A stretch of 64,000 bases of DNA. It comes from Cryptosporangium minutisporangium. GTDB lineage: Bacteria; Actinomycetota; Actinomycetes; Mycobacteriales; Cryptosporangiaceae. A program made the translations under genes and the position numbers. Location of the stretch: positions 1 to 64,000 of the forward strand of contig NZ_BAAAYN010000082.1 of NCBI RefSeq assembly GCF_039536245.1, in the 5' to 3' direction. The notes under the pieces are model-generated. The model did no database searches, was not told the DNA's origin, and saw only the letters and a program-made list of their open reading frames with translations. This document shows, piece after piece, positions 1 through 64,000 of the stretch (positions are counted from its first letter, which is position 1; each line of letters opens with the position of its first letter).

Positions 1-11
1 CGGACACCGAA

Positions 12-39
12 CCGGGCAAGCCAGGAATTGGCTGCCCGG
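12..39. terminator. Terminator-like hairpin at left edge
   Basis: Inverted repeat with arms at 12-23 and 29-39, pairing fully except for one bulged A. The loop is 5 nt and no T-run follows. It probably ends a gene lying left of the window. Rho-independent hairpins without a U tail are common in high-GC actinobacteria. Confidence 0.45.
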
Positions 40-172
40 CCCGGCGATCAGCTGAGCCGGCACTCGGCATTCCGCGGACGCTCAGCCGGACAGAGGTACC
101 AGTACCCCGGGCTCCGACGCCGTTGGCCACCCATTAGGGTCACCGCGTGACTCTGCGGGACGGGACGCCCCG

Positions 173-430
173 TTGACCAGGGCCGGGGACGCCACCCCCG
201 ACCACTGCGGGATCGGCATGCCGGACGGAAGCGACTGTCCGAACCCCGCCGAAGTGAAGCTCGCCGACGGCTCCGGGGCCGCGGCGTGGAGCTGCGCCGA
301 GCATGCGGACGAGGTTCTCGTCAGCGCTCGTGGCGTTTTCATCGCCAGCGACGAGCCGGACGGTCTGACCGCCTTCCTGGCCGCCCGCGGCCGCCAGCCC
401 GACGGCACCCTGAACCCGAGGAGTTCCTGA
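173..430 (+). CDS. Small Cys-containing hypothetical protein
   Basis: 85-residue protein of unknown function, read from a TTG at 173; an in-frame ATG at 218 would give a 70-residue version. No strong Shine-Dalgarno decides between them. Cys12, Cys22, Cys41 and His44 could form a small metal site (the last pair is a C-x2-H), but this is inference. There is no signal peptide or membrane segment, so it should be cytoplasmic. It lies 110 bp upstream of another small gene on the same strand. I do not recognise a family. Confidence 0.5.
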   Translation: MTRAGDATPDHCGIGMPDGSDCPNPAEVKLADGSGAAAWSCAEHADEVLVSARGVFIASDEPDGLTAFLAARGRQPDGTLNPRSS

Positions 431-539
431 TACGTCAAGTGACCGCTTGGTTGCGGCTCCAACGGGGAATGAGGGGATCAGTTCCTGCGGGCACCAAACC
501 AACCCCCCGTCGGGTGCCCCCACCCCAGGAGGTCGCGAG

Positions 540-737
540 ATGCGTATCGGAAGCATTGTGCTGGTGATCTGGTTGCTGATCGGCGTCATCGCGGCAGCAC
601 AACGCGACTACTTCTCCGGCGGAGACGCCACCTGTGCGAAGACGGGCACGGTGATCGTCACGATCATCGCGGGTCCGCTGAACTACTTCGGGCTCAACCC
701 GAAGGTGGACTGCGAGACTCCGCAGCCGTCGAAGTAG
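540..737 (+). CDS. Small membrane protein, hypothetical
   Basis: 65 residues starting at an ATG placed 8 nt after a perfect AGGAGG, which decides the start. The N-terminal 20 residues are strongly hydrophobic and basic at the front, so they form a signal anchor or signal peptide. A second hydrophobic stretch covers about residues 37-50. Two cysteines (about 32 and 58) could form a disulfide outside the membrane. A strong hairpin follows directly. Function unknown. Confidence 0.7.
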   Translation: MRIGSIVLVIWLLIGVIAAAQRDYFSGGDATCAKTGTVIVTIIAGPLNYFGLNPKVDCETPQPSK

Positions 738-747
738 TGGGGAACGG

Positions 748-783
748 CGGGGCCGGCGGTGGCGTAAACCACTGCCGGCCCCG
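748..783. terminator. Rho-independent-type hairpin
   Basis: Arms 748-762 and 769-783 pair with one mismatch around a 6-nt loop. It sits 11 nt after the stop of the small membrane protein gene, so it most likely ends that transcript before the PaiB-like gene. Confidence 0.65.
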
Positions 784-827
784 TGCTGTGCGCGGTTAAT
801 GTCGGTGGAGCGAGAGGAGCTCCACCG

Positions 828-1463
828 ATGTACGTCCCGTCCCACTTCGCGGTACCCGCGGACCGCCAGGCCGAGCTGCTCGGCCGCGGTGGTTTCGCGC
901 ACCTGGTGACGCCGACCGCGGAAGGGCTGGTCTCCACGCCGCTCCCCCTGCTCTACGACCCCGGACGCCCTGGACGGGGCGCGTTGCTCGGGCACGTCGC
1001 CCGGAACAACCCGCACTGGCGCGACCTACCGGACACCGAGTCGCTGGCGATCGTCACCGGGCCGGACGCGTACGTCTCGCCGGGGTATTACGCGACCAAG
1101 CGGGAGCACGGCCGAGTGGTGCCGACGTGGAACTACGAGGTGCTGCACGTCCACGGGCGGCTCGTCGCGCACGACGACGTCGCCTGGCTACGGGACCTGG
1201 TCACCCGGCTCACCGATACGCACGAGGCCGGGCGGGCGGCGCCGTGGGGCGTCACCGACGCGCCGGAGCGTTTCATCGACGGCCAGCTCCGGGCCATCGT
1301 CGGCCTGGAGCTGGTGATCAGCCGGGTCGAGGCCAAGGCGAAGCTCAGCCAGAATCGGTCGGCCGCCGACCAGGACGGCGTGCTCGCCGGGCTGGCCGCG
1401 TCCGGGCTGCCCGGCGAGGCCGCGGTGGCCGCCGCGATGCGAGCCGTTCACCCGGGTGGCTGA
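828..1463 (+). CDS. FMN-binding negative transcriptional regulator, PaiB family
   Basis: 211 residues, the usual length for PaiB proteins. The start MYVPSHF is typical of the family, and a GAGGAG lies 8 nt upstream of the ATG. PaiB of Bacillus subtilis represses sporulation and protease genes, and the fold is a split-barrel flavin-binding domain. The H-x-x-W motif near NNPHWRDL and the central PTWNYEVLHVHG segment are family landmarks. The 3' end overlaps the convergent SrmL-type gene by 16 bp. Whether it binds FMN and what it regulates here are unknown. Confidence 0.85.
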   Translation: MYVPSHFAVPADRQAELLGRGGFAHLVTPTAEGLVSTPLPLLYDPGRPGRGALLGHVARNNPHWRDLPDTESLAIVTGPDAYVSPGYYATKREHGRVVPTWNYEVLHVHGRLVAHDDVAWLRDLVTRLTDTHEAGRAAPWGVTDAPERFIDGQLRAIVGLELVISRVEAKAKLSQNRSAADQDGVLAGLAASGLPGEAAVAAAMRAVHPGG

Positions 1464-2572
1464 CCGGCCCACTCGTGATGCGGGCCGCGGTGCACCGCGG
1501 TGTAGACGGCGTCCCGGAGCCGGTTCGCCTGCTCGTCGGTGAGCGCACCGGTCAACGGCCGCAGGACGAGACGCAGCAACGCGTTGACCTGACCCGGGCG
1601 GAGTCCCAGCCGACGCCGCGCTGCGACCGGTAGCTCGTCGTAGCCGGTGACCGCGAGGATCGAGACCGACTCGAGCTGCTCGGCGTCCGGCCCCAGCGCC
1701 GCCCGCACGGCGTCACCGACCAGCTCGGCGTCCGGAGCCGCGTCGAGGACGACCGACACGTCGCGGCGGATCGGTGGTTGCCGGGACACCGGCCGCCAGG
1801 GCGCCAGATCCCGCATCTGCGTCGCGACCCGGGGATCACCGGAGCGGAGCAGGCGGATGTCGTCGACGCCCTTCCGGAGCATGAGCGCCCGGTCCAGGCC
1901 CATGCCGAGCGCCAGCCCGTTCCACCGGCTCGGTGCCAGCCCGGCACATTCGAGCACGGCCGGCGCGATCAGCCCGCACTCGGCCAGCTCGACCCACCCG
2001 GCCGGTGTCTCGACGTCGACCTGCCGACCGTCGACGGTGTACGGATGGGTGGCCGGCACCAGCCGGTAGCGCGCGCCGGGCAGCACCGCCTCGACGACGC
2101 GGGCCACCATCTCTTCCAGGTCGGAGCCGCGCTGGGGCCGGGTCGTCACCCGCCACAGGTCGACCTGGTGCGGCGCGCCGACGTGCAGCCGGTCGATCGT
2201 GTCCCGGCGGTAACAGAGTCCTGGCAGCGCCACCAGGACGTCGGGGCTCGGTGCCGCGGCGAGTGCGCGGAGCGCGGGCGGAATACCGGCGGTCGTGTGG
2301 CTGCGCAGCATCACGGTCTCGGCGACGTACCGGCTGTACCGGGCGTCCCGGGTGACCGCGTCGGCGGCGTAGCCCAGCCGGTCGTAGTTGTCCTCGACGG
2401 ACACCAGCGGGCGGCGTCGCTGGACGTCGAGTGCGCACTCCCAGGCGGCGGTCAGCGCGGAGAGCACGTCGTCCAGCAACAGCTGCATGGCGTGCGGCCC
2501 GGAGGACGGATCGGACAGGTCACGCAGCCGCAGGGCAGCCGCGAGCTCGGGGATCGAAAGCAGAGTGGGCAC
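1448..2572 (-). CDS. srmL: PheS-related ligase of the SrmL type
   Basis: 374 residues with two parts. Residues about 60-270 resemble the class II aminoacyl-tRNA synthetase core of the PheRS alpha subunit, with a motif-3-like segment GMGLDRALMLRKG. Residues about 280-374 resemble the FDX-ACB anticodon-binding domain that ends the PheRS beta subunit. This order is that of the monomeric mitochondrial PheRS. Actinobacteria carry such proteins besides true PheST, and they are annotated as PheS-related mystery ligases (SrmL); the substrate is not established. The start is a GTG at 2572 with GAGGAA 7 nt upstream. No partner gene is adjacent. Symbol given from family resemblance only. Confidence 0.7.
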   Translation of the reverse strand: MPTLLSIPELAAALRLRDLSDPSSGPHAMQLLLDDVLSALTAAWECALDVQRRRPLVSVEDNYDRLGYAADAVTRDARYSRYVAETVMLRSHTTAGIPPALRALAAAPSPDVLVALPGLCYRRDTIDRLHVGAPHQVDLWRVTTRPQRGSDLEEMVARVVEAVLPGARYRLVPATHPYTVDGRQVDVETPAGWVELAECGLIAPAVLECAGLAPSRWNGLALGMGLDRALMLRKGVDDIRLLRSGDPRVATQMRDLAPWRPVSRQPPIRRDVSVVLDAAPDAELVGDAVRAALGPDAEQLESVSILAVTGYDELPVAARRRLGLRPGQVNALLRLVLRPLTGALTDEQANRLRDAVYTAVHRGPHHEWAGQPPG

Positions 2573-2739
2573 GAGCGTTTCCTCGTCGACGTCGGGGTGG
2601 GAACGGGTCTCTCCCCCGGCGGTCGACGCCCGCGCTACCGGCCGATCACGGCGCCCGCGCGGCTGAACGACAGCCGGGGGCGGCGAAAGGAGGCCGGTGA
2701 GATCCGCATACCCCCACGGTAAAACCGTCGGCGAGCGAA

Positions 2740-3462
2740 TTAACCGCCGACGAACGCGCGCAGCGTCTCGGCGTTGCGCACCGCGTGGCCGTGGCCGTCG
2801 TTGTTGAAGTACGCGTACACCTCGTGCCCCGACCCGGCCCACTCGCGGAGCCGCTCCGCCCACCAGCGAAGGTCGTCGTCGGAGTACGACCCGGCGTAGA
2901 GGTGCTCGGTGTCCGGGCCGTGGAAGCGCACGTAGACGAAGGGCGCGGTGGCGCGCAGGATGCACGGCAGCTTCGCGCCGCTCATCACGCAGTACGCAGC
3001 TCCGTGCCGCTCCAGCAGCCCGAACACCGCCTCGTCGTGCCAGCTCGGGTGACGCAGCTCGACCGCGACCGGCAGCCAGGACGGCAGGCAGCCGAGGAAG
3101 TAGTCCAGCCGGGCGTCGTCGCGTTGATGGGCGGGATGAGTCTGCACGAGCAGGACCCCGCGCTTGTCCCCCAGCTCGTGCCAGCAGGCCGCGATCCGCT
3201 CGATCCACACCTCCGGCTCGAAGAGCCGTTTGGCGTGGGTCAGACCACGCGGCGCCTTCACGGTCAGGCGGAAGCCCTCCGGGAGGCGCTGCCGCCAGCC
3301 GGCGAACGTCGCGGTCTTCGGCCACCGGTAGAAACTCGCGTTCAGCTCGACGGTGGAGAACCGCTGGACGTAGTGGGCGAGCCGATCGCGGGGCGGCGTA
3401 CCCGGTGGGTACAGCACGTTCTCCCAGTGGTCGTAGCTCCAGCCCGAGGTTCCGATGTGCAC
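2740..3462 (-). CDS. DUF72 domain protein
   Basis: 240 residues. The N-terminal MHIGTSGWSYDHW and the internal FRLTVKAPRGLTH and VELRHPSW segments are the hallmarks of DUF72, a TIM-barrel family of unknown enzymatic role (YecE-like). The protein is cytoplasmic with no signal peptide. It starts 4 bp after the stop of the membrane protein gene 3467-4105, so the two are probably co-transcribed. Confidence 0.9.
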   Translation of the reverse strand: MHIGTSGWSYDHWENVLYPPGTPPRDRLAHYVQRFSTVELNASFYRWPKTATFAGWRQRLPEGFRLTVKAPRGLTHAKRLFEPEVWIERIAACWHELGDKRGVLLVQTHPAHQRDDARLDYFLGCLPSWLPVAVELRHPSWHDEAVFGLLERHGAAYCVMSGAKLPCILRATAPFVYVRFHGPDTEHLYAGSYSDDDLRWWAERLREWAGSGHEVYAYFNNDGHGHAVRNAETLRAFVGG

Positions 3463-3466
3463 GTCT

Positions 3467-4105
3467 CTAACCTGCCCAGACGGGCGCCTCCGCTACCGCC
3501 CGAGGCGCCGCGAACGAGTCCGGTAGCCCGTTCACGTAGCGGGCGGCGGCCAGCGCGGCGACAACGAGGACGACGAGGCTCGCCATCGCGACCGTGACCC
3601 CGACGGCAACCCCGCGCAGCCGTCGCGGTCGAACCCCGTCTGCCGCGGGCACCCGCCAGAACGCCAGAACGACCAGGGCGACGCCGAGCGCGAGCACACC
3701 GGCGGCGACGCCCCGGTGCTGGTCGACGGTCTGCGGCTGCGGGATGAACCAGGCCTCCTCGTATCCGCTCCGGTACTGCTCGGCCCGGTAGCGCCCGACC
3801 CCGACCAGGAAGACCTGGATCGGGAGCAGCCCCCACGCGATCGGACGCACGGCCGCGATCCGTCCCCGCCACGCACCGGCCGCGAGGACGGTGAGCGCCA
3901 CGGCGAGCAGCAGCGAGACCAGGCCGAGGGCACCGGCGACGTCGAGGCTCTCGCTGTACTCGGACACGTCCTGCCACGATTGCTGCGCGTGGGCACTCAG
4001 CACCCGGTCGCGGCGCCACACCGCCTCGTCCGCGTACCACCGCACGGCGTAGAGGTGAGCCACGGCGGCCAGCGCCAGCGGAACGGAGACGAGGTAGCGA
4101 CGCAT
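3467..4105 (-). CDS. Four-helix membrane protein, hypothetical
   Basis: 212 residues with about four hydrophobic segments (near residues 5-22, 55-78, 130-150 and 165-187) and a soluble stretch around 85-125 carrying Tyr and Trp residues. It could be a small integral membrane protein with the second loop outside. It is the first gene of a probable two-gene unit with DUF72 downstream. No family recognised. Confidence 0.65.
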   Translation of the reverse strand: MRRYLVSVPLALAAVAHLYAVRWYADEAVWRRDRVLSAHAQQSWQDVSEYSESLDVAGALGLVSLLLAVALTVLAAGAWRGRIAAVRPIAWGLLPIQVFLVGVGRYRAEQYRSGYEEAWFIPQPQTVDQHRGVAAGVLALGVALVVLAFWRVPAADGVRPRRLRGVAVGVTVAMASLVVLVVAALAAARYVNGLPDSFAAPRAVAEAPVWAG

Positions 4106-4182
4106 CGCACCAGGTCAGCACCCGCCCGCAGACGTCGCCACGATCTGTCGGCTAACCGTCTGCGGGCCGGCCGCTACCGGGC

Positions 4183-5949
4183 TCAACGACCGAGCTGGGA
4201 CAGCTTGTCCTTGAACAGCGTCGTGGCGGTGGCGACCTTGTTCGGCTGGCCCTTGAGCCACGACTCGGCGAACTTCTTCGCCTGCTCGTACCCGACCTTG
4301 CCGGGCAGCGGCGGCTCGTTCGGGTTGACGTCGATGTCGACCAGCGCCGGTCCGTCGAACGCCAGCGCCTCGGCGAGCGCACTCCGGACGTCGCCGGGCT
4401 CGGTGACCTTGCGGCCGTATCCACCGCAGGCCTCCGCCCAGGCCGCGAAGTTGCCCTCCGGCATCGGGTACCGGACGCCGTGCTCCGGGTAGCCGAGCAC
4501 CATCTGCTCCCAGAGGATCTGGCCGAGCGAGTTGTTGTTGTTGATCACGACCTTCACCGGCAGGCGGTGCTGCACCGCGGTGAGGAACTCGGCCATCAGC
4601 ATCGCGAACCCGCCGTCGCCGAGGTACGCGATGATCTGACGCTCCGGGTAGGCCAGTTGCAACGCGTTGGCGTAGGGCAGGCCGGGAGCCATCGTCGCCA
4701 GGTTGCCCGACAGGTAGAAGCCCCGGTCGCCGCGGATCGTCCAGTGGCGGGCCGCCCAGGTCGCGATCGTGCCGGAGTCGCACGTGAGGATCGCGTCGTC
4801 GGTGGCGAGCTCGGACAGGACACCGACCGGGTACTGCGGAGCGATCGGCGCCCGGTCCGGGTTCTCCAGCGCGGCCATGTCGTCGCGCCAGGAGCGCATC
4901 TTGTCCTGGTACTTCCGCAGATGGGAACGGTCGTCCCGACGCTGCACCAGCGGAAGCAACGCGGCCAGCGCCTCGCGCGAGTCCCCGATCATCGGCACCT
5001 CGGTCGGCAGCCGGGCACCGGCCCGCACCGGATCGGCCTCGATCTGCACCACCCGGACCTTGCCCGGCGTCGGCAGGTGCTGGGTGTACGGGAAGTTGGT
5101 CCCGACCATCAGCAGCGTGTCGCAGTCCTCGGCCAGCTCCTCGCCGGGTTTCGTGCCGAGTAGCCCGATGCCGCCGACCGCGAACTCGGAGTCGTCCGGG
5201 ATCACCGCCTTGCCCGGCAGCGTCTTGATCACCGGCGCGCCCCATGCATCGGCCAGCGCCAGCACCTCGGCGCGGGCGTGCAGCGCGCCGGCACCGGCCA
5301 GGATCGCCGGCCGCTCGGCCGCGTTGAGCACCTCGGCCGCGGCGCGCAGGTCCTCGTCGCGCGGACGCCCGGGCGCCGGGAGGTAGATCGGGGCCGTCGC
5401 CGGCGGGTTGGCGGGCGCGACGTGCTGGTACGGGTCGGCGTCCGCGTCGGCGACCTGTACGTCGTTGGGGAACGTCAGGTGCGCGACTCCGCGGCGGGCG
5501 TAGGCGGTCCGGATCGCGTAGTCGACGACGCCCGGCAGCTGAGCCGGGTTGGACACCACCAGGTTGTACTCGGCGACGTCCTGGAAGACGTGCTCGAGCG
5601 CGACCTCCTGCTGGTAGCCGCTGCCGAGCACGCTGGTCTCCTGCAGACCGGTGATCGCCAGGACCGGCGCGTGGTCGAGCTTGGCGTCGTAGAGACCGTT
5701 GAGCAGGTGGATCCCGCCGGGGCCGGACGTCGCCAGGCACACGCCGATCTTTCCGGTCGCCTTGGCGTAGGCGGTGGCCATGAACGCGGCGGCCTCCTCG
5801 TGGTGCACGAGGACGAACCGCACCCGATCGGAGTGGCGACGTAGACCCTCCATGATCCCGTTGATGCCGTCGCCGGGCAGGCCGTAGACGGTGTCCACGC
5901 CCCACTCGGCGAGCCGTTCGATGAGTGTCTCCGCTGCGATCCGTCCCAT
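4183..5949 (-). CDS. Thiamine-diphosphate enzyme, pyruvate oxidase/acetolactate synthase-like
   Basis: 588 residues, full length for the POX/ALS family. The N-terminal Pyr domain carries the catalytic Glu in HHEEAAAFMA. The central domain is FAD/nucleotide-type. The C-terminal PP domain carries the ThDP-Mg motif GDGGFAMLMAEFLTAV...NNNN. Sequence flavour (GLPGDGINGIMEGLRRH) is nearer PoxB-type pyruvate oxidase or quinone-dependent pyruvate dehydrogenase than biosynthetic ALS. No small regulatory subunit gene lies nearby, which also argues against IlvB. The likely reaction is decarboxylation of pyruvate or another 2-oxo acid. Exact substrate and electron acceptor cannot be read from sequence. 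Confidence 0.85.
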   Translation of the reverse strand: MGRIAAETLIERLAEWGVDTVYGLPGDGINGIMEGLRRHSDRVRFVLVHHEEAAAFMATAYAKATGKIGVCLATSGPGGIHLLNGLYDAKLDHAPVLAITGLQETSVLGSGYQQEVALEHVFQDVAEYNLVVSNPAQLPGVVDYAIRTAYARRGVAHLTFPNDVQVADADADPYQHVAPANPPATAPIYLPAPGRPRDEDLRAAAEVLNAAERPAILAGAGALHARAEVLALADAWGAPVIKTLPGKAVIPDDSEFAVGGIGLLGTKPGEELAEDCDTLLMVGTNFPYTQHLPTPGKVRVVQIEADPVRAGARLPTEVPMIGDSREALAALLPLVQRRDDRSHLRKYQDKMRSWRDDMAALENPDRAPIAPQYPVGVLSELATDDAILTCDSGTIATWAARHWTIRGDRGFYLSGNLATMAPGLPYANALQLAYPERQIIAYLGDGGFAMLMAEFLTAVQHRLPVKVVINNNNSLGQILWEQMVLGYPEHGVRYPMPEGNFAAWAEACGGYGRKVTEPGDVRSALAEALAFDGPALVDIDVNPNEPPLPGKVGYEQAKKFAESWLKGQPNKVATATTLFKDKLSQLGR

Positions 5950-5985
5950 GCCCAGTGGATTGGACGCTGGGCACGGGACGAAACC

Positions 5986-6834
5986 TCAGTGGTCGCGGCC
6001 CAGGAGATGGGCCACGGCGTGCCTGGCTCGCTCACCCAGTGACTCCGGCGCGTCCTGGGCGGCGCCACGGCGCCAGTAACCGGAGATGTCACTCTGGTCC
6101 TTGCCCAGCCCGTGCGCCCGAGCCCACCGCCGGACCGGCTTCAGGCACCCGGCCTCCCCCGCCGCCCACAGGTAGGTGTGGGTGTCGGAGGGCAGCGTGA
6201 CCGACTCGACGTACCGGCCCAGCAGATCGGTGCTCCCGGCCGGAGCACCGTTCCGGTGCAGCCACGTCAGCTGCGCCCCGTCGTGGCACTCGATCGGCTG
6301 CTCCTCGTCCGCGTCGGCCACCTCGATGGCGGCCACGGCACGTGTCGACGGCGCCAGCTCGGACAGCCACCGCGCGATGGCCGGCAGCGCCGTCTCGTCC
6401 CCCAGCAGGACGTGGAACCCGAACGCGGGCGGAACCACCCGGCCGGGCCGTGGCCCGGCCACCCAGATCGAGCTGCCGAGCGGGGCGGTCCGCGCCCAGG
6501 TGGCGGCGAGCCCGACGTCGTGCAGAACGACGTCCAGGTCGATCTCGCCGGCAGCCCGGTCGTAGCGGCGGACCGAGCAGTCCCGGACCGGCGGCATCGG
6601 GTCCGGCCAGTCGAGGTGGTCACCGTCCTGCGTCGGTGGCCGGGTGACGCCGGTGTCCCGATCGGGAAAGACCAGCTTGACGTGCTCGTCGGCGAGGTGG
6701 CTCTCGAAACCCGCCATTCCCGGGCCGCCGAGGGTCAGCCGCAGCATCCGTGGGGTGATCGGAGTGCGCTTCCGCAGCTCCAGCTCGCGGATTTTGATGT
6801 CGAAGCTCGCCCAGGTCGCCCTCGGTAAGGTCAC
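5986..6834 (-). CDS. Siderophore-interacting protein (ferric-siderophore reductase), system A
   Basis: 282 residues of the SIP family (ViuB/YqjH-like), a flavin-binding beta barrel followed by an NAD(P)H-binding-like domain. Family features include RMLRLTLGGPGM, the flavin motif CSVRRYDR and the C-terminal YLWAAGEAGCLKPVRR. These enzymes reduce Fe(III) in an imported siderophore so that iron is released in the cytoplasm. The GTG start overlaps the stop of the upstream binding-protein gene (GTGA), indicating translational coupling. The shared promoter holds an iron box, so repression by iron is expected. Confidence 0.9.
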   Translation of the reverse strand: MTLPRATWASFDIKIRELELRKRTPITPRMLRLTLGGPGMAGFESHLADEHVKLVFPDRDTGVTRPPTQDGDHLDWPDPMPPVRDCSVRRYDRAAGEIDLDVVLHDVGLAATWARTAPLGSSIWVAGPRPGRVVPPAFGFHVLLGDETALPAIARWLSELAPSTRAVAAIEVADADEEQPIECHDGAQLTWLHRNGAPAGSTDLLGRYVESVTLPSDTHTYLWAAGEAGCLKPVRRWARAHGLGKDQSDISGYWRRGAAQDAPESLGERARHAVAHLLGRDH

Positions 6835-7805
6835 GACGTGTAGTCCTTGGCCGCGGCCTCGAGATCGCGCGCCTGAGCCAGACTGGCCTCGAACGTGTAG
6901 ATGGTTCCGCTGGTCAGCGGATACACGTGTCCCTTCTGGGCAGCAGGCAGCCGCTCGAACGCCGGCTCGTCGAGGACCTTCTGCACGCTGTTCAGCGGCT
7001 TCCCGCTCAGGTCGGTGTCGTAGAAGATGATGTCCTGGTCGGCCAGGTCGGGGATGTTCTCGAAAGCGAGGTCGGCGACGTAGCGCTCGGGGTTCGCGGT
7101 GTACTTCGGGTTGTATCCGAAGCCGGCCGCGTCGATCCGCTGGTAGGTCAGCGACTTGCTGGTGTCGACCGAGATCGCGGCACCGTCGAAGGATCCGAGC
7201 GCGGTGACCTTCCGCGAACCGATCTTGCTGCCGTACCTGTCGGCGACCTTCGTCAGCGCGGCGTCCAGACGGCTCTTCTGCTCGGAGAAGTCGGCGGAGA
7301 CGCCGGCCAGATCCGCGATCCTCTCGTAGTTGGCCCACACGTCGGTCGGTTCCGCGATCTTGAGGATCACCGTCGGCGCGACCTGCGACAACTCCTTGTA
7401 GTCGATGGTCAGACCGCCGTTGTCCATACCGAGGATCAGGTCGGGCTTCACCGCGATGACCTTCTCGATGTCGACGCCCTCGAAGTTGCCGACCGTCGGC
7501 ACCTCGGAGACCGTCGCGTACACCTCGGGACCGAGTTCGTCCTCGAGGAATTCGTCCTGCAGCGCGCCGACCGGGACCACGCCGATGTCGGCGAGTTCGG
7601 AGCCGGTGCGCCAGAGCGCGACGATGCGCTTGGGCTTGGTGGGAACGCCGGTCACGGTTCCGGTGAACGTGTCCTCCACGGTCCGCGTCGTGGCGGCCGA
7701 CGGCTCGCCGTCGGTGTCCGCGCTGTCGTCGCCACCGCAGCCGGTCAGTGCCAGCGCGAGCGCGGTGCCGACGGCAGCCAGCGTCGAGAGACGGGTGTTT
7801 CGCAT
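6831..7805 (-). CDS. Iron-siderophore ABC transporter substrate-binding lipoprotein, system A
   Basis: 324 residues. A lipoprotein signal peptide ends in the lipobox L-T-G-C with Cys23 as the lipid anchor. The mature part is a FhuD/FepB-type periplasmic-binding fold: PKRIVALWRTGSELADIGVVPVG near the start, then the KPDLILGMDNG landmark. It would capture a ferric siderophore at the outer face of the membrane and hand it to the FecCD permeases encoded divergently at 7871-10062. It is the first gene of a two-gene minus-strand operon with the reductase. Confidence 0.92.
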   Translation of the reverse strand: MRNTRLSTLAAVGTALALALTGCGGDDSADTDGEPSAATTRTVEDTFTGTVTGVPTKPKRIVALWRTGSELADIGVVPVGALQDEFLEDELGPEVYATVSEVPTVGNFEGVDIEKVIAVKPDLILGMDNGGLTIDYKELSQVAPTVILKIAEPTDVWANYERIADLAGVSADFSEQKSRLDAALTKVADRYGSKIGSRKVTALGSFDGAAISVDTSKSLTYQRIDAAGFGYNPKYTANPERYVADLAFENIPDLADQDIIFYDTDLSGKPLNSVQKVLDEPAFERLPAAQKGHVYPLTSGTIYTFEASLAQARDLEAAAKDYTS

Positions 7806-7845
7806 TCGTCTGTCCTCGGGTGGGGTGCCGCTGCGATACGGGCGG

Positions 7846-7864
7846 CAAGGTGAGGCTAACCTAA
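7846..7864. promoter_or_regulatory. IdeR/DtxR-type iron box A
   Basis: The 19 bp match the consensus TTAGGTTAGSCTAACCTAA at 16 positions; the right half is perfect. It lies between the divergent lipoprotein gene (start 7805) and permease gene (start 7871). The iron-loaded repressor would shut both arms of siderophore system A. Confidence 0.85.
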
Positions 7865-7870
7865 GTCACT

Positions 7871-8914
7871 GTGTCGGAAGTTCGTCAAGTGGCTCCTGGG
7901 GTTCGTCCTCCGGGCACTGGTGCACGCCGGATGCGCTGGGCGGCGCTCGTTCTCGTCGCGGCGGTGATCGCCTCGGTGCTGCTCAGCCTCGTCGTCGGTA
8001 GCCGCAGCATCGGCGTCGGCGAGGTGCTCCGCGCCGTGCTCTCCGACTCCGACAGCGACAACGCGACCGTGATCCGCAGTCAGCGGGTGCCGCGGACGAT
8101 CCTCGGGGTGATGGCCGGCGCCGCCCTCGGGATGGCCGGCGCGTTGATGCAGGGCCACACCCGGAACCCGCTGGCTGATCCGGGGCTGTTCGGGGTGAGC
8201 GCCGGAGCGTCGTTCGGTGTCGCGGTGCTGGTGTTCGGACTGGGTGTCGAGGAGCCCGGCGCGCAGGCGACCGCGGCCCTGGTCGGTGCCGCTGCGGCGA
8301 CGGTCGCGGTGTTCCTGGTGGGCTTACGCGGCCTGCACAGCGGAGCGCTGGTGATGCTCGCCGTGGTCGGCACCACGCTGTCCGCGTTGCTCGTCGCGCT
8401 GACGATGGCGATGATCCTGCTCGATCGGCGGACTCTCAACGTGCTGCGGTTCTTCGAGGTGGGGTCGATCGCCAACCGGGAAGACCAGGTGTTGCTGACG
8501 GTGGCGCCGCTGCTCGCGGTGGGTGCGGTACTCGCGCTGGTCAACGGCTTCGCGTTGAACCAGCTCGGGCTCGGCGTCGAGATCGCGCGGGTCCTGGGTG
8601 CGCGGGTACGCACCGCGCGCGTGCTGGGCATCCTGGCGATCACGCTGCTCATCGGCCCCGCCACCGCGCTGTGCGGACCGATCGTCTTCGTCGGGCTGGT
8701 CGCGCCGCACGCCGCGCGCCGGATCACCGGGCACGACTACCGCTGGCTGATACCGCTCGCCGGTCTGATCGGCGCGATGCTACTACTCGTCGCCGACGTG
8801 GTCGGGCGGGTGTGCGCGCCGCCGGGCGAACTGGAGGCCGGGATCGTGATGGCCGCGATCGGCGCTCCGGTCCTGATCGGCCTGACCCGGCGGCGCCGGG
8901 TGATGGCACTGTGA
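7871..8914 (+). CDS. FecCD-family siderophore ABC permease, system A, first subunit
   Basis: 347 residues with about nine to ten membrane segments. The signature GLVAPHAARRITG (family: F-I-G-L-x-x-P-H-x-x-R) and the ALMQGHTRNPLADPG motif are typical of FecCD permeases. It forms the membrane channel with the next gene product. The GTG start is only 7 nt after the iron box; either the message is leaderless or translation begins at a downstream codon such as the ATG at 7931. The stop overlaps the next start (GTGA). Confidence 0.92.
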   Translation: MSEVRQVAPGVRPPGTGARRMRWAALVLVAAVIASVLLSLVVGSRSIGVGEVLRAVLSDSDSDNATVIRSQRVPRTILGVMAGAALGMAGALMQGHTRNPLADPGLFGVSAGASFGVAVLVFGLGVEEPGAQATAALVGAAAATVAVFLVGLRGLHSGALVMLAVVGTTLSALLVALTMAMILLDRRTLNVLRFFEVGSIANREDQVLLTVAPLLAVGAVLALVNGFALNQLGLGVEIARVLGARVRTARVLGILAITLLIGPATALCGPIVFVGLVAPHAARRITGHDYRWLIPLAGLIGAMLLLVADVVGRVCAPPGELEAGIVMAAIGAPVLIGLTRRRRVMAL

Positions 8915-10062
8915 GCGTCGCGTCCCGCAACGTCGCGGGCGCCACCCGCGGCTCCCACGGCTTCCGCGGTTCCCACGGAGACGGCGACCCGGCGGCAGCG
9001 GGCCGGAAGCGCGCGACCGGACGGCGCGGGATCCGGATCGGGCCGGTCGGGATCCGCTTTCGCCCGCGCGCGGTGCTCGTCGCGCTCGTACTGCTGGCGT
9101 CGTGGACCGCGGTCGGCGCGATCGGGATGTTCACCGGCACCCTCGACTTCCCGCACGAGCGGGTCTGGGCGACGCTCCTCGGTGAGGGATCCCGGATCGA
9201 GAACCTCGTCCTGCTCGACGGACGCTTGGCCCGGGTCGCGCTGGGAGCACTCGTCGGCTTGCTGCTCGGCATCTCCGGCGCGCTCACCCAGACGCTGACC
9301 CGGAATCCGATCGCCAGCCCCGACATCCTCGGCGTCACCGCAGGCGCAGGCCTGTTCGCGGTCGTCGTCGTCGCCCATCCGGCGGCACTGTCGGAGGTCG
9401 GCATCCCGGCACGCGTCGGCTTGCCCACGGCCGCCGTGGTCGGAGCCGCGGCGACGACCGGACTGATCCTGGCGCTCTCCTGGCGCGCGGGATTCGACGG
9501 CTTCCGGCTGGTGCTCGTCGGCCTCGGCGTCAACGCGACCGCCATCGCCGGAACATCCTGGCTGCTCACCCGGGCGACGCTGGAGGAAGCCGCGATCGCC
9601 CAACGGTGGCTGACCGGCTCGCTGGACGGCGCCGAACCGGCCGACCTGTGGATCGCCGCACCGTTCGCCGTGCTCGGGATGGTGGCCTGCGTGCGGCAGG
9701 CGTCCTCGCTCCACGCGATCCGGCTCGGGCGGGAACTCGCCGCCGGACTGGGTGCGCGCCCGCCGGTGGTGGAGGCGTCGGCGCTCGCCGTCGCCGTGGT
9801 GCTGGCTGCGGCCGCCACCGCGGTCGCCGGCCCGATCGGATTCGTCGCGTTCGTCGCGCCGCAGGCCGCGATGCGGTTGTTCGGCACCGCGGGGCCTCCG
9901 CCGCTGGCAGCCGGGCTGACCGGCGCCCTGCTGGTCACCGCCGCCGACCTGACCGCCCAGCGCCTCCCGGTCGAGGTGCCGGTCGGCGTCGTCACCGCGG
10001 TGATCGGCGCGCCCGCACTGTTGCTGTTGTTGGCCCGGTACGCGAGGAGACTGAGTGGCTGA
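8911..10062 (+). CDS. FecCD-family siderophore ABC permease, system A, second subunit
   Basis: 383 residues. Same family as its upstream neighbour, with GALTQTLTRNPIASPDILG and GFVAFVAPQAAMR. It differs in an unusually long hydrophilic, Arg- and Gly-rich N-terminal tail of about 50 residues. That tail could mean the true start lies downstream, but the GTGA overlap with the previous stop favours the start given. The 3' end overlaps the ATPase gene by 8 bp. It pairs with the first permease as a heterodimer. Confidence 0.9.
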   Translation: MSVASRNVAGATRGSHGFRGSHGDGDPAAAGRKRATGRRGIRIGPVGIRFRPRAVLVALVLLASWTAVGAIGMFTGTLDFPHERVWATLLGEGSRIENLVLLDGRLARVALGALVGLLLGISGALTQTLTRNPIASPDILGVTAGAGLFAVVVVAHPAALSEVGIPARVGLPTAAVVGAAATTGLILALSWRAGFDGFRLVLVGLGVNATAIAGTSWLLTRATLEEAAIAQRWLTGSLDGAEPADLWIAAPFAVLGMVACVRQASSLHAIRLGRELAAGLGARPPVVEASALAVAVVLAAAATAVAGPIGFVAFVAPQAAMRLFGTAGPPPLAAGLTGALLVTAADLTAQRLPVEVPVGVVTAVIGAPALLLLLARYARRLSG

Positions 10063-10873
10063 GGAACGGCGGGTGTCGAATTCCGTGCACCTGGCGGCGA
10101 CCGGGATCGGCGCCGCCTACGGCGCCGCGCCGGTGCTGCACGACGTCGACGTGACGATTCCCCGCGGCCGGGTGACGACGATCATCGGACCGAACGGCTG
10201 CGGTAAGTCGACGCTGCTGCGGGTGCTCGCACGGCTGCTGACCCCGACGTCCGGCACGGTCCTTCTGGACGAGAAGCCGATCACCGACCTGCGGGCCAGG
10301 GAGCTCGCGACGCGGCTGGCGATGCTGCCGCAGAACCCGGTCGCACCGGAAGGCATGACCGTGGCCGACCTGGCGGCGCGCGGCCGGGCGCCCCACCAGC
10401 CCTGGTACCGGCAGTGGTCCCCGGACGACGACGCGATCGCCGCGGACGCGATGGCCGCGACCGGTGTCCTCGACCTCGCCGATCGCCCGCTCGACGAACT
10501 CTCCGGCGGGCAGCGGCAGCGCGCCTGGATCGCGCTCAGCCTGGCGCAGCAGACCGACGTCCTGCTGCTGGACGAGCCCACCACCCACCTCGACCTGGCG
10601 CACGCCGTGGAGGTGCTGGAGCTGGTCACCCGGCTGCGCGATCAGACCGGCCGGACGTTCGTGCTGGTGCTGCACGATCTGAGTCTCGCCGCTCGCTACA
10701 GCGACCAGCTCGTGGTGCTGCGGGGCGGTCGGGTGCACACGACCGGAGCGCCGGCCGACGTGGTGACCCCGGAGCTGCTGCGCGACGTGTTCGGCCTGGC
10801 CGCGCACGTCTTCCCGGATCCGGTCGACGGGTTGCCGACCGTGGTGCCTGCCCGCGCCACCGCGGCTCCGTGA
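10055..10873 (+). CDS. Siderophore ABC transporter ATP-binding protein, system A
   Basis: 272 residues of the FecE/FepC type. Walker A GPNGCGKST at residues 45-53, signature LSGGQRQR, Walker B LLLDEPTTHLD and the H-loop His in VLHDLS are all intact, so the protein should hydrolyse ATP. A GAGGAGA lies 5 nt before the GTG start. It is the last gene of the plus-strand arm of system A and powers import through the two permeases. Confidence 0.93.
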   Translation: MAEERRVSNSVHLAATGIGAAYGAAPVLHDVDVTIPRGRVTTIIGPNGCGKSTLLRVLARLLTPTSGTVLLDEKPITDLRARELATRLAMLPQNPVAPEGMTVADLAARGRAPHQPWYRQWSPDDDAIAADAMAATGVLDLADRPLDELSGGQRQRAWIALSLAQQTDVLLLDEPTTHLDLAHAVEVLELVTRLRDQTGRTFVLVLHDLSLAARYSDQLVVLRGGRVHTTGAPADVVTPELLRDVFGLAAHVFPDPVDGLPTVVPARATAAP

Positions 10874-10888
10874 GGTCCCGTTCGGACC

Positions 10889-10925
10889 TTGACCTCAAGC
10901 GAAGTTCAGCTTTTACCGTGCTGCC
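10889..10925 (+). promoter_or_regulatory. MerR-style promoter, probably leaderless
   Basis: A TTGACC -35 element at 10889-10894 and a TACCGT -10 element at 10914-10919 are separated by 19 bp, the long spacing used by MerR-family activators. The spacer holds an imperfect dyad beginning ACCTCAAGC. The -10 element lies 6 nt before the ATG at 10926, so the transcript is probably leaderless. Confidence 0.5.
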
Positions 10926-11351
10926 ATGACGCTCACCGCACCACCCCGCCTGACCCACCCGCTCGACCCGGAGGACGAGGCGGCGCTCCGCCGGATCGTC
11001 CGTGACGTGGAAGACGGCTTCAACCGCAACGACCCCGCGCTGCTCTCCGCCCACATCGCCGAGGACGCCGTCATCGGTACCGCCCGCGGCACGTGGGCGA
11101 CCGGGCGCGCGGCGATCGACGAGGCCAACCAGGCCGTCCTCACCGGCTTCCTGCGCGACGCGACCGCGTACTACGAGTTCTCCGACGCCGTCGCGCTCGC
11201 GCCCGACGTCGCGGTGGCGCAGAAGCGCGCCTGGTCGACCCGCGACGCGGCCGACGCCGGCGAGCCGCCGGAGATGATCGCGCTCTACGTCTTCGTCCGG
11301 CGCGACGGCCGCTGGTGGATCGCGCGCAGGCAGAACACGCTCGTCGCCTGA
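10926..11351 (+). CDS. SgcJ/EcaC-family SnoaL-like protein
   Basis: 141 residues with the cone-shaped NTF2-like fold of the SgcJ/EcaC (DUF4440-related) family. Landmarks are the helix EDGFNRNDPALLSAHIAEDA near residues 33-52 and the C-terminal YVFVRRDGRWWIARRQNT. Relatives are small stress-linked or polyketide-pathway proteins; no catalytic residue can be assigned. It lacks a Shine-Dalgarno and starts 6 nt after a -10 element. It is probably transcribed alone. Confidence 0.8.
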   Translation: MTLTAPPRLTHPLDPEDEAALRRIVRDVEDGFNRNDPALLSAHIAEDAVIGTARGTWATGRAAIDEANQAVLTGFLRDATAYYEFSDAVALAPDVAVAQKRAWSTRDAADAGEPPEMIALYVFVRRDGRWWIARRQNTLVA

Positions 11352-11426
11352 GGACGGGCGGGAAAGCCCGGTCCGGACCCCTTCCGTCGAGCGACAATCC
11401 TGGTGTCCCGACGGAAGGAGCCCGCC

Positions 11427-12590
11427 ATGACCGAGCGGCAGCTGAGGTCGGTCGCCGATCTCGGGTTGTTCACCGGGGCACCGCAGCACGACCACTTCGC
11501 CCGCATGCACGAGCTGGTTCCGACCAGCACGATGGCGGCCGCGGCGGAGCCGTCCGAATGGCCACACGGTGACCCGGTGGAACTGCCCGAGGCGTTCGAC
11601 TTCGACGGGCGCGAGCGACCGACGTCCCCGTTCCTCGTCGAGACGGACACCGCGGCGCTGCTGGTGCTGGCGGACGGCGTCGTCCGACACGAGACCTACC
11701 GGCTGACCGGCGGGCCGGACGTCCGGTGGCTGTCGATGTCGGTGGCGAAGAGCTTCGTCTCCGCGCTGGTCGGGATCGCGGTGGCCGAGGGCCACATCAC
11801 CGGCGTGGACGAAGCGATCAGCACGTACGTCCCGGTGCAGCCGGCGTCGGCCTACGACGGCGTCTCCATCCGGGACGTGCTGCGGATGTCCTCGGGCGCG
11901 CGGTGGAACGAGGACTACAGCGACCCCACGTCGGACGTGTTCGTGCTCAACGCCGCCGTGGTTGGCGTCGGCACGCTCGACGAGTTCGTCGCGTCGATGG
12001 CGCGGGAGCACGCACCGGGCACGCTCTGCCGGTACAACTCCGGGGACACGCAGGTGCTGGGTGCGCTGGTGGCGCGGGCGACCGGGCGCTCGCTCACCGA
12101 CTACATGCGGGAGAAGCTGGTCGAGCCGCTCGGCATGGGCACCGGCCACTGGCTCGTGGACGGCGCCGGGACCGAGGTCGCGTACGGCGGGCTCAACCTC
12201 ACCGCGCGTGACTACGCCACGCTCGGCGAGCTCTACCGGTACGGCGGCCGGTGGCGCGGCAGGCAGATCGTCCCGGCGGCGTGGGTGACCGACTCGACCA
12301 CCGTCGCGGCACCGCACCTCGCGCCGGGGCAGCCCGTGATCAGCGGGGAACGGGTCGGCCTCGGCTACGGCTACCAGTGGTGGCTGCCCGACGGCGACCG
12401 CGGCGAGTTCGCCGCGATCGGCGTCTACAACCAGTTCGTCCACGTCGATCCGGTGAGCCGGACGACGATCGTGAAGCTCTCGGCCAACCGCGCGTACGGC
12501 ACCTCGACCGCGGAGGCGACCAACCGCGAGATGGAGACCCTGGCCTTCCTCCGCGCAGTCGCCCGCCACGTCGGACGCCACGTCGCCTGA
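11427..12590 (+). CDS. Serine hydrolase of the beta-lactamase (class C/family VIII esterase) fold
   Basis: 387 residues. The nucleophile motif S-x-x-K is Ser105-Val-Ala-Lys108 inside WLSMSVAKSF, and the second-motif tyrosine is Tyr204 in CRYNSGD. The GYGYQWWLP segment near residue 310 is typical of 6-aminohexanoate-dimer hydrolase-like members. No signal peptide is seen, so a cytoplasmic esterase or amidase is more likely than a resistance beta-lactamase. GGAAGGA lies 8 nt before the ATG. Confidence 0.85.
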   Translation: MTERQLRSVADLGLFTGAPQHDHFARMHELVPTSTMAAAAEPSEWPHGDPVELPEAFDFDGRERPTSPFLVETDTAALLVLADGVVRHETYRLTGGPDVRWLSMSVAKSFVSALVGIAVAEGHITGVDEAISTYVPVQPASAYDGVSIRDVLRMSSGARWNEDYSDPTSDVFVLNAAVVGVGTLDEFVASMAREHAPGTLCRYNSGDTQVLGALVARATGRSLTDYMREKLVEPLGMGTGHWLVDGAGTEVAYGGLNLTARDYATLGELYRYGGRWRGRQIVPAAWVTDSTTVAAPHLAPGQPVISGERVGLGYGYQWWLPDGDRGEFAAIGVYNQFVHVDPVSRTTIVKLSANRAYGTSTAEATNREMETLAFLRAVARHVGRHVA

Positions 12591-12618
12591 CCGCCCACGG
12601 GCTGTCGTACCCCCGCTC

Positions 12619-12630
12619 TACGGTCGTCAC
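12619..12630 (+). promoter_or_regulatory. -10 element of a leaderless promoter
   Basis: TACGGT at 12619-12624 lies exactly 6 nt before the ATG of the VOC gene, which has no Shine-Dalgarno. This spacing is the usual sign of a leaderless actinobacterial transcript. Confidence 0.45.
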
Positions 12631-13002
12631 ATGGACTGGAAAATCGAACTCATCCCCGTCCCGGTAACCGACGTCGACCGCGCGAAGGCGTTCTACGAGA
12701 AGCTGGGCTTATCCGCCGATCACGACCACGAGGTGCACGAAGGGCTGCGGTTCGTCCAGCTGACGCCGCCCGGGTCGGCCTGCTCGATCATGGTCGGCAA
12801 CGGCATCACCGAGAAGACGCCCGGCACGCAGGAGATCCAGGTGGTGGTCGCCGACGCCGGGGCCGCGCGGGCCCAGCTGCTCGACGCCGGCGTCGACGCG
12901 AGCGACGTCGACGTGCAGCCGTGGGGCAACTTCGTCCACTTCCGCGACCCGGACGGCAACAGTTGGGCGCTGCAGGCGATCCCGTCGCGTCCCAACGGCT
13001 GA
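12631..13002 (+). CDS. VOC-family (glyoxalase/bleomycin-resistance fold) protein
   Basis: 123 residues with the paired beta-alpha-beta-beta-beta modules of the vicinal-oxygen-chelate superfamily. Landmarks are IPVPVTDVDRAKAFYEKLG at the start and VHFRDPDGNSWALQ at the end; the latter holds a family metal-ligand position. Substrate unknown: relatives act as dioxygenases, isomerases or drug-binding proteins. It is followed 18 bp later by the methyltransferase gene. Confidence 0.88.
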   Translation: MDWKIELIPVPVTDVDRAKAFYEKLGLSADHDHEVHEGLRFVQLTPPGSACSIMVGNGITEKTPGTQEIQVVVADAGAARAQLLDAGVDASDVDVQPWGNFVHFRDPDGNSWALQAIPSRPNG

Positions 13003-13020
13003 TCGGCGAAGGGGAACGCG

Positions 13021-13659
13021 ATGGACGACGCTCTCCGCGCCACGCTGGCCGACCTCTACGCCGACGGTGGCCGGCACGACGGGGCGGAGGCCGATCGACG
13101 GCGTCGGCGGCGCAACCTGGAGCCGGAGACCGCGGAGCTGCTGGCGATGATCCTGCGCGCCGCCGCCGCCCAACGCGTCGTGGAGATCGGCACCGCCAAC
13201 GGGTACTCGACGATCTGGCTCGCCGACGCCGCCCGCGACACCGGCGGCCGCGTGACCACCGTGGACGTGGAGGAGTGGCCCGGCCTCGGCGCGAACCTCG
13301 AGCGGGCAGGTGTCCGGGACGTCATCGACGTCCACCGTGCCGACGGCGGCGCGTACCTGGCCAGCGTGCCCGACGGCAGCGTGGATCTGCTGTTCCTCGA
13401 TGCCGAACGCGTCGAGTACCCGGGATGGTGGCCGCATCCGGCTCGGGTGGTCCGATCGGGCGGGTTGCTCGCCGTCGACAACGTTCTGTCCCACCCCGAC
13501 GAGGTCGCCGAGTTCCTCGCGCTGGTCGACGCCGAGGCCTGGTTCGATCGCACGACCGTCCGCGTGGGCAAGGGGTTGACCCTGGCCTGGCGACGCCCGG
13601 CCGGAGCGCCGGGCGCTACTTCGGCACCGTCACCGCACGGAAGACGATCGTCTCGCTGA
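13021..13659 (+). CDS. Class I SAM-dependent O-methyltransferase-like protein
   Basis: 212 residues, similar to the caffeoyl-CoA/catechol O-methyltransferase family (Methyltransf_3/24). The SAM-binding motif I is VVEIGTANGYSTIWLAD near residues 56-72. VTTVDVEEWPG is the acidic loop, LLFLDAERVEYPGWW the post-motif and GGLLAVDNVLSHPDEV the metal-site segment. GGGGAA lies 7 nt before the ATG. It is probably cotranscribed with the VOC gene. The 3' end overlaps the convergent lipoprotein gene by 44 bp. Acceptor unknown. Confidence 0.85.
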   Translation: MDDALRATLADLYADGGRHDGAEADRRRRRRNLEPETAELLAMILRAAAAQRVVEIGTANGYSTIWLADAARDTGGRVTTVDVEEWPGLGANLERAGVRDVIDVHRADGGAYLASVPDGSVDLLFLDAERVEYPGWWPHPARVVRSGGLLAVDNVLSHPDEVAEFLALVDAEAWFDRTTVRVGKGLTLAWRRPAGAPGATSAPSPHGRRSSR

Positions 13660-14185
13660 ACGACGCGCCGTCCACCTGATACGCGTAGCAACCCGGTCCG
13701 CTGACCGTCGTCGTCGCCGGCAGATCGTTGTCGCGCGCCGGCAGCTCGGCGGAGAACCCGTCCGGGCCCGGGGTGCCGCGGTAGGAGAACCGGGCGCTGG
13801 CGGTGCCCGGACCGTCGATCCGGTCGGCGCGCAACACCACCGGCCCTTCGTAGCCGACGCCGACCCAGCGGACCTTCTTCACGTACGAGCCGTCGGGCTG
13901 CCGGTCGTCGGGGCGGAGTTCGAGCGTGGCGCCGTTCCGGAAGTAGTGGGCGACCGGATGGAGCGGCCCGTCGCCGAGCACGACCGACGCGTCGTCGGAC
14001 GGCCCCCGCCGCGGCGTCGCCGTCGGGCACGCCTCGCCGGTCCCGACGCTCGGCAGGGCCAGCGGCCGCGGCGAGAACGGCGCCGTCGGCGCAGCGCCCG
14101 GCGAGTCCGGCGCCTCCGCGTCGTCGCACCCCGCCACGCTCAGCGTGAGCACGGCGAGCAGCGCCGCCCGCGTCCGGAATCGCAT
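13616..14185 (-). CDS. Putative lipoprotein
   Basis: 189 residues. The N-terminal signal ends in the lipobox V-A-G-C with Cys20, so the protein should be anchored on the outer face of the membrane. A Pro/Ala-rich linker (residues 22-50) is followed by a beta-rich domain of about 130 residues. The domain is not one I recognise. The start ATG at 14185 was chosen because it puts the basic-hydrophobic signal at the front. Confidence 0.7.
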   Translation of the reverse strand: MRFRTRAALLAVLTLSVAGCDDAEAPDSPGAAPTAPFSPRPLALPSVGTGEACPTATPRRGPSDDASVVLGDGPLHPVAHYFRNGATLELRPDDRQPDGSYVKKVRWVGVGYEGPVVLRADRIDGPGTASARFSYRGTPGPDGFSAELPARDNDLPATTTVSGPGCYAYQVDGASFSETIVFRAVTVPK

Positions 14186-14301
14186 TCCCCGACTATCGAC
14201 CCCGGCGGCAACACCGTCCAGGCTCGACGGTGCCACCGACGCGACCCGGTGGGAACACTCCTCTCCGCGGACGCTTCGTACATGTGATCGAGAAAATGTC
14301 G

Positions 14302-14313
14302 TAGGGTGCTGCT
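14302..14313 (+). promoter_or_regulatory. -10 element of a leaderless promoter
   Basis: TAGGGT at 14302-14307 ends 6 nt before the ATG of the LexA-like gene at 14314. No good Shine-Dalgarno is present. No SOS box of the mycobacterial TCGAAC-N4-GTTCGA type was seen in the upstream 120 bp. Confidence 0.4.
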
Positions 14314-14664
14314 ATGGCACCTCCCGAGCCGACCGGACGTCGGCGCGAGCACCTCGAGGACGCCCTCACCCTCCCCATCAGCCTGGTGAGCCACGGCGAT
14401 TTCTTCACGCTCCGTGTCCGCGGTGACTCGATGATCGAGGCGGCGATCTGCGACGGGGACCTCGTCGTCGTGCGGAAGCAACCCACCGCCGACCACGGCG
14501 ACATCGTCGCCGCGGCGCTCGACGGCGAGACCATCGTGCAGGTCCTCGAGGTGACCGACGGTCACGTCCGGCTGGCGCCGCGCAACCCGCATTACGCGCC
14601 GGTCGACGCCGACCACGCCACGATCCTCGGCCGAGTCGTCAGCATCCTCCGCCGGCTCCCCTGA
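14314..14664 (+). CDS. Stand-alone LexA/S24-like domain with altered catalytic dyad
   Basis: 116 residues covering only the C-terminal S24 peptidase part of a LexA-like repressor. There is no helix-turn-helix and no Ala-Gly cleavage-site region. The nucleophile is kept: Ser39 in VRGDSMIEAAICDGDLVVV. The position of the general-base lysine is Gln76 (GETIVQVL, where LexA has E-A-T-V-K), so self-cleavage is not expected. The ending HATILGRVVSILRRL matches the LexA C-terminal strand. It may bind or cap a real S24 protein, or be a remnant; neither is shown. Confidence 0.75.
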   Translation: MAPPEPTGRRREHLEDALTLPISLVSHGDFFTLRVRGDSMIEAAICDGDLVVVRKQPTADHGDIVAAALDGETIVQVLEVTDGHVRLAPRNPHYAPVDADHATILGRVVSILRRLP

Positions 14665-14732
14665 ACCCCGCTGACCGTCGGCGCCGCCCGAGCCGCGCCG
14701 TCGGTGCTTGACGTCTCGTAGAAAGTGGTGGT

Positions 14733-14767
14733 TACCTCCATTCGGTAGAGACAACCGAAAGGTGGTA
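14733..14767. promoter_or_regulatory. Inverted-repeat operator before the MFS-TetR operon
   Basis: Two 14-bp arms (14733-14746 and 14754-14767) match at 12 of 14 positions around a 7-nt spacer. The repeat ends 6 nt before the ATG of the exporter. A TTGACG at 14708-14713 would be the -35 element, placing the left arm over the -10. The TetR encoded at the end of the operon is the obvious candidate ligand-responsive repressor. Confidence 0.6.
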
Positions 14768-14773
14768 GCCGCC

Positions 14774-16303
14774 ATGTCAACCTCGGCAGCGCGGTGGTGG
14801 GCCCTGGCCGCCGTCAACCTCGGCGTCCTCGTCGTGGGATTGGACGGGACGGTGCTGTCGGTCGCGCTCCCGACCCTCGCCGGCGCCCTCGATGCCACCC
14901 AGTCCGACCTGGTCTGGTTCTCCTCCGGCTACCTGCTGGTGATCGCCGCGGCGGTCCTGCCGGTCGGTGTGCTCGGTGACCGGTTCGGCCGCAAGAAGGT
15001 CATGCTGGTGTCGCTCGTCGGCTTCGCCATCGGCTCGGTGATCTGCGCTTACGCGTCCTCGGTCGGCGTGTTCCTCGCCGGGCGGGTCGTGCAGGGGCTG
15101 GCGGGCGCCGGCATCACGGTGATGGCGCTCTCCGCCCTGGTCGTCCTGTTCCCTGAGACAGAACGGGCGAAGGCGGTCGGGGTCTACCAGGCAGCGAACT
15201 TCGTCGCGCTGCCGCTGGGCCCGCTCCTCGGCGGCTGGATGCTCGCGCACTTCTGGTGGGGCTGGGTGTTCCTCGTCAACGTGCCGATCGTCCTCGTCGC
15301 GCTCGGCGTCGGGTACCTGCTGATCCCGGAGTCGAAGGCGGACGAGCGACCGGGCCTCGACCCGGTCGGCACGGTCGCGTCCGCGCTGGGGCTGGTACTG
15401 GCCATCGGCGGCCTCATCCGGGCCGGCCAGCACGGGTGGTCCGACGCCGGTGCGCTCGCGCTGCTCGGTAGCGGTGTGGTGGCGCTGCTGGGGTTCGTCG
15501 CCTGGGAACGCCACGGCGCCAGGCGTCCGCTCATTCCCCCGGCGTTACTGCGATCGCCGACGTTCCTCCGCGGCTCGGCGCTCGTCGCCGTCGCCGGGCT
15601 CGCGATGATCGGCGCGCTCTTCACGCTCCCGCAGTTCTTCCAGGACGTGCAGGGCGTCGACACCCTCGGCTCCGGTCTGCGGCTGCTCCCGCTCATCGCG
15701 GGAACGGTGCTCGGTGCGGGCGTCGCCGACCTGCTCGTGCGCCGAACCGGTGCGCGGGCGACGGTCACGACCGGCTTCCTCGTGCTGGCCGCCGGCCTTC
15801 TTCTCGGCGTGACCACGGACGTCGGCTCGGGAGACGTGGTGGTCGGGGCGTGGACCGCCCTTCTGGGTGCCGGCACCGGCCTGGTCCTCGCCGCGTCCAC
15901 GTCCGCCGCGCTGTCCGGTCTGGACGCCGAACGCAGTGGGGTGGGATCAGCGGTGGTCCAGGCGTTCAACAAGACCAGCGGTCCGTTCGGGACGGCGATC
16001 ACCGGCAGTGTGCTCGTCGCCGCCTACCAGCACCGGGTCGACGCCGCGGACGTTCCCCCGGACGTGGCCGCGACCGCGCGGCGCGGCCTGGCCGACGGTC
16101 TCGACGTCGCGGCGCGGACCGGCTCCGACGCGGCGCGCGATGCCGTGCTCGCTGCCTTCGTGGGAGGATTCCGGACGTCCCTGCTGGTCTCCGCGGCCGT
16201 CGCGGTGGCGGGCGCGATCGCCGCGGCGGTGGTGCTCCCGGGCAGGCACACGACCGACGATCCGCCGTCGCGGAGGGACCACACGGATGTCGTCCACGGC
16301 TGA
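14774..16303 (+). CDS. MFS exporter, DHA2 (EmrB/QacA) family
   Basis: 509 residues with about 14 membrane helices, the DHA2 drug:proton antiporter layout. Helix 1 carries the family motif LDGTVLSVALPTL (the charged Asp in TM1). The loop between TM2 and TM3 carries GVLGDRFGRKKVML (motif A), and the fifth helix region carries motif C-like AANFVALPLGPLLGGWM. It should expel a hydrophobic or cationic compound. AAAGGTGG precedes the ATG. The stop lies 17 bp inside the TetR gene, so the two are coupled. Confidence 0.9.
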   Translation: MSTSAARWWALAAVNLGVLVVGLDGTVLSVALPTLAGALDATQSDLVWFSSGYLLVIAAAVLPVGVLGDRFGRKKVMLVSLVGFAIGSVICAYASSVGVFLAGRVVQGLAGAGITVMALSALVVLFPETERAKAVGVYQAANFVALPLGPLLGGWMLAHFWWGWVFLVNVPIVLVALGVGYLLIPESKADERPGLDPVGTVASALGLVLAIGGLIRAGQHGWSDAGALALLGSGVVALLGFVAWERHGARRPLIPPALLRSPTFLRGSALVAVAGLAMIGALFTLPQFFQDVQGVDTLGSGLRLLPLIAGTVLGAGVADLLVRRTGARATVTTGFLVLAAGLLLGVTTDVGSGDVVVGAWTALLGAGTGLVLAASTSAALSGLDAERSGVGSAVVQAFNKTSGPFGTAITGSVLVAAYQHRVDAADVPPDVAATARRGLADGLDVAARTGSDAARDAVLAAFVGGFRTSLLVSAAVAVAGAIAAAVVLPGRHTTDDPPSRRDHTDVVHG

Positions 16304-16889
16304 GCGCCCGACGCTGGGCCTGCGGGAACGCAAGAAAGCTCGCACTCGCGCGTCCATCCAGGCGCACGCGCTGCGCCTCTTCCGCGCGCAGGGGTACCAG
16401 GCCACCACCGTGGAGCAGATCATCACCGCTGCCGAGGTGTCGGAGACGACGTTCTTCCGGTACTTCCCCACCAAGGAGGACGTCGTCCTGCAGGACGACT
16501 TCGATCCGGTGATCGTCGCGACGCTGCTGGAGCAGCCGCCCGAGTTGTCACCGGTGCAGGCGATCCGACGCGTGCTCCGCGCGCACTTCGCGTCGCTCGC
16601 TCCGGAGCAGGCGGAGGAGATGCTCCAGCGGCTGACGCTCGTCGTCGCGGAGCCCGCCCTACGTGCCGCGATGCTCGACCAGAACACGCGGACGATGCGC
16701 CTGATCGCGGACGGGCTCGCCGAGCGCGCCGGTAGGCCTCCCACCGATCTGGCGGTCCGCGCGGTGGCCGGCGCGGTCATCGGCGTGCTGATGGCCGCAC
16801 TCGAGGCGTGGGTCGACGACCCGGCCGGCGACCTTCCCGCAATCGTCGACGCCGCCCTCGGCCACCTGGAGCGTGGCCTGACGCTCTGA
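16287..16889 (+). CDS. TetR-family transcriptional regulator
   Basis: 200 residues. The N-terminal domain (residues about 14-60) has the TetR signature ATTVEQIITAAEVSETTFFRYFPTK; the C-terminal ligand-binding part (65-200) is helical and variable. CGGAGGGA lies 12 nt before the ATG. It overlaps the exporter gene by 17 bp and is presumably the operon's own repressor acting at the inverted repeat 14733-14767, relieved by an exporter substrate. Confidence 0.9.
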   Translation: MSSTAERPTLGLRERKKARTRASIQAHALRLFRAQGYQATTVEQIITAAEVSETTFFRYFPTKEDVVLQDDFDPVIVATLLEQPPELSPVQAIRRVLRAHFASLAPEQAEEMLQRLTLVVAEPALRAAMLDQNTRTMRLIADGLAERAGRPPTDLAVRAVAGAVIGVLMAALEAWVDDPAGDLPAIVDAALGHLERGLTL

Positions 16890-16903
16890 GGAGCCGGTCC
16901 GGC

Positions 16904-17575
16904 TCAGCGAGCCCGCCGCGCCGTGACCGCGCCCAGCGCCAAGCCGCCGGAGAGCAGGTAGAGCAGCGGGTCCAGCTCGACGGCGTCGGTGATCGTGAAC
17001 GTTTCCCAGCCGGACGGGCTCGGCAGCCCGAAGCCGCTGTCGGTGAGCGCGGTGAACAACCAGACCGGCGCGGACGCCGGGTGCGGAGCGTCGGCCCCGG
17101 AGAGGACCACCGTCACGATCACCGCGAGGTCGGCGAGCACGACGGCACCCAGCACGCCGACCGACCAGGCGCGTGCCCGGCGGCCGGCGGCGACCAGCCG
17201 ATCGACGGCGACGAGCAGCCCGGCGAGTCCGCCGAAGAACACCAGGTACGCCGGCCCGTGCGTGGTCAGCTTCGACGACGAGTGCAGCAGCGCGTACTGC
17301 GCGACGCCGAGCAGGAGCGGCGGCGCGGTGACGCAGAACACCAGCGCGGAAAGCCCCGCGTCCGGCAGCGTCCACCAGCGGCCGAGCCGCGCCAGCACGG
17401 CGGCGCCCCCGACGCCGAGCAGCGTCAGCACCGGGTACTGCAGCGGCTCCGGAAGCGGCAGAGATGCCAGGACGACGAGGCCCACCGCGAACAGCAGGAC
17501 GGCGGTCAGCGGTCCCAGTAACGCCAGCCGGACGACCCGGCCCGAATTCTCGCCCACTACCCCGGTGATCGCCAC
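16904..17575 (-). CDS. Membrane protein with about six helices, hypothetical
   Basis: 223 residues from a GTG at 17575; a second GTG at 17557 is possible and neither has a strong Shine-Dalgarno. Hydrophobic stretches follow each other at roughly residues 13-35, 40-58, 67-88, 100-118, 128-150 and 195-215. A soluble outer loop of about 35 residues precedes the last helix. Family not recognised. It is convergent with the TetR gene, 14 bp apart. Confidence 0.6.
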   Translation of the reverse strand: MAITGVVGENSGRVVRLALLGPLTAVLLFAVGLVVLASLPLPEPLQYPVLTLLGVGGAAVLARLGRWWTLPDAGLSALVFCVTAPPLLLGVAQYALLHSSSKLTTHGPAYLVFFGGLAGLLVAVDRLVAAGRRARAWSVGVLGAVVLADLAVIVTVVLSGADAPHPASAPVWLFTALTDSGFGLPSPSGWETFTITDAVELDPLLYLLSGGLALGAVTARRAR

Positions 17576-17709
17576 GACGCCGGAGTGTATCGACGCCCGG
17601 CGACAGGTTTGCGGCCATGCCGATGTGCGAGGCTTCTCCACGTCTAGACCGGAGTGCGGCGGTGGTGTGACGATCGTCGGACGGGACGTCCACTGCGAGG
17701 GAGCTCCAG

Positions 17710-18015
17710 ATGAACGATCAGAACAGCCGTGCCGCAGAGGACTCCGCAGCAAGGGAAGGCCTGCTTGCAGAAGACACTGCCGGTGCGCAGAGCGCGGTCA
17801 CTCGCAACACGAGCGATGTCGCCGCCGAAGGAGCGAAAGAAGCCGAACGGAAGGCCGCTCAGCAACGCACCAGGGACCGCACTGCGGAGCTACGCGTGAA
17901 GGCAGAGCGACACGCGATCGATGCGTCCACCTGCGCCGACCAGGGTGACTCCGAAGGCGCCCAGGCGCACGCTCTCGCGTCGATCGCCCTGCATCTGATG
18001 CTCTCCCGCCCGTAG
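17710..18015 (+). CDS. Small charged alpha-helical protein, hypothetical
   Basis: 101 residues, rich in Ala, Glu, Arg and Lys, with no hydrophobic core segment; residues 35-75 should form one long helix or coiled coil. GAGGGAG lies 6 nt upstream of the ATG, which supports a real gene. Single Cys near residue 76. No family recognised. It sits just upstream of the convergent toxin-antitoxin pair. Confidence 0.6.
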   Translation: MNDQNSRAAEDSAAREGLLAEDTAGAQSAVTRNTSDVAAEGAKEAERKAAQQRTRDRTAELRVKAERHAIDASTCADQGDSEGAQAHALASIALHLMLSRP

Positions 18016-18034
18016 CTCCCGGTGGGGCGACGCG

Positions 18035-18313
18035 CTAGTCGGCGCGGAGCGCCGGGGCGGGGAGGGGTGCACCGTCGAGCGCTGGGCTGTTCTGTGCCCG
18101 GAGAGGTGCGGTCGCGGAGTTGATGAGTTCGCGGAGGACTTCGCTGGGTCTCATCCCGCGTCGGTCGGCTTCCGCGGTCAGCGCGGCGGACACGTCCGGC
18201 TCCAACTGCACCGTGTGAGTGACACGGGCGGACCGCTGCTCGCGGTCGACGATCGCGCTTGACCAGTCGTCGCTGGTCAACGCCTCCTCGATGTCCGCGT
18301 CGTGGGTGCTCAT
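18035..18313 (-). CDS. Probable antitoxin with ribbon-helix-helix domain
   Basis: 92 residues. The segment VTHTVQLEPDVSAALTAEADRRGMRPSEVLRELI (split here as strand near residues 31-37, helices near 38-50 and 54-64) is a ribbon-helix-helix DNA-binding motif. The acidic N-terminal part would contact the toxin. Its ATG overlaps the stop of the upstream gene (ATGA). In brnTA operons the toxin also comes first and the RHH antitoxin second. Autoregulation is expected from the family, not seen directly. Confidence 0.6.
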   Translation of the reverse strand: MSTHDADIEEALTSDDWSSAIVDREQRSARVTHTVQLEPDVSAALTAEADRRGMRPSEVLRELINSATAPLRAQNSPALDGAPLPAPALRAD

Positions 18314-18594
18314 CGGTTGCTCCCCTCGTCGAGCAGACGTGCGATGCCTGCGGCTTCTTGGTCGTGGAGCTCGCGCGCGGTGACGATCTGGAAGGCGTTG
18401 TCGGAGGCTTCGTCCTCGATCAGTATGACGAGTAGCCAGCGGCCGTCGCGGTCTTGTCCGGCTACCCGGAGAACGGCGCCGATCGGCTGTCGGAGTCTCG
18501 GCGGGATGTGTAAGACGTCCAAGACCGAGCGCCAGGTGATCCCGGCTTGGCGGAGCCGCTCGTACGCGGCCTCGTCGAAGCTATATGTCTCCAT
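18310..18594 (-). CDS. Probable toxin of BrnT/DUF4258-like fold
   Basis: 94 residues. The pattern FDEAAYERLRQAG, then DGRWLLVILIEDEASDNAFQIVTAREL, resembles the BrnT/RelE-like ribonuclease fold, where strands with DGR-hydrophobic and I-x-T/S-A-R precede a final helix. The gene is followed by an RHH-containing partner with a 4-bp overlap. mRNA cleavage is the usual activity of this fold, but catalytic residues cannot be confirmed here. Alternative: a non-toxic BrnT-like domain protein. Confidence 0.5.
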   Translation of the reverse strand: METYSFDEAAYERLRQAGITWRSVLDVLHIPPRLRQPIGAVLRVAGQDRDGRWLLVILIEDEASDNAFQIVTARELHDQEAAGIARLLDEGSNR

Positions 18595-18696
18595 CGCGCG
18601 GAAACGTACACGATTGTAATCAGCACGCTGCGAGCGCATCCGGATGCACAGAGCGACGGGGCCCTGCTCCGATGTCTCGACTGCCGGCCCACGTCG

Positions 18697-18969
18697 CTAC
18701 TCCGGTGCGATGACACCCCCGAGGGTGCTGCCGCCGCGGCCGTCGTGGCGCAGCGGGTCGAGGAGCTCGATGCTGCGCAGGATGTTGCCGTCGTCGTCCT
18801 CGAGGTCGATGTGCATCAGCCACATCTTGTCGTCGTCGGGACTCATGCCTTCGGGGAACTTGACCCACATGCCGCTGTCCGTCGGCATCCCGCTCTTGCG
18901 GCGGCGGCCGATCTCGTAGAACTCGCCGTCGTCGCCCTGCAGCTTCGCGACGATCCAGTGGTCAGCCAT
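18697..18969 (-). CDS. Small acidic hypothetical protein
   Basis: 90 residues, beta-rich and acidic, with Trp residues at positions 5, 35 and 50 and a run of Asp residues around residues 44-60. An AAGGGAA lies 7 nt before the ATG. A short reading frame upstream ends 8 bp inside this gene (stop at 18962), suggesting translational coupling with a broken predecessor. Family unknown. Confidence 0.6.
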   Translation of the reverse strand: MADHWIVAKLQGDDGEFYEIGRRRKSGMPTDSGMWVKFPEGMSPDDDKMWLMHIDLEDDDGNILRSIELLDPLRHDGRGGSTLGGVIAPE

Positions 18970-19154
18970 CGCTGTTCCCTTCTCGGCCGCCGCGCTCCTG
19001 CCGAATGGCGCGGGCGATCAGCGCCGAGCCGTCCTCGGTCAGACGTGGCCGCTGTCCGTGCGGAACAGGACCGTAGTCGTTGTGGCCCGCTGACGGTACA
19101 GAACTCGAACGCGTCGGCCCGCGTCCGGAACGGGCTGGGCGCCTTCACCGCCAC
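18962..19154 (-). pseudogene. Small gene interrupted by a frameshift
   Basis: Minus-strand coding sense is split over two frames. From the GTG at 19154 the first frame reads VAVKAPSPFRTRADAFEFC and goes on to VSG. The second frame then reads HNDYGPVPHGQRPRL, continues TEDGSALIARAIRQERGG and stops at 18962, 8 bp inside the next gene. Removing one G from the GGG at about 19088-19090 joins them into a protein of about 63 residues. This may be a true frameshift, a sequencing error, or two unrelated frames; the overlap with the next start supports the second frame being real. Confidence 0.4.
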
Positions 19155-19185
19155 GGCGTGTTCGGGTTCCGGTGGGGCGATGACC

Positions 19186-19202
19186 CTATATAGAGTACGA
19201 GC
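19186..19202 (+). promoter_or_regulatory. PadR-gene promoter with palindromic operator, leaderless
   Basis: The perfect palindrome CTATATAG (19186-19193) overlaps a -10 element TAGAGT (19191-19196) that ends 6 nt before the ATG at 19203. This is a plausible autoregulatory site for the PadR protein. Confidence 0.45.
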
Positions 19203-19535
19203 ATGCCCCTTCGGATGACCCTGCAGACGCAACTCGTGCTGCGTGATCTCCTCGCCGAACCCGACGCGGAGCGCTACGGCCTGGCGGTGGTCGACGGCAC
19301 CGGCCTGCCGCCGGGCACGATCTACCCGATCCTCACCCGGTTGGAGACTGCGGGCTGGGTGACCAGCCGGTGGGAAGACGTCGATCCCCGGGCCGAAGGG
19401 CGCCCGCGCCGGCGTTTCTACCGCCTCACCGCCGACGGCGCACGGCAGGCACGCACCGCGCTCGCTCAGGTCGAGGAGCGTCGGCGGCGGCCGGGCCGGG
19501 CATCGGTGGTGCGCAGTGCGGGGGCCGAGGCGTGA
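19203..19535 (+). CDS. PadR-family transcriptional regulator
   Basis: 110 residues, the size of PadR subfamily 2. The winged helix spans residues 5-75, with the family signature GTIYPILTRLETAGWV and the wing GRPRRRFYRLTADG; a short C-terminal helix would give the dimer. No Shine-Dalgarno; the message is probably leaderless. The stop overlaps the GTG of the next gene, a membrane protein, an arrangement common for PadR regulators. Confidence 0.92.
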   Translation: MPLRMTLQTQLVLRDLLAEPDAERYGLAVVDGTGLPPGTIYPILTRLETAGWVTSRWEDVDPRAEGRPRRRFYRLTADGARQARTALAQVEERRRRPGRASVVRSAGAEA

Positions 19536-20326
19536 GCGCCTCCGAGTCGACGTTGCGGATTCTGCTCGCGGTTGCGGCTCGGCTCCTGCCGCGTGCGGCG
19601 CGTGCCCGGTGGCGCGAGGAGGCCCTCGCTGATCTGCTGGCGACGTCCGGCCGGCGACGCTGGTGGTTCGCCGCTGACGTCGTCCTGAAGGTGCCGGTGC
19701 TCGCGGTCGCGCACCGGGCCGCCGGTGGGTGGAGGCCGTGGGCAGGCATGCTGGCCGGGACCGGGCTGGTGGCGGCGGTCGTGACGATCGTCGGCGCGTT
19801 GGTGTCGGCGTCGGTGATCGGGGAGGACACGGCCGAGTTCTGGTTCCTGTTCGCGCCGTGCGGGATGCTGCCCGCCGTCGCGCTCAGTGCGTTCGATCGC
19901 GCTCGGCGACGCGGCGGAGGCGCTGCGCGGTGGCTGGCCGCTACGGCGGTCACGGTGGGCGCGGGCACCGGGCCGATCCCGGCCGGGCTGGTCGGCCTGG
20001 CCACGACCGGATGGTCCACCGCCGGGTTCACGCTCGTCCTGATGACGGCGAGTGTCCCCGGCGGGTGGCTGGTCCTCACCAGCGTCCGTTCGTTCCGGGC
20101 CCGGAACAGCCCGATCGGCCTCGCGGTCCTCGGTGGCGTGGCCGGCGGGTCGTCGCTGGCCGTCATCGCCGGGGTCTGGGCCGACGAGATGCTGTCGGGC
20201 TTCGGCGCGATCCTCGGGCTCCCCTCGGTGCTGGGGCTGGTGCTGTTCGTCCCGTCCATGCTCGTGTGGGGGCTCTGGGCCGGTATCCGCTTGCTGCGGG
20301 GTGACCTCGTCGTCCTCACCGCCTGA
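19532..20326 (+). CDS. Membrane protein paired with PadR
   Basis: 264 residues from a GTG that overlaps the PadR stop (GTGA). The N-terminal 50 residues (RLLPRAARARWREEALADL) resemble the soluble prefix seen on permease-like proteins encoded next to PadR regulators. About six hydrophobic segments follow. Function unknown; the pairing suggests that the regulator controls this protein, possibly an envelope-stress or transport component. Confidence 0.7.
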   Translation: MSASESTLRILLAVAARLLPRAARARWREEALADLLATSGRRRWWFAADVVLKVPVLAVAHRAAGGWRPWAGMLAGTGLVAAVVTIVGALVSASVIGEDTAEFWFLFAPCGMLPAVALSAFDRARRRGGGAARWLAATAVTVGAGTGPIPAGLVGLATTGWSTAGFTLVLMTASVPGGWLVLTSVRSFRARNSPIGLAVLGGVAGGSSLAVIAGVWADEMLSGFGAILGLPSVLGLVLFVPSMLVWGLWAGIRLLRGDLVVLTA

Positions 20327-20547
20327 CCCCGGAGCGACCGCGGCGACGGCGGCCGGTCCGGATTCGCTGTACGGGTGCTCGCGAGTGTGACGATCCGCTG
20401 AATTCGGAGGCGAGCGGGTATTACCGGCGGACTCGGCGGTGTTGCGTCTGCAGTAGGCCAGTGCTGCACCGCAGCCCGCCGGGAGTGGGCTGTGTGCGTC
20501 ACCGGTGCATCGATGACTGATCTGCGCACACCGGAGGTATCGCATTC

Positions 20548-21537
20548 ATGGGCGTCCCGATTTCTATCCTCGACCTCGCTCCGGTGAGCCCGAATGAGTC
20601 ACCCACCAGCGCGATCGCCGGGAGCGTCGCGCTGGCCCAGGCCGCGGAGGAGCACGGCTACCAGCGGGTCTGGTATGCCGAGCACCACAACATGCCCAGC
20701 ATCATGTCCTCGGCGACCAGCGTCCTGATCGCCCACGTCGGCGCGCAGACGTCCCGGATCCGGCTCGGCGCCGGCGGCGTCATGCTGCCCAACCACGCCC
20801 CGCTGACGATCGCCGAGCAGTTCGGCACGCTCGCCGCGATGTACCCGGACCGCATCGACCTGGGTCTCGGCCGCGCCCCCGGCTCCGACCAGAACACGAT
20901 GTACGCGCTGCGGCGCGACCCGCAATCGGCCGAGACGTTCCCGCAGGACGTCCAGGAGCTGCAGGGCTACCTCACCGGGCACTCGCTGGTGCAGGGCGTC
21001 AACGCCTACCCGGGCAAGGGCACGAACGTGCCGCTCTACCTCTTGGGCTCGTCGCTGTTCGGCGCGCAGCTCGCCGCCGCGCTCGGACTGCCCTACGCGT
21101 TCGCGTCGCACTTCGCGCCGCAGGCGTTGACGCAGGCCGTCGCCGTCTACCGGGAGAAGTTCCGCCCCTCCGAGCAGCTCGCCGAGCCGTACGTGATCGC
21201 CGGCGTCAACGTGCTGGCGGCCGACACCGACCAGGAGGCCCGCGAGCAACTGGAAGCCACCCGCCGGCTGCGCGCCCGTGCCCTCTTCGGCCGGGGACGG
21301 AACCTGACCGACGCGGAGACCGACGAGTTGCTCGCCTCCGGTGTGGCGCACCACGTCGACCAGATGCTGACCTACTCCGCGGTCGGTACGCCCGGCGACG
21401 TCCAGACCTACCTGGAGGGCTTCCGGAAGGAAGCCGACGCCGACGAGCTGATCACCGCGCACCAGTCCCCGGACACCGAGGGACGTCTCCGCTCGGTCGC
21501 GTTGCTCGCCGAGGCGATGGAGCAGGTCCCCGCTTAA
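20548..21537 (+). CDS. Luciferase-like flavin-dependent monooxygenase (MsnO8 subfamily)
   Basis: 329 residues, a TIM-barrel of the bacterial luciferase superfamily. The start ISILDLAPV, then [26 protein letters not shown] and [13 protein letters not shown] are the markers of the MsnO8 group of LLM-class oxidoreductases. It would use reduced flavin and oxygen; substrate unknown. GGAGG lies 10 nt upstream of the ATG. The stop codon overlaps that of the convergent beta-helix gene. Confidence 0.9.
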
Positions 21538-22847
21538 GAGGTCGGTGACGCCGAGGGGCGGACCGCGCCGAACTCGTACGCCCCGAGGTCCGGCCCGGCG
21601 CCGACCGGCCGGGCGGCGCCGGTGAGGTCGAACGCCGGTGCCCGCCCCGGCGTCGCCGCGTCGATCGCCGGCGAGCTCTCCTTCAGCCGGACGTCCCCGG
21701 CGGCGAGGTCGACGAACTCCGGATCCGACGTGAGGTTGTTGCTCATCGTGATTCCGGGGACGTCGTACAGCGGATTGCCGTAGATGATGTTGTTCGTCGC
21801 GACGGACTTGGTCACCGAGCCGGTGTTGAGGCGGATCGCGGCTCGGCCGTTCCGGTAGATCGTGTTGTTGTAGATCGCGACGTCGGAGTAGGTGCCGACC
21901 CAGAAGTCGATGCCGCCACCCGGGTTGCCGTGCAGCAGGTTGTTGAAGATCCGGACGTTCCGGGCACTGCCGCCGGACTCGACCGCGAGCCCGATGCCGG
22001 ACTTGGTCGGGCCTTTCGCGTCGTACACGTCGTTGTTGAACACCTGGACGTCGCTCGCACCGTCGACGTAGATGTTCGGTCCGTTGTTCGCGTAGACCCG
22101 GTTGCCCTGGATCGTCCCGTTGGTGGTGTCGTTCTTGACGTCGATTCCTTCTTCGTAGTTCTCGTGAACGACGTTGCCCTGGATCCGGAAGTTCGTCGCC
22201 TGGTACAGCGTGATGCCCTCGTTGGCGGCGCGCTCGATGTCGCCGTCCTCAGCGGCCGCGTTGTTGTGGTGCACGCGGTTGCCGGTGAGGGTCAGATCCG
22301 CGCCGTCGCCGATCAGGATGCCGCCGTCCTGGGAGTGGGAGACCTCGCTGCCCTCCACCACGACGTGGCTCGCGTGCCCGGCGTAGATGCCGTGCCGGGC
22401 CGACCGGGTCACGGTGAGACCGGAGATCCGGACGTACTGCTGCCGGTCGAGCGTGATCAGCCCGCGGGTCTCCGACGAACTCTCCGGTAATTCGCCCCCG
22501 CCGTCGAGGACCACCTTCTCCCCCGGCTTCGCGGCGATCGTCAGGTACGCCCCGGGCCGGCCGCTCCGCGTGAGGTGCACGACCTCGCGGTACGTGCCGC
22601 CGGCGATGCGGACGGTGTCGCCCGGTCCGGCCGCGTCGACCGCGGCCTGGATCGACGTGTACTCACCCTCCGGGCCGACGGTCAGCGTGTTCTCGTCACC
22701 GTGGTCGGTGATCGGCGTCGTACGCCGGCCACCGTCGTCGTCCGAACCGGTCGTGAGGGTGACACCGGCGATGACGGCGATCGCGACGAGAACGGCCGCG
22801 ACCGCCCACCCGACCCGTCGACTCCGGCCTGAACGAGTCTCTGCCAT
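21534..22847 (-). CDS. Secreted or anchored right-handed parallel beta-helix protein
   Basis: 437 residues. A basic N-terminus and one hydrophobic segment (about residues 12-33) make a signal anchor. The rest consists of PbH1-type repeats, visible as recurring N-x-I/V-Y and G-N-x-V-x-x-N turns, as in pectate lyases and NosD-like proteins. The beginning of the domain, [20 protein letters not shown], is typical of such carbohydrate-active or surface proteins. No catalytic residues can be assigned. The start ATG at 22847 follows a GGGGGAGG. Confidence 0.85.
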
Positions 22848-22926
22848 AACCTCCCCCACGCCGGACCGCCCGACCGGCCGCGACGACGATCAGCCAGATC
22901 CTTTCACGGCGGCCCGACGCGCGGGA

Positions 22927-23319
22927 TCAAGCGACCCGTTCCGCGAACACCTCCCGCATCGCGCTGGTGAACAGTGCGTTGACCGCCTCCGGATCCAAGC
23001 CCGCCCCGCGGGCCTCGGTCAGCCAGGCGACCAGCGACCGCCGAAGGTTGGGGTGCGCGCCCAGCGCGGGTGAGACCAGCGACCGGGTGACGAACGTGCC
23101 CTGGCCCGGCCGCGACTCGACCAGCCCCTCGCGTTCGAGCTCCCGGTAGGCCTTGTGGACGGTGTTCGGGTTGATCGCCAGCGCCGAGACCACCGCCCGG
23201 GCGGTCGGCAGCTGGTCACCGGACTCCAGCACACCCAGCCGGAGCGCGTCTTTGACCTGCTGGACGAGTTGCAGGTAAGTCGTGACGCCGGACGCCCGGT
23301 CCAGCCGGAACTCGATCAT
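22927..23319 (-). CDS. GntR-family regulator, YtrA subfamily
   Basis: 130 residues, the short form typical of YtrA. The winged helix (residues 10-75) holds SGDQLPTARAVVSALAINPNTVHKAYRELEREGLV and the wing GQGTFV; the C-terminal dimerization helices are short. The ATG overlaps the stop of the permease gene (ATGA), making it the fourth and last gene of the ABC-2 operon. YtrA proteins repress their own ABC operon until cell-wall stress; that role is inferred here. Confidence 0.9.
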   Translation of the reverse strand: MIEFRLDRASGVTTYLQLVQQVKDALRLGVLESGDQLPTARAVVSALAINPNTVHKAYRELEREGLVESRPGQGTFVTRSLVSPALGAHPNLRRSLVAWLTEARGAGLDPEAVNALFTSAMREVFAERVA

Positions 23320-23969
23320 GCTGCCGTCCCCCTTCGCGCGAGCACGACGAACGTACCGACCACCAGCAGCGCGGCCGCTCCTCCGTAACAGCCCAGCTCG
23401 ATCCACCCGACGCCGTTCCAGTCACGCCAGTCCACGAGGCGCCACCGCACCTCTCCCCCGGCGAACCGTGCCACCGCGTAGACCAGCAGCGTGACGGCCA
23501 TCGCCGGCTCCACCCGCCCGATCACCGCTCCGGCGAACATCCCGAGCGCAACCGCGAAATACGTGTACCCGATCGCCGCCACCGACACCACGTCGTGCGT
23601 GTAGTGGGCGTCGAACCGGTCCGCCAGCACGCTCGACAGGATCGCTCGCACCGCCAGCGCGACCCCCAGCGTGGCCAGACCGAGTCCGACCAGCGCCGCG
23701 GTGAACCAGCGGAGCCGCGACACGGTCTGCGTCCAGATCAGGTCGGCGGTGTGGTTCTCCAGCGGACGGGCCAGCAGCGGCACACCCCAGAACACCCCGA
23801 GCGCGGCAGGCAGGAACGCCGCGATCAGCCGTGTGTTGCTGGCCGCCCCGACGTCGATCGACCTCCTGGTTTCGAGCAGTCCGGCCAGCGCGATGCCGGC
23901 GATCACGGCCAGACCGGCGAGGACGATCGATCGCTGCTGCCGCCAGGTGAGCCAGATCAGCCCGCTCAT
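23316..23969 (-). CDS. ABC-2-type membrane protein, second permease
   Basis: 217 residues with six hydrophobic segments. It is similar in layout to its upstream neighbour (both begin M-x-G-L-x-W-L-x-W-R-x-Q and have a PLLAR-E-N-x-T-x-D segment near residue 65), so the pair arose by duplication. It overlaps the genes on both sides by ATGA. It forms a heterodimeric ABC transporter with 23966-24634 and the ATPase. Substrate unknown. Confidence 0.8.
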   Translation of the reverse strand: MSGLIWLTWRQQRSIVLAGLAVIAGIALAGLLETRRSIDVGAASNTRLIAAFLPAALGVFWGVPLLARPLENHTADLIWTQTVSRLRWFTAALVGLGLATLGVALAVRAILSSVLADRFDAHYTHDVVSVAAIGYTYFAVALGMFAGAVIGRVEPAMAVTLLVYAVARFAGGEVRWRLVDWRDWNGVGWIELGCYGGAAALLVVGTFVVLARRGTAA

Positions 23970-24634
23970 GAGCGAGGCACCCGTCGGATCATCCATCCGA
24001 ACGCGCCGACGAGCAGCGCCGCGGTCAGCGCGGCGAGCACGCTCACCGCGAACCCTTCGACGAAGACCTCGACGCGCGAGTCCGCCTGCCGGCCCACGAG
24101 CAGCACGATCCGGAGGACGTAGGGCAGCGCGAGGATCCCCACGACGGTGGCGGCCATCGCCGGTACGGTCCGACCGACCACCGCGCCGACGCAGAGGCCC
24201 ATCGCCACGGCGCAGACCACCCACCCCACGGTGAGCAGCATCGGCTCGTAAGCCCGGAAGTCCCAGGCCGCCAGCTCTCCCGGTTCGATCAGCCGACGTA
24301 GCGCGACGTCGACCGCGAGCGTCCCGAGAATCGCGCTCACCAGGACCGGTGCGATCCACGCGACCAGCCAGCCGGCCCGGGTGACCGACTGGGTGTAGGC
24401 GAGGTCCACGGTGCCGTTCTGCTGCTCCCGGGCCAGCAGCGGCGCCGCCCAGCAGGCGCCGAAGCCGATCGGCAGGACGAACGCCGGGTCGGCGAACGCA
24501 CCCGCGTGCCACGCCATCTCCATCAGGGCGGGCGTCCGAACCGAGGCGCTGAACGCATAGAACAGCACGACACCGAGCGTGATGAGCACCGCCCAACGCT
24601 GCCGACGCCACGCGAGCCAAGCCAGGCCGATCAT
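23966..24634 (-). CDS. ABC-2-type membrane protein, first permease
   Basis: 222 residues, six hydrophobic segments. LLAREQQNGTVDLAYTQSVTR near residue 65 is the conserved cytoplasmic loop expected to contact the ATPase. The ATG at 24634 overlaps the stop of the ATPase gene and its own stop overlaps the next ATG. Paralogue of the next gene. Export of a peptide, lipid or drug is possible; nothing in the sequence picks one. Confidence 0.8.
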   Translation of the reverse strand: MIGLAWLAWRRQRWAVLITLGVVLFYAFSASVRTPALMEMAWHAGAFADPAFVLPIGFGACWAAPLLAREQQNGTVDLAYTQSVTRAGWLVAWIAPVLVSAILGTLAVDVALRRLIEPGELAAWDFRAYEPMLLTVGWVVCAVAMGLCVGAVVGRTVPAMAATVVGILALPYVLRIVLLVGRQADSRVEVFVEGFAVSVLAALTAALLVGAFGWMIRRVPRS

Positions 24635-25527
24635 GCCGGCACCTGCCTCGGGCGCGCCGCGATCGTCGCGTCCGGACTGCGCAGGTAGCCGAGGACGACG
24701 TCGGTGAGCGTGACCGGGTGCACCACCCACCGGGGGTCGATCGGCGCGTCGCTCCACTCGACCAGGACCGTCGCCTGCCGTTCGGTCGTCCGCGCCGAGA
24801 CCACCGCGTGCGCGCCGACCCGCCCGGGATCCGAGTACGCCTCGACCGGGCCGACGAGCAGACGGTGCCCGGCGATCAGGTCGTCGATCAGGCCGGAGAC
24901 CTGGAGCGCGCCCTCGTTCATCAGCAGCAGCGAGTCGCAGACGTCGGTGAGCTCGGTCAGCACGTGGGAGGAGAGCAGGACGGTGCAGGCCCGCTCCTCC
25001 ACCGTGGCCATCAACTCGCCGAGCAGGGCGGGGCGGGCCAGCGGGTCGAGATCGGCCATCGGCTCGTCGAGCAGCACCACGTCGGCCCGCTTCCCCAGCG
25101 CGAGTGCGATCGCCACCTGCGTCCGCTGGCCACCGGAGAGCCTGCTGACCGTGCGGTCGAGCGGGATACCGAGGCCGCGGAGCCGCTCGAGGGTGCCCCG
25201 CTTGTCGAACGCCGGGTTCGTGACCGTACCGAAGCGGACCATCTCCGCCACCGTGAACCCCGGGTAGAGCGGCTTGGTCTGGCCGACGTAGGCGACCCGG
25301 CTGAGCGCATCCCGGCGGTAGGTCGGTACGCCGTCGACACGGACGACGCCCTCCGTCGGGCGGGTCAGCCCGGCGGCCAGCCGGAGCAGCGTGGATTTGC
25401 CGGAGCCGTTCGCTCCGACCAATGCCACCACCCGCCCTGCAGGCACGGCGAACGAGCAGTTCCGTAAACCCCAGCGCCGGAGGGCGTAACGCTTGCCCAG
25501 TCCGGTCGCGTCGAGCACTGCCGCCAT
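24631..25527 (-). CDS. ABC transporter ATP-binding protein
   Basis: 298 residues. Walker A GANGSGKST at 38-46, Q-loop YVGQTKPLY, signature LSGGQRTQV, Walker B VVLLDEPMADLD and the switch His in LLSSHVLTEL are intact. The C-terminal 80 residues are an accessory region typical of ABC-2 exporter ATPases. First gene of a four-gene operon with two permeases and a GntR regulator. Confidence 0.92.
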   Translation of the reverse strand: MAAVLDATGLGKRYALRRWGLRNCSFAVPAGRVVALVGANGSGKSTLLRLAAGLTRPTEGVVRVDGVPTYRRDALSRVAYVGQTKPLYPGFTVAEMVRFGTVTNPAFDKRGTLERLRGLGIPLDRTVSRLSGGQRTQVAIALALGKRADVVLLDEPMADLDPLARPALLGELMATVEERACTVLLSSHVLTELTDVCDSLLLMNEGALQVSGLIDDLIAGHRLLVGPVEAYSDPGRVGAHAVVSARTTERQATVLVEWSDAPIDPRWVVHPVTLTDVVLGYLRSPDATIAARPRQVPA

Positions 25528-25553
25528 GCGGCCTCCCCGAGTCGATGTGCCAA

Positions 25554-25579
25554 CTACTAAAGTACTAGCACCATAGTAG
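25554..25579 (-). promoter_or_regulatory. Candidate GntR/YtrA operator
   Basis: A cluster of TACTA/TAGTA elements lies 27-52 bp upstream of the ATPase start. CTACTA (25554-25559) is the exact inverse of TAGTAG (25574-25579), and AGTACT (25561-25566) is a palindrome between them. YtrA-type GntR proteins bind such AT-rich inverted repeats. The elements may also contain the -10 box. Confidence 0.5.
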
Positions 25580-25665
25580 AAGTCCTGCTGACGCGGGCGG
25601 CCTTCACAGGTCCGCTACAGCTCGCCCCCATCGCGCCGACAGGTCGCCGGTCGAATGTCGGGGGC

Positions 25666-27054
25666 ATGACGATCGCGACGCTCGACGGGGACCACCCCGA
25701 CGCGAATCCCGGCAGCACGTCCGCCGATCCCCTTGCCGGGGACGCCCCCACGACGACCCGCGGGAGGACCGGTCCGCAGGCCACGGCCGACCCGGTCCAC
25801 GCGGCCGAACCTGTCCTTGCGGCCGACGCGGTGCGGGCTGCCGCCGCCGCCGGCCGGGCGGTGCTCGACGTGGTGGTTCCGGTCCACAACGAGGAGAAGG
25901 ACCTCGAAGGCTCGGTGCGGCGGCTGCACGCGCACCTGACCGCGACCTTCCCCTACCCGTTCCAAATCACGGTCGCCGACAACGCCAGCACCGACAACAC
26001 CTACCCGATCGCCCAGCGGCTGACCGACGCGCTGCCCGGCGTCGTGGTCGTGCACCTCCCACAGAAGGGTCGCGGTCGCGCACTCAAGGAGGTCTGGTCC
26101 GGGTCCGACGCGCCGGTCCTGGCCTACATGGACGTCGACCTCTCCACCGACCTGGCGGCATTGCTGCCGCTGGTCGCGCCGTTGATCTCCGGCCACTCCG
26201 ACCTCGCGATCGGCACCCGGCTGTCCAAGTCGTCGCGGGTGGTGCGCGGTGCGAAGCGCGAGGTCATCTCCCGCTGCTACAACCTGATCCTGCGCGGCAC
26301 CCTGCAGGCGGGCTTCTCCGACGCGCAGTGCGGCTTCAAGGCGATCCGGCGCGACGTCGCCGAGCGCCTCCTGCCGCTGGTGGAGGACACCGGCTGGTTC
26401 TTCGACACCGAGATGCTGGTGCTGGCCGAGCGAGCCGGGCTCCGCACCCACGAGGTGCCGGTCGACTGGGTGGACGACCCGGACAGCCGCGTCGACATCG
26501 TCGCCACCGCGGTCGCCGACTTACGCGGCGTCCTCCGGCTGGGCAAGGCGCTCGCGACCGGCGTGCTGCCGCTGCACACGCTCCGCTCCGAGTTGGGGCG
26601 CAACGCACCGGAGGTCGCGCCGGGCGTCGAGACGGGGCTGGTCCGGCAGCTGCTCCGGTTCGCCGGCGTCGGGGTCGCGAGCACGCTGGCCTACCTGGTG
26701 CTGTACGTGCTGCTGCGGGGAGTGCTGGGCGCGTTCGCCGCGAACCTGCTCGCGCTGCTGATCACCGCGGTGGCGAACACCGCCGCGAACCGGCGGCTGA
26801 CGTTCGGGGTTCGGGGCGCCGAGCGTCGGAGGCGGCAGCACCTCGAAGGTCTGCTCGTCTTCGGCCTCGGGCTGGCGCTCACCACCGGAGCGCTCTCGGC
26901 CCTGCACGCGGCGACGAGCGTCCCCGGCAAGGCCCTGGAGCTCAGCGTCCTCGTCGGCGCGAACCTCACCGCGACCGTGCTGCGTTTCCTCCTCTTCCGC
27001 GCCTGGGTGTTCAACCCACGGCGGGTCCCGTCCCCCACACAGGAACAGCGATGA
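25666..27054 (+). CDS. GT2 glycosyltransferase fused to a GtrA membrane domain
   Basis: 462 residues. After a disordered 60-residue tail comes a GT-A glycosyltransferase domain of the dolichyl-phosphate mannose synthase type (about 65-300), with VVPVHNEEKDL, the DNASTDNT segment and the D-x-D equivalent YMDVDLSTDL. Residues about 325-450 form a GtrA domain with four membrane helices. Such fusions make polyprenyl-phosphate sugars and flip or present them. The gene overlaps the GT39 gene (stop within ATGA), so its product probably supplies that enzyme. Confidence 0.9.
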   Translation: MTIATLDGDHPDANPGSTSADPLAGDAPTTTRGRTGPQATADPVHAAEPVLAADAVRAAAAAGRAVLDVVVPVHNEEKDLEGSVRRLHAHLTATFPYPFQITVADNASTDNTYPIAQRLTDALPGVVVVHLPQKGRGRALKEVWSGSDAPVLAYMDVDLSTDLAALLPLVAPLISGHSDLAIGTRLSKSSRVVRGAKREVISRCYNLILRGTLQAGFSDAQCGFKAIRRDVAERLLPLVEDTGWFFDTEMLVLAERAGLRTHEVPVDWVDDPDSRVDIVATAVADLRGVLRLGKALATGVLPLHTLRSELGRNAPEVAPGVETGLVRQLLRFAGVGVASTLAYLVLYVLLRGVLGAFAANLLALLITAVANTAANRRLTFGVRGAERRRRQHLEGLLVFGLGLALTTGALSALHAATSVPGKALELSVLVGANLTATVLRFLLFRAWVFNPRRVPSPTQEQR

Positions 27055-29252
27055 CTGCGATCACCACACCTCCGACCCCACCGCCCCTCCCGCCGCCGTC
27101 CGTCGACGGTGAGGTGCTGGCCACCGCGTCGGCGAAACCGGCGAAACCGGCGGGGCGGCTCGGACGGTTCCTCCGAGGCCGGGACGAGGACCCCCGCTGG
27201 GTCCGGCCGGCCCTGCTCGGTCTGCTGCTCGGCACCGCCGTGCTCTACCTGTGGGATCTCGGCTCGTCCGGCTGGGCGAACAGCTTCTACTCGGCCGCCG
27301 TCCAAGCCGGCACCGAGAGCTGGAAGGCGTTCTTCTTCGGCTCGTCGGACGCGTCGAACTTCATCACGGTCGACAAGACGCCGGCGGCGCTCTGGGTCAT
27401 GGAGATCTCCGCGCGGATCTTCGGCGTCAACGCCTGGAGCATCCTGGTGCCGCAGGCGCTGGAGGGGGTCGCGTCCGTCGGGCTCCTCTACCTGGCGGTC
27501 CGGCGCTGGTCCGGCCCGGTCGCGGGCCTGATCGCCGGAGCGGTGCTCGCGCTGACGCCGGTCGCCACGCTGATGTTCCGATTCAACAATCCCGACGCGC
27601 TGCTCGTCCTGCTGCTGATCGGTGCGGTCTACGCGACGATGCGCGCGATCGAACGCGCCGCGGTGCGGGCCGGCACCCGGTGGCTGGCGCTGGCGGGTCT
27701 GCTGATCGGGTTCGGCTTCCTCACCAAGATGCTGCAGGCCTTCCTGATCGTGCCGGTGCTCGGCCTGGTGTACCTGGTCGTCGCCCCCACGTCGGTGCGC
27801 CGCCGGATCGCGCAGCTTCTGATCGCGCTGGCGGCGCTCGTGGTCGGTGCCGGCTGGTGGGTCGCGCTCGCGGAGCTGTGGCCGGCCGGCAGCCGTCCGT
27901 ACATCGGCGGCTCGCAGACCAACAGCGTGCTGGACCTGGTGTTCGGTTACAACGGCCTGGGCCGGCTCAACGGCGACGAGGCCGGTAGCGTCGTGCCCGG
28001 CGGCGGTGGCGCCGGTTCCTGGGGCGAGACCGGGCTTCTTCGCCTGTTCAACGCGGAGTTCGGGACGCAGGCCAGCTGGCTCCTCCCCGCCGCGCTGATC
28101 CTGCTGGTAGCGGTGCTCGGCTTCACCGCTCGCGCCGCGCGTACCGACCGGACCCGCGCCGCGATGCTGCTCTGGGGCGGCTGGCTGGTCGTCACCGGCC
28201 TGGTCTTCAGTTACATGCAGGGCATCATCCATCCGTACTACACGGTGGCGCTGGCGCCCGCGATCGGTGCGGTGGTCGGCATCGGTGCGGTCTCGGTCTG
28301 GCGGCTGCGCGGCGAGGACGCCGCCCGCGCGGTGCTGGCGGTCGCGATGGCGGCCACCGCGATCTGGGCTTTCGTCCTGGTCGGACGCGCGGACTGGCAG
28401 TCCTGGCTGCGGTGGATCGTCCTCGCCGGTGGGCTGGCCGTCGCGGTCGGGCTCGCGTTCACGCCGCGGCTGGCGCGGCGGCTCGCGGTCGGGCTCGCGG
28501 CGCTCGCGATCCTGCTCGGGATCGCGGCTCCCGCCGCGTACGCCGTCCAGACGGCGTCGGAGCCGCACTCGGGGGCGATCCCGAGCGCGGGGCCGTCCGG
28601 CGGGTTCGGCGGTGGTCCCGGTGGTTTGGGTGGACGCCAGGGCGGCGGCCGATTCGGCGCCCAGCAGGTGCCGGGTGGGCAGGTGCCGGGTGGGCAGGTG
28701 CCGGGTGGGCAGGTGCCGGGTGGGCAGGTGCCGGGTGGGCCGCAGGGCAGCGGGCAGTTGCCGTGGCAGCAGGGTCGGGGCAACGGCTCTTCGGGGTCAC
28801 CGGGCACGCAGGGGTCACCGTCACCGGGCCCGCAGGGCGGGTTCGCGATGGGCGGCAACCGGGGCGGTGGCAGCCTTCTCAACGGCAGCACCCCGAGCGC
28901 CGAGCTGACCGCGCTGCTCGCGAAGGACGCCGACCGGTACCGCTGGATCGCCGCGACGATCGGCTCCAACTCGGCGGCCGGCTACCAGCTGGCCACCGGT
29001 GACCCGGTGATGGCGATCGGCGGCTTCAACGGCACCGACCCGACGCCGACGTTGGCCGCCTTCCAGGCCTACGTCCGGGCCGGCGAGATCCACTACTTCA
29101 TCGCCGGCGGCACGGGTTTCGGGAGCTCCAGCAGCTCCGGAACGTCCGGGCAGATCACGCAGTGGGTCGAGGAGAACTTCACCGCGACCACCGTCGACGG
29201 AGTCACCGTCTACGACCTGACCCAGTCCGGCTCGGTCCCGACCGAGGAGTAA
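27051..29252 (+). CDS. GT39/ArnT-like polyprenyl-phosphate-sugar glycosyltransferase
   Basis: 733 residues. A Pro-rich cytoplasmic tail is followed by about 11-13 helices (residues 48-510). The first outer loop holds DKTPAALWVMEISARIFG, the catalytic-loop landmark of this C-type transferase family. A Gly/Gln/Pro linker (about 520-610) includes five perfect QVPGG repeats, and an outer C-terminal domain of about 120 residues follows. The family moves a sugar from a lipid carrier to a protein or glycan outside the membrane. Coupled by ATGA to the GT2-GtrA gene. Confidence 0.88.
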   Translation: MTAITTPPTPPPLPPPSVDGEVLATASAKPAKPAGRLGRFLRGRDEDPRWVRPALLGLLLGTAVLYLWDLGSSGWANSFYSAAVQAGTESWKAFFFGSSDASNFITVDKTPAALWVMEISARIFGVNAWSILVPQALEGVASVGLLYLAVRRWSGPVAGLIAGAVLALTPVATLMFRFNNPDALLVLLLIGAVYATMRAIERAAVRAGTRWLALAGLLIGFGFLTKMLQAFLIVPVLGLVYLVVAPTSVRRRIAQLLIALAALVVGAGWWVALAELWPAGSRPYIGGSQTNSVLDLVFGYNGLGRLNGDEAGSVVPGGGGAGSWGETGLLRLFNAEFGTQASWLLPAALILLVAVLGFTARAARTDRTRAAMLLWGGWLVVTGLVFSYMQGIIHPYYTVALAPAIGAVVGIGAVSVWRLRGEDAARAVLAVAMAATAIWAFVLVGRADWQSWLRWIVLAGGLAVAVGLAFTPRLARRLAVGLAALAILLGIAAPAAYAVQTASEPHSGAIPSAGPSGGFGGGPGGLGGRQGGGRFGAQQVPGGQVPGGQVPGGQVPGGQVPGGPQGSGQLPWQQGRGNGSSGSPGTQGSPSPGPQGGFAMGGNRGGGSLLNGSTPSAELTALLAKDADRYRWIAATIGSNSAAGYQLATGDPVMAIGGFNGTDPTPTLAAFQAYVRAGEIHYFIAGGTGFGSSSSSGTSGQITQWVEENFTATTVDGVTVYDLTQSGSVPTEE
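28665..28739 (+). repeat. 15-bp minisatellite, five perfect copies, in-frame
   Basis: Unit CAGGTGCCGGGTGGG repeated five times without mismatch inside the GT39 gene, encoding QVPGG five times in the linker before the outer domain. Being a multiple of 3, copy-number change would alter linker length without breaking the frame. Confidence 0.95.
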
Positions 29253-29267
29253 CGCCGCACTCCGAGA

Positions 29268-29285
29268 GGGCCCGGTCCCGGGCCC
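29268..29285. terminator. Bidirectional hairpin between convergent genes
   Basis: Arms 29268-29275 and 29277-29285 form a tight GC stem 16 nt after the GT39 stop and 16 nt after the stop of the convergent F420-type oxidoreductase gene. It could end both transcripts. Confidence 0.5.
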
Positions 29286-29300
29286 CCAACGCCGCCCGCG

Positions 29301-30317
29301 TCAGGGGGCGGCGCGACGTAGGGCGGCGGCGAAGTCGGCGATCAGATCGTCGCTCGCCTGGTACCCCGGGAAGTACGCGCACACCCGGTCGCACTCGCCG
29401 TACCGGGCGACGATCTCCGCCGCCACCTCGTCCGGCGTCCCGCACACCGCCAGCGTGTCGACCATCTCGTCGGTGACCAGCTCGGCCATCTGGCCCCACT
29501 CCCCGCGCTTCGAGCGGGCGTTCAGCTCGGGCTGCAGGTCGCCCCAGCCCTCGACGTCCAGCACGGCCCGGTAGGCGGGCGTCGACCCGTAGAACGCCAG
29601 CAGGCCGCGCACGCCCCGCGCCGCCGCCAACTCCTCCTCGGTACGGCCGACGCCGACGATCACCTCCGCGATGACCTCGATGTCACCCCGGTCCCGTCCG
29701 GCGGCGGCCAGACCGTCCCGGATCGCCGGTAGCGTCCGTTCCTGCATGTGCCGCGCGGTGTTGAACGGCATCACGAGGACTCCATCGGCGACCTCCGCCG
29801 CCATCCGGTTCATCCGCGGACCCAACGCGCCGACCAGCACCTTGGGGACGCCGTACGGGTTCGGTCCCGGGTCGAACGTCGGGGTCATCAGCGTGTGCCG
29901 GGTGTACTCGCCGCGGAAATCGAGGCGGGTACCGTCCTGCCAGCTGTTCAGGATCGCTTTCGTCGCGGACACCCACTCCCGCATGTGCTCGACCGGCCGT
30001 CCCCACTGCGCGCCGTACCGGTTCTCGATGTGCGCCCGGACCTGCGAGCCGAGACCGAGCCGGAACCTCCCCTGCGACAGCAGGTGCAGGTCGTAGGCGG
30101 CGTTGGCGAGGTGCATCGGACTGCGTGGGAACGCGATCGCGACGTTCGTCATGAGGTCGAGCGAGCACACCGGCGCCGCCGCGACCAGCGGGAAGAACAG
30201 GTCGTGCGCGTTCTCGAACGTGAACACCCCGTCCACGCCTGCCCACTCGAGCGCGCGGGCGCGGTCCGCCGCGTCCACCACCGAGTTCGACAGCATCACG
30301 TCGAGTTTGAGCGTCAT
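29301..30317 (-). CDS. F420-dependent LLM-class oxidoreductase
   Basis: 338 residues, luciferase-like TIM barrel. GRFRLGLGSQVRAHIENRYG and the GVPKVLVGALGPRMNRMAAEVADG segment are typical of actinobacterial F420-dependent members (TIGR03617-like group). The cofactor is inferred from the family; substrate unknown. Transcribed alone, with an upstream divergent DUF1905 gene 50 bp away. Confidence 0.88.
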   Translation of the reverse strand: MTLKLDVMLSNSVVDAADRARALEWAGVDGVFTFENAHDLFFPLVAAAPVCSLDLMTNVAIAFPRSPMHLANAAYDLHLLSQGRFRLGLGSQVRAHIENRYGAQWGRPVEHMREWVSATKAILNSWQDGTRLDFRGEYTRHTLMTPTFDPGPNPYGVPKVLVGALGPRMNRMAAEVADGVLVMPFNTARHMQERTLPAIRDGLAAAGRDRGDIEVIAEVIVGVGRTEEELAAARGVRGLLAFYGSTPAYRAVLDVEGWGDLQPELNARSKRGEWGQMAELVTDEMVDTLAVCGTPDEVAAEIVARYGECDRVCAYFPGYQASDDLIADFAAALRRAAP

Positions 30318-30367
30318 GCACCGTCACCTCTCCCGGAACTGTCACACCGTGGTGCGATGCTGCCGTT

Positions 30368-30670
30368 GTGAGGGTGACCTTCGATGCCGAACTGTGGATT
30401 TGGGACGCTCGGCGTTCCGAAAGCTGGACGTTCGTGAGCCTGCCCGTGGACAGCTCGGAGGACATCCGCGAGCTGGCCGGCGGGGCGCCGCGCGGGTTCG
30501 GCTCGGTGCGGGTGCGCGTCATGGTCGGCGGCAGCACGTGGACGACGTCGATCTTTCCGGACAGCGGCCGCGAGGCCTACGTGCTCCCGATCAAGCGGGC
30601 GATCCGCAAGGTCGAGGGCCTCGACGCCGGCGACACCACCACGGTCACGGTCGAGCTTCTCGACTTCTGA
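30368..30670 (+). CDS. DUF1905 domain protein
   Basis: 100 residues from a GTG. The beta-barrel DUF1905 pattern is clear: FDAELWIWDARRSESWTFVSLP at the start, GFGSVRVRVMVGGSTWTTSIFP in the middle and LPIKRAIRKVEGLDAGD at the end. The family often accompanies YdeI-like proteins; biochemical role unknown. The end overlaps the convergent DUF1990 gene by 26 bp. Confidence 0.92.
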   Translation: MRVTFDAELWIWDARRSESWTFVSLPVDSSEDIRELAGGAPRGFGSVRVRVMVGGSTWTTSIFPDSGREAYVLPIKRAIRKVEGLDAGDTTTVTVELLDF

Positions 30671-31172
30671 GCGCGCTCAGATAGCGGTGGGTGATGAGTC
30701 GTTGGACGTAGCGGCTCACCGGGGCACCGGCGCGCGCGTACCAGGCTTCCGGGCGCACGAAGCCGGTGATCGTGAACGTCACCGGCCCGTCGGCGGGGCG
30801 TTCGAGGACGAACTGCTCCTCGCCCTGCTCCGGGTGCCCGCGGAGCGTCCCGTAGGTCAGCGCCGCCCGGTCGGCGTCGGTGACGAGGTCCAGGATGCGG
30901 ACCGGTGCCGTCAGGACCACCGGCCCCACCCGGAAGCGCTGAACCAGCACCACGCCCGGCGCCAGCACCGGCGCCGTCATCGTCACCCGGACGCCCGACC
31001 GCTCGTGCATGCGCCCGGCGAGCAGGTCGCCGACGGCGGTCGCGAAGTGGTCCGCTCCGCCGAGCGTCGCTCGGTACCCGAAGTGCTCGTAGCCCGGTGG
31101 CCGGTGCCCGCGGCCAAGCGCGCCGACCTCCGGATAGCTGAACGGCACGTCGTTCCAGGCGTCTGCGTCCAC
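30645..31172 (-). CDS. DUF1990 family protein
   Basis: 175 residues from a GTG. The family pattern is FSYPEVGALGRGHRPPGYEHF near the start, then the central VRILDLVTDADRAALTYGTLRGHPEQGEE and the C-terminal YVQRLITHRYL. DUF1990 has a START-like fold and occurs in actinobacteria and plants; function not established. No strong Shine-Dalgarno, so the exact start is uncertain. Confidence 0.88.
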   Translation of the reverse strand: MDADAWNDVPFSYPEVGALGRGHRPPGYEHFGYRATLGGADHFATAVGDLLAGRMHERSGVRVTMTAPVLAPGVVLVQRFRVGPVVLTAPVRILDLVTDADRAALTYGTLRGHPEQGEEQFVLERPADGPVTFTITGFVRPEAWYARAGAPVSRYVQRLITHRYLSALRSREARP

Positions 31173-31273
31173 CCGATCATTCTGCGACCAGGGCCCGCCG
31201 CCCGGGCTTCGGCCGTCCGCCGCCGGCCGCCGTAGATTGGGGTGGCTCGGGCTCGGTGAGCGGAGGAGTGCCG

Positions 31274-32683
31274 GTGACGCTGGTCGACGAAGTGCGGTCG
31301 CTGCTCGGCGCCGATCGGCTGATCGAGGATCCGGACGTTCAGGCCTCCTACTCCCACGACGAGGCCGAGTGGGCACCGCACGGCGCACCGCTGCTGGTCG
31401 TGCGTCCGCGGACCAGTGCGGAGGTCCAGCACGTCGTGCGGGCCTGCCTGCGGCACCGGGTGCCGATCGTGCCGCGCGGCGCGGGCACCGGGCTCTCCGG
31501 CGGCGCGAACGCGCTCGACGGCTGCGTGGTGCTCTCCACCGAGCAGATGACCCGGATCGTCGAGATCGACCCGGTCGAGCGGCTCGCGGTGGCCCAGCCC
31601 GGCGTCGTCAACGAGCAACTCCGGGCCGCCTGCGCCGCGCAGGGCCTCTGGTACCCGCCGGACCCGGCCAGCGCCCCCTGGTCGACGATCGGCGGCAACG
31701 TCGCGACGAACGCCGGCGGGCTGTGCTGCGTCAAGTACGGCGTCACCCGCGATTACGTGCTCGCGCTGGAGGTCGTCACCGGCACCGGCGAGCTGGTCCG
31801 GCTCGGGCGCCGCACCGCGAAGGGCGTCGCCGGTTACGACCTGGCCGGACTGATCGTCGGGTCGGAGGGCACGCTCGGCGTCGTCACCGAGGTGACCGTG
31901 CGGCTACGACCGGCGCGCGCTCCGGAGCGGACCGTCGCCGGCTACTTCGACTCGGTGGTCGCCGCCGGCGAGGCCGTGCGCGCGGTGAGCGAGGCGGGCG
32001 TCGTCCCGTCCGCGCTCGAACTGGTCGACCGGCACTGCCTCGCCGCGGTGGACGCCTGGAAGAACATGGGCCTCTCGGTGGACGCGAACGTCGTCCTACT
32101 CGGCCGCACCGACGCGCCGGGACTCGCCGGGGAGACCGAGGCCGCGACGATGCTGGCGTGCTTCGAGGCCGCTGGCGCGACCTGGGCCGCGCAGTCGACG
32201 GACCAGGAGGAGGCCGACGCCCTGTTCGCTGCGCGGCGGCTGGCCTACCCGGCGCTCGAACGACTCGGCCCGGTACTCACCGAGGACGTCTGCGTCCCGA
32301 AGGCGGCGGTACCGGAGATGCTGGGACGCGTCGAGGCGGCCGCGCGGGCGAACGACGTCCTCATCGCGAACATCGCCCACGCGGGCGACGGGAACCTGCA
32401 CCCGTTGATCATCACGCCGGCCGACGACGACGCGGCCCGCCTGCGGGCCCAGGCCGCGTTCGAACAGATCATCGGCGACGCGCTGGCGCTGGGCGGCACG
32501 GTCACCGGTGAGCACGGAGTCGGGCTGCTCAAGCGCGGTGGGCTGGCCCGCGAGCTGTCGCCGGCCGTCCAGGCGATGCACCGCGCGGTGAAGCACGCCC
32601 TGGACCCGGCGGGAATCCTCAATCCGGGCAAGGTCTTCGCGGAGCAAAAGCAGTCCGCCGAGGGCGCTGCGGGCCTAGCGTAG
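31274..32683 (+). CDS. FAD-binding oxidoreductase, GlcD/lactate dehydrogenase type
   Basis: 469 residues. The PCMH FAD domain (about 35-215) contains VPRGAGTGLSGGANA, GNVATNAGGLCCVKYG and the GSEGTLGVVTEVTVRL landmark. The C-terminal domain has the metal/substrate site IANIAHAGDGNLHP and ends GEHGVGLLKRGGL...NPGKVF. It should oxidise a 2-hydroxy acid such as glycolate or D-lactate. The GTG at 31274 was chosen because GGAGGA lies 6 nt upstream; an earlier GTG at 31256 would include that site. No GlcE or GlcF gene follows. Confidence 0.9.
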   Translation: MTLVDEVRSLLGADRLIEDPDVQASYSHDEAEWAPHGAPLLVVRPRTSAEVQHVVRACLRHRVPIVPRGAGTGLSGGANALDGCVVLSTEQMTRIVEIDPVERLAVAQPGVVNEQLRAACAAQGLWYPPDPASAPWSTIGGNVATNAGGLCCVKYGVTRDYVLALEVVTGTGELVRLGRRTAKGVAGYDLAGLIVGSEGTLGVVTEVTVRLRPARAPERTVAGYFDSVVAAGEAVRAVSEAGVVPSALELVDRHCLAAVDAWKNMGLSVDANVVLLGRTDAPGLAGETEAATMLACFEAAGATWAAQSTDQEEADALFAARRLAYPALERLGPVLTEDVCVPKAAVPEMLGRVEAAARANDVLIANIAHAGDGNLHPLIITPADDDAARLRAQAAFEQIIGDALALGGTVTGEHGVGLLKRGGLARELSPAVQAMHRAVKHALDPAGILNPGKVFAEQKQSAEGAAGLA

Positions 32684-32687
32684 GCGC

Positions 32688-32864
32688 ATGGGCGTCAGCT
32701 CGGTGAGCGCCGCGATCGAGTGGAACTGGATCCTGCGCGGGCGCCCGTGGTGCGCGCACGACGCGGGCGCCGTCGAGGAGGGCGACGGGCAGCACTGGGT
32801 CTGTGCGGAGTGCGGTGCGCTCTGGTGGCATCACGGCACCCCGCCCCCACCGCGCGGCGAGTAG
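32688..32864 (+). CDS. Small zinc-ribbon-like protein
   Basis: 58 residues. It begins 4 bp after the oxidase stop. Cys22-x2-His25 would not be spaced as a classic knuckle but Trp-rich WVCAECGALWWHHG (Cys39, Cys42, His48, His49) looks like a metal site. No good Shine-Dalgarno is seen, so translation may be coupled to the oxidase. Function unknown. Confidence 0.45.
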   Translation: MGVSSVSAAIEWNWILRGRPWCAHDAGAVEEGDGQHWVCAECGALWWHHGTPPPPRGE

Positions 32865-32949
32865 TGGAACCGGCGGCGCCGGTCGCGCGTCCGACGTGGA
32901 CGAGGCACCGCCGGTCGGGCGTGGCCGGCTCGGCGAGCGGGAGGCCGTT

Positions 32950-33531
32950 ATGGCCGCACCGGAGCAGTCCCCGGTTGGTCGCAGGTCGCGGCGGACGGTG
33001 TGGCTGGCCGTCGGAGCGGCGACCCTGGTCGTCGCCGCCGGGGTGGTGGTCGGGATCGTGACGAACCGTGATCCCTGGAGGCAGGGGCACCCGTGGGCGC
33101 GGGGGCACCCGTGCGCGGAGGCGGCGACCGGCGATGCACTTCCGTTCCGCGACCTGGAACATTCCGCCAACGGTGCGAACTGGGTGCGGCCCGAGCTCAC
33201 CGTGGCGCGCAGCCACACCGAGCTGACGACCTTGTGGACGCGGCTCCACGCGGGCCAGCAACCCGTACCGCCGCCGCCGTCGATCGCCTGGTCGCACGCG
33301 CTCGCGATCGGCGTCACGGTCGGCACCCGACCCACTGGCGGCTACCGCGTGGAGATCGAGCGGATCGTGCCGTCCGCGCGCGGCGTCGAGGTGTGCGTCG
33401 TGGAGTACACCCCCGCACGGGGCAGTGCGGTCTCACAGGCCCTGACCCTTCCGTACCAGCTGGTCGAGGCGCCCCGGTTCAACGGATCGGCGCACCTGTC
33501 GATCCGGAAAGAGGCGGGTACTCCCGACTAA
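32950..33531 (+). CDS. PrcB-like (protease complex subunit) membrane-anchored protein
   Basis: 193 residues. A signal anchor covers residues about 17-38. The outer part ends in a PrcB C-terminal domain (about 115-190): THWRL-like turns, then VEVCVVEYTPARGSAVSQALTLPYQLVEAP, typical of the domain named after the Treponema dentilisin complex. GGGAGG precedes the ATG. The stop overlaps that of the convergent trypsin-like protease gene, a suggestive though not conclusive neighbour. Confidence 0.7.
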   Translation: MAAPEQSPVGRRSRRTVWLAVGAATLVVAAGVVVGIVTNRDPWRQGHPWARGHPCAEAATGDALPFRDLEHSANGANWVRPELTVARSHTELTTLWTRLHAGQQPVPPPPSIAWSHALAIGVTVGTRPTGGYRVEIERIVPSARGVEVCVVEYTPARGSAVSQALTLPYQLVEAPRFNGSAHLSIRKEAGTPD

Positions 33532-34307
33532 CGGCCGCGGATCGTCGTCCGGATCCAGTCCGCGCTGACGTCCACCCGCGCGGTCGTCTCCTCGACGAAG
33601 TGCGGGCAGTCCGGCCCGGCGCTCTCGGTGGACACCACCTCGGGCCCGCGGCGGGTCTCCCGGAAGTACGGCGCGCCGGAGTCGTAGAGGCACGCGCTCG
33701 TGCTCGGCGACGGATCCTTCCCGACGACGCCGATCGTGGTCTCGGCGACGCTCTCCACCGTGACCAGACCGGTCTGCAGGTGCTCGGCGGGCTCGGTGGA
33801 GAGCCCGTCCAGCGCACCCCAGCCGGTCAGCCGCAGCACCTCGCCGGCTTTCGGCGCCGTGCGCGCGAGCCGGATGGGCTCGATGCCCTTCCCCGATCGG
33901 CCCACCACCGGCTTCGCCAGCCGCGCCAGCGCGATGTCGTTGACCGGCGACTGGGCCACCGCGACCACGGCAACGTCGACGCCGCCGGGTCCGGAGGCCT
34001 CGACCCGGCCGAGCGTCGCGGTGGTGGGGTACGGCACCCGACCACTCACCCGCTTGCCGTTGACGTCGCGGAAGCAGTGCCCGGCGGTGAGCACCCACTG
34101 CGCCGCGACGAGCGCACCCGAGCACGCGCTGTTCCGCGTGCTGCCGTCCGGGTTCGGGATGCCGGTCATCGTCAGCTTCGTCGAGAACCGGTACTTCCCC
34201 TCCTCGACCGGCACGCCGTTGGCGACCGCGCCGGCGGGAGACGCCGCTCCGATCAGGACGGCACCGACGGTGACGGCGGACAGAGCTAAGGCGGACAGCG
34301 AGCGCAT
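33528..34307 (-). CDS. Secreted trypsin-like serine protease (S1)
   Basis: 259 residues with a Sec signal peptide of 28 residues (cleavage near AGA-VA). The catalytic triad is complete: His77 in LTAGHC, Asp124 in NDIALARL and Ser210 in CLYDSGAPYF. The usual GDSGGP is changed to Y-D-S-G-A-P, which replaces the oxyanion-hole Gly193 by Tyr and Gly197 by Ala. Activity is plausible but may be altered. Two disulfides (Cys62-Cys78 and Cys206-Cys near 234) fit the fold. Confidence 0.88.
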   Translation of the reverse strand: MRSLSALALSAVTVGAVLIGAASPAGAVANGVPVEEGKYRFSTKLTMTGIPNPDGSTRNSACSGALVAAQWVLTAGHCFRDVNGKRVSGRVPYPTTATLGRVEASGPGGVDVAVVAVAQSPVNDIALARLAKPVVGRSGKGIEPIRLARTAPKAGEVLRLTGWGALDGLSTEPAEHLQTGLVTVESVAETTIGVVGKDPSPSTSACLYDSGAPYFRETRRGPEVVSTESAGPDCPHFVEETTARVDVSADWIRTTIRGR

Positions 34308-34401
34308 GCGGACCTTTCGTCGGATGACCGTGCTCCTTCCTACTCGGCCCGGTTCCGCTCCGCTCGCGAACAGACGGAATTCCGTCGATCTCCGGCGCCG
34401 C

Positions 34402-35175
34402 TCACGCCGTGGGGACCACCATCGGCGTGCCGGTGACCGGGTTGGGCATCACCAAGCTGGGCAACGCGAAGACGTCGTCCATCAGGGCGGCGTCCACGAT
34501 GTCGGCCGGCGGCCCCTGGGCGACGATCCGGCCGTCCTTCATCGCCACCAGGTGATCGGCGAAACGGCAGGCCTGGTTGATGTCGTGCAGCACCGCGACG
34601 ACGGTCCGGCCGGCGTCGCGGAGCCGCGCGAACAGCGCCAGCAGCTCGTACTGGTGGGTGATGTCCAGGAAGGTGGTCGGCTCGTCCAGCAGCAGGTACG
34701 GCGTCTGCTGGGCGAGCACCATCGCGACCCACACCCGCTGGCGCTGCCCGCCGGAGAGCTGGTCGACCGCGCGGTCGGCGAGCTCGGTCACACCCGCGTC
34801 GGCGAGTGCGGTGGCGACCGCGTCCGCGTCCGCCGCCGTCCAGCTGCCGAGCAGCGACTGGTGCGGGTACCGGCCGCGGGCGACCAGGCGGCGCACGGTG
34901 ATGCCTTCCGGCGCGACCAGCGTCTGTGGCAGGAACCCGATCTGCCGGGCGAACACCCGCGGCCGCAGCGACGTCACCGGCACATCGTCCAGCAGGACCT
35001 CGCCCGATGACGGCGCCAGCAGCCGCACCAGCGCCTTGAGCAGCGTCGACTTGCCGCAGGCGTTCGGACCGACGATCGCGGTGAACGCGCCGTCGGGTAC
35101 GGCCAACGTGATGTCCGGGGACACCACCCGCTCGCCGTAGGCGAGCGTGAGCCCTCGCGCGATCAATCGGCTCAT
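34402..35175 (-). CDS. Siderophore ABC transporter ATP-binding protein, system B
   Basis: 257 residues of the FepC/FecE type. Walker A is GPNACGKST at 36-44 (the usual third Gly is Ala), signature LSGGQRQR, Walker B LLLDEPTTFLD, H-loop VLHDINQ. It pairs functionally with the two permeases just upstream in the operon. Its ATG overlaps the stop of the last unit of a 19-copy minicistron array, whose sequence also provides its Shine-Dalgarno (GAGG, 7 nt upstream). Confidence 0.93.
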   Translation of the reverse strand: MSRLIARGLTLAYGERVVSPDITLAVPDGAFTAIVGPNACGKSTLLKALVRLLAPSSGEVLLDDVPVTSLRPRVFARQIGFLPQTLVAPEGITVRRLVARGRYPHQSLLGSWTAADADAVATALADAGVTELADRAVDQLSGGQRQRVWVAMVLAQQTPYLLLDEPTTFLDITHQYELLALFARLRDAGRTVVAVLHDINQACRFADHLVAMKDGRIVAQGPPADIVDAALMDDVFALPSLVMPNPVTGTPMVVPTA

Positions 35176-35207
35176 CCGGATACCTCGCTCTTCGCGCACG
35201 CGCTCAT
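35172..35207 (-). CDS. Last minicistron of the array (11 residues, variant)
   Basis: Encodes MSACAKSEVSG, differing from the other units only in the last two residues. Its TGA overlaps the ATG of the ATPase gene. The variant end is probably the original sequence in front of that gene, with the other copies derived by slippage or recombination. Confidence 0.4.
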   Translation of the reverse strand: MSACAKSEVSG

Positions 35208-35783
35208 CGGTGTACCTCGCTCTTCGCGCACGCGCTCATCGGTGTACCTCGCTCTTCGCGCACGCGCTCATCGGTGTACCTCGCTCTTCGCGCACGCGCT
35301 CATCGGTGTACCTCGCTCTTCGCGCACGCGCTCATCGGTGTACCTCGCTCTTCGCGCACGCGCTCATCGGTGTACCTCGCTCTTCGCGCACGCGCTCATC
35401 GGTGTACCTCGCTCTTCGCGCACGCGCTCATCGGTGTACCTCGCTCTTCGCGCACGCGCTCATCGGTGTACCTCGCTCTTCGCGCACGCGCTCATCGGTG
35501 TACCTCGCTCTTCGCGCACGCGCTCATCGGTGTACCTCGCTCTTCGCGCACGCGCTCATCGGTGTACCTCGCTCTTCGCGCACGCGCTCATCGGTGTACC
35601 TCGCTCTTCGCGCACGCGCTCATCGGTGTACCTCGCTCTTCGCGCACGCGCTCATCGGTGTACCTCGCTCTTCGCGCACGCGCTCATCGGTGTACCTCGC
35701 TCTTCGCGCACGCGCTCATCGGTGTACCTCGCTCTTCGCGCACGCGCTCATCGGTGTACCTCGCTCTTCGCGCAAGCGCTCAT
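35176..35783 (-). repeat. Array of 19 head-to-tail 32-bp minicistron repeats
   Basis: The ATG of the first unit (35783) and the ATG of the ATPase gene (35175) are 608 bp apart, exactly 19 x 32. Seventeen units are identical. The first differs by one silent base and the last by a few bases. On the minus strand every unit reads ATG, ten more codons, then TGA overlapping the next ATG. Each also carries a GAGG 7 nt before that ATG. There are no spacers, so this is not a CRISPR. The array fills the whole gap between the second permease and the ATPase. MIRU elements of mycobacteria also sit at such stop/start overlaps. Confidence 0.97.
35748..35783 (-). CDS. First minicistron of the array (11 residues)
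   Basis: Encodes MSACAKSEVHR. Its ATG overlaps the TGA of the FecCD permease (ATGA) and its own TGA overlaps the next unit's ATG. The same peptide is encoded by the first 18 units. Uses GCT for Ala3 where others use GCG. Translation is inferred from the coupling geometry and the Shine-Dalgarno; whether the peptide matters is unknown. Confidence 0.4.
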   Translation of the reverse strand: MSACAKSEVHR

Positions 35784-36745
35784 CGGCGGCGCACCTCCAC
35801 CATCAGCAACCAGATCAGATAGCACCCGCCCAACGCGGTCGTGACGACGCCCACCGGCAGCGCGGTCGGTGCCAGCAGCACCTGCGCGGTCAGGTCCGCC
35901 GCGAGCAGCAGCACCGCACCGGCGAGCGCCGCGGGCAGCAGCGGCACACCGGCTTCGCGGGCGAGCCGCCGCCCGATCTGCGGCGCGGCCAGCGCGATGA
36001 AGACGATCGGCCCGGCGACCGCGGTCACGGTCGCGGTGCAGCCGACCCCGGTCGCGACCAGAAGCAGCCGGAGCCGGTCCAGCCGGACGCCGGACGTCAC
36101 CGCGACGTCGTCGCCGAGCGCGGCCTGGTGCATGGTGTGCGCCAGGCCCGCGAGCACGATCGCCAGCGCGCCGAGGACGCTCAGCGGCACCACCAGCTCG
36201 TCCCAGTCGACGCCGTTGAGCGAACCGGCGCTCCACCCGGTCGCCGCGATCGCGACGTCCAGCTCGGCGCGGAGCACGATCCACGAGTTCACCGCCGTGA
36301 GGATCGCGTTGACCGCGATACCGACGACGATCAGCCGCAGGCCGGAGAGGCCCGAGCGTCCGGCCGAGAGCACGTAGACCGCCGCCGCTGCTGCCAGCCC
36401 GCCGAGTACCGAGCTGGCTTGGAGCATGCCCGCTCCCCCGCCGAGCAGCGTGATCGCGACCAGCGCCCCGGTGTAGGCGCCGGTGTCCAGCCCGATGACG
36501 TCCGGGCTGCCCAGCGCGTTGCGGGTCAGGTTCTGGAAGAGCGCACCGGCCAGGCCGAGCGCGGCGCCGAACGCGAGCGCCGCGGTCACCCGGGGCAGCC
36601 GCCAGTTCAGGATCACGAACGCCTCGTCGCCGCGCCCGACCAGGGCGGCGAGCACGTCGGACGAGGTCGACCAGGTGCTGCCGTAGTGCAGGGCGGCGAA
36701 CGCCAGCGTGAGCGCCACCCCGATCGCCGCGAACCGGAACCTCAC
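35780..36745 (-). CDS. FecCD-family siderophore ABC permease, system B, second subunit
   Basis: 321 residues, about nine membrane helices. GALFQNLTRNALGSPDVIG and GPIVFIALAAPQIGRRL are the family landmarks. The GTG start overlaps the stop of the first permease (GTGA) and the TGA stop overlaps the first minicistron ATG. It forms the channel with 36742-37737. Confidence 0.92.
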   Translation of the reverse strand: MRFRFAAIGVALTLAFAALHYGSTWSTSSDVLAALVGRGDEAFVILNWRLPRVTAALAFGAALGLAGALFQNLTRNALGSPDVIGLDTGAYTGALVAITLLGGGAGMLQASSVLGGLAAAAAVYVLSAGRSGLSGLRLIVVGIAVNAILTAVNSWIVLRAELDVAIAATGWSAGSLNGVDWDELVVPLSVLGALAIVLAGLAHTMHQAALGDDVAVTSGVRLDRLRLLLVATGVGCTATVTAVAGPIVFIALAAPQIGRRLAREAGVPLLPAALAGAVLLLAADLTAQVLLAPTALPVGVVTTALGGCYLIWLLMVEVRRR

Positions 36746-37737
36746 GACGCCGCCTCGAACGTCCGCACGGCCCAGATCAGCACCGGGCCGCCGAGGAACG
36801 CGGTCACCACCGCCACAGGCACCTCGCCGGTGGGCAGCAGCAGCCGGGCCCCGACGTCGGCCACCACCAGCAGCACCGCACCCACCACGAGCGAGTGGAC
36901 GAGCAGCCAGGGCACCGAGTCCGCGGCGATCCGGCGGGCCAGGTGCGGCACGATCAGCCCGACGAACGCCACCGGGCCCGCCACCGCGGTCGCCGTGCCG
37001 GCCAGCACCGTCACCAGCAGCAGTACCACCGCGCGGGTCCGGCCGACGTGCGCGCCGAGCCCGCGGGCGACGTCCTCGCCGAGGGCCAGCGTCGACAGCG
37101 GCCGGGACATCAGCAGCGCACCGGCGAGCGACAGCGCGACGACGACCACCGGAACGGTCAGCGGGATCCGCTCGCTGCCGGCCAGCGCGCCGACCGACCA
37201 GAACCGGTAGCGGTCGAAAACGTCCGGGAACGTCAGCCGCAGGCCCAGCGAGATGCCCATCAGCACCGCGGTCAGCGCCACCCCGGCCAGCAGCAGCCGC
37301 AGCGGCGAGGTCCGGCCGACCGCGTACACGATCACGGACGCGACCGCGCAGCCGACGACCGCGAGCCCCAGCTGCCCGAGCTGGGTGCCGGCCAGGCCCG
37401 CGAGCACCCCGACGTTGATCGCGAACCCGGCGCCCGCGGTCAGCCCGAGCAGCGCCGGCTCGGCGAGCGGGTTGCGGCTGACCGTCTGGATGAGCGCGCC
37501 GGACACCCCGAGCGCCGCACCGACGCACACGCCGAACACCGTCCGCGGCAGCCGGAGGTCCCGCACCACGACGTGGTCGTCGGTGCCGGCGTAGTCGAAC
37601 AGCGCCCGCCAGACCTCGGCGGGCGCGACCGACCGGGCGCCGACGGCGACGCCCGCCAGCAGCGCGCCGAGCAGCACCACGAGCGCGACGGTGAGGAAGA
37701 GCAGCTGGTCAGTCCTCGCTGTGCGCCGCAACGCCAC
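36742..37737 (-). CDS. FecCD-family siderophore ABC permease, system B, first subunit
   Basis: 331 residues. GALIQTVSRNPLAEPALLG and AFVGLIVPHLARRI identify a FecCD permease. The GTG start at 37737 lies 29 bp inside the upstream reductase gene; no better start is seen closer to the stop of that gene. Second permease of a heterodimer; substrate a ferric siderophore. Confidence 0.92.
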   Translation of the reverse strand: MALRRTARTDQLLFLTVALVVLLGALLAGVAVGARSVAPAEVWRALFDYAGTDDHVVVRDLRLPRTVFGVCVGAALGVSGALIQTVSRNPLAEPALLGLTAGAGFAINVGVLAGLAGTQLGQLGLAVVGCAVASVIVYAVGRTSPLRLLLAGVALTAVLMGISLGLRLTFPDVFDRYRFWSVGALAGSERIPLTVPVVVVALSLAGALLMSRPLSTLALGEDVARGLGAHVGRTRAVVLLLVTVLAGTATAVAGPVAFVGLIVPHLARRIAADSVPWLLVHSLVVGAVLLVVADVGARLLLPTGEVPVAVVTAFLGGPVLIWAVRTFEAAS

Positions 37738-38491
37738 GTTTCCAGTATCCGGTGACCAGGTGGTCGAGTCGCCCGCGGGCCCAGGTGCGCACCGGCTTGA
37801 GCGCGGTGGCCTCCCCGGCGGCGAACAGGAACGTTCCCTCCGGCAGCGGCAGGCCGCGGACGGCGTCCGGTTCGTCGTAGGTGACGGTCACCCGTTCGCG
37901 CGCCGCCAGCGGGTAGGCCCGTTCGTCGCCGGTGACGACGACGTGCGCGCTCACGTCCGGGGGTGACTCATCGAGCCAGCGGCCGAGGGCCGGGAGTGCG
38001 GTGGCATCGACGACGAACGCGTAGTGGCCGTACGTGTGGGGGAACGCTTCGGCACCGGGTGGCCCGGCGATCGTCACGTCCTCCCCGACGGCGGCGCCGC
38101 GCACCCAGGTCGAGGCGAGCCCGCCCTCGTGCAGCACGAAGTCCAGGTCGAGCTCGAGCGCGACCGGGTCGTACCGGCGGATCGTGTACTTGCGGGTCGG
38201 CGGGAACGGGTGCGGCCAGTCGAGCATGTCGTGAGCGTTGGGCACCGGATCGCGCTGGGTGCCGTCCGGGTCCGGGAACACGATTCGCACGTGGTCGTCG
38301 GCCTGGTAGGTGTGCAGGCCCTGGAGGCCGTCACCGCCGAACGTCAGCCGGGTCATGGCTGGGGTGACCGACGTGATCCGGGTGATCGACGCCCTCCGGA
38401 CGCCGATCGGGTACGGGACGCGGGTCAGGCCGCTGCCCGCCCGGTGGTGGGCAGCGACCTTCGGACCGGGATCCGTCCTCGACTGCTTCAC
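37709..38491 (-). CDS. Siderophore-interacting protein (ferric-siderophore reductase), system B
   Basis: 260 residues, same family as 5986-6834 but clearly diverged. The FAD motif is KYTIRRYDP, followed by LDFVLHEGGLASTW and the C-terminal FLFAAGEATALKPVR. The GTG start overlaps the binding-protein stop (GTGA) and the 3' end overlaps the permease gene by 29 bp. Expected role: NAD(P)H-dependent release of iron from the imported siderophore. Confidence 0.9.
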   Translation of the reverse strand: MKQSRTDPGPKVAAHHRAGSGLTRVPYPIGVRRASITRITSVTPAMTRLTFGGDGLQGLHTYQADDHVRIVFPDPDGTQRDPVPNAHDMLDWPHPFPPTRKYTIRRYDPVALELDLDFVLHEGGLASTWVRGAAVGEDVTIAGPPGAEAFPHTYGHYAFVVDATALPALGRWLDESPPDVSAHVVVTGDERAYPLAARERVTVTYDEPDAVRGLPLPEGTFLFAAGEATALKPVRTWARGRLDHLVTGYWKRGVAAHSED

Positions 38492-39474
38492 TTGGCCAGC
38501 AGCGGCGCGAAGGCCGTGTCGATCGCGTCGAGCGTCTTCGTCGCCGCGGGGTACGTCGCCGCCTCGGTGTAGCGGATCGCGAACACCTTGCCCGCCTTCA
38601 CCGCCTTGAGGTTCTTCCAGAGCGGCGAGTCCAGCACGGCCTGCACGGAGTCGGACGGCGTGCCGTCCGGCTGCACGGTGTAGGTGATCGCATCGGCCTC
38701 GCCCAGGCTCGCGGAGAGCTCCTCCAGCGACGGGTACTCGGAGACCGCCTTGCTGCCCTCGCCCGGCTCCTTGACCTGGCCGTAGTAGGTGACGCCGATG
38801 TCTCCGGCGACGTTCGTGCCCCAGGACTTGGCGAACTCGCGGTGGAACTGGCCCTTGGAGATGTCGCCGTAGCCGCCCACGTGGCCGAACTTCAGGCTGT
38901 CGAGGGCGGACGCGTATTTGGTCTTCAGCTCGGCGGCCTTGGCCTCGTAGGCCTGCTTGCCTTTCTCGAACTGCTCGGTGGCGCCGGCGGCGTCCGCCTG
39001 CTTCTGCGACAGCGTCCGCCAGGCGTCGGGGATCGTGGGGCCGATCGCGACGACCGGCGCGATCCCCTTCAACCGGTCCAGGTCGATGTCGGCGAGCACC
39101 GGCTTCGGAACACCGATGACGATGAGGTCGGGCTTGGCGGCCGCGATCGCCTCGTAGTTCGTCTCGGCGGCGGTCTCACCGGCCACCTTCGTCAGTTCGT
39201 TGTAGGTGGCGAGGTCCTCGGGCGTCATCAGCGGGATGCCGCGCTTCCAGGACGAGATGCCGACCAGCTTGGCGTCGGCCTCGATCAGGGCGGGAACCGC
39301 GTAGCCGGTCGCGACGACCCGCTGGGGGTTCACCGGGATCTCCACGGTGCCGTTGTCGGCGCTGAAGCTACGCGTGGCGGCCTCGTCGGACGCGGAGGTG
39401 GAGTCGTCGCTGCTGCCGCAGCCGGCCAGGAGAGCGAGGGCGAGAACGGCCGCGCTGAGATGTCTGAAACGCAT
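38488..39474 (-). CDS. Iron-siderophore ABC transporter substrate-binding lipoprotein, system B
   Basis: 328 residues. Lipobox L-A-G-C with Cys19. The mature part has the FhuD-like fold: VEIPVNPQRVVATGYAVPALIE near the start and KPDLIVIGVPKPV in the first lobe. First gene of the minus-strand operon of system B. Charged helices around residues 160-190 (EKGKQAYEAKAAELKTKY) form the connecting backbone helix. Confidence 0.92.
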   Translation of the reverse strand: MRFRHLSAAVLALALLAGCGSSDDSTSASDEAATRSFSADNGTVEIPVNPQRVVATGYAVPALIEADAKLVGISSWKRGIPLMTPEDLATYNELTKVAGETAAETNYEAIAAAKPDLIVIGVPKPVLADIDLDRLKGIAPVVAIGPTIPDAWRTLSQKQADAAGATEQFEKGKQAYEAKAAELKTKYASALDSLKFGHVGGYGDISKGQFHREFAKSWGTNVAGDIGVTYYGQVKEPGEGSKAVSEYPSLEELSASLGEADAITYTVQPDGTPSDSVQAVLDSPLWKNLKAVKAGKVFAIRYTEAATYPAATKTLDAIDTAFAPLLAK

Positions 39475-39517
39475 ATGAGCTGGTCCTTGGACGTGCTGAT
39501 GAGGGCTATCGGAGAGG

Positions 39518-39536
39518 TGAGGTTACCCTTACCTAA
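39518..39536. promoter_or_regulatory. IdeR/DtxR-type iron box B
   Basis: Matches TTAGGTTAGSCTAACCTAA at 16 of 19 positions. It lies between the divergent binding-lipoprotein gene (39474) and AraC gene (39568), so iron-loaded repressor could control the whole of system B and its regulator. Confidence 0.82.
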
Positions 39537-39567
39537 ACCGTCGTTCGTGTCGCTGAGAGGTCATCCC

Positions 39568-40365
39568 GTGTCGCGCACAGGACAGTCGTTCCTCGTCGGG
39601 TCCGACCCGGTTGTCTGCGACGAGTACGGCTACGGGCTCGGCCGACCGAACGGGATCCTCGTCCTGCGGTACCGCTCCTCGTCCGTACTCGGTTTCGGCG
39701 AGGGGCGGGAGGACCTGCTGCACCAGTTTTACTGGTCACCCTCCGGAATGCTGGCGGCACGCCACGGCACGACGCCGCTGTTCGTCGGGCCCGACGAGGC
39801 GTTCTGGGTGCGCCGCGCGATCACCCACGAGGTCCGCGCCGGGGCCGATCAGAGCGTCTACCGCGTGTGCTTGCGGGAGATCCCACCCGGCCTGCTGGGG
39901 TTCCGGGTCGGCATCGCCGCGTTCGCGCCCCACGCGGCCGCGCTGCTGGAGAACATCGCCCGGCCTGGCTACCCGGAGCCGGAGGCGCTCGCGGCCCGCG
40001 CGGAGATCATGGCCGGGCTGACCCCGGTCTCGGCCGACGTCGAGGGCGGCCCCGAGGGGCGGTACGCCCTCGCGGTGGCGCGGGCGCTGACCCGCGACCC
40101 CGCCGACCCCACCACCCTCGCCGAGTGGGCCGGGCGCTTACACATCAGCCCGAAGACGCTGCAGCGCGACTTCCAGCGGGAGTACGGCACGTCCTACTCG
40201 CAGTGGCGGACGGACCTGCGGCTCCGAGCGTCCACCGTGCTGCTGAGGACACACCCGGTGGCGGAGGTGGCGCGGCGGGTCGGGTACGCGAGCACGTCGG
40301 CGTTCGTGGCGGCGTTCGGCCGCGCGTACGGCCACACCCCGGGCCGGCACACCGAGCACGTCTGA
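39568..40365 (+). CDS. AraC-family transcriptional regulator
   Basis: 265 residues. An N-terminal cupin-like sensing domain (about 1-150) precedes two helix-turn-helix motifs (about 165-262): LHISPKTLQRDFQREYG and VAEVARRVGYASTSAFVAAFGRAYGHTPGR. The GTG at 39568 was chosen because GAGAGG lies 7 nt upstream. Divergent from the siderophore operon and sharing an iron box, it resembles in context AraC regulators that activate uptake when their own siderophore is present. Confidence 0.9.
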   Translation: MSRTGQSFLVGSDPVVCDEYGYGLGRPNGILVLRYRSSSVLGFGEGREDLLHQFYWSPSGMLAARHGTTPLFVGPDEAFWVRRAITHEVRAGADQSVYRVCLREIPPGLLGFRVGIAAFAPHAAALLENIARPGYPEPEALAARAEIMAGLTPVSADVEGGPEGRYALAVARALTRDPADPTTLAEWAGRLHISPKTLQRDFQREYGTSYSQWRTDLRLRASTVLLRTHPVAEVARRVGYASTSAFVAAFGRAYGHTPGRHTEHV

Positions 40366-40499
40366 CGACCGCTCGTCGGACGGGACAGCCGGGTCGCCGA
40401 TTCCCGTTTGGATTCCGCTACGCCGGGGATTCCCCTGCCCCCGACAATGGGGTTGCATCCGACATTCGGGATGTATGTATCCGACGATTGGAGTGTGCC

Positions 40500-40964
40500 A
40501 TGGCGAGTACCTCCGACTCCGCCCGTGGGCGCCTCACCGCTGGGCGGACGCCGGTACAGCTGGCCGCGCTCGGCTCCGGCGCGCTGTTCGTGTTGGTCGG
40601 CTTGCTCGGGTTCATTCCCGGGCTGACGACGAACTACGACGACCTGGGCGTGGCTGGGCACGAGTCCGAAGCCCTGCTGCTCGGCGTGTTCCAGGTATCG
40701 ATCCTGCACAACGTCGTACACCTGCTGTTCGGCGTCGCGGGCCTGCTGATGGCGCGCACCGCACGCACGGCGACGCTGTTCCTGGTGGGCGGCGGTGCGA
40801 TCTACTTCCTGCTGTTCCTCTACGGCCTGGTCATCGACCACGAGAGCGGGGCGAACTTCGTCCCGGTGAACACGGCCGACAACTGGCTGCACCTGCTGCT
40901 CGCGGCCGGGATGATCGGAGCCGGCCTGCTCCTCGGCCGTCGCACGGCCGCGAACGTCCGCTGA
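40500..40964 (+). CDS. DUF4383 membrane protein
   Basis: 154 residues with four membrane helices. The family pattern is clear: RTPVQLAALGSGALFVLVGLLGFIPG, HNVVHLLFGVAGLLMAR and DNWLHLLLAAGMIGAGLLLG. Family function unknown. GGAG lies 8 nt before the ATG. Followed by a strong terminator. Confidence 0.92.
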   Translation: MASTSDSARGRLTAGRTPVQLAALGSGALFVLVGLLGFIPGLTTNYDDLGVAGHESEALLLGVFQVSILHNVVHLLFGVAGLLMARTARTATLFLVGGGAIYFLLFLYGLVIDHESGANFVPVNTADNWLHLLLAAGMIGAGLLLGRRTAANVR

Positions 40965-41004
40965 TCCCCTGTCCCGCTGATGCCCTGTCCCGACCTCCCG
41001 ATCC

Positions 41005-41038
41005 CGCGGCCCCGTGCGCGACGGCTCACGGGGCCGCG
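41005..41038. terminator. Bidirectional terminator hairpin
   Basis: Perfect 12-bp arms at 41005-41016 and 41027-41038 with a 10-nt loop, between the DUF4383 gene and the stop of the convergent PPOX gene. Confidence 0.8.
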
Positions 41039-41042
41039 CCCG

Positions 41043-41645
41043 TCACCGGGGACGCTTGGCGGTGACGCCGGGGAGCGGCTCCGCCCAGTACGCGGACTGG
41101 CTGTAGAAGATCTCCTTCACCGTCGGCAGGTCGGCGGCGTCCGGCCAGGTGTCCGGCTTCCACAGACCGCCACGCGTGGACGCCTGCCCGCAGTGCAGGA
41201 AGACCTCGTCCACCTCGACGACCGTCCCCAGCGGCGGGCTGTCCCCCGGTAACGACGCCAGGAACGGCGCGTCCCGGACGATCGTCGCCCGCCCGTTGAC
41301 CCGCACCGTCTCCCGCATCCCGGGCACCAGGAACAGCAGGCCGACGGCGGGCCGCTCCAGGATGTTCCGGAAACTGTCGATCCGCCGGTTGCCCGGCCGG
41401 TCCCCGAACGCCAGGTGCCGCTCGTCCAGCAGGACGACGCCGCCGGGCTGCTCACCGCGCGGCGACACGTCCACCGCCCCGTCCGCGCCGACGGTCGCCA
41501 GCAGGAAGTACGTCGACAACGCGAGGAAGCGGGCGGTCTGGTCGTCGACCACCGAGATGGCCTTGTCCCGCATGTGCGGGTGTGGTTCCTCGATGAACTC
41601 GCGCACTTCGGCCACGCTGGTGACCGGCCGCCCGAACGGCGTCAT
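41043..41645 (-). CDS. FMN-binding PPOX-family protein (MSMEG_1061-like)
   Basis: 200 residues, split-barrel of the pyridoxamine-phosphate-oxidase-like superfamily. DDQTARFLALSTYFLLATVGADGAVDVSPRG and RIDSFRNILERPAVGLLFLVPG are characteristic of the MSMEG_1061 group. GAGGAGGA lies 7 nt before the ATG. A third iron-box sequence lies 54 bp upstream, hinting at control by iron. Substrate unknown; flavin reductase-like or F420-related roles are possible. Confidence 0.85.
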   Translation of the reverse strand: MTPFGRPVTSVAEVREFIEEPHPHMRDKAISVVDDQTARFLALSTYFLLATVGADGAVDVSPRGEQPGGVVLLDERHLAFGDRPGNRRIDSFRNILERPAVGLLFLVPGMRETVRVNGRATIVRDAPFLASLPGDSPPLGTVVEVDEVFLHCGQASTRGGLWKPDTWPDAADLPTVKEIFYSQSAYWAEPLPGVTAKRPR

Positions 41646-41698
41646 GCGGTGTCCTCCTCGGTCCGGGGCGTGCAGTCCCGGAGCGGGCACCGCGTCGG

Positions 41699-41717
41699 TT
41701 AGGTCCACCTAACCTAA
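41699..41717. promoter_or_regulatory. IdeR/DtxR-type iron box C
   Basis: TTAGGTCCACCTAACCTAA matches the palindromic consensus at 16 of 19 positions, with all mismatches in the centre. It lies between the PPOX gene (minus, start 41645) and the WYL regulator gene (plus, start 41767). Confidence 0.75.
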
Positions 41718-41766
41718 CAGGCGTCCCGCTGCCTTTCCCCGTGCGGTGATGCGAAAGGATGACGGT

Positions 41767-42741
41767 GTGCGCGCGGAACGCCTGGTGGCTCTGCTCTTCA
41801 TCCTGCAACGCCGCTCCGCCGCGACCGTGCCCGAGCTGGCCGAGGCGGTCGGCGTCTCCGAGCGGACGCTGCACCGCGACCTCGCCGCCCTCCGCGAGGC
41901 CGGTGTCCCGCTCTGGACCGAGACCGGCCGCCACGGTGGCGTCCGCCTGGTGGAAGGCTGGCGCTCGCACCTCGACGGACTGACGTCCCGGGAGGCGGTC
42001 GCTCTGTTCGCGATGGGGGTGCCCCGCGCGCTGACCGAGCTGGGCCTGGGCACCGCGGTCTCGGCCGCGCACGCCAAGGTGGCGGCCACGCTGCCGCCCG
42101 CGCTACGGGACCAGGCGCAGGTGGTCGCGCAGCGGTTCCACCTGGACGCCCCGGACTGGTTCCGCAGCGAGGAGGACACCGAGCACCTGGCCACGCTCGC
42201 CCGGGCGGTGTGGAACTCCCGCCGCACCCGGCTGTGTTACCGGCGGGACAGCGGCACCGTCGAACGCACGGTCGATCCGCTCGGCCTCGTCCTCAAGGCC
42301 GGGATCTGGTACCTCGTGGCGCGCGTGGCCGGCACCGACGGCACGATCCGCACCTACCGGGTGGGGCGCATCGCCGAGGCCGACGACCTCGACGAACGCT
42401 TCGACCGGCCCGCCGGATTCGACCTGGCCGGCTGGTGGGAGCGGTCGTCGGCGCAGTTCGAGCGCTCGCTGCGCCGCGTCGACGTGCGGATCCGGGTCAG
42501 CCCCCGAGGCCTGCGCTGGTTGCGCCAGACCGTCGCCGCGGACGTCGCCCAGGAGGCGTTGCGCACGGCGGGGGCACCCGACGCCGAGGGCTGGCGCGAG
42601 CTGACCGTGGGGCTGGAGAGCACGGAGATCGCCGCCGGGCAGCTGCTGCCGCTCGGCGTCGAGGTGGAGGTGCTCGAACCGGCGGCGGTGCGGGCCGCGT
42701 TCGCCCACACCGCCGCGGAGATGGCTCGGCGTCACCGATAG
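41767..42741 (+). CDS. WYL-domain transcriptional regulator (YafY type)
   Basis: 324 residues. N-terminal HTH_11 (residues 1-60: RLVALLFILQRRSAATVPELAEAVGVSERTLHRDL) and a WYL domain (about 140-215) with GLVLKAGIWYLVARVAGTDGTIRTYRVGRI. A C-terminal WCX part follows (235-324). The GTG at 41767 has AAAGGA upstream; earlier in-frame starts at 41746/41749 are less well placed. WYL proteins sense nucleic acids or small ligands; target unknown. Confidence 0.9.
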   Translation: MRAERLVALLFILQRRSAATVPELAEAVGVSERTLHRDLAALREAGVPLWTETGRHGGVRLVEGWRSHLDGLTSREAVALFAMGVPRALTELGLGTAVSAAHAKVAATLPPALRDQAQVVAQRFHLDAPDWFRSEEDTEHLATLARAVWNSRRTRLCYRRDSGTVERTVDPLGLVLKAGIWYLVARVAGTDGTIRTYRVGRIAEADDLDERFDRPAGFDLAGWWERSSAQFERSLRRVDVRIRVSPRGLRWLRQTVAADVAQEALRTAGAPDAEGWRELTVGLESTEIAAGQLLPLGVEVEVLEPAAVRAAFAHTAAEMARRHR

Positions 42742-42949
42742 CTACCGAGGTTGGTCGTCAGCTCACGATCTCGAGACCCGATCGGTCGACCGTGATGTGT
42801 TGCGGCTGGGCGATGAGCCGGGCAGCGCCCTCCGCGGCGTCCACTCCAGCCCGACCCAGAAACCTTCATCGGCGGGAACCGCCTGCACCGGCGCTCCGCG
42901 CGCCACGACCGGAGTCCCGGCTCCCGGTGACGCCACCAGCGGAGCGTCC

Positions 42950-43156
42950 ATCAACCACCCGGACGTCGACCTCGCCGATCCGGAGTGGAACACCCCGCAC
43001 TGTCCCTGGTACTCGATGTACTACCGCGGCAACTATCCCCGACTCCAACGCGTCAAGCTGCGCTGGGACCCTCTCGAGGTGTTCCACCACGCCCTATCGA
43101 TCGCCCCGACCCCATCGGTGACGGCGCGCCAGCCCGGCTTCCGTGACCGCCACTAA
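42950..43156 (+). pseudogene. C-terminal remnant of a berberine-type FAD-linked oxidase
   Basis: The reading frame gives INHPDVDLADPEWN, then WYSMYYRGNYPRLQRVKLRW, then DPLEVFHHALSI before a stop at 43156. This is the BBE domain that ends FAD-binding_4/BBE oxidases. No PCMH domain, start codon or Shine-Dalgarno lies in front; the preceding frame is not protein-like. It is most likely the tail of a deleted gene. Confidence 0.65.
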
Positions 43157-43186
43157 TGGGACGTATCGTGTTAGCCTAGGACACCG

Positions 43187-44113
43187 TTACCGATATTTAC
43201 TCACGGTACTTTCCTCGGCGGGCTTGCCTGCCCGCTCCACCTCCATCATGTAGCGCCAGGCGTCCGGCCGGCTGCCGTCCACGTCGTCGACGCCGTACCG
43301 CCGGGCCAGCGAGCCGCTGTCCAGCGTCCGCCCGCTCAGCTCGGCCCGCTCCGGGTCGGCGGCGAGCGCGGCCACCGTGCGTCCGACGTAGGTCGGCGTC
43401 TCCGAGATCGCGAAGTGCGGCTGCGCGGCGGTCGCGTCCCGCCAGTTCCCCTCGCGGACGCCGAACGCGTCGAGCATCGCCTCCGACCGCAGCCAGCCGG
43501 GCGTCAACGCGACCGCGGTGACCCCGTGCGACGCCAGCTCGGCCGCTTCCGCGCGCGCCAGGTTGTGCGCCGCGGACTTGGCCACGTAGTACCCCAGCGC
43601 GGTGCCGTTGCGGTACTCGGCGTTGTACTCCTCGGTCCCGTCGGTCATCTCGACGAGCAGCCCGGCCGGCGCCTTCAGCACCAGCGGCAGCAGGAAGTGC
43701 GACGTGATGACGTGCGCGTCGATGCCCAGGTGCAGCATCCGCAGGCTCGCGTCCAGATCGTGTTCCCAGACCGGCTTGCCCCACTGGAGGTGGTGGTCAC
43801 CGCCCCAGACGCCGTCGACCAGGACGTCCAGCCTGCCGTGCGCCGCGTCGATCGTCGCGGCGAGTTCGCGCACCTGGTCGGGGACGAGGTGGTCGACGCG
43901 CAGGGCGGTACCGGTACCGCCGGCGGCCTCGATCAGCGCGACGGTCTCGTCGATCGTCTCCGGCCGGTCGACGTCCGAACGCTGTCCGGTCGACGAGCGA
44001 CCGGTCACGTAGACGTAGGCGCCGGCCCGACCCAGCTCGACCGCGATGGCCCGGCTGGCGCCGCGCGTCCCGCCGGCCACGAGAGCGATTTTTCCGGTGA
44101 GGTCAACAGTCAT
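43187..44113 (-). CDS. Short-chain dehydrogenase/reductase (SDR)
   Basis: 308 residues, classical-type SDR with extra C-terminal length. The cofactor motif is ALVAGGTRGASRAIAVELG (T-G-x3-G-x-G is altered to G-G-T-R-G-A). The catalytic Tyr and Lys are in GYYVAKSAAHNLARAEA; the Ser position is less obvious near MTDGTEEYN. It may use NADP(H) on an unknown carbonyl or alcohol. The ATG at 44113 lacks a strong Shine-Dalgarno. Confidence 0.87.
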   Translation of the reverse strand: MTVDLTGKIALVAGGTRGASRAIAVELGRAGAYVYVTGRSSTGQRSDVDRPETIDETVALIEAAGGTGTALRVDHLVPDQVRELAATIDAAHGRLDVLVDGVWGGDHHLQWGKPVWEHDLDASLRMLHLGIDAHVITSHFLLPLVLKAPAGLLVEMTDGTEEYNAEYRNGTALGYYVAKSAAHNLARAEAAELASHGVTAVALTPGWLRSEAMLDAFGVREGNWRDATAAQPHFAISETPTYVGRTVAALAADPERAELSGRTLDSGSLARRYGVDDVDGSRPDAWRYMMEVERAGKPAEESTVSKYR

Positions 44114-44159
44114 ACGAGCAGCGTTGCGCCGAACCCTGCCATCCAGTGACATGGTTCGG

Positions 44160-44483
44160 TCAACGCACCGGAAGTGACACCACCGTGTGCATGTCGGAGC
44201 GGACGAGCACCGTGCGCACGAACTCCGGTAGCCCGCTGATCACCACCGGGTCGCCCACCCGCTGGGCCAGCGCGGCGAGGAAGTTCAGGCCGGTCGCGCC
44301 GAAGAACGTCACCCCGCTCAGGTCGAGCACGACCCGGTCGTCCCGGGTGACGGCCGCCGTCACCCGACCCAGCAGGTCCTTCTGCTCCGGGTCGACGGCG
44401 CCCTGGAGCCAGACCAGGAGCAACCGGTCGGAGCGGACCCAGTGCACCGGGCTGGTGTCCGTGGGGGTGCTGACATCGTCCAC
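44160..44483 (-). CDS. STAS-domain protein (anti-sigma-factor-antagonist-like)
   Basis: 107 residues from a GTG. The STAS fold pattern is AAVTRDDRVVLDLSGVTFFGATGLNFLAALAQR; the D-S-S-G phosphorylation loop of SpoIIAA is replaced by G-A-T-G, where the Thr could still be the phosphoacceptor. It is divergent from the GGDEF-EAL gene. No RsbW-like kinase gene is adjacent. Confidence 0.82.
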   Translation of the reverse strand: MDDVSTPTDTSPVHWVRSDRLLLVWLQGAVDPEQKDLLGRVTAAVTRDDRVVLDLSGVTFFGATGLNFLAALAQRVGDPVVISGLPEFVRTVLVRSDMHTVVSLPVR

Positions 44484-44725
44484 CTGCGGCTCCTGGTCCC
44501 CGCCACGGTCCTACCAGGCCGTGACGCTGCGGTCGGTCTGGACGGGCCGACTGCTTGACCACGTACGTGCAGGCGCCTCGGCGCCCGCTCCGCGACCATT
44601 CTGGCCCACCGCCGGGCATCCGGCACGTCGGCGACCGCGAGCACGCGCATTTCACGAAATCGGCGCGGTTGCCTGCCGATGGGTCGGGCGGAGTGTGTTC
44701 CGGGCTCGGCGGCGGAGGGGGCGGC

Positions 44726-47122
44726 ATGGCGTGTGCCGGACGTCCGGTCCGTACCCTGGCCGGGTGGCTGTTGTTCGCCGTCGTCCTGGTCAGCCTGCAC
44801 GTGTGGCCGGAGCGGGCGGCGGCGCTGTACAGCGCGTCGATCATGCTGATCACCGCGTGCGGGACGATCCTGCACGGGACGACCGCCTGGCGCTCCACCG
44901 GCCGGGCACGCCGGGTCTGGTCGATGGCCGCCGTCGCCCTCGGCTGCTGGGCGGTCACCGAGATCTCGGTCGGCGTCCCGACCGTGGCCACCGGCGACCC
45001 GCCGACGCCGTCCCTCGCCGCGAACCTGCTCAACCTCGTCGGGCTGGTGTGCGCGGTCATCGCGATGCTCTTGATCCCCGGCGCGCCCCGGGACCGGTTC
45101 GGCCGGCTACGGATGCTGCTGGACGGCGTCGTCGCGGCGGCCGCACTCTCCGGCGTGGTCTGGATGCTGGTGTTGAACCCCCTGATCGAGGGCGCGGGCT
45201 CGGTGCCCTCGCCGTTCCTGATGGCCTACCCGGTGGCCGCCACCGGTGTCCTCGCCGTCGGTGTGGTCCTCCTGGCGGGTCAGCCGGTGCGGTGGACGAC
45301 GGCGGTGACCCGGGTCACCGCCGGTGTGGTGGCGCTGACGCTCAGTCTGCTGCTGGAGATGATGAGCGCCGTGGCCGACCAGCCGTGGCTCTACGCGCTG
45401 TCGCTGGACGGCTACCTGATCGCCGCCGCGCTGTTGGCGCTCGCCGCACGCGCCCCGCTCCCCGACGACCAAGAGCGGATCTGGCAGCCGGCCGGCGCCG
45501 GGATGCTGCTGCCCTACGCCCCGGTGGCCGCGCTGTTCCTGACCGCTGCCGGGTTCACCGCCGCGGGTCAGACGCTGGATCCACCGGCGACCGGCTCAGC
45601 CCTGATCATGACCGCCGCCGTGCTGGCTCGGCAGCTCCTGGCGCTGCGGGCCAACGCACGGCTCACCGAGGACCTGGCGGCCCAGCGCGCGCAGCTGATC
45701 TTCGAAGCCACCCACGACGCGCTGACCGCGCTCCCGAACCGGGCCCGGCTGCAGGCGGCCCTCGCCGATCTCGCGCAGGCCGAGGGCGACCCCGATCCGG
45801 ACGGGACGGCGGCCACGTCGGTGCAGCAGAGCTCACTGCTGATGATCGACCTCGACGGGTTCAAGTCCGTCAACGACACGCTCGGCCACGCCACCGGCGA
45901 CCAGCTGCTGGTCGTCGTCGCCGACCGGATCCGGCGCGCGGTCGCGGCCCACGGCGAGGACGCGCTGCCGGTGCGGCTGGGCGGGGACGAGTTCGCGGTG
46001 CTGCGGCGCGGCGGTGGCGCGCCCGCCGCGGTGGAGCTCGCGCAGGATCTGGTCCTGAGCATCGGCACCCCGATGTCGCTGGATGGTCACCCCGCGACCG
46101 TTGGCGCCAGCATCGGCATCGCCGCGCACGGCCGGGCGGAACGAATGCTGCACGACGCCGACGTTGCGCTCTACGAGGCCAAGGCCCGCGGCAAGGGCCA
46201 CTACCGGCTGTTCGACGAGCGGCTCTCGGCCGCCGTGGCCGCGCGGCGGAGCCTGGAGGCGGACCTGGGCGGAGCGCTCGGCGGCGAGCAGCTCGCGCTC
46301 GAGTACCAGCCGGTGGTCGACCTGATGTCGGGGGAGGCACACCGCTGCGAGGCGCTGCTGCGCTGGAACCACCCGACGCGCGGTCGGCTGACCCCGGACC
46401 ACTTCCTCACCGCCGCGCAGAACGTCGGGCTGCTGCCCGCGCTCGACCGCTGGGTGCTCGGCACCGCCGCCGCGCAGGTCGCGACCTGGCGGCGCGTCGA
46501 TCCGGAGTACGCGGTCAGCGTCAACGCGTCCGCCGCCTACCTCGCATCCGGGACGCTGCCCCGGGACATGCGGCGGGTCCTGGAGACCCACGGGCTGCCG
46601 GGCAGCGCGCTGACCGTGGAGGTGACCGAGAGCTCGCTGATCGCGAACCTGGACGCCACCGCCGGCTTGCTCGCCGAACTCCGCGAGCTGGGCGTCCGGG
46701 TGGCGCTCGACGACTTCGGCGTCGGCTACTCGTCGCTGACGTACCTGCGGCAGCTGCCGGTCGACGTCGTCAAACTCGACCGGTCGTTCACCCGGGAGCT
46801 GGGGACCGGACCGGACGCGGTGATCCTCGTCGACGGCGTGCTGGACCTCGCGTACCGGCTCGGGCTGGAGACGGTCGCGGAGGGGGTGGAGACCGACGAG
46901 CAGGCCGATCAGCTACGGGCGCTGGGCTGCCGCAACGCCCAGGGCTTCCGGTTCGGGCCGCCGCGCCCACCCGACGACACGCACCCGCCGGCGGCCGGGG
47001 ACGGCGTCGCGCCGGATCGCGGACTCCACCCCGTCGACGTCGACCCGGTCGAGGCCGTTGACGCCGTCGACGTGCTCACGCCGGTCAGTCCGGCGGACCG
47101 TCGATCGGAAGCCGCACGGTGA
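44726..47122 (+). CDS. Membrane GGDEF-EAL protein (c-di-GMP synthase/phosphodiesterase)
   Basis: 798 residues. About eight to nine hydrophobic helices (residues 10-305) form the sensory part. The GGDEF domain (about 325-500) has an intact GGDEF at 419-423 but no RxxD inhibitory site. The EAL domain (about 510-745) has EALLRW at 542-547, EVTES, DDFGVGYSSL, VKLDRSF and QGFRFGPP, so both activities are possible. GGAGGGG lies 6 nt before the ATG. The tail of about 50 residues is repeat-like (V-D-x-V). The 3' end overlaps the convergent sensor gene by 38 bp. Confidence 0.93.
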   Translation: MACAGRPVRTLAGWLLFAVVLVSLHVWPERAAALYSASIMLITACGTILHGTTAWRSTGRARRVWSMAAVALGCWAVTEISVGVPTVATGDPPTPSLAANLLNLVGLVCAVIAMLLIPGAPRDRFGRLRMLLDGVVAAAALSGVVWMLVLNPLIEGAGSVPSPFLMAYPVAATGVLAVGVVLLAGQPVRWTTAVTRVTAGVVALTLSLLLEMMSAVADQPWLYALSLDGYLIAAALLALAARAPLPDDQERIWQPAGAGMLLPYAPVAALFLTAAGFTAAGQTLDPPATGSALIMTAAVLARQLLALRANARLTEDLAAQRAQLIFEATHDALTALPNRARLQAALADLAQAEGDPDPDGTAATSVQQSSLLMIDLDGFKSVNDTLGHATGDQLLVVVADRIRRAVAAHGEDALPVRLGGDEFAVLRRGGGAPAAVELAQDLVLSIGTPMSLDGHPATVGASIGIAAHGRAERMLHDADVALYEAKARGKGHYRLFDERLSAAVAARRSLEADLGGALGGEQLALEYQPVVDLMSGEAHRCEALLRWNHPTRGRLTPDHFLTAAQNVGLLPALDRWVLGTAAAQVATWRRVDPEYAVSVNASAAYLASGTLPRDMRRVLETHGLPGSALTVEVTESSLIANLDATAGLLAELRELGVRVALDDFGVGYSSLTYLRQLPVDVVKLDRSFTRELGTGPDAVILVDGVLDLAYRLGLETVAEGVETDEQADQLRALGCRNAQGFRFGPPRPPDDTHPPAAGDGVAPDRGLHPVDVDPVEAVDAVDVLTPVSPADRRSEAAR

Positions 47123-48719
47123 CCGTGGTGCCAGGGTGGTAACCGTAGGTCACGGTGAGGGTTCCGCCGTGCGCGCGGACGATCGCGTGGCTGCGGCTCA
47201 GCCCCAGGCCACCGGTGCCGGGGCTCTCCGGAGTGCGGCGGCGCGTGCGCGGACGGACGTCGGGTAGCACACCGGGGTCGGTCACGGTCAGCTCGGCCAC
47301 GCCCGGCTCGTCCCGGAGCCGCACGTAGACGTCCCCGCCGGGGCTGCGCGCCACCGCGTCCCCGATCACCGCGTCGACGACCGACCGCAGCCGCCCGACG
47401 TCGCCCCGGACCGAGAGGTGTTCCGGCAGGCCCCGGTGCAGCACCACACCGGACGCCAGCGCGGTCGGTCCGAGCGCGGCGAGCGTGTCGGCCACCACCG
47501 CGGCGAGGTCGAACCGGCACAGGTCGAGCCCGGCGAGACCGGCCTCGAGCGTGGTCAGGTCGATCAGGTCGTCGGTGATCGCCCGGATGGCGGCCGCGTC
47601 GCGGCCGAGGGCTCGCAGCAGGGGCCCGTGGGCCGCCGGGAAGCCCTCCGTCGCGGCGAGCGCCTCGGCGTGGCGGACGATCGACGCGAGCGGCGCCCGC
47701 AGCTGCTCACCCACCAGCGTGCGGAAGTCCGACCGGGTCCGACTCAGTTCGACGGCCAGGTCGTCGGCGCGACGCCGGGAGAGGAAGTGACCGAACTGGT
47801 TGGCGATGCTGCCGAGATCCTGCACCAGCCGCTCGCCGTCGTACTCGCGGTGATCGGCGACGCAGGTCAGGACGCCGAGCACGGCCCGGCCGTCCCGGAC
47901 CGGCACCGAGACCACCGACCGCACGCCGGAAGCGGCGGCTCGCCGCATCCGCTCCGCGAAGTCGCCGGTCGTCGCGAGGTCGCTGGCGAGCACGTCGGGG
48001 ATCCAGAGTGGTTCCCCGGTGGCCCACACCGTGCCGCCCACCCCCCATCCGCGGGTGATCGTCGCAGTTGTGAGCGAGTCGAGCGTCCGGCCGGGAGCGT
48101 CCCACTGACCGACCAGCCGGAGCACGTCCGCGACTTCGTCGACGAGCCACAACCGCGCATGGGACCAGCCGAGCGCGCCGGCCACCGCGCGGGTGAACGC
48201 CGAGCTGACGTCGGCGACCGTGGTCGCCTCGGCCAGCGCGCGGGCGACCAGCAGCTCGCAGGTGCGAAACCGGTCCGCGCGGTGTCGCGAGGTCACGTCC
48301 CGGAACGCGGTGACGGCGCCGAACCGCAGCCCGTCGGTGCTGCGGATCGGGCGCGCGTTCACCTCGGCGTGGCGGGGCGGTCCGTCCGGAACGGTGATCC
48401 GCACCTCGGCGCCGTCCACGGTCTCGCCGCCCAGCGCTCGCTCCACCGGGTGGTCGGCGTCGGGCAACGCGGCGCCGTCCGGGAGGGCCAGGCTTTGGCG
48501 CACCAACTGTCCGAGCGTGTCCAGCTCGGCCCGGTCCCCACTGTCCTCCGCAGGCAGCTGGTACAGCGCACGCAGTGCCCGATTGGCGAAGACCAGCCGA
48601 CCGTCCTCGTCGAACGCCGCCACGCCGACCTGCAAGCTGTCGAACAGCACGGACGCGAACCTGTCGGCGGCCTCACAGGCCCCGGCGTCACCGTCGCCTC
48701 GGGCCGGGTCCGTTGCCAT
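47085..48719 (-). CDS. PAS-GAF sensor protein with degenerate histidine-kinase core
   Basis: 544 residues, soluble. Domains in order: PAS (about 19-140, FDSLQVGVAAFDEDGRLVFANRAL), GAF (about 165-335), a DHp-like helix (350-415) and a HATPase-like domain (430-544). The H-box reads GEQLRAPLASI, so the phosphoacceptor His of S-H-E-L-R is Glu. The N-box Asn is also missing, while the G2 loop GTGGLGLSRS remains. It is probably not an autokinase; it could bind ATP or act through partners. It faces the GGDEF-EAL gene. Confidence 0.85.
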   Translation of the reverse strand: MATDPARGDGDAGACEAADRFASVLFDSLQVGVAAFDEDGRLVFANRALRALYQLPAEDSGDRAELDTLGQLVRQSLALPDGAALPDADHPVERALGGETVDGAEVRITVPDGPPRHAEVNARPIRSTDGLRFGAVTAFRDVTSRHRADRFRTCELLVARALAEATTVADVSSAFTRAVAGALGWSHARLWLVDEVADVLRLVGQWDAPGRTLDSLTTATITRGWGVGGTVWATGEPLWIPDVLASDLATTGDFAERMRRAAASGVRSVVSVPVRDGRAVLGVLTCVADHREYDGERLVQDLGSIANQFGHFLSRRRADDLAVELSRTRSDFRTLVGEQLRAPLASIVRHAEALAATEGFPAAHGPLLRALGRDAAAIRAITDDLIDLTTLEAGLAGLDLCRFDLAAVVADTLAALGPTALASGVVLHRGLPEHLSVRGDVGRLRSVVDAVIGDAVARSPGGDVYVRLRDEPGVAELTVTDPGVLPDVRPRTRRRTPESPGTGGLGLSRSHAIVRAHGGTLTVTYGYHPGTTVTVRLPIDGPPD

Positions 48720-48869
48720 GCGCGCCTTCCGGTCGGGTGCACGACTGCTGCTCCGGCGGACCTACCGCGCAGTCACTCATCCGGATACCGCAATTCGGTC
48801 AGAGTAGCTGTGAGGATAGGTCTCCGCCGCGCTGCACACCGCCCCAGGAGCGCATTCGCGGATATATCG

Positions 48870-49118
48870 TTATTTCTTCTTCTTCGACCCCTTCTTCTTG
48901 CTCTTGGCGTCCTCGGTCACCGTCGTGTCGGGGTGCCGCTTCGCGGTCGATTTCTTGACGAACTTGCCGGTGATCGCGCTGCGCTTCTGACCGGTGCCCT
49001 TCTTCTCGCCGCTCTTCTCGGCCACCGTCGTCCGCGGCTTCTTCTCGACCGTCTTCTTGTCGACGTACTCACCGGTGACCGCGCTGCGGCCCTTCTTCTT
49101 CGTGTCCGTCTTCGCCAT
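48870..49118 (-). CDS. Small Lys-rich protein with two RSA-x-TG repeats
   Basis: 82 residues, about 30% Lys. Two copies of a roughly 25-residue motif are visible, starting RSAVTGEYVDKKTVEKK and RSAITGKFVKKSTAKRH; each ends in TTV. The same motif occurs in many short actinobacterial proteins of unknown function. The Lys-rich tail suggests nucleic-acid binding. ATG 49118 was preferred to 49121 because AGGAGG is then 6 nt away. Confidence 0.75.
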   Translation of the reverse strand: MAKTDTKKKGRSAVTGEYVDKKTVEKKPRTTVAEKSGEKKGTGQKRSAITGKFVKKSTAKRHPDTTVTEDAKSKKKGSKKKK

Positions 49119-49252
49119 CATGGCCTCCTTCGTCTGGATGCGACTCCACGTGCCCTACCCCGTGCGGTCGCGCGCTACCCATCCCGTCCCTCGATCCACA
49201 GTGGTCATCCGAACGTTGACGTCCGTCTCCGCGCTCGGGAACGATCCCCCGG

Positions 49253-49744
49253 GTGACGGACGTGCGAATCAGAACGTTGGCGAGCACCGACATCGACGCG
49301 GTGGTCGAGTTCGGGTTGCGGGCGTGGGAGCCGGTCTTCGCGTCGTTCCAGCAGGTGCTCGGGCCGACGGTGTTCACGCGGACCTGGCCGGACTGGCGGA
49401 CCTCCCAGGCGGAGGCGATCGCCGAGGCGTGCCGATCCGCGCACGCCTGGGTCGCCGACTCCGGCGGGACACCGATCGGGTTCGTCACGCTGGTGTTCCA
49501 CGGCCCCGGCCCGAGCGAGCCGGACGCCGGAGAGATCGAGATGGTCGCGGTCGACCCCGCCCACCAACGCGGAGGCGTCGGCGCGGCGCTGGTCGCGTTC
49601 GCCGTCGACCGGCTGCGCGAGGCGGGCGTGCCGCTCGCGATCATCGCCACCGGCGGCGACCCCGGGCACGCCCCGGCGCGGCGGGTCTACGAGCGCGCCG
49701 GCTTCATCGGGTTCCCGCAGACGCGCTACTACCTGCCGCTCTGA
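49253..49744 (+). CDS. GNAT-family N-acetyltransferase
   Basis: 163 residues. The acetyl-CoA-binding motif A is VDPAHQRGGVGAALVAFAVD (about residues 101-120), preceded by EIEMVAVD and followed by ARRVYERAGFIGF, the motif B helix. Starts at a GTG. Substrate unknown. The 3' end overlaps the convergent LysR gene by 41 bp. Confidence 0.9.
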   Translation: MTDVRIRTLASTDIDAVVEFGLRAWEPVFASFQQVLGPTVFTRTWPDWRTSQAEAIAEACRSAHAWVADSGGTPIGFVTLVFHGPGPSEPDAGEIEMVAVDPAHQRGGVGAALVAFAVDRLREAGVPLAIIATGGDPGHAPARRVYERAGFIGFPQTRYYLPL

Positions 49745-50633
49745 CCCGCTCGGCGCGAGCGGAGATCGCGTCGAGCACCACCCTCGCCGCCGGGGCCGGC
49801 TCGTGCCGACCGGCGCGGTACAGCACGCCGATCCGCCGCGCCCCCACGGCCGGCACCTCCAGCATCCGGAGACCGGCTGGGAGCTTCGCCGGCACCGCGA
49901 GCCCCGGCACGACGGCCGCCGCGAGACCCGCCGAGACCAGGGCCAACGCCGCAGGGTTCTCCAGGCACTCGTGCTCCCGCCGCAGCGCGACGCCGTGCCG
50001 TGCGGCCAGCCCGTCCAGCGCTGCCCGCGCCGCCGACCCCGGCGGCCCGGCGACCCACGGACGCGACAGCGCACCGTCCACACCGGAACCCCATTCCGGC
50101 GGCGTCACCACCCGGAACTCGTCGTCCAGCAGCCAGACCCCGCCGAGCCCCGACGGTGGGGCGTCCGGATAGGTCTCGGTCATCACCAGGTCGACGCCGC
50201 CCGCGCGGAGTGCCGCGAGCGCGGGCTCGGGGTCGAGCTCGCGCACCGAGACCCGTACGTGCGGCGAGGCGGCGTGCACCGCGGCCGCGGCCGGCCCGAC
50301 GAGGTGGTCCATCGCGGTCGGGAACGCCGCCACCACCACGCGCCCGGTGGCCTGCCCGGTCAACGCCGCCAGATCACGCTCCGCCTCGGCGAGCACCACC
50401 GCGACCCGCCCCGCGTGCTCGGCCAGCAGCCGGCCCGCCGCGGTGAGCCCGACGGTGCGCCGTCCGGCCGCCCGGGACCGGTCGAGCAGCGCGACGCCGG
50501 TCTCCGACTCCAGCCGCGCCAGATGCTGGGACACCGCCGACGGCGTCAGGTGCAGCACCTTCGCCGCCGCCAGGACGCCACCCGCGTCGGCGACCGCGCG
50601 GAGGACGGCGAGCCGCCGGGGATCGAGCTGCAT
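49704..50633 (-). CDS. LysR-family transcriptional regulator
   Basis: 309 residues. HTH at the N-terminus (LAVLRAVADAGGVLAAAKVL then TPSAVSQHLARLESETG) followed by a periplasmic-binding-like effector domain (about 92-300). Divergent from the cyclase gene 50706-51368, 72 bp away, which is the classical arrangement of a LysR regulator and its target. Effector unknown. Confidence 0.92.
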   Translation of the reverse strand: MQLDPRRLAVLRAVADAGGVLAAAKVLHLTPSAVSQHLARLESETGVALLDRSRAAGRRTVGLTAAGRLLAEHAGRVAVVLAEAERDLAALTGQATGRVVVAAFPTAMDHLVGPAAAAVHAASPHVRVSVRELDPEPALAALRAGGVDLVMTETYPDAPPSGLGGVWLLDDEFRVVTPPEWGSGVDGALSRPWVAGPPGSAARAALDGLAARHGVALRREHECLENPAALALVSAGLAAAVVPGLAVPAKLPAGLRMLEVPAVGARRIGVLYRAGRHEPAPAARVVLDAISARAERVRAAGSSASAGTR

Positions 50634-50705
50634 TCAGCCAAACTACATGTCAGCTGCAGTAATCGTCGTTACCGCTTAAGTCCCCAGGTGGGGCACGATG
50701 TGGTC

Positions 50706-51368
50706 ATGACGCTGATCGACCTGTCCCACGTGATCGCCGCCGGCCTGATCACCTACCCGGGACTCCCCGCCCCGGAGATCACCCCGCACCTGACGCGCGA
50801 GGCGTCCCGGGACGTCTACGCGCCCGGCGTCGAGTTCGCGATCGACCGAATCACGATGGTGGGCAACACGGGCACGTACCTGGACTCGCCGTTCCACCGG
50901 TACGAGGGCGGCATCGACCTCGCCGGGCTGCCGCTCGCCTCCGTCGCCGACCTCCCCACCGTCGTGGTCCGCGCGACGACCCGGGCCGTCGACGCAGCCG
51001 TGCTCACCGCAGCGCTGGCGGACGTCCCCGACCTCCGTGGGCACGCGGTGCTGCTGCACACCGGCGGTGACCGGCACTGGGGCACCCCGGCCTACGCCGA
51101 CGACGCCCCGTACCTGGCCGAGGACGGCGCCACCTACCTGGCCGAAGCCGGGGTGGCGCTGGTCGGGATCGACAGTGTCAACATCGACCAGGTGACGCCG
51201 GAGGGCTACCGGCCGGCGCACTCCGTCCTGCTGGCCGCCGAGATCCCGGTGCTGGAGCACCTCACGAACCTCGCCGCCGTCCCGGACACCGGCGGGCGGC
51301 TGCACGCGGCGCCGCCGCCGGTCCGCGACTTCGGCACGTTCCCGGTTCGCGCGTACGTGGTGGTGTGA
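50706..51368 (+). CDS. Cyclase-family (KynB-like) protein with altered metal motif
   Basis: 220 residues of the PF04199 cyclase/formamidase fold. Family blocks are IDLSHVIAAGLITYPGLP and LVGIDSVNID. The metal motif H-x-G-T-H-x-D-x-P-x-H reads N54-T-G-T-Y58-L-D60-S-P-F-H64, so two of the metal-binding His are replaced. This variant is seen in other members and may bind metal differently or act on another substrate. Coupled to the next gene by a GTGTGA overlap; LysR is divergent. Confidence 0.85.
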   Translation: MTLIDLSHVIAAGLITYPGLPAPEITPHLTREASRDVYAPGVEFAIDRITMVGNTGTYLDSPFHRYEGGIDLAGLPLASVADLPTVVVRATTRAVDAAVLTAALADVPDLRGHAVLLHTGGDRHWGTPAYADDAPYLAEDGATYLAEAGVALVGIDSVNIDQVTPEGYRPAHSVLLAAEIPVLEHLTNLAAVPDTGGRLHAAPPPVRDFGTFPVRAYVVV

Positions 51369-51655
51369 CCGCGGTCGGCGCCGAGATCGTCGGATGGGCC
51401 GGCGCGGCGGCGCTGCTGGCCGGGTACGCCCTGCTGTCGCTCGGCCGGATCCCGCACAGCCGCCGCTATCAGGTGCTCAACCTGGCCGGCTCGGCCGGGC
51501 TGGCGATCAACGGCGTGGTGCACCAGGCCTGGCCGTCCACGGTCCTCAACCTCGTCTGGGTGGCGATCGGGGCGGTGGCGCTGGCCCGGCTCGCGCGTCT
51601 CGCCCGGCTGCCCCGCCCGGAGGCAGGCGCCACCGGCCCGCAGCCGAAGCACTGA
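51365..51655 (+). CDS. Small membrane protein (CBU_0592-like)
   Basis: 96 residues with three hydrophobic helices (about 5-27, 35-53 and 57-78). The pattern GWAGAAALLAGYALLSLGRI then YQVLNLAGSAGLAINGVVH matches the CBU_0592 family of bacterial membrane proteins of unknown function. GTG start inside the cyclase stop, so it is co-translated. Confidence 0.8.
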   Translation: MTAVGAEIVGWAGAAALLAGYALLSLGRIPHSRRYQVLNLAGSAGLAINGVVHQAWPSTVLNLVWVAIGAVALARLARLARLPRPEAGATGPQPKH

Positions 51656-51705
51656 TCCGAGGCACCCCGAGCCGCCCTGCACGGCGCACCCCGAGCCGCC
51701 CTCCG

Positions 51706-51751
51706 CTGTGCGTGCCGTGCCGCGCCGCGAGGGGCGGCACGGCATGCACAG
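51706..51751. terminator. Long hairpin after the cyclase operon
   Basis: Arms of 18 bp (51706-51723 and 51734-51751) match at 17 positions around a 10-nt loop, 50 bp after the last stop. Upstream is a 17-bp direct repeat (GCACCCCGAGCCGCCCT at about 51662 and 51686). Probable terminator. Confidence 0.65.
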
Positions 51752-51823
51752 CACCGGTGTGACTGGCGTGCGGCTCGCGCGCGGTTGACGGTGGTGGTTG
51801 TCGCCGTTTCCGGGTGCGGCCGA

Positions 51824-51873
51824 GATGGTTGTCGCGCATTCCGCACCATGGTGCGGAATCCATGACAACCATC
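51824..51873. repeat. 50-bp near-perfect palindrome
   Basis: A 22-bp perfect palindrome (51838-51859, centre CCATGG) is framed by 10-bp perfect arms (51824-51833 and 51864-51873) with only the 4 bp between them unpaired. No T-run follows. It could be a cruciform, a recombination or protein-binding site, or a second terminator. Confidence 0.9.
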
Positions 51874-52050
51874 GCCTGCGCCACCCGGGAAGGGCGCCAT
51901 CCACCGCCCACTCCGCCCGGAAAGGACGACAACCACCCGACGGGCCACCCGGGGAACGTGCCAACCATCGGCGGGCTACCCGGAAAGCGCGCCAACCACC
52001 CGGCGGGCTACCCGGAAAGCGCGCCAACCATCGGCGGCGCCAGCCAACCA
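51864..52050. repeat. Degenerate 31-34-bp tandem repeat
   Basis: About six imperfect units, each starting near CCAACCA and ending near CCCGGAAAGCGC; the fourth and fifth are almost identical. The first unit begins in the right arm of the 50-bp palindrome. No convincing gene lies in 51656-52136 otherwise. Confidence 0.8.
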
Positions 52051-52136
52051 CCACTTCTGTGGGGTGGCGCCGCGCGCTCGGCGCCAATCGGCGTGTCGCC
52101 CGCACCTTCCGCGTCTGGGCTTGTTATTTTTTGTCC

Positions 52137-53039
52137 ATGTCGGAATCCGGTATCGCCACTCTGGACGCCCTGGTGGCGGCCGCCGCCGTCGGGCGCAGTC
52201 CCGCCCGGCTGCGGCAACTGCGCTGGGTGGCGGGTGAGCTGTCGCTGTTCGTGGCCCAGTACGCCGACCAGCCCACCGAGGGCGAGCAGCCACCGGTCCG
52301 CCGCCCGCGGACGGTGCGGGACTGGTTCGACCGGGCGTTGATCGGCCCCTTCCTCGCCGCCGCCGACGCCGGGACGCTGCGGCGCCGGGGCGCGGCCGGG
52401 CGTCCGTCCGGGGACGCCACCCGCAGCGTCCGGCGGAGTTGCCTGCGGATCCTCGCCCGGCAGGCCGGCGTGGACGACCCGGTGCCGGACGAGATTCCGC
52501 GGCCCGCTCCCCTGACCCGGGTCGATCCGGTTCCGGCGGGGATGGCGCTCGGGCACCTGTCGACGCGCGCCGACCGCACCCGCTCGGCCGGTGCCGTGCG
52601 GGCAGCCGCGATGGCGGCGGTCACCCGGGAACTCGGGCTGCGCACCGGGGAGATGGCGGCGTTGACGCTCGGCGACGTCGACCTCGCCGCTGGGACGTTG
52701 ACCTGGCGTCCGGCGGCACCGCGGTCGGGGCCGTCGCCGGAGCCGCGGACCGCACGGCTGTCCCGGTCGACGCTCGCCGCGCTGCGGGACTGGCTGGAGG
52801 TGCGCCCCGCGCTGGTGACGATGGCACCGCGGTCGAAGGCGCTGTGGGTGTCGATCCGGGGCAACCACGACGGGTCAGGCGTGCGGCGTCCACCGGGGAT
52901 GCCGTTGCGGCCGAACGGGATCCGGCGTTCGCACGAGCGGGCCGTGCAGGACTGCAACGTCAACCTCGCCGGCGAGCCGGGCTACGAGCCGCTGCCCCGC
53001 GTCCCCGGCCGTCTGCGCCCGGAGGAGCCCGAGGCCTGA
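52137..53039 (+). CDS. Tyrosine-recombinase-like protein, probably degenerate
   Basis: 300 residues. The segment ELGLRTGEMAALTLGDVDLAAGTLTW (about residues 165-190) resembles the arginine-I box of phage-type integrases. GIRRSHERAV near the end could echo H-x-x-R, but the final H and the nucleophile Tyr are not visible; the protein stops early. The upstream sequence TTGTTATTTTTTG is unusually AT-rich for this genome. Flanked on both sides by repeat arrays. Function as an active recombinase is doubtful. Confidence 0.55.
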   Translation: MSESGIATLDALVAAAAVGRSPARLRQLRWVAGELSLFVAQYADQPTEGEQPPVRRPRTVRDWFDRALIGPFLAAADAGTLRRRGAAGRPSGDATRSVRRSCLRILARQAGVDDPVPDEIPRPAPLTRVDPVPAGMALGHLSTRADRTRSAGAVRAAAMAAVTRELGLRTGEMAALTLGDVDLAAGTLTWRPAAPRSGPSPEPRTARLSRSTLAALRDWLEVRPALVTMAPRSKALWVSIRGNHDGSGVRRPPGMPLRPNGIRRSHERAVQDCNVNLAGEPGYEPLPRVPGRLRPEEPEA

Positions 53040-53040
53040 G

Positions 53041-53160
53041 GGATCGCCTCTCGGAAAGACCACCTCTGAACGCCCGCCGAGAGGTTGCCTTTCGGAAAAC
53101 CACCTCCGGCCGGCCCACGAGCGGTTGTCTTCCCGAAAACCCGCCGCCCACGCGCGCCTC
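53041..53160. repeat. Degenerate 41-bp repeats with a hairpin
   Basis: Two-and-a-half copies of a 41-bp unit beginning CTCTCGGAAAG. An 8-bp perfect inverted repeat (53047-53054 and 53077-53084) just after the recombinase stop could act as a terminator. Confidence 0.6.
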
Positions 53161-53168
53161 GCACGCGC

Positions 53169-53480
53169 TCAGGAGGACCCCGCCACCGGCGCCCCGCGCC
53201 CACACAACCGGGATCCTCCGCGCGTACACGTGCTCAGGAGGACCCCGCCACCGGCGCCCCGCGCCCACACAACCGGGATCCTCCGCGCGTACACGTGCTC
53301 AGGAGGACCCCGCCACCGGCGCCCCGCGCCCACACAACCGGGATCCTCCGCGCGTACACGTGCTCAGGAGGACCCCGCCACCGGCGCCCCGCGCCCACAC
53401 AACCGGGATCCTCCGCGCGTACACGTGCTCGGGAGGACCCCGCCGCCGGCGCCCCGTGGCGGCGGGATCCTCCCGTTTCG
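53169..53480. repeat. 65-bp tandem array, four exact copies plus a partial
   Basis: Units begin at 53169, 53234, 53299 and 53364, and a diverged partial unit at 53429. Each unit holds an inverted repeat (GGAGGACCCCG and CGGGATCCTCC, one mismatch), so the array can form a row of hairpins. 65 is not a multiple of 3 and the frames are not protein-like. The rest of 53481-53693 is the leader of the OmpA-like gene. Confidence 0.92.
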
Positions 53481-53693
53481 GCGCGCCCCGACTGTCGCCG
53501 CCGCACCGGCGACAGTCGGTCGTGCGCTGCCAGGTCTCACTCTGGTGGGGCGCCGTTTCCGCAGGGCATCCGAGGGATTTCCGAACTGGAACATTTGTGT
53601 GCGGTGACCGGGTCGTACCCGCCGAGCACACCGGCGATACTCCGCCACTGTGCACACATACGTTACGTTCTGCCCGAATAAGGGGGATGTGAC

Positions 53694-55322
53694 GTGAACG
53701 AAGATCGCACCCGGCGGACGATCCGGACGCTGCTCGTTCTCCTGGCGACGGCCAGTCCGGCGTTCGCGGCCCCGGCCGCCGCCGCGGCTCCGGCAGCCCG
53801 AGCAGCCCAGACGACCGCGGAGGCCCCAGCGGCCCCGGCCCCAGCAGCCCCGGCGGTTCCGGCCCAGGTCCCGGCAGCCCCGGCCCCGGCGGCCCCGGAA
53901 GAACTGCAGCACCCAGCGGCCCTGGAAGCCCCAGCCGCCGACACCGACAACCCACCGCCCGGCGGCCCGGAGACCACCGCGCAAAAGACCACCGCGAAAA
54001 AGACCACCGCACTGGAGACCACCCCGCTGGAGACCACCCCGCTGGAGACCGCCGCGCTCGAGACCGGCGAACTCCAGACCGGCGGCCTGGAGACCACGCT
54101 CGGCCGGATCGGGCTCGCCGTCCCCGGCCAGCAGCTCACCCTGCTCGGCACCGGTTTCCGCCCGTCCAGCACGGTCGAGGCGACGCTCGACCCGCAGACC
54201 CCCGCCCCGACGGCGCTCGGCGGCGGGGTCGCCGACGCAACCGGCCTGGTCAGCCTCACCGTGACGTTGCCCGCCAGCCTCCCCACCGCCCCGCACGAGA
54301 TCGTGATGACCGGCGTCGACCCGGCCGGGAGCCCGCTGAGCAAGGCGCTCGCGGTCACCACCCCGCCCACCGCGCTCACCAGCAGCGCCCCCGGACCGCA
54401 GTCGGTCACGCTGCCGATACCCGAGGGCGGCTGGGTCACGCTGCTGGACGACAAGGAGGAGCCGGTCACCCAGGTCACCAGCCGTGACCAGGGCAGCTAC
54501 TCGCTCGACCCGGCGAGCGGCCGGATCACGTTCCGCCCCGACCGGATGTTCTGGGGCCCGGTACGGCCGGTGCACTACCGGCTCGTCGACGCCGTCGACC
54601 AGCGTGTCCGCGGCACCTACGCGCCGACCGTCCTGGCCCGGCCGTTGCCGATGGTCCGGGCCGCCGAGCGCACGCTCACCGACGCCGACGGCGCCACCGC
54701 CACAATCGGCTGCACCGCCGGGCCGATCGCGGTCGCCCGCTGCGAGGTGACGCTGAGCGCGGTGGTGGGCAGCGAGTACGTCGTCCTCGGCACCGGGACC
54801 GTGGCGCCTGCGAACCCGCTGGTCGGCACCCGGGTCGCCGACGTGGCGCTGACCCCGCAGGGACGCCGGCTCGCCGGGCGTCCCGGGGGGATCGCCGCGG
54901 AGATCGCGGCCCGGATGTGGGTACCGGACACGACCGAGCCGGTCGAGGCGACCGGCACGACCCAGCTCACCGCGATGACCGTCACCGCTCCCCGGGCGAT
55001 CCGCTACCCGGCGGGCGGCCTGGACGTACCGGAGTCCGAACTGCCGTACCTGAACGCGCTGCGGTCGCGGATGGCCGACGTGACGACGGTGACCTGCACG
55101 GGCGGCACCGACGACTCCGGCGACGCGGACGCCAACCGGCAGATCGCCGAGGACCGCGCCCGCCGGGTCTGCGAGTACCTCACCGCGAACACCACGGCCC
55201 GGCCCAGTGTGCGCAGCGTCGGGGAGGACCAGCCGGTCGCCGACAACACGACCGAGGAGGGGCGCAACCGCAACCGCCGGGTCGAGATCACGTTCAGCTA
55301 CGCGACGGAGTCCACCGGATGA
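53694..55322 (+). CDS. Secreted OmpA-like domain protein
   Basis: 542 residues from a GTG preceded by GGGGGA. A Sec signal peptide ends near residue 26 (PAFA-AP). A long Ala/Pro-rich stretch (27-85) and five-residue repeats of the type L-E-T-T-P (about 100-130) follow, then beta-sandwich modules (about 135-400) and a C-terminal OmpA-like peptidoglycan-binding domain (ANRQIAEDRARRVCEYL, GRNRNRRVEITF). It probably attaches to the cell wall. The middle resembles Ig-like or cadherin-like repeats of adhesins. Confidence 0.85.
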   Translation: MNEDRTRRTIRTLLVLLATASPAFAAPAAAAAPAARAAQTTAEAPAAPAPAAPAVPAQVPAAPAPAAPEELQHPAALEAPAADTDNPPPGGPETTAQKTTAKKTTALETTPLETTPLETAALETGELQTGGLETTLGRIGLAVPGQQLTLLGTGFRPSSTVEATLDPQTPAPTALGGGVADATGLVSLTVTLPASLPTAPHEIVMTGVDPAGSPLSKALAVTTPPTALTSSAPGPQSVTLPIPEGGWVTLLDDKEEPVTQVTSRDQGSYSLDPASGRITFRPDRMFWGPVRPVHYRLVDAVDQRVRGTYAPTVLARPLPMVRAAERTLTDADGATATIGCTAGPIAVARCEVTLSAVVGSEYVVLGTGTVAPANPLVGTRVADVALTPQGRRLAGRPGGIAAEIAARMWVPDTTEPVEATGTTQLTAMTVTAPRAIRYPAGGLDVPESELPYLNALRSRMADVTTVTCTGGTDDSGDADANRQIAEDRARRVCEYLTANTTARPSVRSVGEDQPVADNTTEEGRNRNRRVEITFSYATESTG

Positions 55323-55338
55323 GCCGAGCGCAACCCGC

Positions 55339-55908
55339 TCAGATCAGTTGTTCGACCGAGTCGACGCCGCGCACCTTCCACCCGGCGGACGTCCAGAGCA
55401 CCCGGACGTCGCAGTCGGCGAAGCTCTTGCCGTCCAGCCGACCGCGGGGCTGGCCGAGCGGGCTGGTGCCGTCGCGCGGGCTGCGGTCGAAGGACACCGC
55501 GACGGTCATCACCTGACCGGCGAAGTCCTCGATCGTGTTGGCTTCCCGGACGGTGTAGACGCCGCCCTGCAGCGATCCGCCGTCGTTGTAGTTCTCCTGG
55601 ATGACGCCGATCGCCTCGGCACACTCGGTGCACTTGGCGTCCGACGCCGCCCGCAGCTTGTCGACCTCGCCGGTCTGCACGCCGTAGCTGAGCAGCGCGA
55701 ACCAGTACTCGGTGAACGCGGCCGCACCGGCCTTGTCCTGCTGGCTCGCCTCGGGCGCGGGAGCCGGTGGCGTCGGCTTCGCGCTCGACGGGGCGGCGGT
55801 CGGCTCGATCACCGAACCGGACGACGACCCCGAATCGGCACACCCCACCAGCGCCGCCACCCCGAGGGACGCAGCGACAACGATTCGTGCCGCCCGGGCA
55901 GCACGCAT
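55339..55908 (-). CDS. DUF6318-family lipoprotein
   Basis: 189 residues. Lipobox A-L-V-G-C with the anchor Cys near residue 23, a Pro/Ser-rich linker, then a compact domain with ALLSYGVQTGEVDKLRAASDAKCTECAE and the final GWKVRGVDSVEQL. This is the DUF6318 pattern of actinobacterial lipoproteins; role unknown. Start ATG 55908 follows GGGGTGG. Confidence 0.82.
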   Translation of the reverse strand: MRAARAARIVVAASLGVAALVGCADSGSSSGSVIEPTAAPSSAKPTPPAPAPEASQQDKAGAAAFTEYWFALLSYGVQTGEVDKLRAASDAKCTECAEAIGVIQENYNDGGSLQGGVYTVREANTIEDFAGQVMTVAVSFDRSPRDGTSPLGQPRGRLDGKSFADCDVRVLWTSAGWKVRGVDSVEQLI

Positions 55909-56221
55909 CGCACCACCCCGTTCCGCAATCACGCCGGAAGATTAACCGTGGATAACCGCGAGTGGCGGAAATTCGAGTTAACTGCGTCCGCTATCGCGGC
56001 ATTCCCCCCGCTCATCCCGAAAACTGTGACCTCAACGTGACCCACAGTAGAAATCTGGCGGGTTGGAATACCACTACGTGTTACCTGTTAATTGCGTTCC
56101 GAAGTCTTCGCAGCGTTCTCCGCGTCAGCACTGCCAGTAAAGCTACCGATGCGTAGACTCCGCCGCGAACGTACGGTCCGGCCGCCCCCGCTCAGGGCCG
56201 GGCGAATCGGAGGACAGCAGA
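55909..56221. other. Divergent promoter region without a gene
   Basis: 313 bp between the DUF6318 gene (minus) and the VWA gene (plus). It is clearly richer in A+T than its surroundings, especially 55930-56160. I see no protein-like frame or strong hairpin; it presumably holds promoters for both sides. Confidence 0.5.
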
Positions 56222-58054
56222 ATGGCAACCGGTCGGCACCGCCGCCTCCAAGCGTCGCGCCGCAGGGAACTCGAGGCCGAGGCCGCCGAGAAGGCACCGC
56301 GCCGTCGTACCGGCCCGGTCGCGCCCTGGATGGTGGCCGCGGTCGTCGCGGTGCTGGTGTTCAGCGGCGTCACCGCCGGCTACGTGGTCGCCGCCCGTGG
56401 CGGTTGCGACGGCACGCCCACCACGCTGAGCGTCGTCACCTCGCCCGATCAGGTGGACGTCGTCCGGAAGCTCGCCACGACGTGGGAGGACGGCGAACCG
56501 TCCGTCGACGGCCGCTGCGCCCGGATCGAGGTGACCGGCGAGTCCTCGCGGGACGTCGCCGCCGCACTCAGCCCGGACTGGCAGCGCACCGCGGACGGCG
56601 TGACCCGTCCGGACGTCTGGATGCCCGACTCCAGCAGCTGGCTCCTCTCCGCCGCCCGCCGGGAGGACGCCGCACCGCTGGTCTCCGGCGAGCGCACCAG
56701 CGTCGCCAGCTCGCCCGTCGTCATGGCGGTGCCGCGGCCGATGGCCGAGGCGCTCGGCTGGCCGAGCAAGCAGATCTCCTGGTCCGACTTCGTCGGCATG
56801 CACTTCCGCAACCAGACGTGGAAGGACTTCGGCCACGCCGACTGGGGCCCGATCAAGCTGGGCATGAGCGAACCGACGACGTCGACCGCCGGACTGCTCA
56901 GCTTGGTGCCGATCTCCGACCGCAACGGCGACGACAAGATCTCGCTGGACGAGGCGAAGGCGCTGCTGGTGTTCAGCCGGTCGGTGGTCGACCGGCAGCC
57001 GGACAGCTCCGGCTGGTACGAGAAGCTCGCCGAAGCCCCGGACGAGAAGGCCGCGCTCAAGACGATCAGCGTCTTCCCGTCGCTGGAGCACGACATCGCC
57101 GCCTACAACCAGAACGACCCGGCGGTGAAGCTCGTCCCGCTCTACCCGGGCGAGGGCACGGTGTTCGCCGACTACCCGTACGCGACGCTGAACGCAGGCT
57201 GGGTGGACTCGTTCCGCCGCCAGGTCGCCGCCGCTTTCCTGGACCACCTGCAAAGCAGCTCGTCCCAGCGGGTCTACGGGGAGGCCGGGTTCCGTACACC
57301 GGACAAGTCCACCCGCTACGCCGGCTCCACGCTCGGCGAGCTGGGCTTCTCCGAGGAGATCGGCGCGGTCGCCCGCAACGTCGGCTCGGCCGCCACCGTC
57401 GACCGCACGGTCGTGTACTGGACCGCGCTCGAGCGCACCACGACGTTCCTCGCGGTCGTCGACACGTCCGGGTCGATGGTCGAACCACTCGGCGACAAAA
57501 CCCGGATGCAGGTCGTCCAGGAGGCCGCCATCAAGGCGATCTCCCTCTTCGACGAGAACTCCCACGTCGGCCTCTGGCAGTTCTCCACCAACCTGGTGGG
57601 CAGCCAGGACTGGCGCCAGGTCATGCCGCTCACCCGCGCCGGGTCGACCGACAAGGCGACCGGGAAGCCGTTCCGCGAGGTCGGCATCCAGAAGGTGCTG
57701 GCGCTGCGCCCCGGCGGCAACACCGGCCTCTACGACACGGTGCTCGCCGCCTACCAGTACATGCAGAAGAACTGGAAGCCCCGCCAGCTCAACCTCGTCG
57801 TCGTGCTCACCGACGGCAAGAACCAGGACGACAACGGGATCAGCCGGAGCGAACTGCTCAGCCGGTTACGCAACACGGCCCAGCCCGACCGTCCGGTGCA
57901 GGTGATCACGCTTGGCCTCGGCGACACCGTCGACGAGAAGGAACTGGGCGAGATCTCCGCCGCCACCGGTGGCAAGTCGTACAAGGCCAAGGACGCCGAC
58001 GACCTCGAACGGCTCTGGCTGGCCACGATCCTCGGCGAGACCCCGCCGAGGTAG
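56222..58054 (+). CDS. Substrate-binding and von Willebrand A domain membrane protein
   Basis: 610 residues. A basic cytoplasmic tail and one helix (about 34-57) anchor it. Residues 65-385 resemble a type-2 periplasmic binding protein; within it lies a canonical EF-hand loop D233-x-N-x-D-x-K-I-S-x-x-E244. Residues 405-605 form a VWA domain with the MIDAS start DTSGS (414-418) and VLTDGKNQDD. The pairing of binding-protein and VWA domains is known in actinobacteria but its job is not. GGAGG lies 8 nt upstream. Confidence 0.88.
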   Translation: MATGRHRRLQASRRRELEAEAAEKAPRRRTGPVAPWMVAAVVAVLVFSGVTAGYVVAARGGCDGTPTTLSVVTSPDQVDVVRKLATTWEDGEPSVDGRCARIEVTGESSRDVAAALSPDWQRTADGVTRPDVWMPDSSSWLLSAARREDAAPLVSGERTSVASSPVVMAVPRPMAEALGWPSKQISWSDFVGMHFRNQTWKDFGHADWGPIKLGMSEPTTSTAGLLSLVPISDRNGDDKISLDEAKALLVFSRSVVDRQPDSSGWYEKLAEAPDEKAALKTISVFPSLEHDIAAYNQNDPAVKLVPLYPGEGTVFADYPYATLNAGWVDSFRRQVAAAFLDHLQSSSSQRVYGEAGFRTPDKSTRYAGSTLGELGFSEEIGAVARNVGSAATVDRTVVYWTALERTTTFLAVVDTSGSMVEPLGDKTRMQVVQEAAIKAISLFDENSHVGLWQFSTNLVGSQDWRQVMPLTRAGSTDKATGKPFREVGIQKVLALRPGGNTGLYDTVLAAYQYMQKNWKPRQLNLVVVLTDGKNQDDNGISRSELLSRLRNTAQPDRPVQVITLGLGDTVDEKELGEISAATGGKSYKAKDADDLERLWLATILGETPPR

Positions 58055-58065
58055 GACCCGCGGCT

Positions 58066-58092
58066 GTCGGCCGGGCTCCGTACCCGGCTGAC
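58066..58092 (+). terminator. Terminator after the VWA gene
   Basis: Arms 58066-58075 and 58083-58092 pair with one mismatch; a T-run (TTTTATT) follows 16 nt later, before the convergent pabB stop. Confidence 0.6.
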
Positions 58093-58112
58093 CCGCCTGC
58101 GTTCCTCCCCTT

Positions 58113-59522
58113 TTATTCGTTACGCTCGGCAGCGGCGGGCACCAGCGCCTGGCCCACCCCGCGGACGGCCGCGTCGAGCGGTGCCGCCTTCGCCGCCGCC
58201 TCCGCCACCTCGTCGTCCGGAATGCTCGACCAGGTGATGCCGCCGCCCGCCCACAGGTGCAGCGTCCCCGCGTTCCCCGTGCCATCAGACGCAGAGTCAC
58301 CACCGCACTCCGAAGAGCCCCACACCGCGGCCACCGTCCGGATCGTCAGACCGAGCTCGATCCCGGCCGGCGAGACGTACCCGAGCGCCCCCATCGCCGG
58401 CCCCCTCCCGACCGGCTCCAGCGCGGAGAGCACCTCCAGCGCTGCCCGCTTCGGCGCCCCGGTGACCGACGCACCCGGGCAGAGCGCCCGCAGCAGCTCC
58501 GCCACCCCGACGCCCGGCCGCAGCTCGGCGGTCACCGTGGACTCGGCCTGCCACAGCCCGCTCCAGGGCCGCACGGCGAACAACTCGTCGACGGAGACCG
58601 AGCCGGTGGTCGCGATCCGACCCAGGTCGTTCCGGGCGAGGTCGACGATCATGACGTGCTCGGCGCGCTCTTTCGTCGAGGCCAGCAACGCGGCCCGGCC
58701 GGCCTCCGTACGTGGGCCGGTGCCCTTGATCGGGCGGGTGGTCACGCGTCCGCCGGCGACCGTGACCAGGCACTCCGGTGAGCCGCTGGCGACCGCCCAA
58801 CCGGCGCCGTCCGGCCCGCTGCCACTCAGCCGGCCTGCCCACGCCGCGCCCGGCAGGCCCGCGACCGCGGCGAGCGCGGCGCCGGGATTCCCGAGATACG
58901 GTGCGGAGGCGTGCCCGACGACGTTCACCTGGTAGACGTCACCGCGGGCGATCGCCTGGCGAGCGGCCTCCACCGCCGCCCGGTGCTCCCCCGGCTCCCA
59001 TGACGAGACCCAGGGTCCGACCTGCCACTCGTTCCGGTCGCCGCCGTGGCCGACGGGGACGCGGTGGTGCGGCGGCACGTCGTCGCCGATGGGGACGGCC
59101 TCGTGGAACACCAGGACGACATCCGGAATCTCCGGCGCCGGGGTCGGGGGGCCGAGCAGGGCCGTCCCGTTTGCATCACGCAGCGTAGTGGAACCCAGCA
59201 TCGTGGCGCCCGCCGCAGCCGAGATGAGGAGGGCCGCACCCACCGTTCGGCCGGGTTCTGGATCGTCCGGACAGAGTGAAGATTCGACCGGCTGGAATGG
59301 GGTGTCCCGGTCACTCGTTACCCCATCCGGCATGGCATCGTTAGGGACATCGGAATGATGCGGATCACACAGGTTACGAGCGGGCAAGCCGGCAGCGGCC
59401 AGCGCGCTTTCGATCAACTCTGCGGGATCTCCACCGTCAGAAATCCGCCATTCCAGTCTGTTTCGCTCGCGATATCCCCAACCACCGGGCAGTTGCGGAG
59501 ATGTTTTCAATTTGTTGCCCAC
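58113..59522 (-). CDS. pabB: Aminodeoxychorismate synthase component I-like (PabB)
   Basis: 469 residues from a GTG. The chorismate-binding domain (about 185-465) contains the diagnostic TTRPIKGTGPR, HVMIVDLARNDLGR, CPGASVTGAPKRAALE and the final AGGGITWSSIPDDE. The K in PIKGT is the nucleophile Lys of PabB; anthranilate synthase has PIAGT. The product with a PabA partner is 4-amino-4-deoxychorismate for folate. No PabA or PabC gene is adjacent. N-terminal 180 residues are the less conserved lid. Confidence 0.85.
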   Translation of the reverse strand: MGNKLKTSPQLPGGWGYRERNRLEWRISDGGDPAELIESALAAAGLPARNLCDPHHSDVPNDAMPDGVTSDRDTPFQPVESSLCPDDPEPGRTVGAALLISAAAGATMLGSTTLRDANGTALLGPPTPAPEIPDVVLVFHEAVPIGDDVPPHHRVPVGHGGDRNEWQVGPWVSSWEPGEHRAAVEAARQAIARGDVYQVNVVGHASAPYLGNPGAALAAVAGLPGAAWAGRLSGSGPDGAGWAVASGSPECLVTVAGGRVTTRPIKGTGPRTEAGRAALLASTKERAEHVMIVDLARNDLGRIATTGSVSVDELFAVRPWSGLWQAESTVTAELRPGVGVAELLRALCPGASVTGAPKRAALEVLSALEPVGRGPAMGALGYVSPAGIELGLTIRTVAAVWGSSECGGDSASDGTGNAGTLHLWAGGGITWSSIPDDEVAEAAAKAAPLDAAVRGVGQALVPAAAERNE

Positions 59523-59733
59523 AACTCAGCCCATCCGACGACGTTCGGAGTTGCGGTGAGGGACGATGATGTGAGGGAAGACACAGGTTCTCTGTGACCC
59601 AACTGAGCCCGCCAGTAGCAGCACACCGCTGGCACCACCCCCAGGAAGACCTGGCATGACTGCATCACTGAACGACCCCGCAACTCGAACCACCAACCAG
59701 TTTCACCCGTTCACCCTGACCGGAGACTCTTCG

Positions 59734-59931
59734 ATGTGCCCGCATCAGCCGCAGTGTCCTTCCTTCGATGCCCCTGACCGGGACGCCGCGACGATCCTCG
59801 CAGCCCACCCCGTGCAAGGTTGGAGCCTGCTCTGCAACGGCGTCATCGTGTTCGAGGACACCGGGGAGCTCCTGCCGGACGGCCGCTGCGTCGACCCCTG
59901 CCGCCCGGAACCCGCACACGCCGCTGCGTAA
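59734..59931 (+). CDS. DUF5999 family protein
   Basis: 65 residues. The family pattern MCPHQPQCPSFDAPDRDAA is followed by VQGWSLLCNGVIVFEDTGELLPDG, known across Streptomyces and relatives as a short conserved protein of unknown function. Start ATG 59734 (GGAG, 8 nt upstream) fits the family; an in-frame ATG at 59656 would add 26 residues. Cys2, Cys8 and Cys near 44 and 59 may bind metal. Confidence 0.88.
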   Translation: MCPHQPQCPSFDAPDRDAATILAAHPVQGWSLLCNGVIVFEDTGELLPDGRCVDPCRPEPAHAAA

Positions 59932-60388
59932 CAGCAGCACCCCGTCGCAGGGATCCGTAACACCGTCCCTCGACCCCCGAGGCGGCAGCCGCCCCCCATC
60001 CAGGGACCGGCACCTGCCGCCGCTGAACGCTCAGGCGGCGCCCGCCGCACCGTAACCCCGGTGCCCGGCCCGCGCCGCTGCGGCACCCCGACGGAGGCCG
60101 CACCCGCGCGCTCCGCCCTCCGACAGTCGCGCCACTGACGGCCCGCGCCGCCCGGCCACCCAGCCGGGCTCGGCGCTCGCCACATCGCGTTCCGCCGCAC
60201 CCCCGGGTCCGGCGTCGCTGGCCCACACCCTCTTCCGCGCCCGCCCAGAGCCTGGGCGGGCGTCGTGTTCTGCGCCGAGCGCGCGAAGCCGGGGCCTCAC
60301 CGGGGTCCACGAACGTCGTCGACCCCGGTAACTCACCGACTTCCCGGCGCCCGGCCCTCGCGAGGCGGTGGCGCCGCGGTCGCCCCGA
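59932..60388. other. Intergenic region, no gene seen
   Basis: 457 bp between the DUF5999 gene and the convergent gcvP stop. The frames are Pro/Arg/Ala-rich and not protein-like on either strand. It contains a perfect hairpin at 60238-60262, listed separately. Confidence 0.5.
60238..60262. terminator. Perfect 11-bp hairpin downstream of gcvP
   Basis: Arms 60238-60248 and 60252-60262, 3-nt loop, all paired. It lies 127 bp past the gcvP stop on the minus strand and could end that message. No T-run. Confidence 0.5.
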
Positions 60389-63307
60389 TCAGGAGATCGC
60401 GAACGCCTCCGGGGACGGGCACGAGCACACCAGGTTCCGGTCACCGAACGCGCCGTCGATGCGCCGCACCGGCGGCCAGTACTTGTCGGCCGTCCGGCCC
60501 GCCGGGTAGGCGCCGAGCGCCCGGTCGTACGGGTGCTCCCACTCCCCCGTCACCATCGCTGCGGTGTGCGGGGCGTTCGCCAGCGGGTTGTCGTCCTTGG
60601 GCCACGTCCCCGCGGCCACCGCGTCGATCTCTGCCCGGATCGCGATCATCGCGTCGCAGAACCGGTCGAGCTCGGCCAGGTCCTCGGACTCGGTCGGCTC
60701 CACCATCAGCGTCCCGGCCACCGGGAATGACATCGTCGGCGCGTGGAACCCGTAGTCGATCAGCCGCTTCGCGACGTCGTCCACGGTCACGCCGGTGCTC
60801 TTGGTCAGCGGACGCAGGTCGAGGATGCACTCGTGGGCCACCAGGCCCGCCGAACCTTCGGTACCCCCGGCGTACAGCACCGGGAAGTGCGGCCGCAGGC
60901 GCGCCGCGACGTAGTTGGCGGCGAGCACCGCCGCACCGGTCGCCGCGACCAGCCCTTCCGCCCCCATCAGCCGCAGGTACACCCACGGCACCGGCAGGAT
61001 GCCCGCCGATCCCCACGGCGCGGCCGACACCGGCCCGGGCCCGGTCTCCGGCCCCGCGTCGGGCCGCAGCGGGTGGTTGGGCAGGTACGGCGCGAGGTGC
61101 GACCGCACCGCGACCGGACCGATGCCCGGACCACCGCCGCCGTGCGGGATGCAGAACGTCTTGTGGAGGTTCAGGTGGCTGACGTCGGCGCCGAACTTGC
61201 CCGGCTTGGCGAACCCGAGCAGCGCGTTGAGGTTCGCGCCGTCCACGTACACCTGGCCGCCGGCGTCGTGCACGGCCGCGCAGACCTCGGTGATCGTCTC
61301 CTCGTAGACGCCGTGCGTCGAGGGGTAGGTCACCATCAGCGCCGCGAGGTCGTCCCGGTGCTGCTCGATCTTGGCCCGCAAGTCGTCCAGGTCGACGTTG
61401 CCGGCGCTGTCGCAGCCGACGACCGCGACCCGCAGCCCCGCCATCACCGCGCTGGCCGCGTTGGTGCCGTGCGCGGACGACGGGATCAGGCAGACGTCCC
61501 GGTGCGCCTCGCCGCGGTCGCGGTGGTACGACCGGATCGCGAGCAGACCGGCGAACTCACCCTGCGAACCGGCGTTCGGCTGCAGGCTCACCGCGTCGTA
61601 CCCGGTGACCTCGGCCAGCCACCGCTCCAGGTCGCCGATCATCGCGCCGTACCCGGCGGTCTGCTCGGCCGGCGCGAACGGGTGGATGTTCGCGAACTCC
61701 GGCCAGCTGACCGGCTCCATCTCGGTCGTCGCGTTGAGTTTCATCGTGCAGGAGCCGAGCGGAATCATGCCGCGGTCGAGCGCGTAATCCCGGTCGGAGA
61801 GCCGGCGGAGGTAACGCAGCATCGCGGTCTCGGACCGGTGCTCGGCGAAGACCGGGTGCTCCAGGTAGGCGCTGGTGCGCAACAGCGAGTCCGGGATCGC
61901 GTCCCCGGTCTCGACGTCCAGCGTCGACACGTCGAGCCCCGCGACGTCGAGCTCGGGGTCGTCGGAGCCGACCGCGGTCCAGACCGCCCGCAGGTGCTCG
62001 ACCGTCGTGGTCTCGTCGCAGGAGACGCCGATCGTGTCGGCGTCGACGCGCAGCAGGTTCACCCCGGCCGCGGCGGCGGTCGCCAGGATGTCGTCGGCGC
62101 GCCCCGGCACCGAGACCCGGACCGTGTCGAAGAACGTCTCGGTGACCACGGTGGCGCCGGGGAGGCGGCGCAGCCCGGCCGCGAGCACCGCCGCCATCCG
62201 GTGGGTGCGCAGCGCGATCTGGCGGAGCCCGTCCGGGCCGTGCCAGACGGCGTACGCCCCGGCCATCACCGCGAGCAGGACCTGCGCCGTACAGATGTTG
62301 CTGGTCGCCTTCTCCCGCCGGATGTGCTGCTCGCGGGTCTGCAGCGCGAGCCGGTACGCCGGGGCGCCGGCCGCGTCCCGGGAGACGCCGACCAGACGGC
62401 CGGGCAGCGACCGGGCCAGCTTCTCGGCCACCGCCATGTACCCGGCGTGCGGGCCGCCGAAGCCCAGCGGGACGCCGAAGCGCTGCGCCGAGCCGATCGC
62501 GATGTCGGCGCCGAGCTCACCCGGCGCCGTGAGCAGGCAGAGGCCGAGCAGGTCGGCCGCGACCGTGACCAGCGCGCTCCGTTCGTGCGCGGCGGCGATC
62601 AGTGCCCTCGGGTCGCGCAGCGTCCCGGAACTGGCCGGGTACTGCACGAGCAGTCCGAAGTACGGCTCCTCCGGGGGCGTCGCCAGGTCGCTGACCACCA
62701 GATCGATGCCGAGCGGCTCTGCCCGGGTGCGCAGTACCGCCAGCGTCTGCGGGTGCACCTCGGCGTCGACGACGAACGTGTCGGTGCCGAGCTTCTTGCC
62801 CGCGCGGCGGGCCAGCGTCATCGCCTCCGCGGCCGCGGTCGCCTCGTCCAGCAGGGACGCGCCGGCGACCGGCAGACCGGTCAGGTCGCTGACCACGGTC
62901 TGGAAGTTGAGCAGCGCCTCCAGGCGGCCCTGCGAGATCTCCGGCTGGTACGGCGTGTACGCGGTGTACCAGGCCGGGCTCTCCAGGACGTTACGGCGGA
63001 TCACCGGCGGCGTGACCGTGTCGGAGTAACCGAGCCCGATCATCTGGACCATCGGCCGGTTGCGAGCGGCGATCGCGCGCAGCTGGGCGGTCGCCTCGGG
63101 CTCCGACAGCGCCGGTGGCAGGTCGAGCGTGGCGTCCGGGCCGGTCAGCCGGATCGAGGCCGGGAGCGCCGCGGCCAGCAGCGCCTCGATCGAGGGCTGC
63201 CCGACGACGTCCAGCATCGTGGCGACGTCCGCGGCCGACGGGCCGATGTGGCGACGCGAGAACGGGCTCGCCGCGCCGAGCGAGGCGAGCGAGGGACGGT
63301 CGGTCAT
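60389..63307 (-). CDS. gcvP: Glycine dehydrogenase (decarboxylating), P-protein of the glycine cleavage system
   Basis: 972 residues, full-length single-chain GcvP. It decarboxylates glycine with pyridoxal phosphate and passes the aminomethyl group to lipoyl-GcvH. The N-terminal half ([33 protein letters not shown]) and the C-terminal half with the PLP lysine in [16 protein letters not shown] are intact; the Gly-rich loop follows directly. GGAG lies 4 nt before the ATG. Alone here: gcvT and gcvH are not in the window. Expression should be switched on by glycine through the riboswitch upstream. Confidence 0.97.
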
Positions 63308-63346
63308 GGGGAGCTCCGGGAGTGTGGGAACACGGCGGACCGGTCT

Positions 63347-63556
63347 CCCCCTCTGTCATCGGTACCTGAGAGCTTCACCCGGCCGGAGTACTCCGAACGC
63401 GGGCTTGCACCGTCGGTGAGGCGCCGCACTGCGCCTGCTTTCCAGAGTCGTCCGGGCGTACCGACACGCCCACCGCACGGTCCGTTGGCCTGAGAGGTTC
63501 CGGGGAGGTTGCTCCTTCGGCGCCCGGGGCTGGCTGCCCAGGGACTCTCCCGCACG
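63347..63556 (-). promoter_or_regulatory. Tandem glycine riboswitch
   Basis: On the minus strand two glycine aptamers precede gcvP. The first shows GGGAGAGTCC, GCGCCGAAGGAGCAA (revcomp of 63509-63523) and CTCTCAGGC (63488-63496). The second shows GACTCTGGAAAGC, CACCGACGGTGCAA (63405-63418) and CTCTCAGGT (63364-63372) and ends in GACAGAGGGGG. Such tandem riboswitches turn on glycine cleavage genes when glycine is high. Confidence 0.9.
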
Positions 63557-63737
63557 GTTTATCAACGCACATCAGAAACTACCAGCCCGCGCGGCCCCCC
63601 GCGGGCGGCGTCCACCACACGGAGTTGCCCTTCAAGCGCCGCCAGGCGCGCAAGCCTTTGTCTGAACTGGAGCCCGCTCAGGGCGGCGCTGGCAGTCGAG
63701 CGGGCCGACGCCGTGACATTAAGGGGGGCCGTCATGA

Positions 63738-63773
63738 GGCCCGCTCGCCTGTCAGCGTCGTTCTGAGCGGGCC
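63738..63773 (-). terminator. Hairpin after the right-edge gene
   Basis: Perfect 9-bp arms (63738-63746 and 63765-63773), 5 nt past the stop of the minus-strand gene at the edge. No T-run. Confidence 0.5.
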
Positions 63774-63777
63774 GCGA

Positions 63778-64000
63778 TCACCCGGTGCGGCGGGCGCGGC
63801 GGCGGGAGAGTTCGTCCGCGTCGGGGCGGGCGGCTGGGGACGGGGTGCCGTTGGCACGCTCGCCCGGCAGCTTCGCGAGGCTGCCCTCGATCTCCCGGAA
63901 CGCCCCACCGACCGCGATCCCGAACACGCCCTGGCCGCCCTGGAGCAGGTCTACGACCTCCTCCGGCGACGTGCACTCGTACACCGTCGTGCCGTCGGAG
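63778..64000 (-). CDS. C-terminal part of a protein cut by the window edge
   Basis: The frame is open to the right edge and reads SDGTTVYECTSPEEVVDLLQ, then GGQGVFGIAVGGAFREIEG, then a polar tail ending RRARRTG. The codon at 63984 is a GTG, but in-frame coding sense continues past it, so the gene probably starts outside the window. The middle looks like a short helix-turn domain; I do not recognise it. Confidence 0.5.
   Translation of the reverse strand, partial: SDGTTVYECTSPEEVVDLLQGGQGVFGIAVGGAFREIEGSLAKLPGERANGTPSPAARPDADELSRRRARRTG

Follow-up and report, generated by a model that had tools for sequence, protein, structure and literature searches.

Why should nineteen tiny open reading frames lie end to end between two genes of a siderophore-uptake operon? 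The operon occupies the minus strand of the window, that is, the whole 64,000-nucleotide stretch of Cryptosporangium minutisporangium DNA that was analysed, and Pfam gives its order as binding protein, SIP, FecCD, FecCD, ATPase: an iron-siderophore binding protein (PF01497, 38488-39474), a siderophore-interacting FAD protein with a GTGA overlap (PF08021/PF04954, 37709-38491), a first FecCD permease (36742-37737), a second (FecCD-2; PF01032, 35780-36745) whose GTG start overlaps the stop of the first, and an ABC transporter ATPase (PF00005, 34402-35175). The two other junctions of this fec operon that were checked are GTGA overlaps. From the stop of FecCD-2 to the ATPase start, positions 35783-35172 on the minus strand hold 19 head-to-tail 32-bp units followed by ATGA. 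We consider it probable that this array arose where it stands, by tandem amplification of a single copy of a dispersed element of about 32 bp, found across the Mycobacteriales and working like a miniature MIRU.

Each unit consists of an ATG, ten further codons and a TGA that overlaps the next ATG (ATGA), and GAGG stands 7 nt 5' of every ATG in the array. The first ATG (35783) overlaps the FecCD-2 stop (TGA, 35782-35780), and the ATPase ATG at 35175 overlaps the TGA of the last mini-ORF. Unit 1 (35752-35783, ATGAGCGCTTGCGCGAAGAGCGAGGTACACCG) reads GCTTGCG where the other units read GCGTGCG, and contains the core GAGCGCTTGCG as it occurs in dispersed copies; units 2-18 (35208-35751) are identical; and unit 19 (35176-35207) ends in a tail, GTATCCGG, unlike that of any other unit. 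Eighteen units encode MSACAKSEVHR and the last encodes MSACAKSEVSG. Tandem Repeats Finder reports a period of 32, 19.3 copies, 99% matches and a score of 1206. The array of ATGA-overlapped minicistrons, with its GAGG spacing and peptides, is just as originally described from the sequence. A profile search of the window recovered all 19 units at E values from 5e-12 (unit 1) to 1.2e-6, with 8e-8 for each of units 2-18, and nothing else below 0.4. The count of exactly 19 comes from one assembly of 152 contigs, and 17 identical 32-bp units within 608 bp of such a draft are the kind of array that is often mis-sized. Units 1 and 19, however, are distinguishable from the interior units and connect to unique flanking sequence, and arrays of 27, 7, 5, 4 and 3 units exist independently in other genomes, so we regard an assembly artefact or a wrong copy number as extremely unlikely.

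The array unit belongs to a dispersed family with the core CGATGAGCGCTTGCGCGAAGAGC, in which the unit is about 32 bp and the conserved core about 23 bp. An exact 30-mer of the fec array had no match in GTDB, the interior unit being peculiar to this genome; a search relaxed to the core revealed the family. The search of this and related genomes with the 32-mer, which had been proposed as a check, likewise found related units in both once relaxed to the core. With a 45-copy profile, copies besides the 19 units of the window (C82) were detected in the C. minutisporangium genome at C2, C61 and C24, as a 3-unit 32-bp array at C25 and as a decayed copy at C8, all at operon junctions, and three congeners have one to three family loci each. 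Of the 399 genomes searched in the order, 52, mostly Mycobacterium-like, have the 20-bp core with at most one mismatch; the reversed-pattern control gave none. The richest genomes, with 53-61 units each (61 being the maximum per genome), belong to a genus (g9) that is in all likelihood Mycobacterium, since most of the loci with names in that scan of GTDB come from Mycobacterium and Mycolicibacterium. The GTDB scan returned 40 loci, nearly all in Actinomycetes and about two-thirds in these two genera. Outside the mycobacteria, the element occurs in the family of C. minutisporangium (f1), in three further families of the order (f2, f4 and f6), and in records from Pseudonocardiales, Sporichthyaceae and Jatrophihabitans. 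Altogether 111 distinct loci comprise 247 units, in arrays of 1 to 27, with a repeat period of 32 or 33 bp and rarely of 30, 31, 35 or 43 bp; core positions 1-20 were part of the search pattern, and their constancy is thus partly imposed.

Matches of the GTDB scan in Planctomycetia and Flavobacteriales were attributed to chance, and the 4-unit array of a Melainabacteria bin was judged probable contamination. No match to the element was found in phages, and among plasmids there was only a diverged copy, on pMYCCH.01 of Mycolicibacterium chubuense NBB4 (L358, 1190-1260), at the junction of two Mce family genes. Neither a mobilising enzyme nor movement of the element was seen. No curated Rfam model matches positions 33000-40500 of the window at E <= 1, and open-licence papers searched for this sequence, its peptide and repeats at junctions yielded nothing beyond MIRUs; apparently, this family of tiny junction repeats in mycobacteria and their relatives is undescribed so far. 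In Pseudonocardiales bins (L127, L136, L152 and L161) a second short motif, ATGAGTGAGCATCGCAGCGAGCG, follows the element, often in pairs some 80-90 bp apart, and is possibly a second family of junction minicistrons.

Placement of the copies is strongly patterned. With the reading frames of flanking genes assigned by a codon-position GC test, an overlap of 4 or 1 nt between the upstream stop and the element's ATG was seen at 59 of the 86 loci that could be scored. On the downstream side, 56 of 90 scored loci have the next start at -4 or -1 relative to the stop of the final mini-ORF, and at 77 of 106 both flanks are read in the direction of the element. Of the 111 loci, 89 have CG directly before the ATGA, compared with 31% of the other ATGA in this DNA; these two bases lay outside the search pattern. 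Some copies, such as that between atpD and atpC, lie at the upstream stop only, with the next start farther off; bridging of two genes is common, not universal. An unbroken-chain test (46/47, hardly above 33-40/47 in its control) is not used here as evidence because the control was also mostly unbroken. Given this range of sites, the siderophore setting is no specialty of the element, as had been supposed: the same unit stands at dozens of unrelated junctions.

Five occupied junctions have orthologous empty ones within the genus, and the gains, at stop/start overlaps of the CG|ATGA type, are exact multiples of 32 bp (32, 96 and 608). A glutamate permease junction reads CGTCCG|ATGA when empty in two species and has an additional 32 bp in two others; a glycosyltransferase junction likewise reads GGCCG|ATGA or has 32 bp more; and junctions at a sulfite-oxidase-like gene and at pafC are each 96 bp longer than their empty orthologues. 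At the fec junction of a congener (G002), nothing separates FecCD from the ATPase, the two meeting in a GTGA overlap, and the array amounts to a gain of 608 bp relative to it. The bases before the last unit's closing start tend to agree with those of the empty junction, as at C25 (GCGCAG) and at fec (CCGG, resembling GCCGGTGA of G002), so insertion seems to keep the native pre-start bases on its 3' side. In Mycobacterium, a FabG-NMO junction has 0, 1, 2 or 3 units depending on the species, and the atpD-atpC junction 0, 1, 4 or 27. The largest of these arrays, 27 units of 33 bp in the ATP synthase operon (L256, 1600-2600, minus strand; contig C86 of genome G171), forms a single continuous ORF of 307 codons made of fused MSACAKNGLAP repeats. 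The expectation that the fec array is of a copy-number-variable type is thus upheld by other arrays of its family, which range from 0 to 27 units, this being variation between species with one genome per species compared.

What persists among copies is length and overlap. Two pairs of orthologous occupied sites show 6 and 9 base differences in 36 and 4 and 6 residue differences in 11, with no indel and with the stop/start overlap unchanged in both. By period, 34 arrays fall at 2 mod 3, which creates the overlap, 17 at 0 mod 3, which is in frame, and 2 at 1 mod 3, a distribution that fits translational continuity but equally simple descent. Because orthologous copies alter sequence and peptide but not length, and because some arrays have an in-frame 33-bp period, it is unlikely that the peptide is the conserved feature or the function. 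It had been suggested that the array supplies a pool of short Cys-containing peptides, and a Cys within a near-constant peptide does recur in all 19 fec units. These units, however, simply repeat the same DNA; elsewhere in the family codon 4 varies among Cys, Arg, Gly and Ser, up to six of 11 residues have changed between orthologues, some 33- or 30-bp arrays read as a single fused ORF, and constant third codon positions point to copying at the DNA level. A peptide-producing device is therefore barely credible, and the suggested pool is not supported, since neither the Cys nor the peptide is conserved among orthologous copies.

For the amplified junction element that we favor, most likely a MIRU-like element pared down nearly to its essentials, the following course may be proposed. 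A copy would land where a stop and a start meet as CG|ATGA, or at a TGA, and there it would supply an opening ATGA, a short ORF, a purine-rich ribosome site and a closing ATGA; the upstream gene would still stop, and the downstream gene would still be reached by re-initiation. Because the element brings its own start, ORF, ribosome site and ATGA end, both insertion and tandem duplication should be largely transparent to translation. Copy number would then drift through slippage, which self-pairing of the core GCGCGTGCGC may help, or through unequal recombination. We infer that ribosomes do re-initiate within the array, that the array is nearly neutral and that slippage occurs. Translational coupling through the array, as first envisaged, is the natural reading, since every stop overlaps the next start and coupling was found experimentally in 13 of 14 tested gene pairs with stop/start overlaps (Huber et al. 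2019, PMC6728339). The fec array shares overlap geometry and presumed mechanism with such ordinary ATGA overlaps, which join two real genes, whereas in the present case a chain of as many as 19 near-identical cistrons of 11 codons lies between the genes.

Might the ladder of overlaps have been selected to tune the operon, with ribosomes lost at each re-initiation so that unit number sets the amount of ATPase per permease? At each unit, ribosomes would have to terminate and re-initiate; in experiments, coupling at ATGA overlaps is strong, though its efficiency varies (PMC6728339); and arrays do differ in copy number. Unit number may possibly tune the ATPase. Yet the element mostly occurs as 1-5 units at many unrelated junctions, some without downstream coupling, and there is no sign of a preference of large arrays for any gene class; we think a selected tuning ladder unlikely. 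Nineteen successive hand-overs may or may not lower ATPase output, and fresh initiation may top up ribosomes along the array, because every unit has a GAGG. It is very unlikely that the array acts instead as a nucleic-acid structure, in which the GCGCNNGCGC core would pair between units into a long rod that shields the mRNA or blocks translation when ribosomes are scarce. The array RNA folds far better than its shuffles (z -10) and the variant GCGCGTGCGC self-pairs over 10 bp, which would account for strong folding of the array RNA if it is untranslated, but any tandem array with a self-complementary motif behaves likewise, the center of the consensus is mismatched, and in the 27-unit array the core still follows the consensus. 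For single units, folding is no better than in shuffles, and a conserved hairpin within one unit is not supported. A bolder form of the preferred reading, which we offer as a tentative and on balance doubtful proposal, is that a putative, hitherto undescribed actinobacterial family of ultra-short (~32 bp) mobile elements, each with a complete minicistron, targets stop/start overlaps, where its insertion and amplification would be invisible to translation, and that the largest arrays (19 units in the siderophore operon, 27 at atpD-atpC) would in addition be evolvable stoichiometry dials.

Of known repeats, those of REP/BOX/RUP type are short, dispersed, non-autonomous and patchy between species, as is the 32-bp element, but as a rule those are palindromes and are not organized around a stop/start overlap that includes their own ORF. 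Closer in design are the mycobacterial interspersed repetitive units, or MIRUs, which reportedly go back to Supply and colleagues in 1997 and for which we know of no transposase. MIRUs are apparently mobile repeats that insert at start codons with an ORF coupled at -4 nt (PMC12548453). The 32-bp element is similarly both dispersed and tandem (arrays of 2-27; up to 61 units per genome), stands at operon junctions with a small ORF overlapping the flanking genes by 4 nt, and varies in copy number, in its case as seen between species. It is shorter, 30-35 bp and mostly 32 or 33 against 40-100 bp for MIRUs (PMC2734929), has a core that appears distinct, and extends beyond Mycobacterium. The sequence comparison covered three MIRU-like senX3-regX3 junctions, and the core is absent from all three. 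One MIRU-like senX3-regX3 unit has weak 3' similarity to the element (GAAGAG..GGGC..CGATGA; shuffle fraction 0.002) and another is not similar (0.21); the resemblance may reflect convergence toward a ribosome site together with CGATGA. The original prediction had set MIRUs aside as longer and unrelated, which holds for the length and, as far as the senX3-regX3 comparison shows, largely for the sequence; architecture and insertion site, on the other hand, match those of MIRUs closely.

Few dispersed elements that contain a start, a stop and a ribosome site of their own would be smaller than this one, which is present in dozens of operons, including those for ATP synthase, siderophore uptake, pafBC and the type IV pilus. 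Its distribution suggests that, in actinobacteria, junction elements of the MIRU type extend well beyond the typing loci of M. tuberculosis. How far ribosomes can pass from stop to start is a long-standing question, and the natural series of 0, 1, 3, 19 and 27 chained units makes the reach of this hand-over directly testable.

Three further repeats were observed in the window. A 65-bp direct repeat at 53162-53456 (4.5 copies, 98% identical) and an imperfect 32-bp tandem repeat at 51916-52037 (about 4 copies, 79%) are both unrelated to the minicistron unit, the latter in sequence. Five exact 15-bp repeats at 28664-28740 encode QVPGG inside a 974-codon ORF that resembles a membrane glycosyltransferase.
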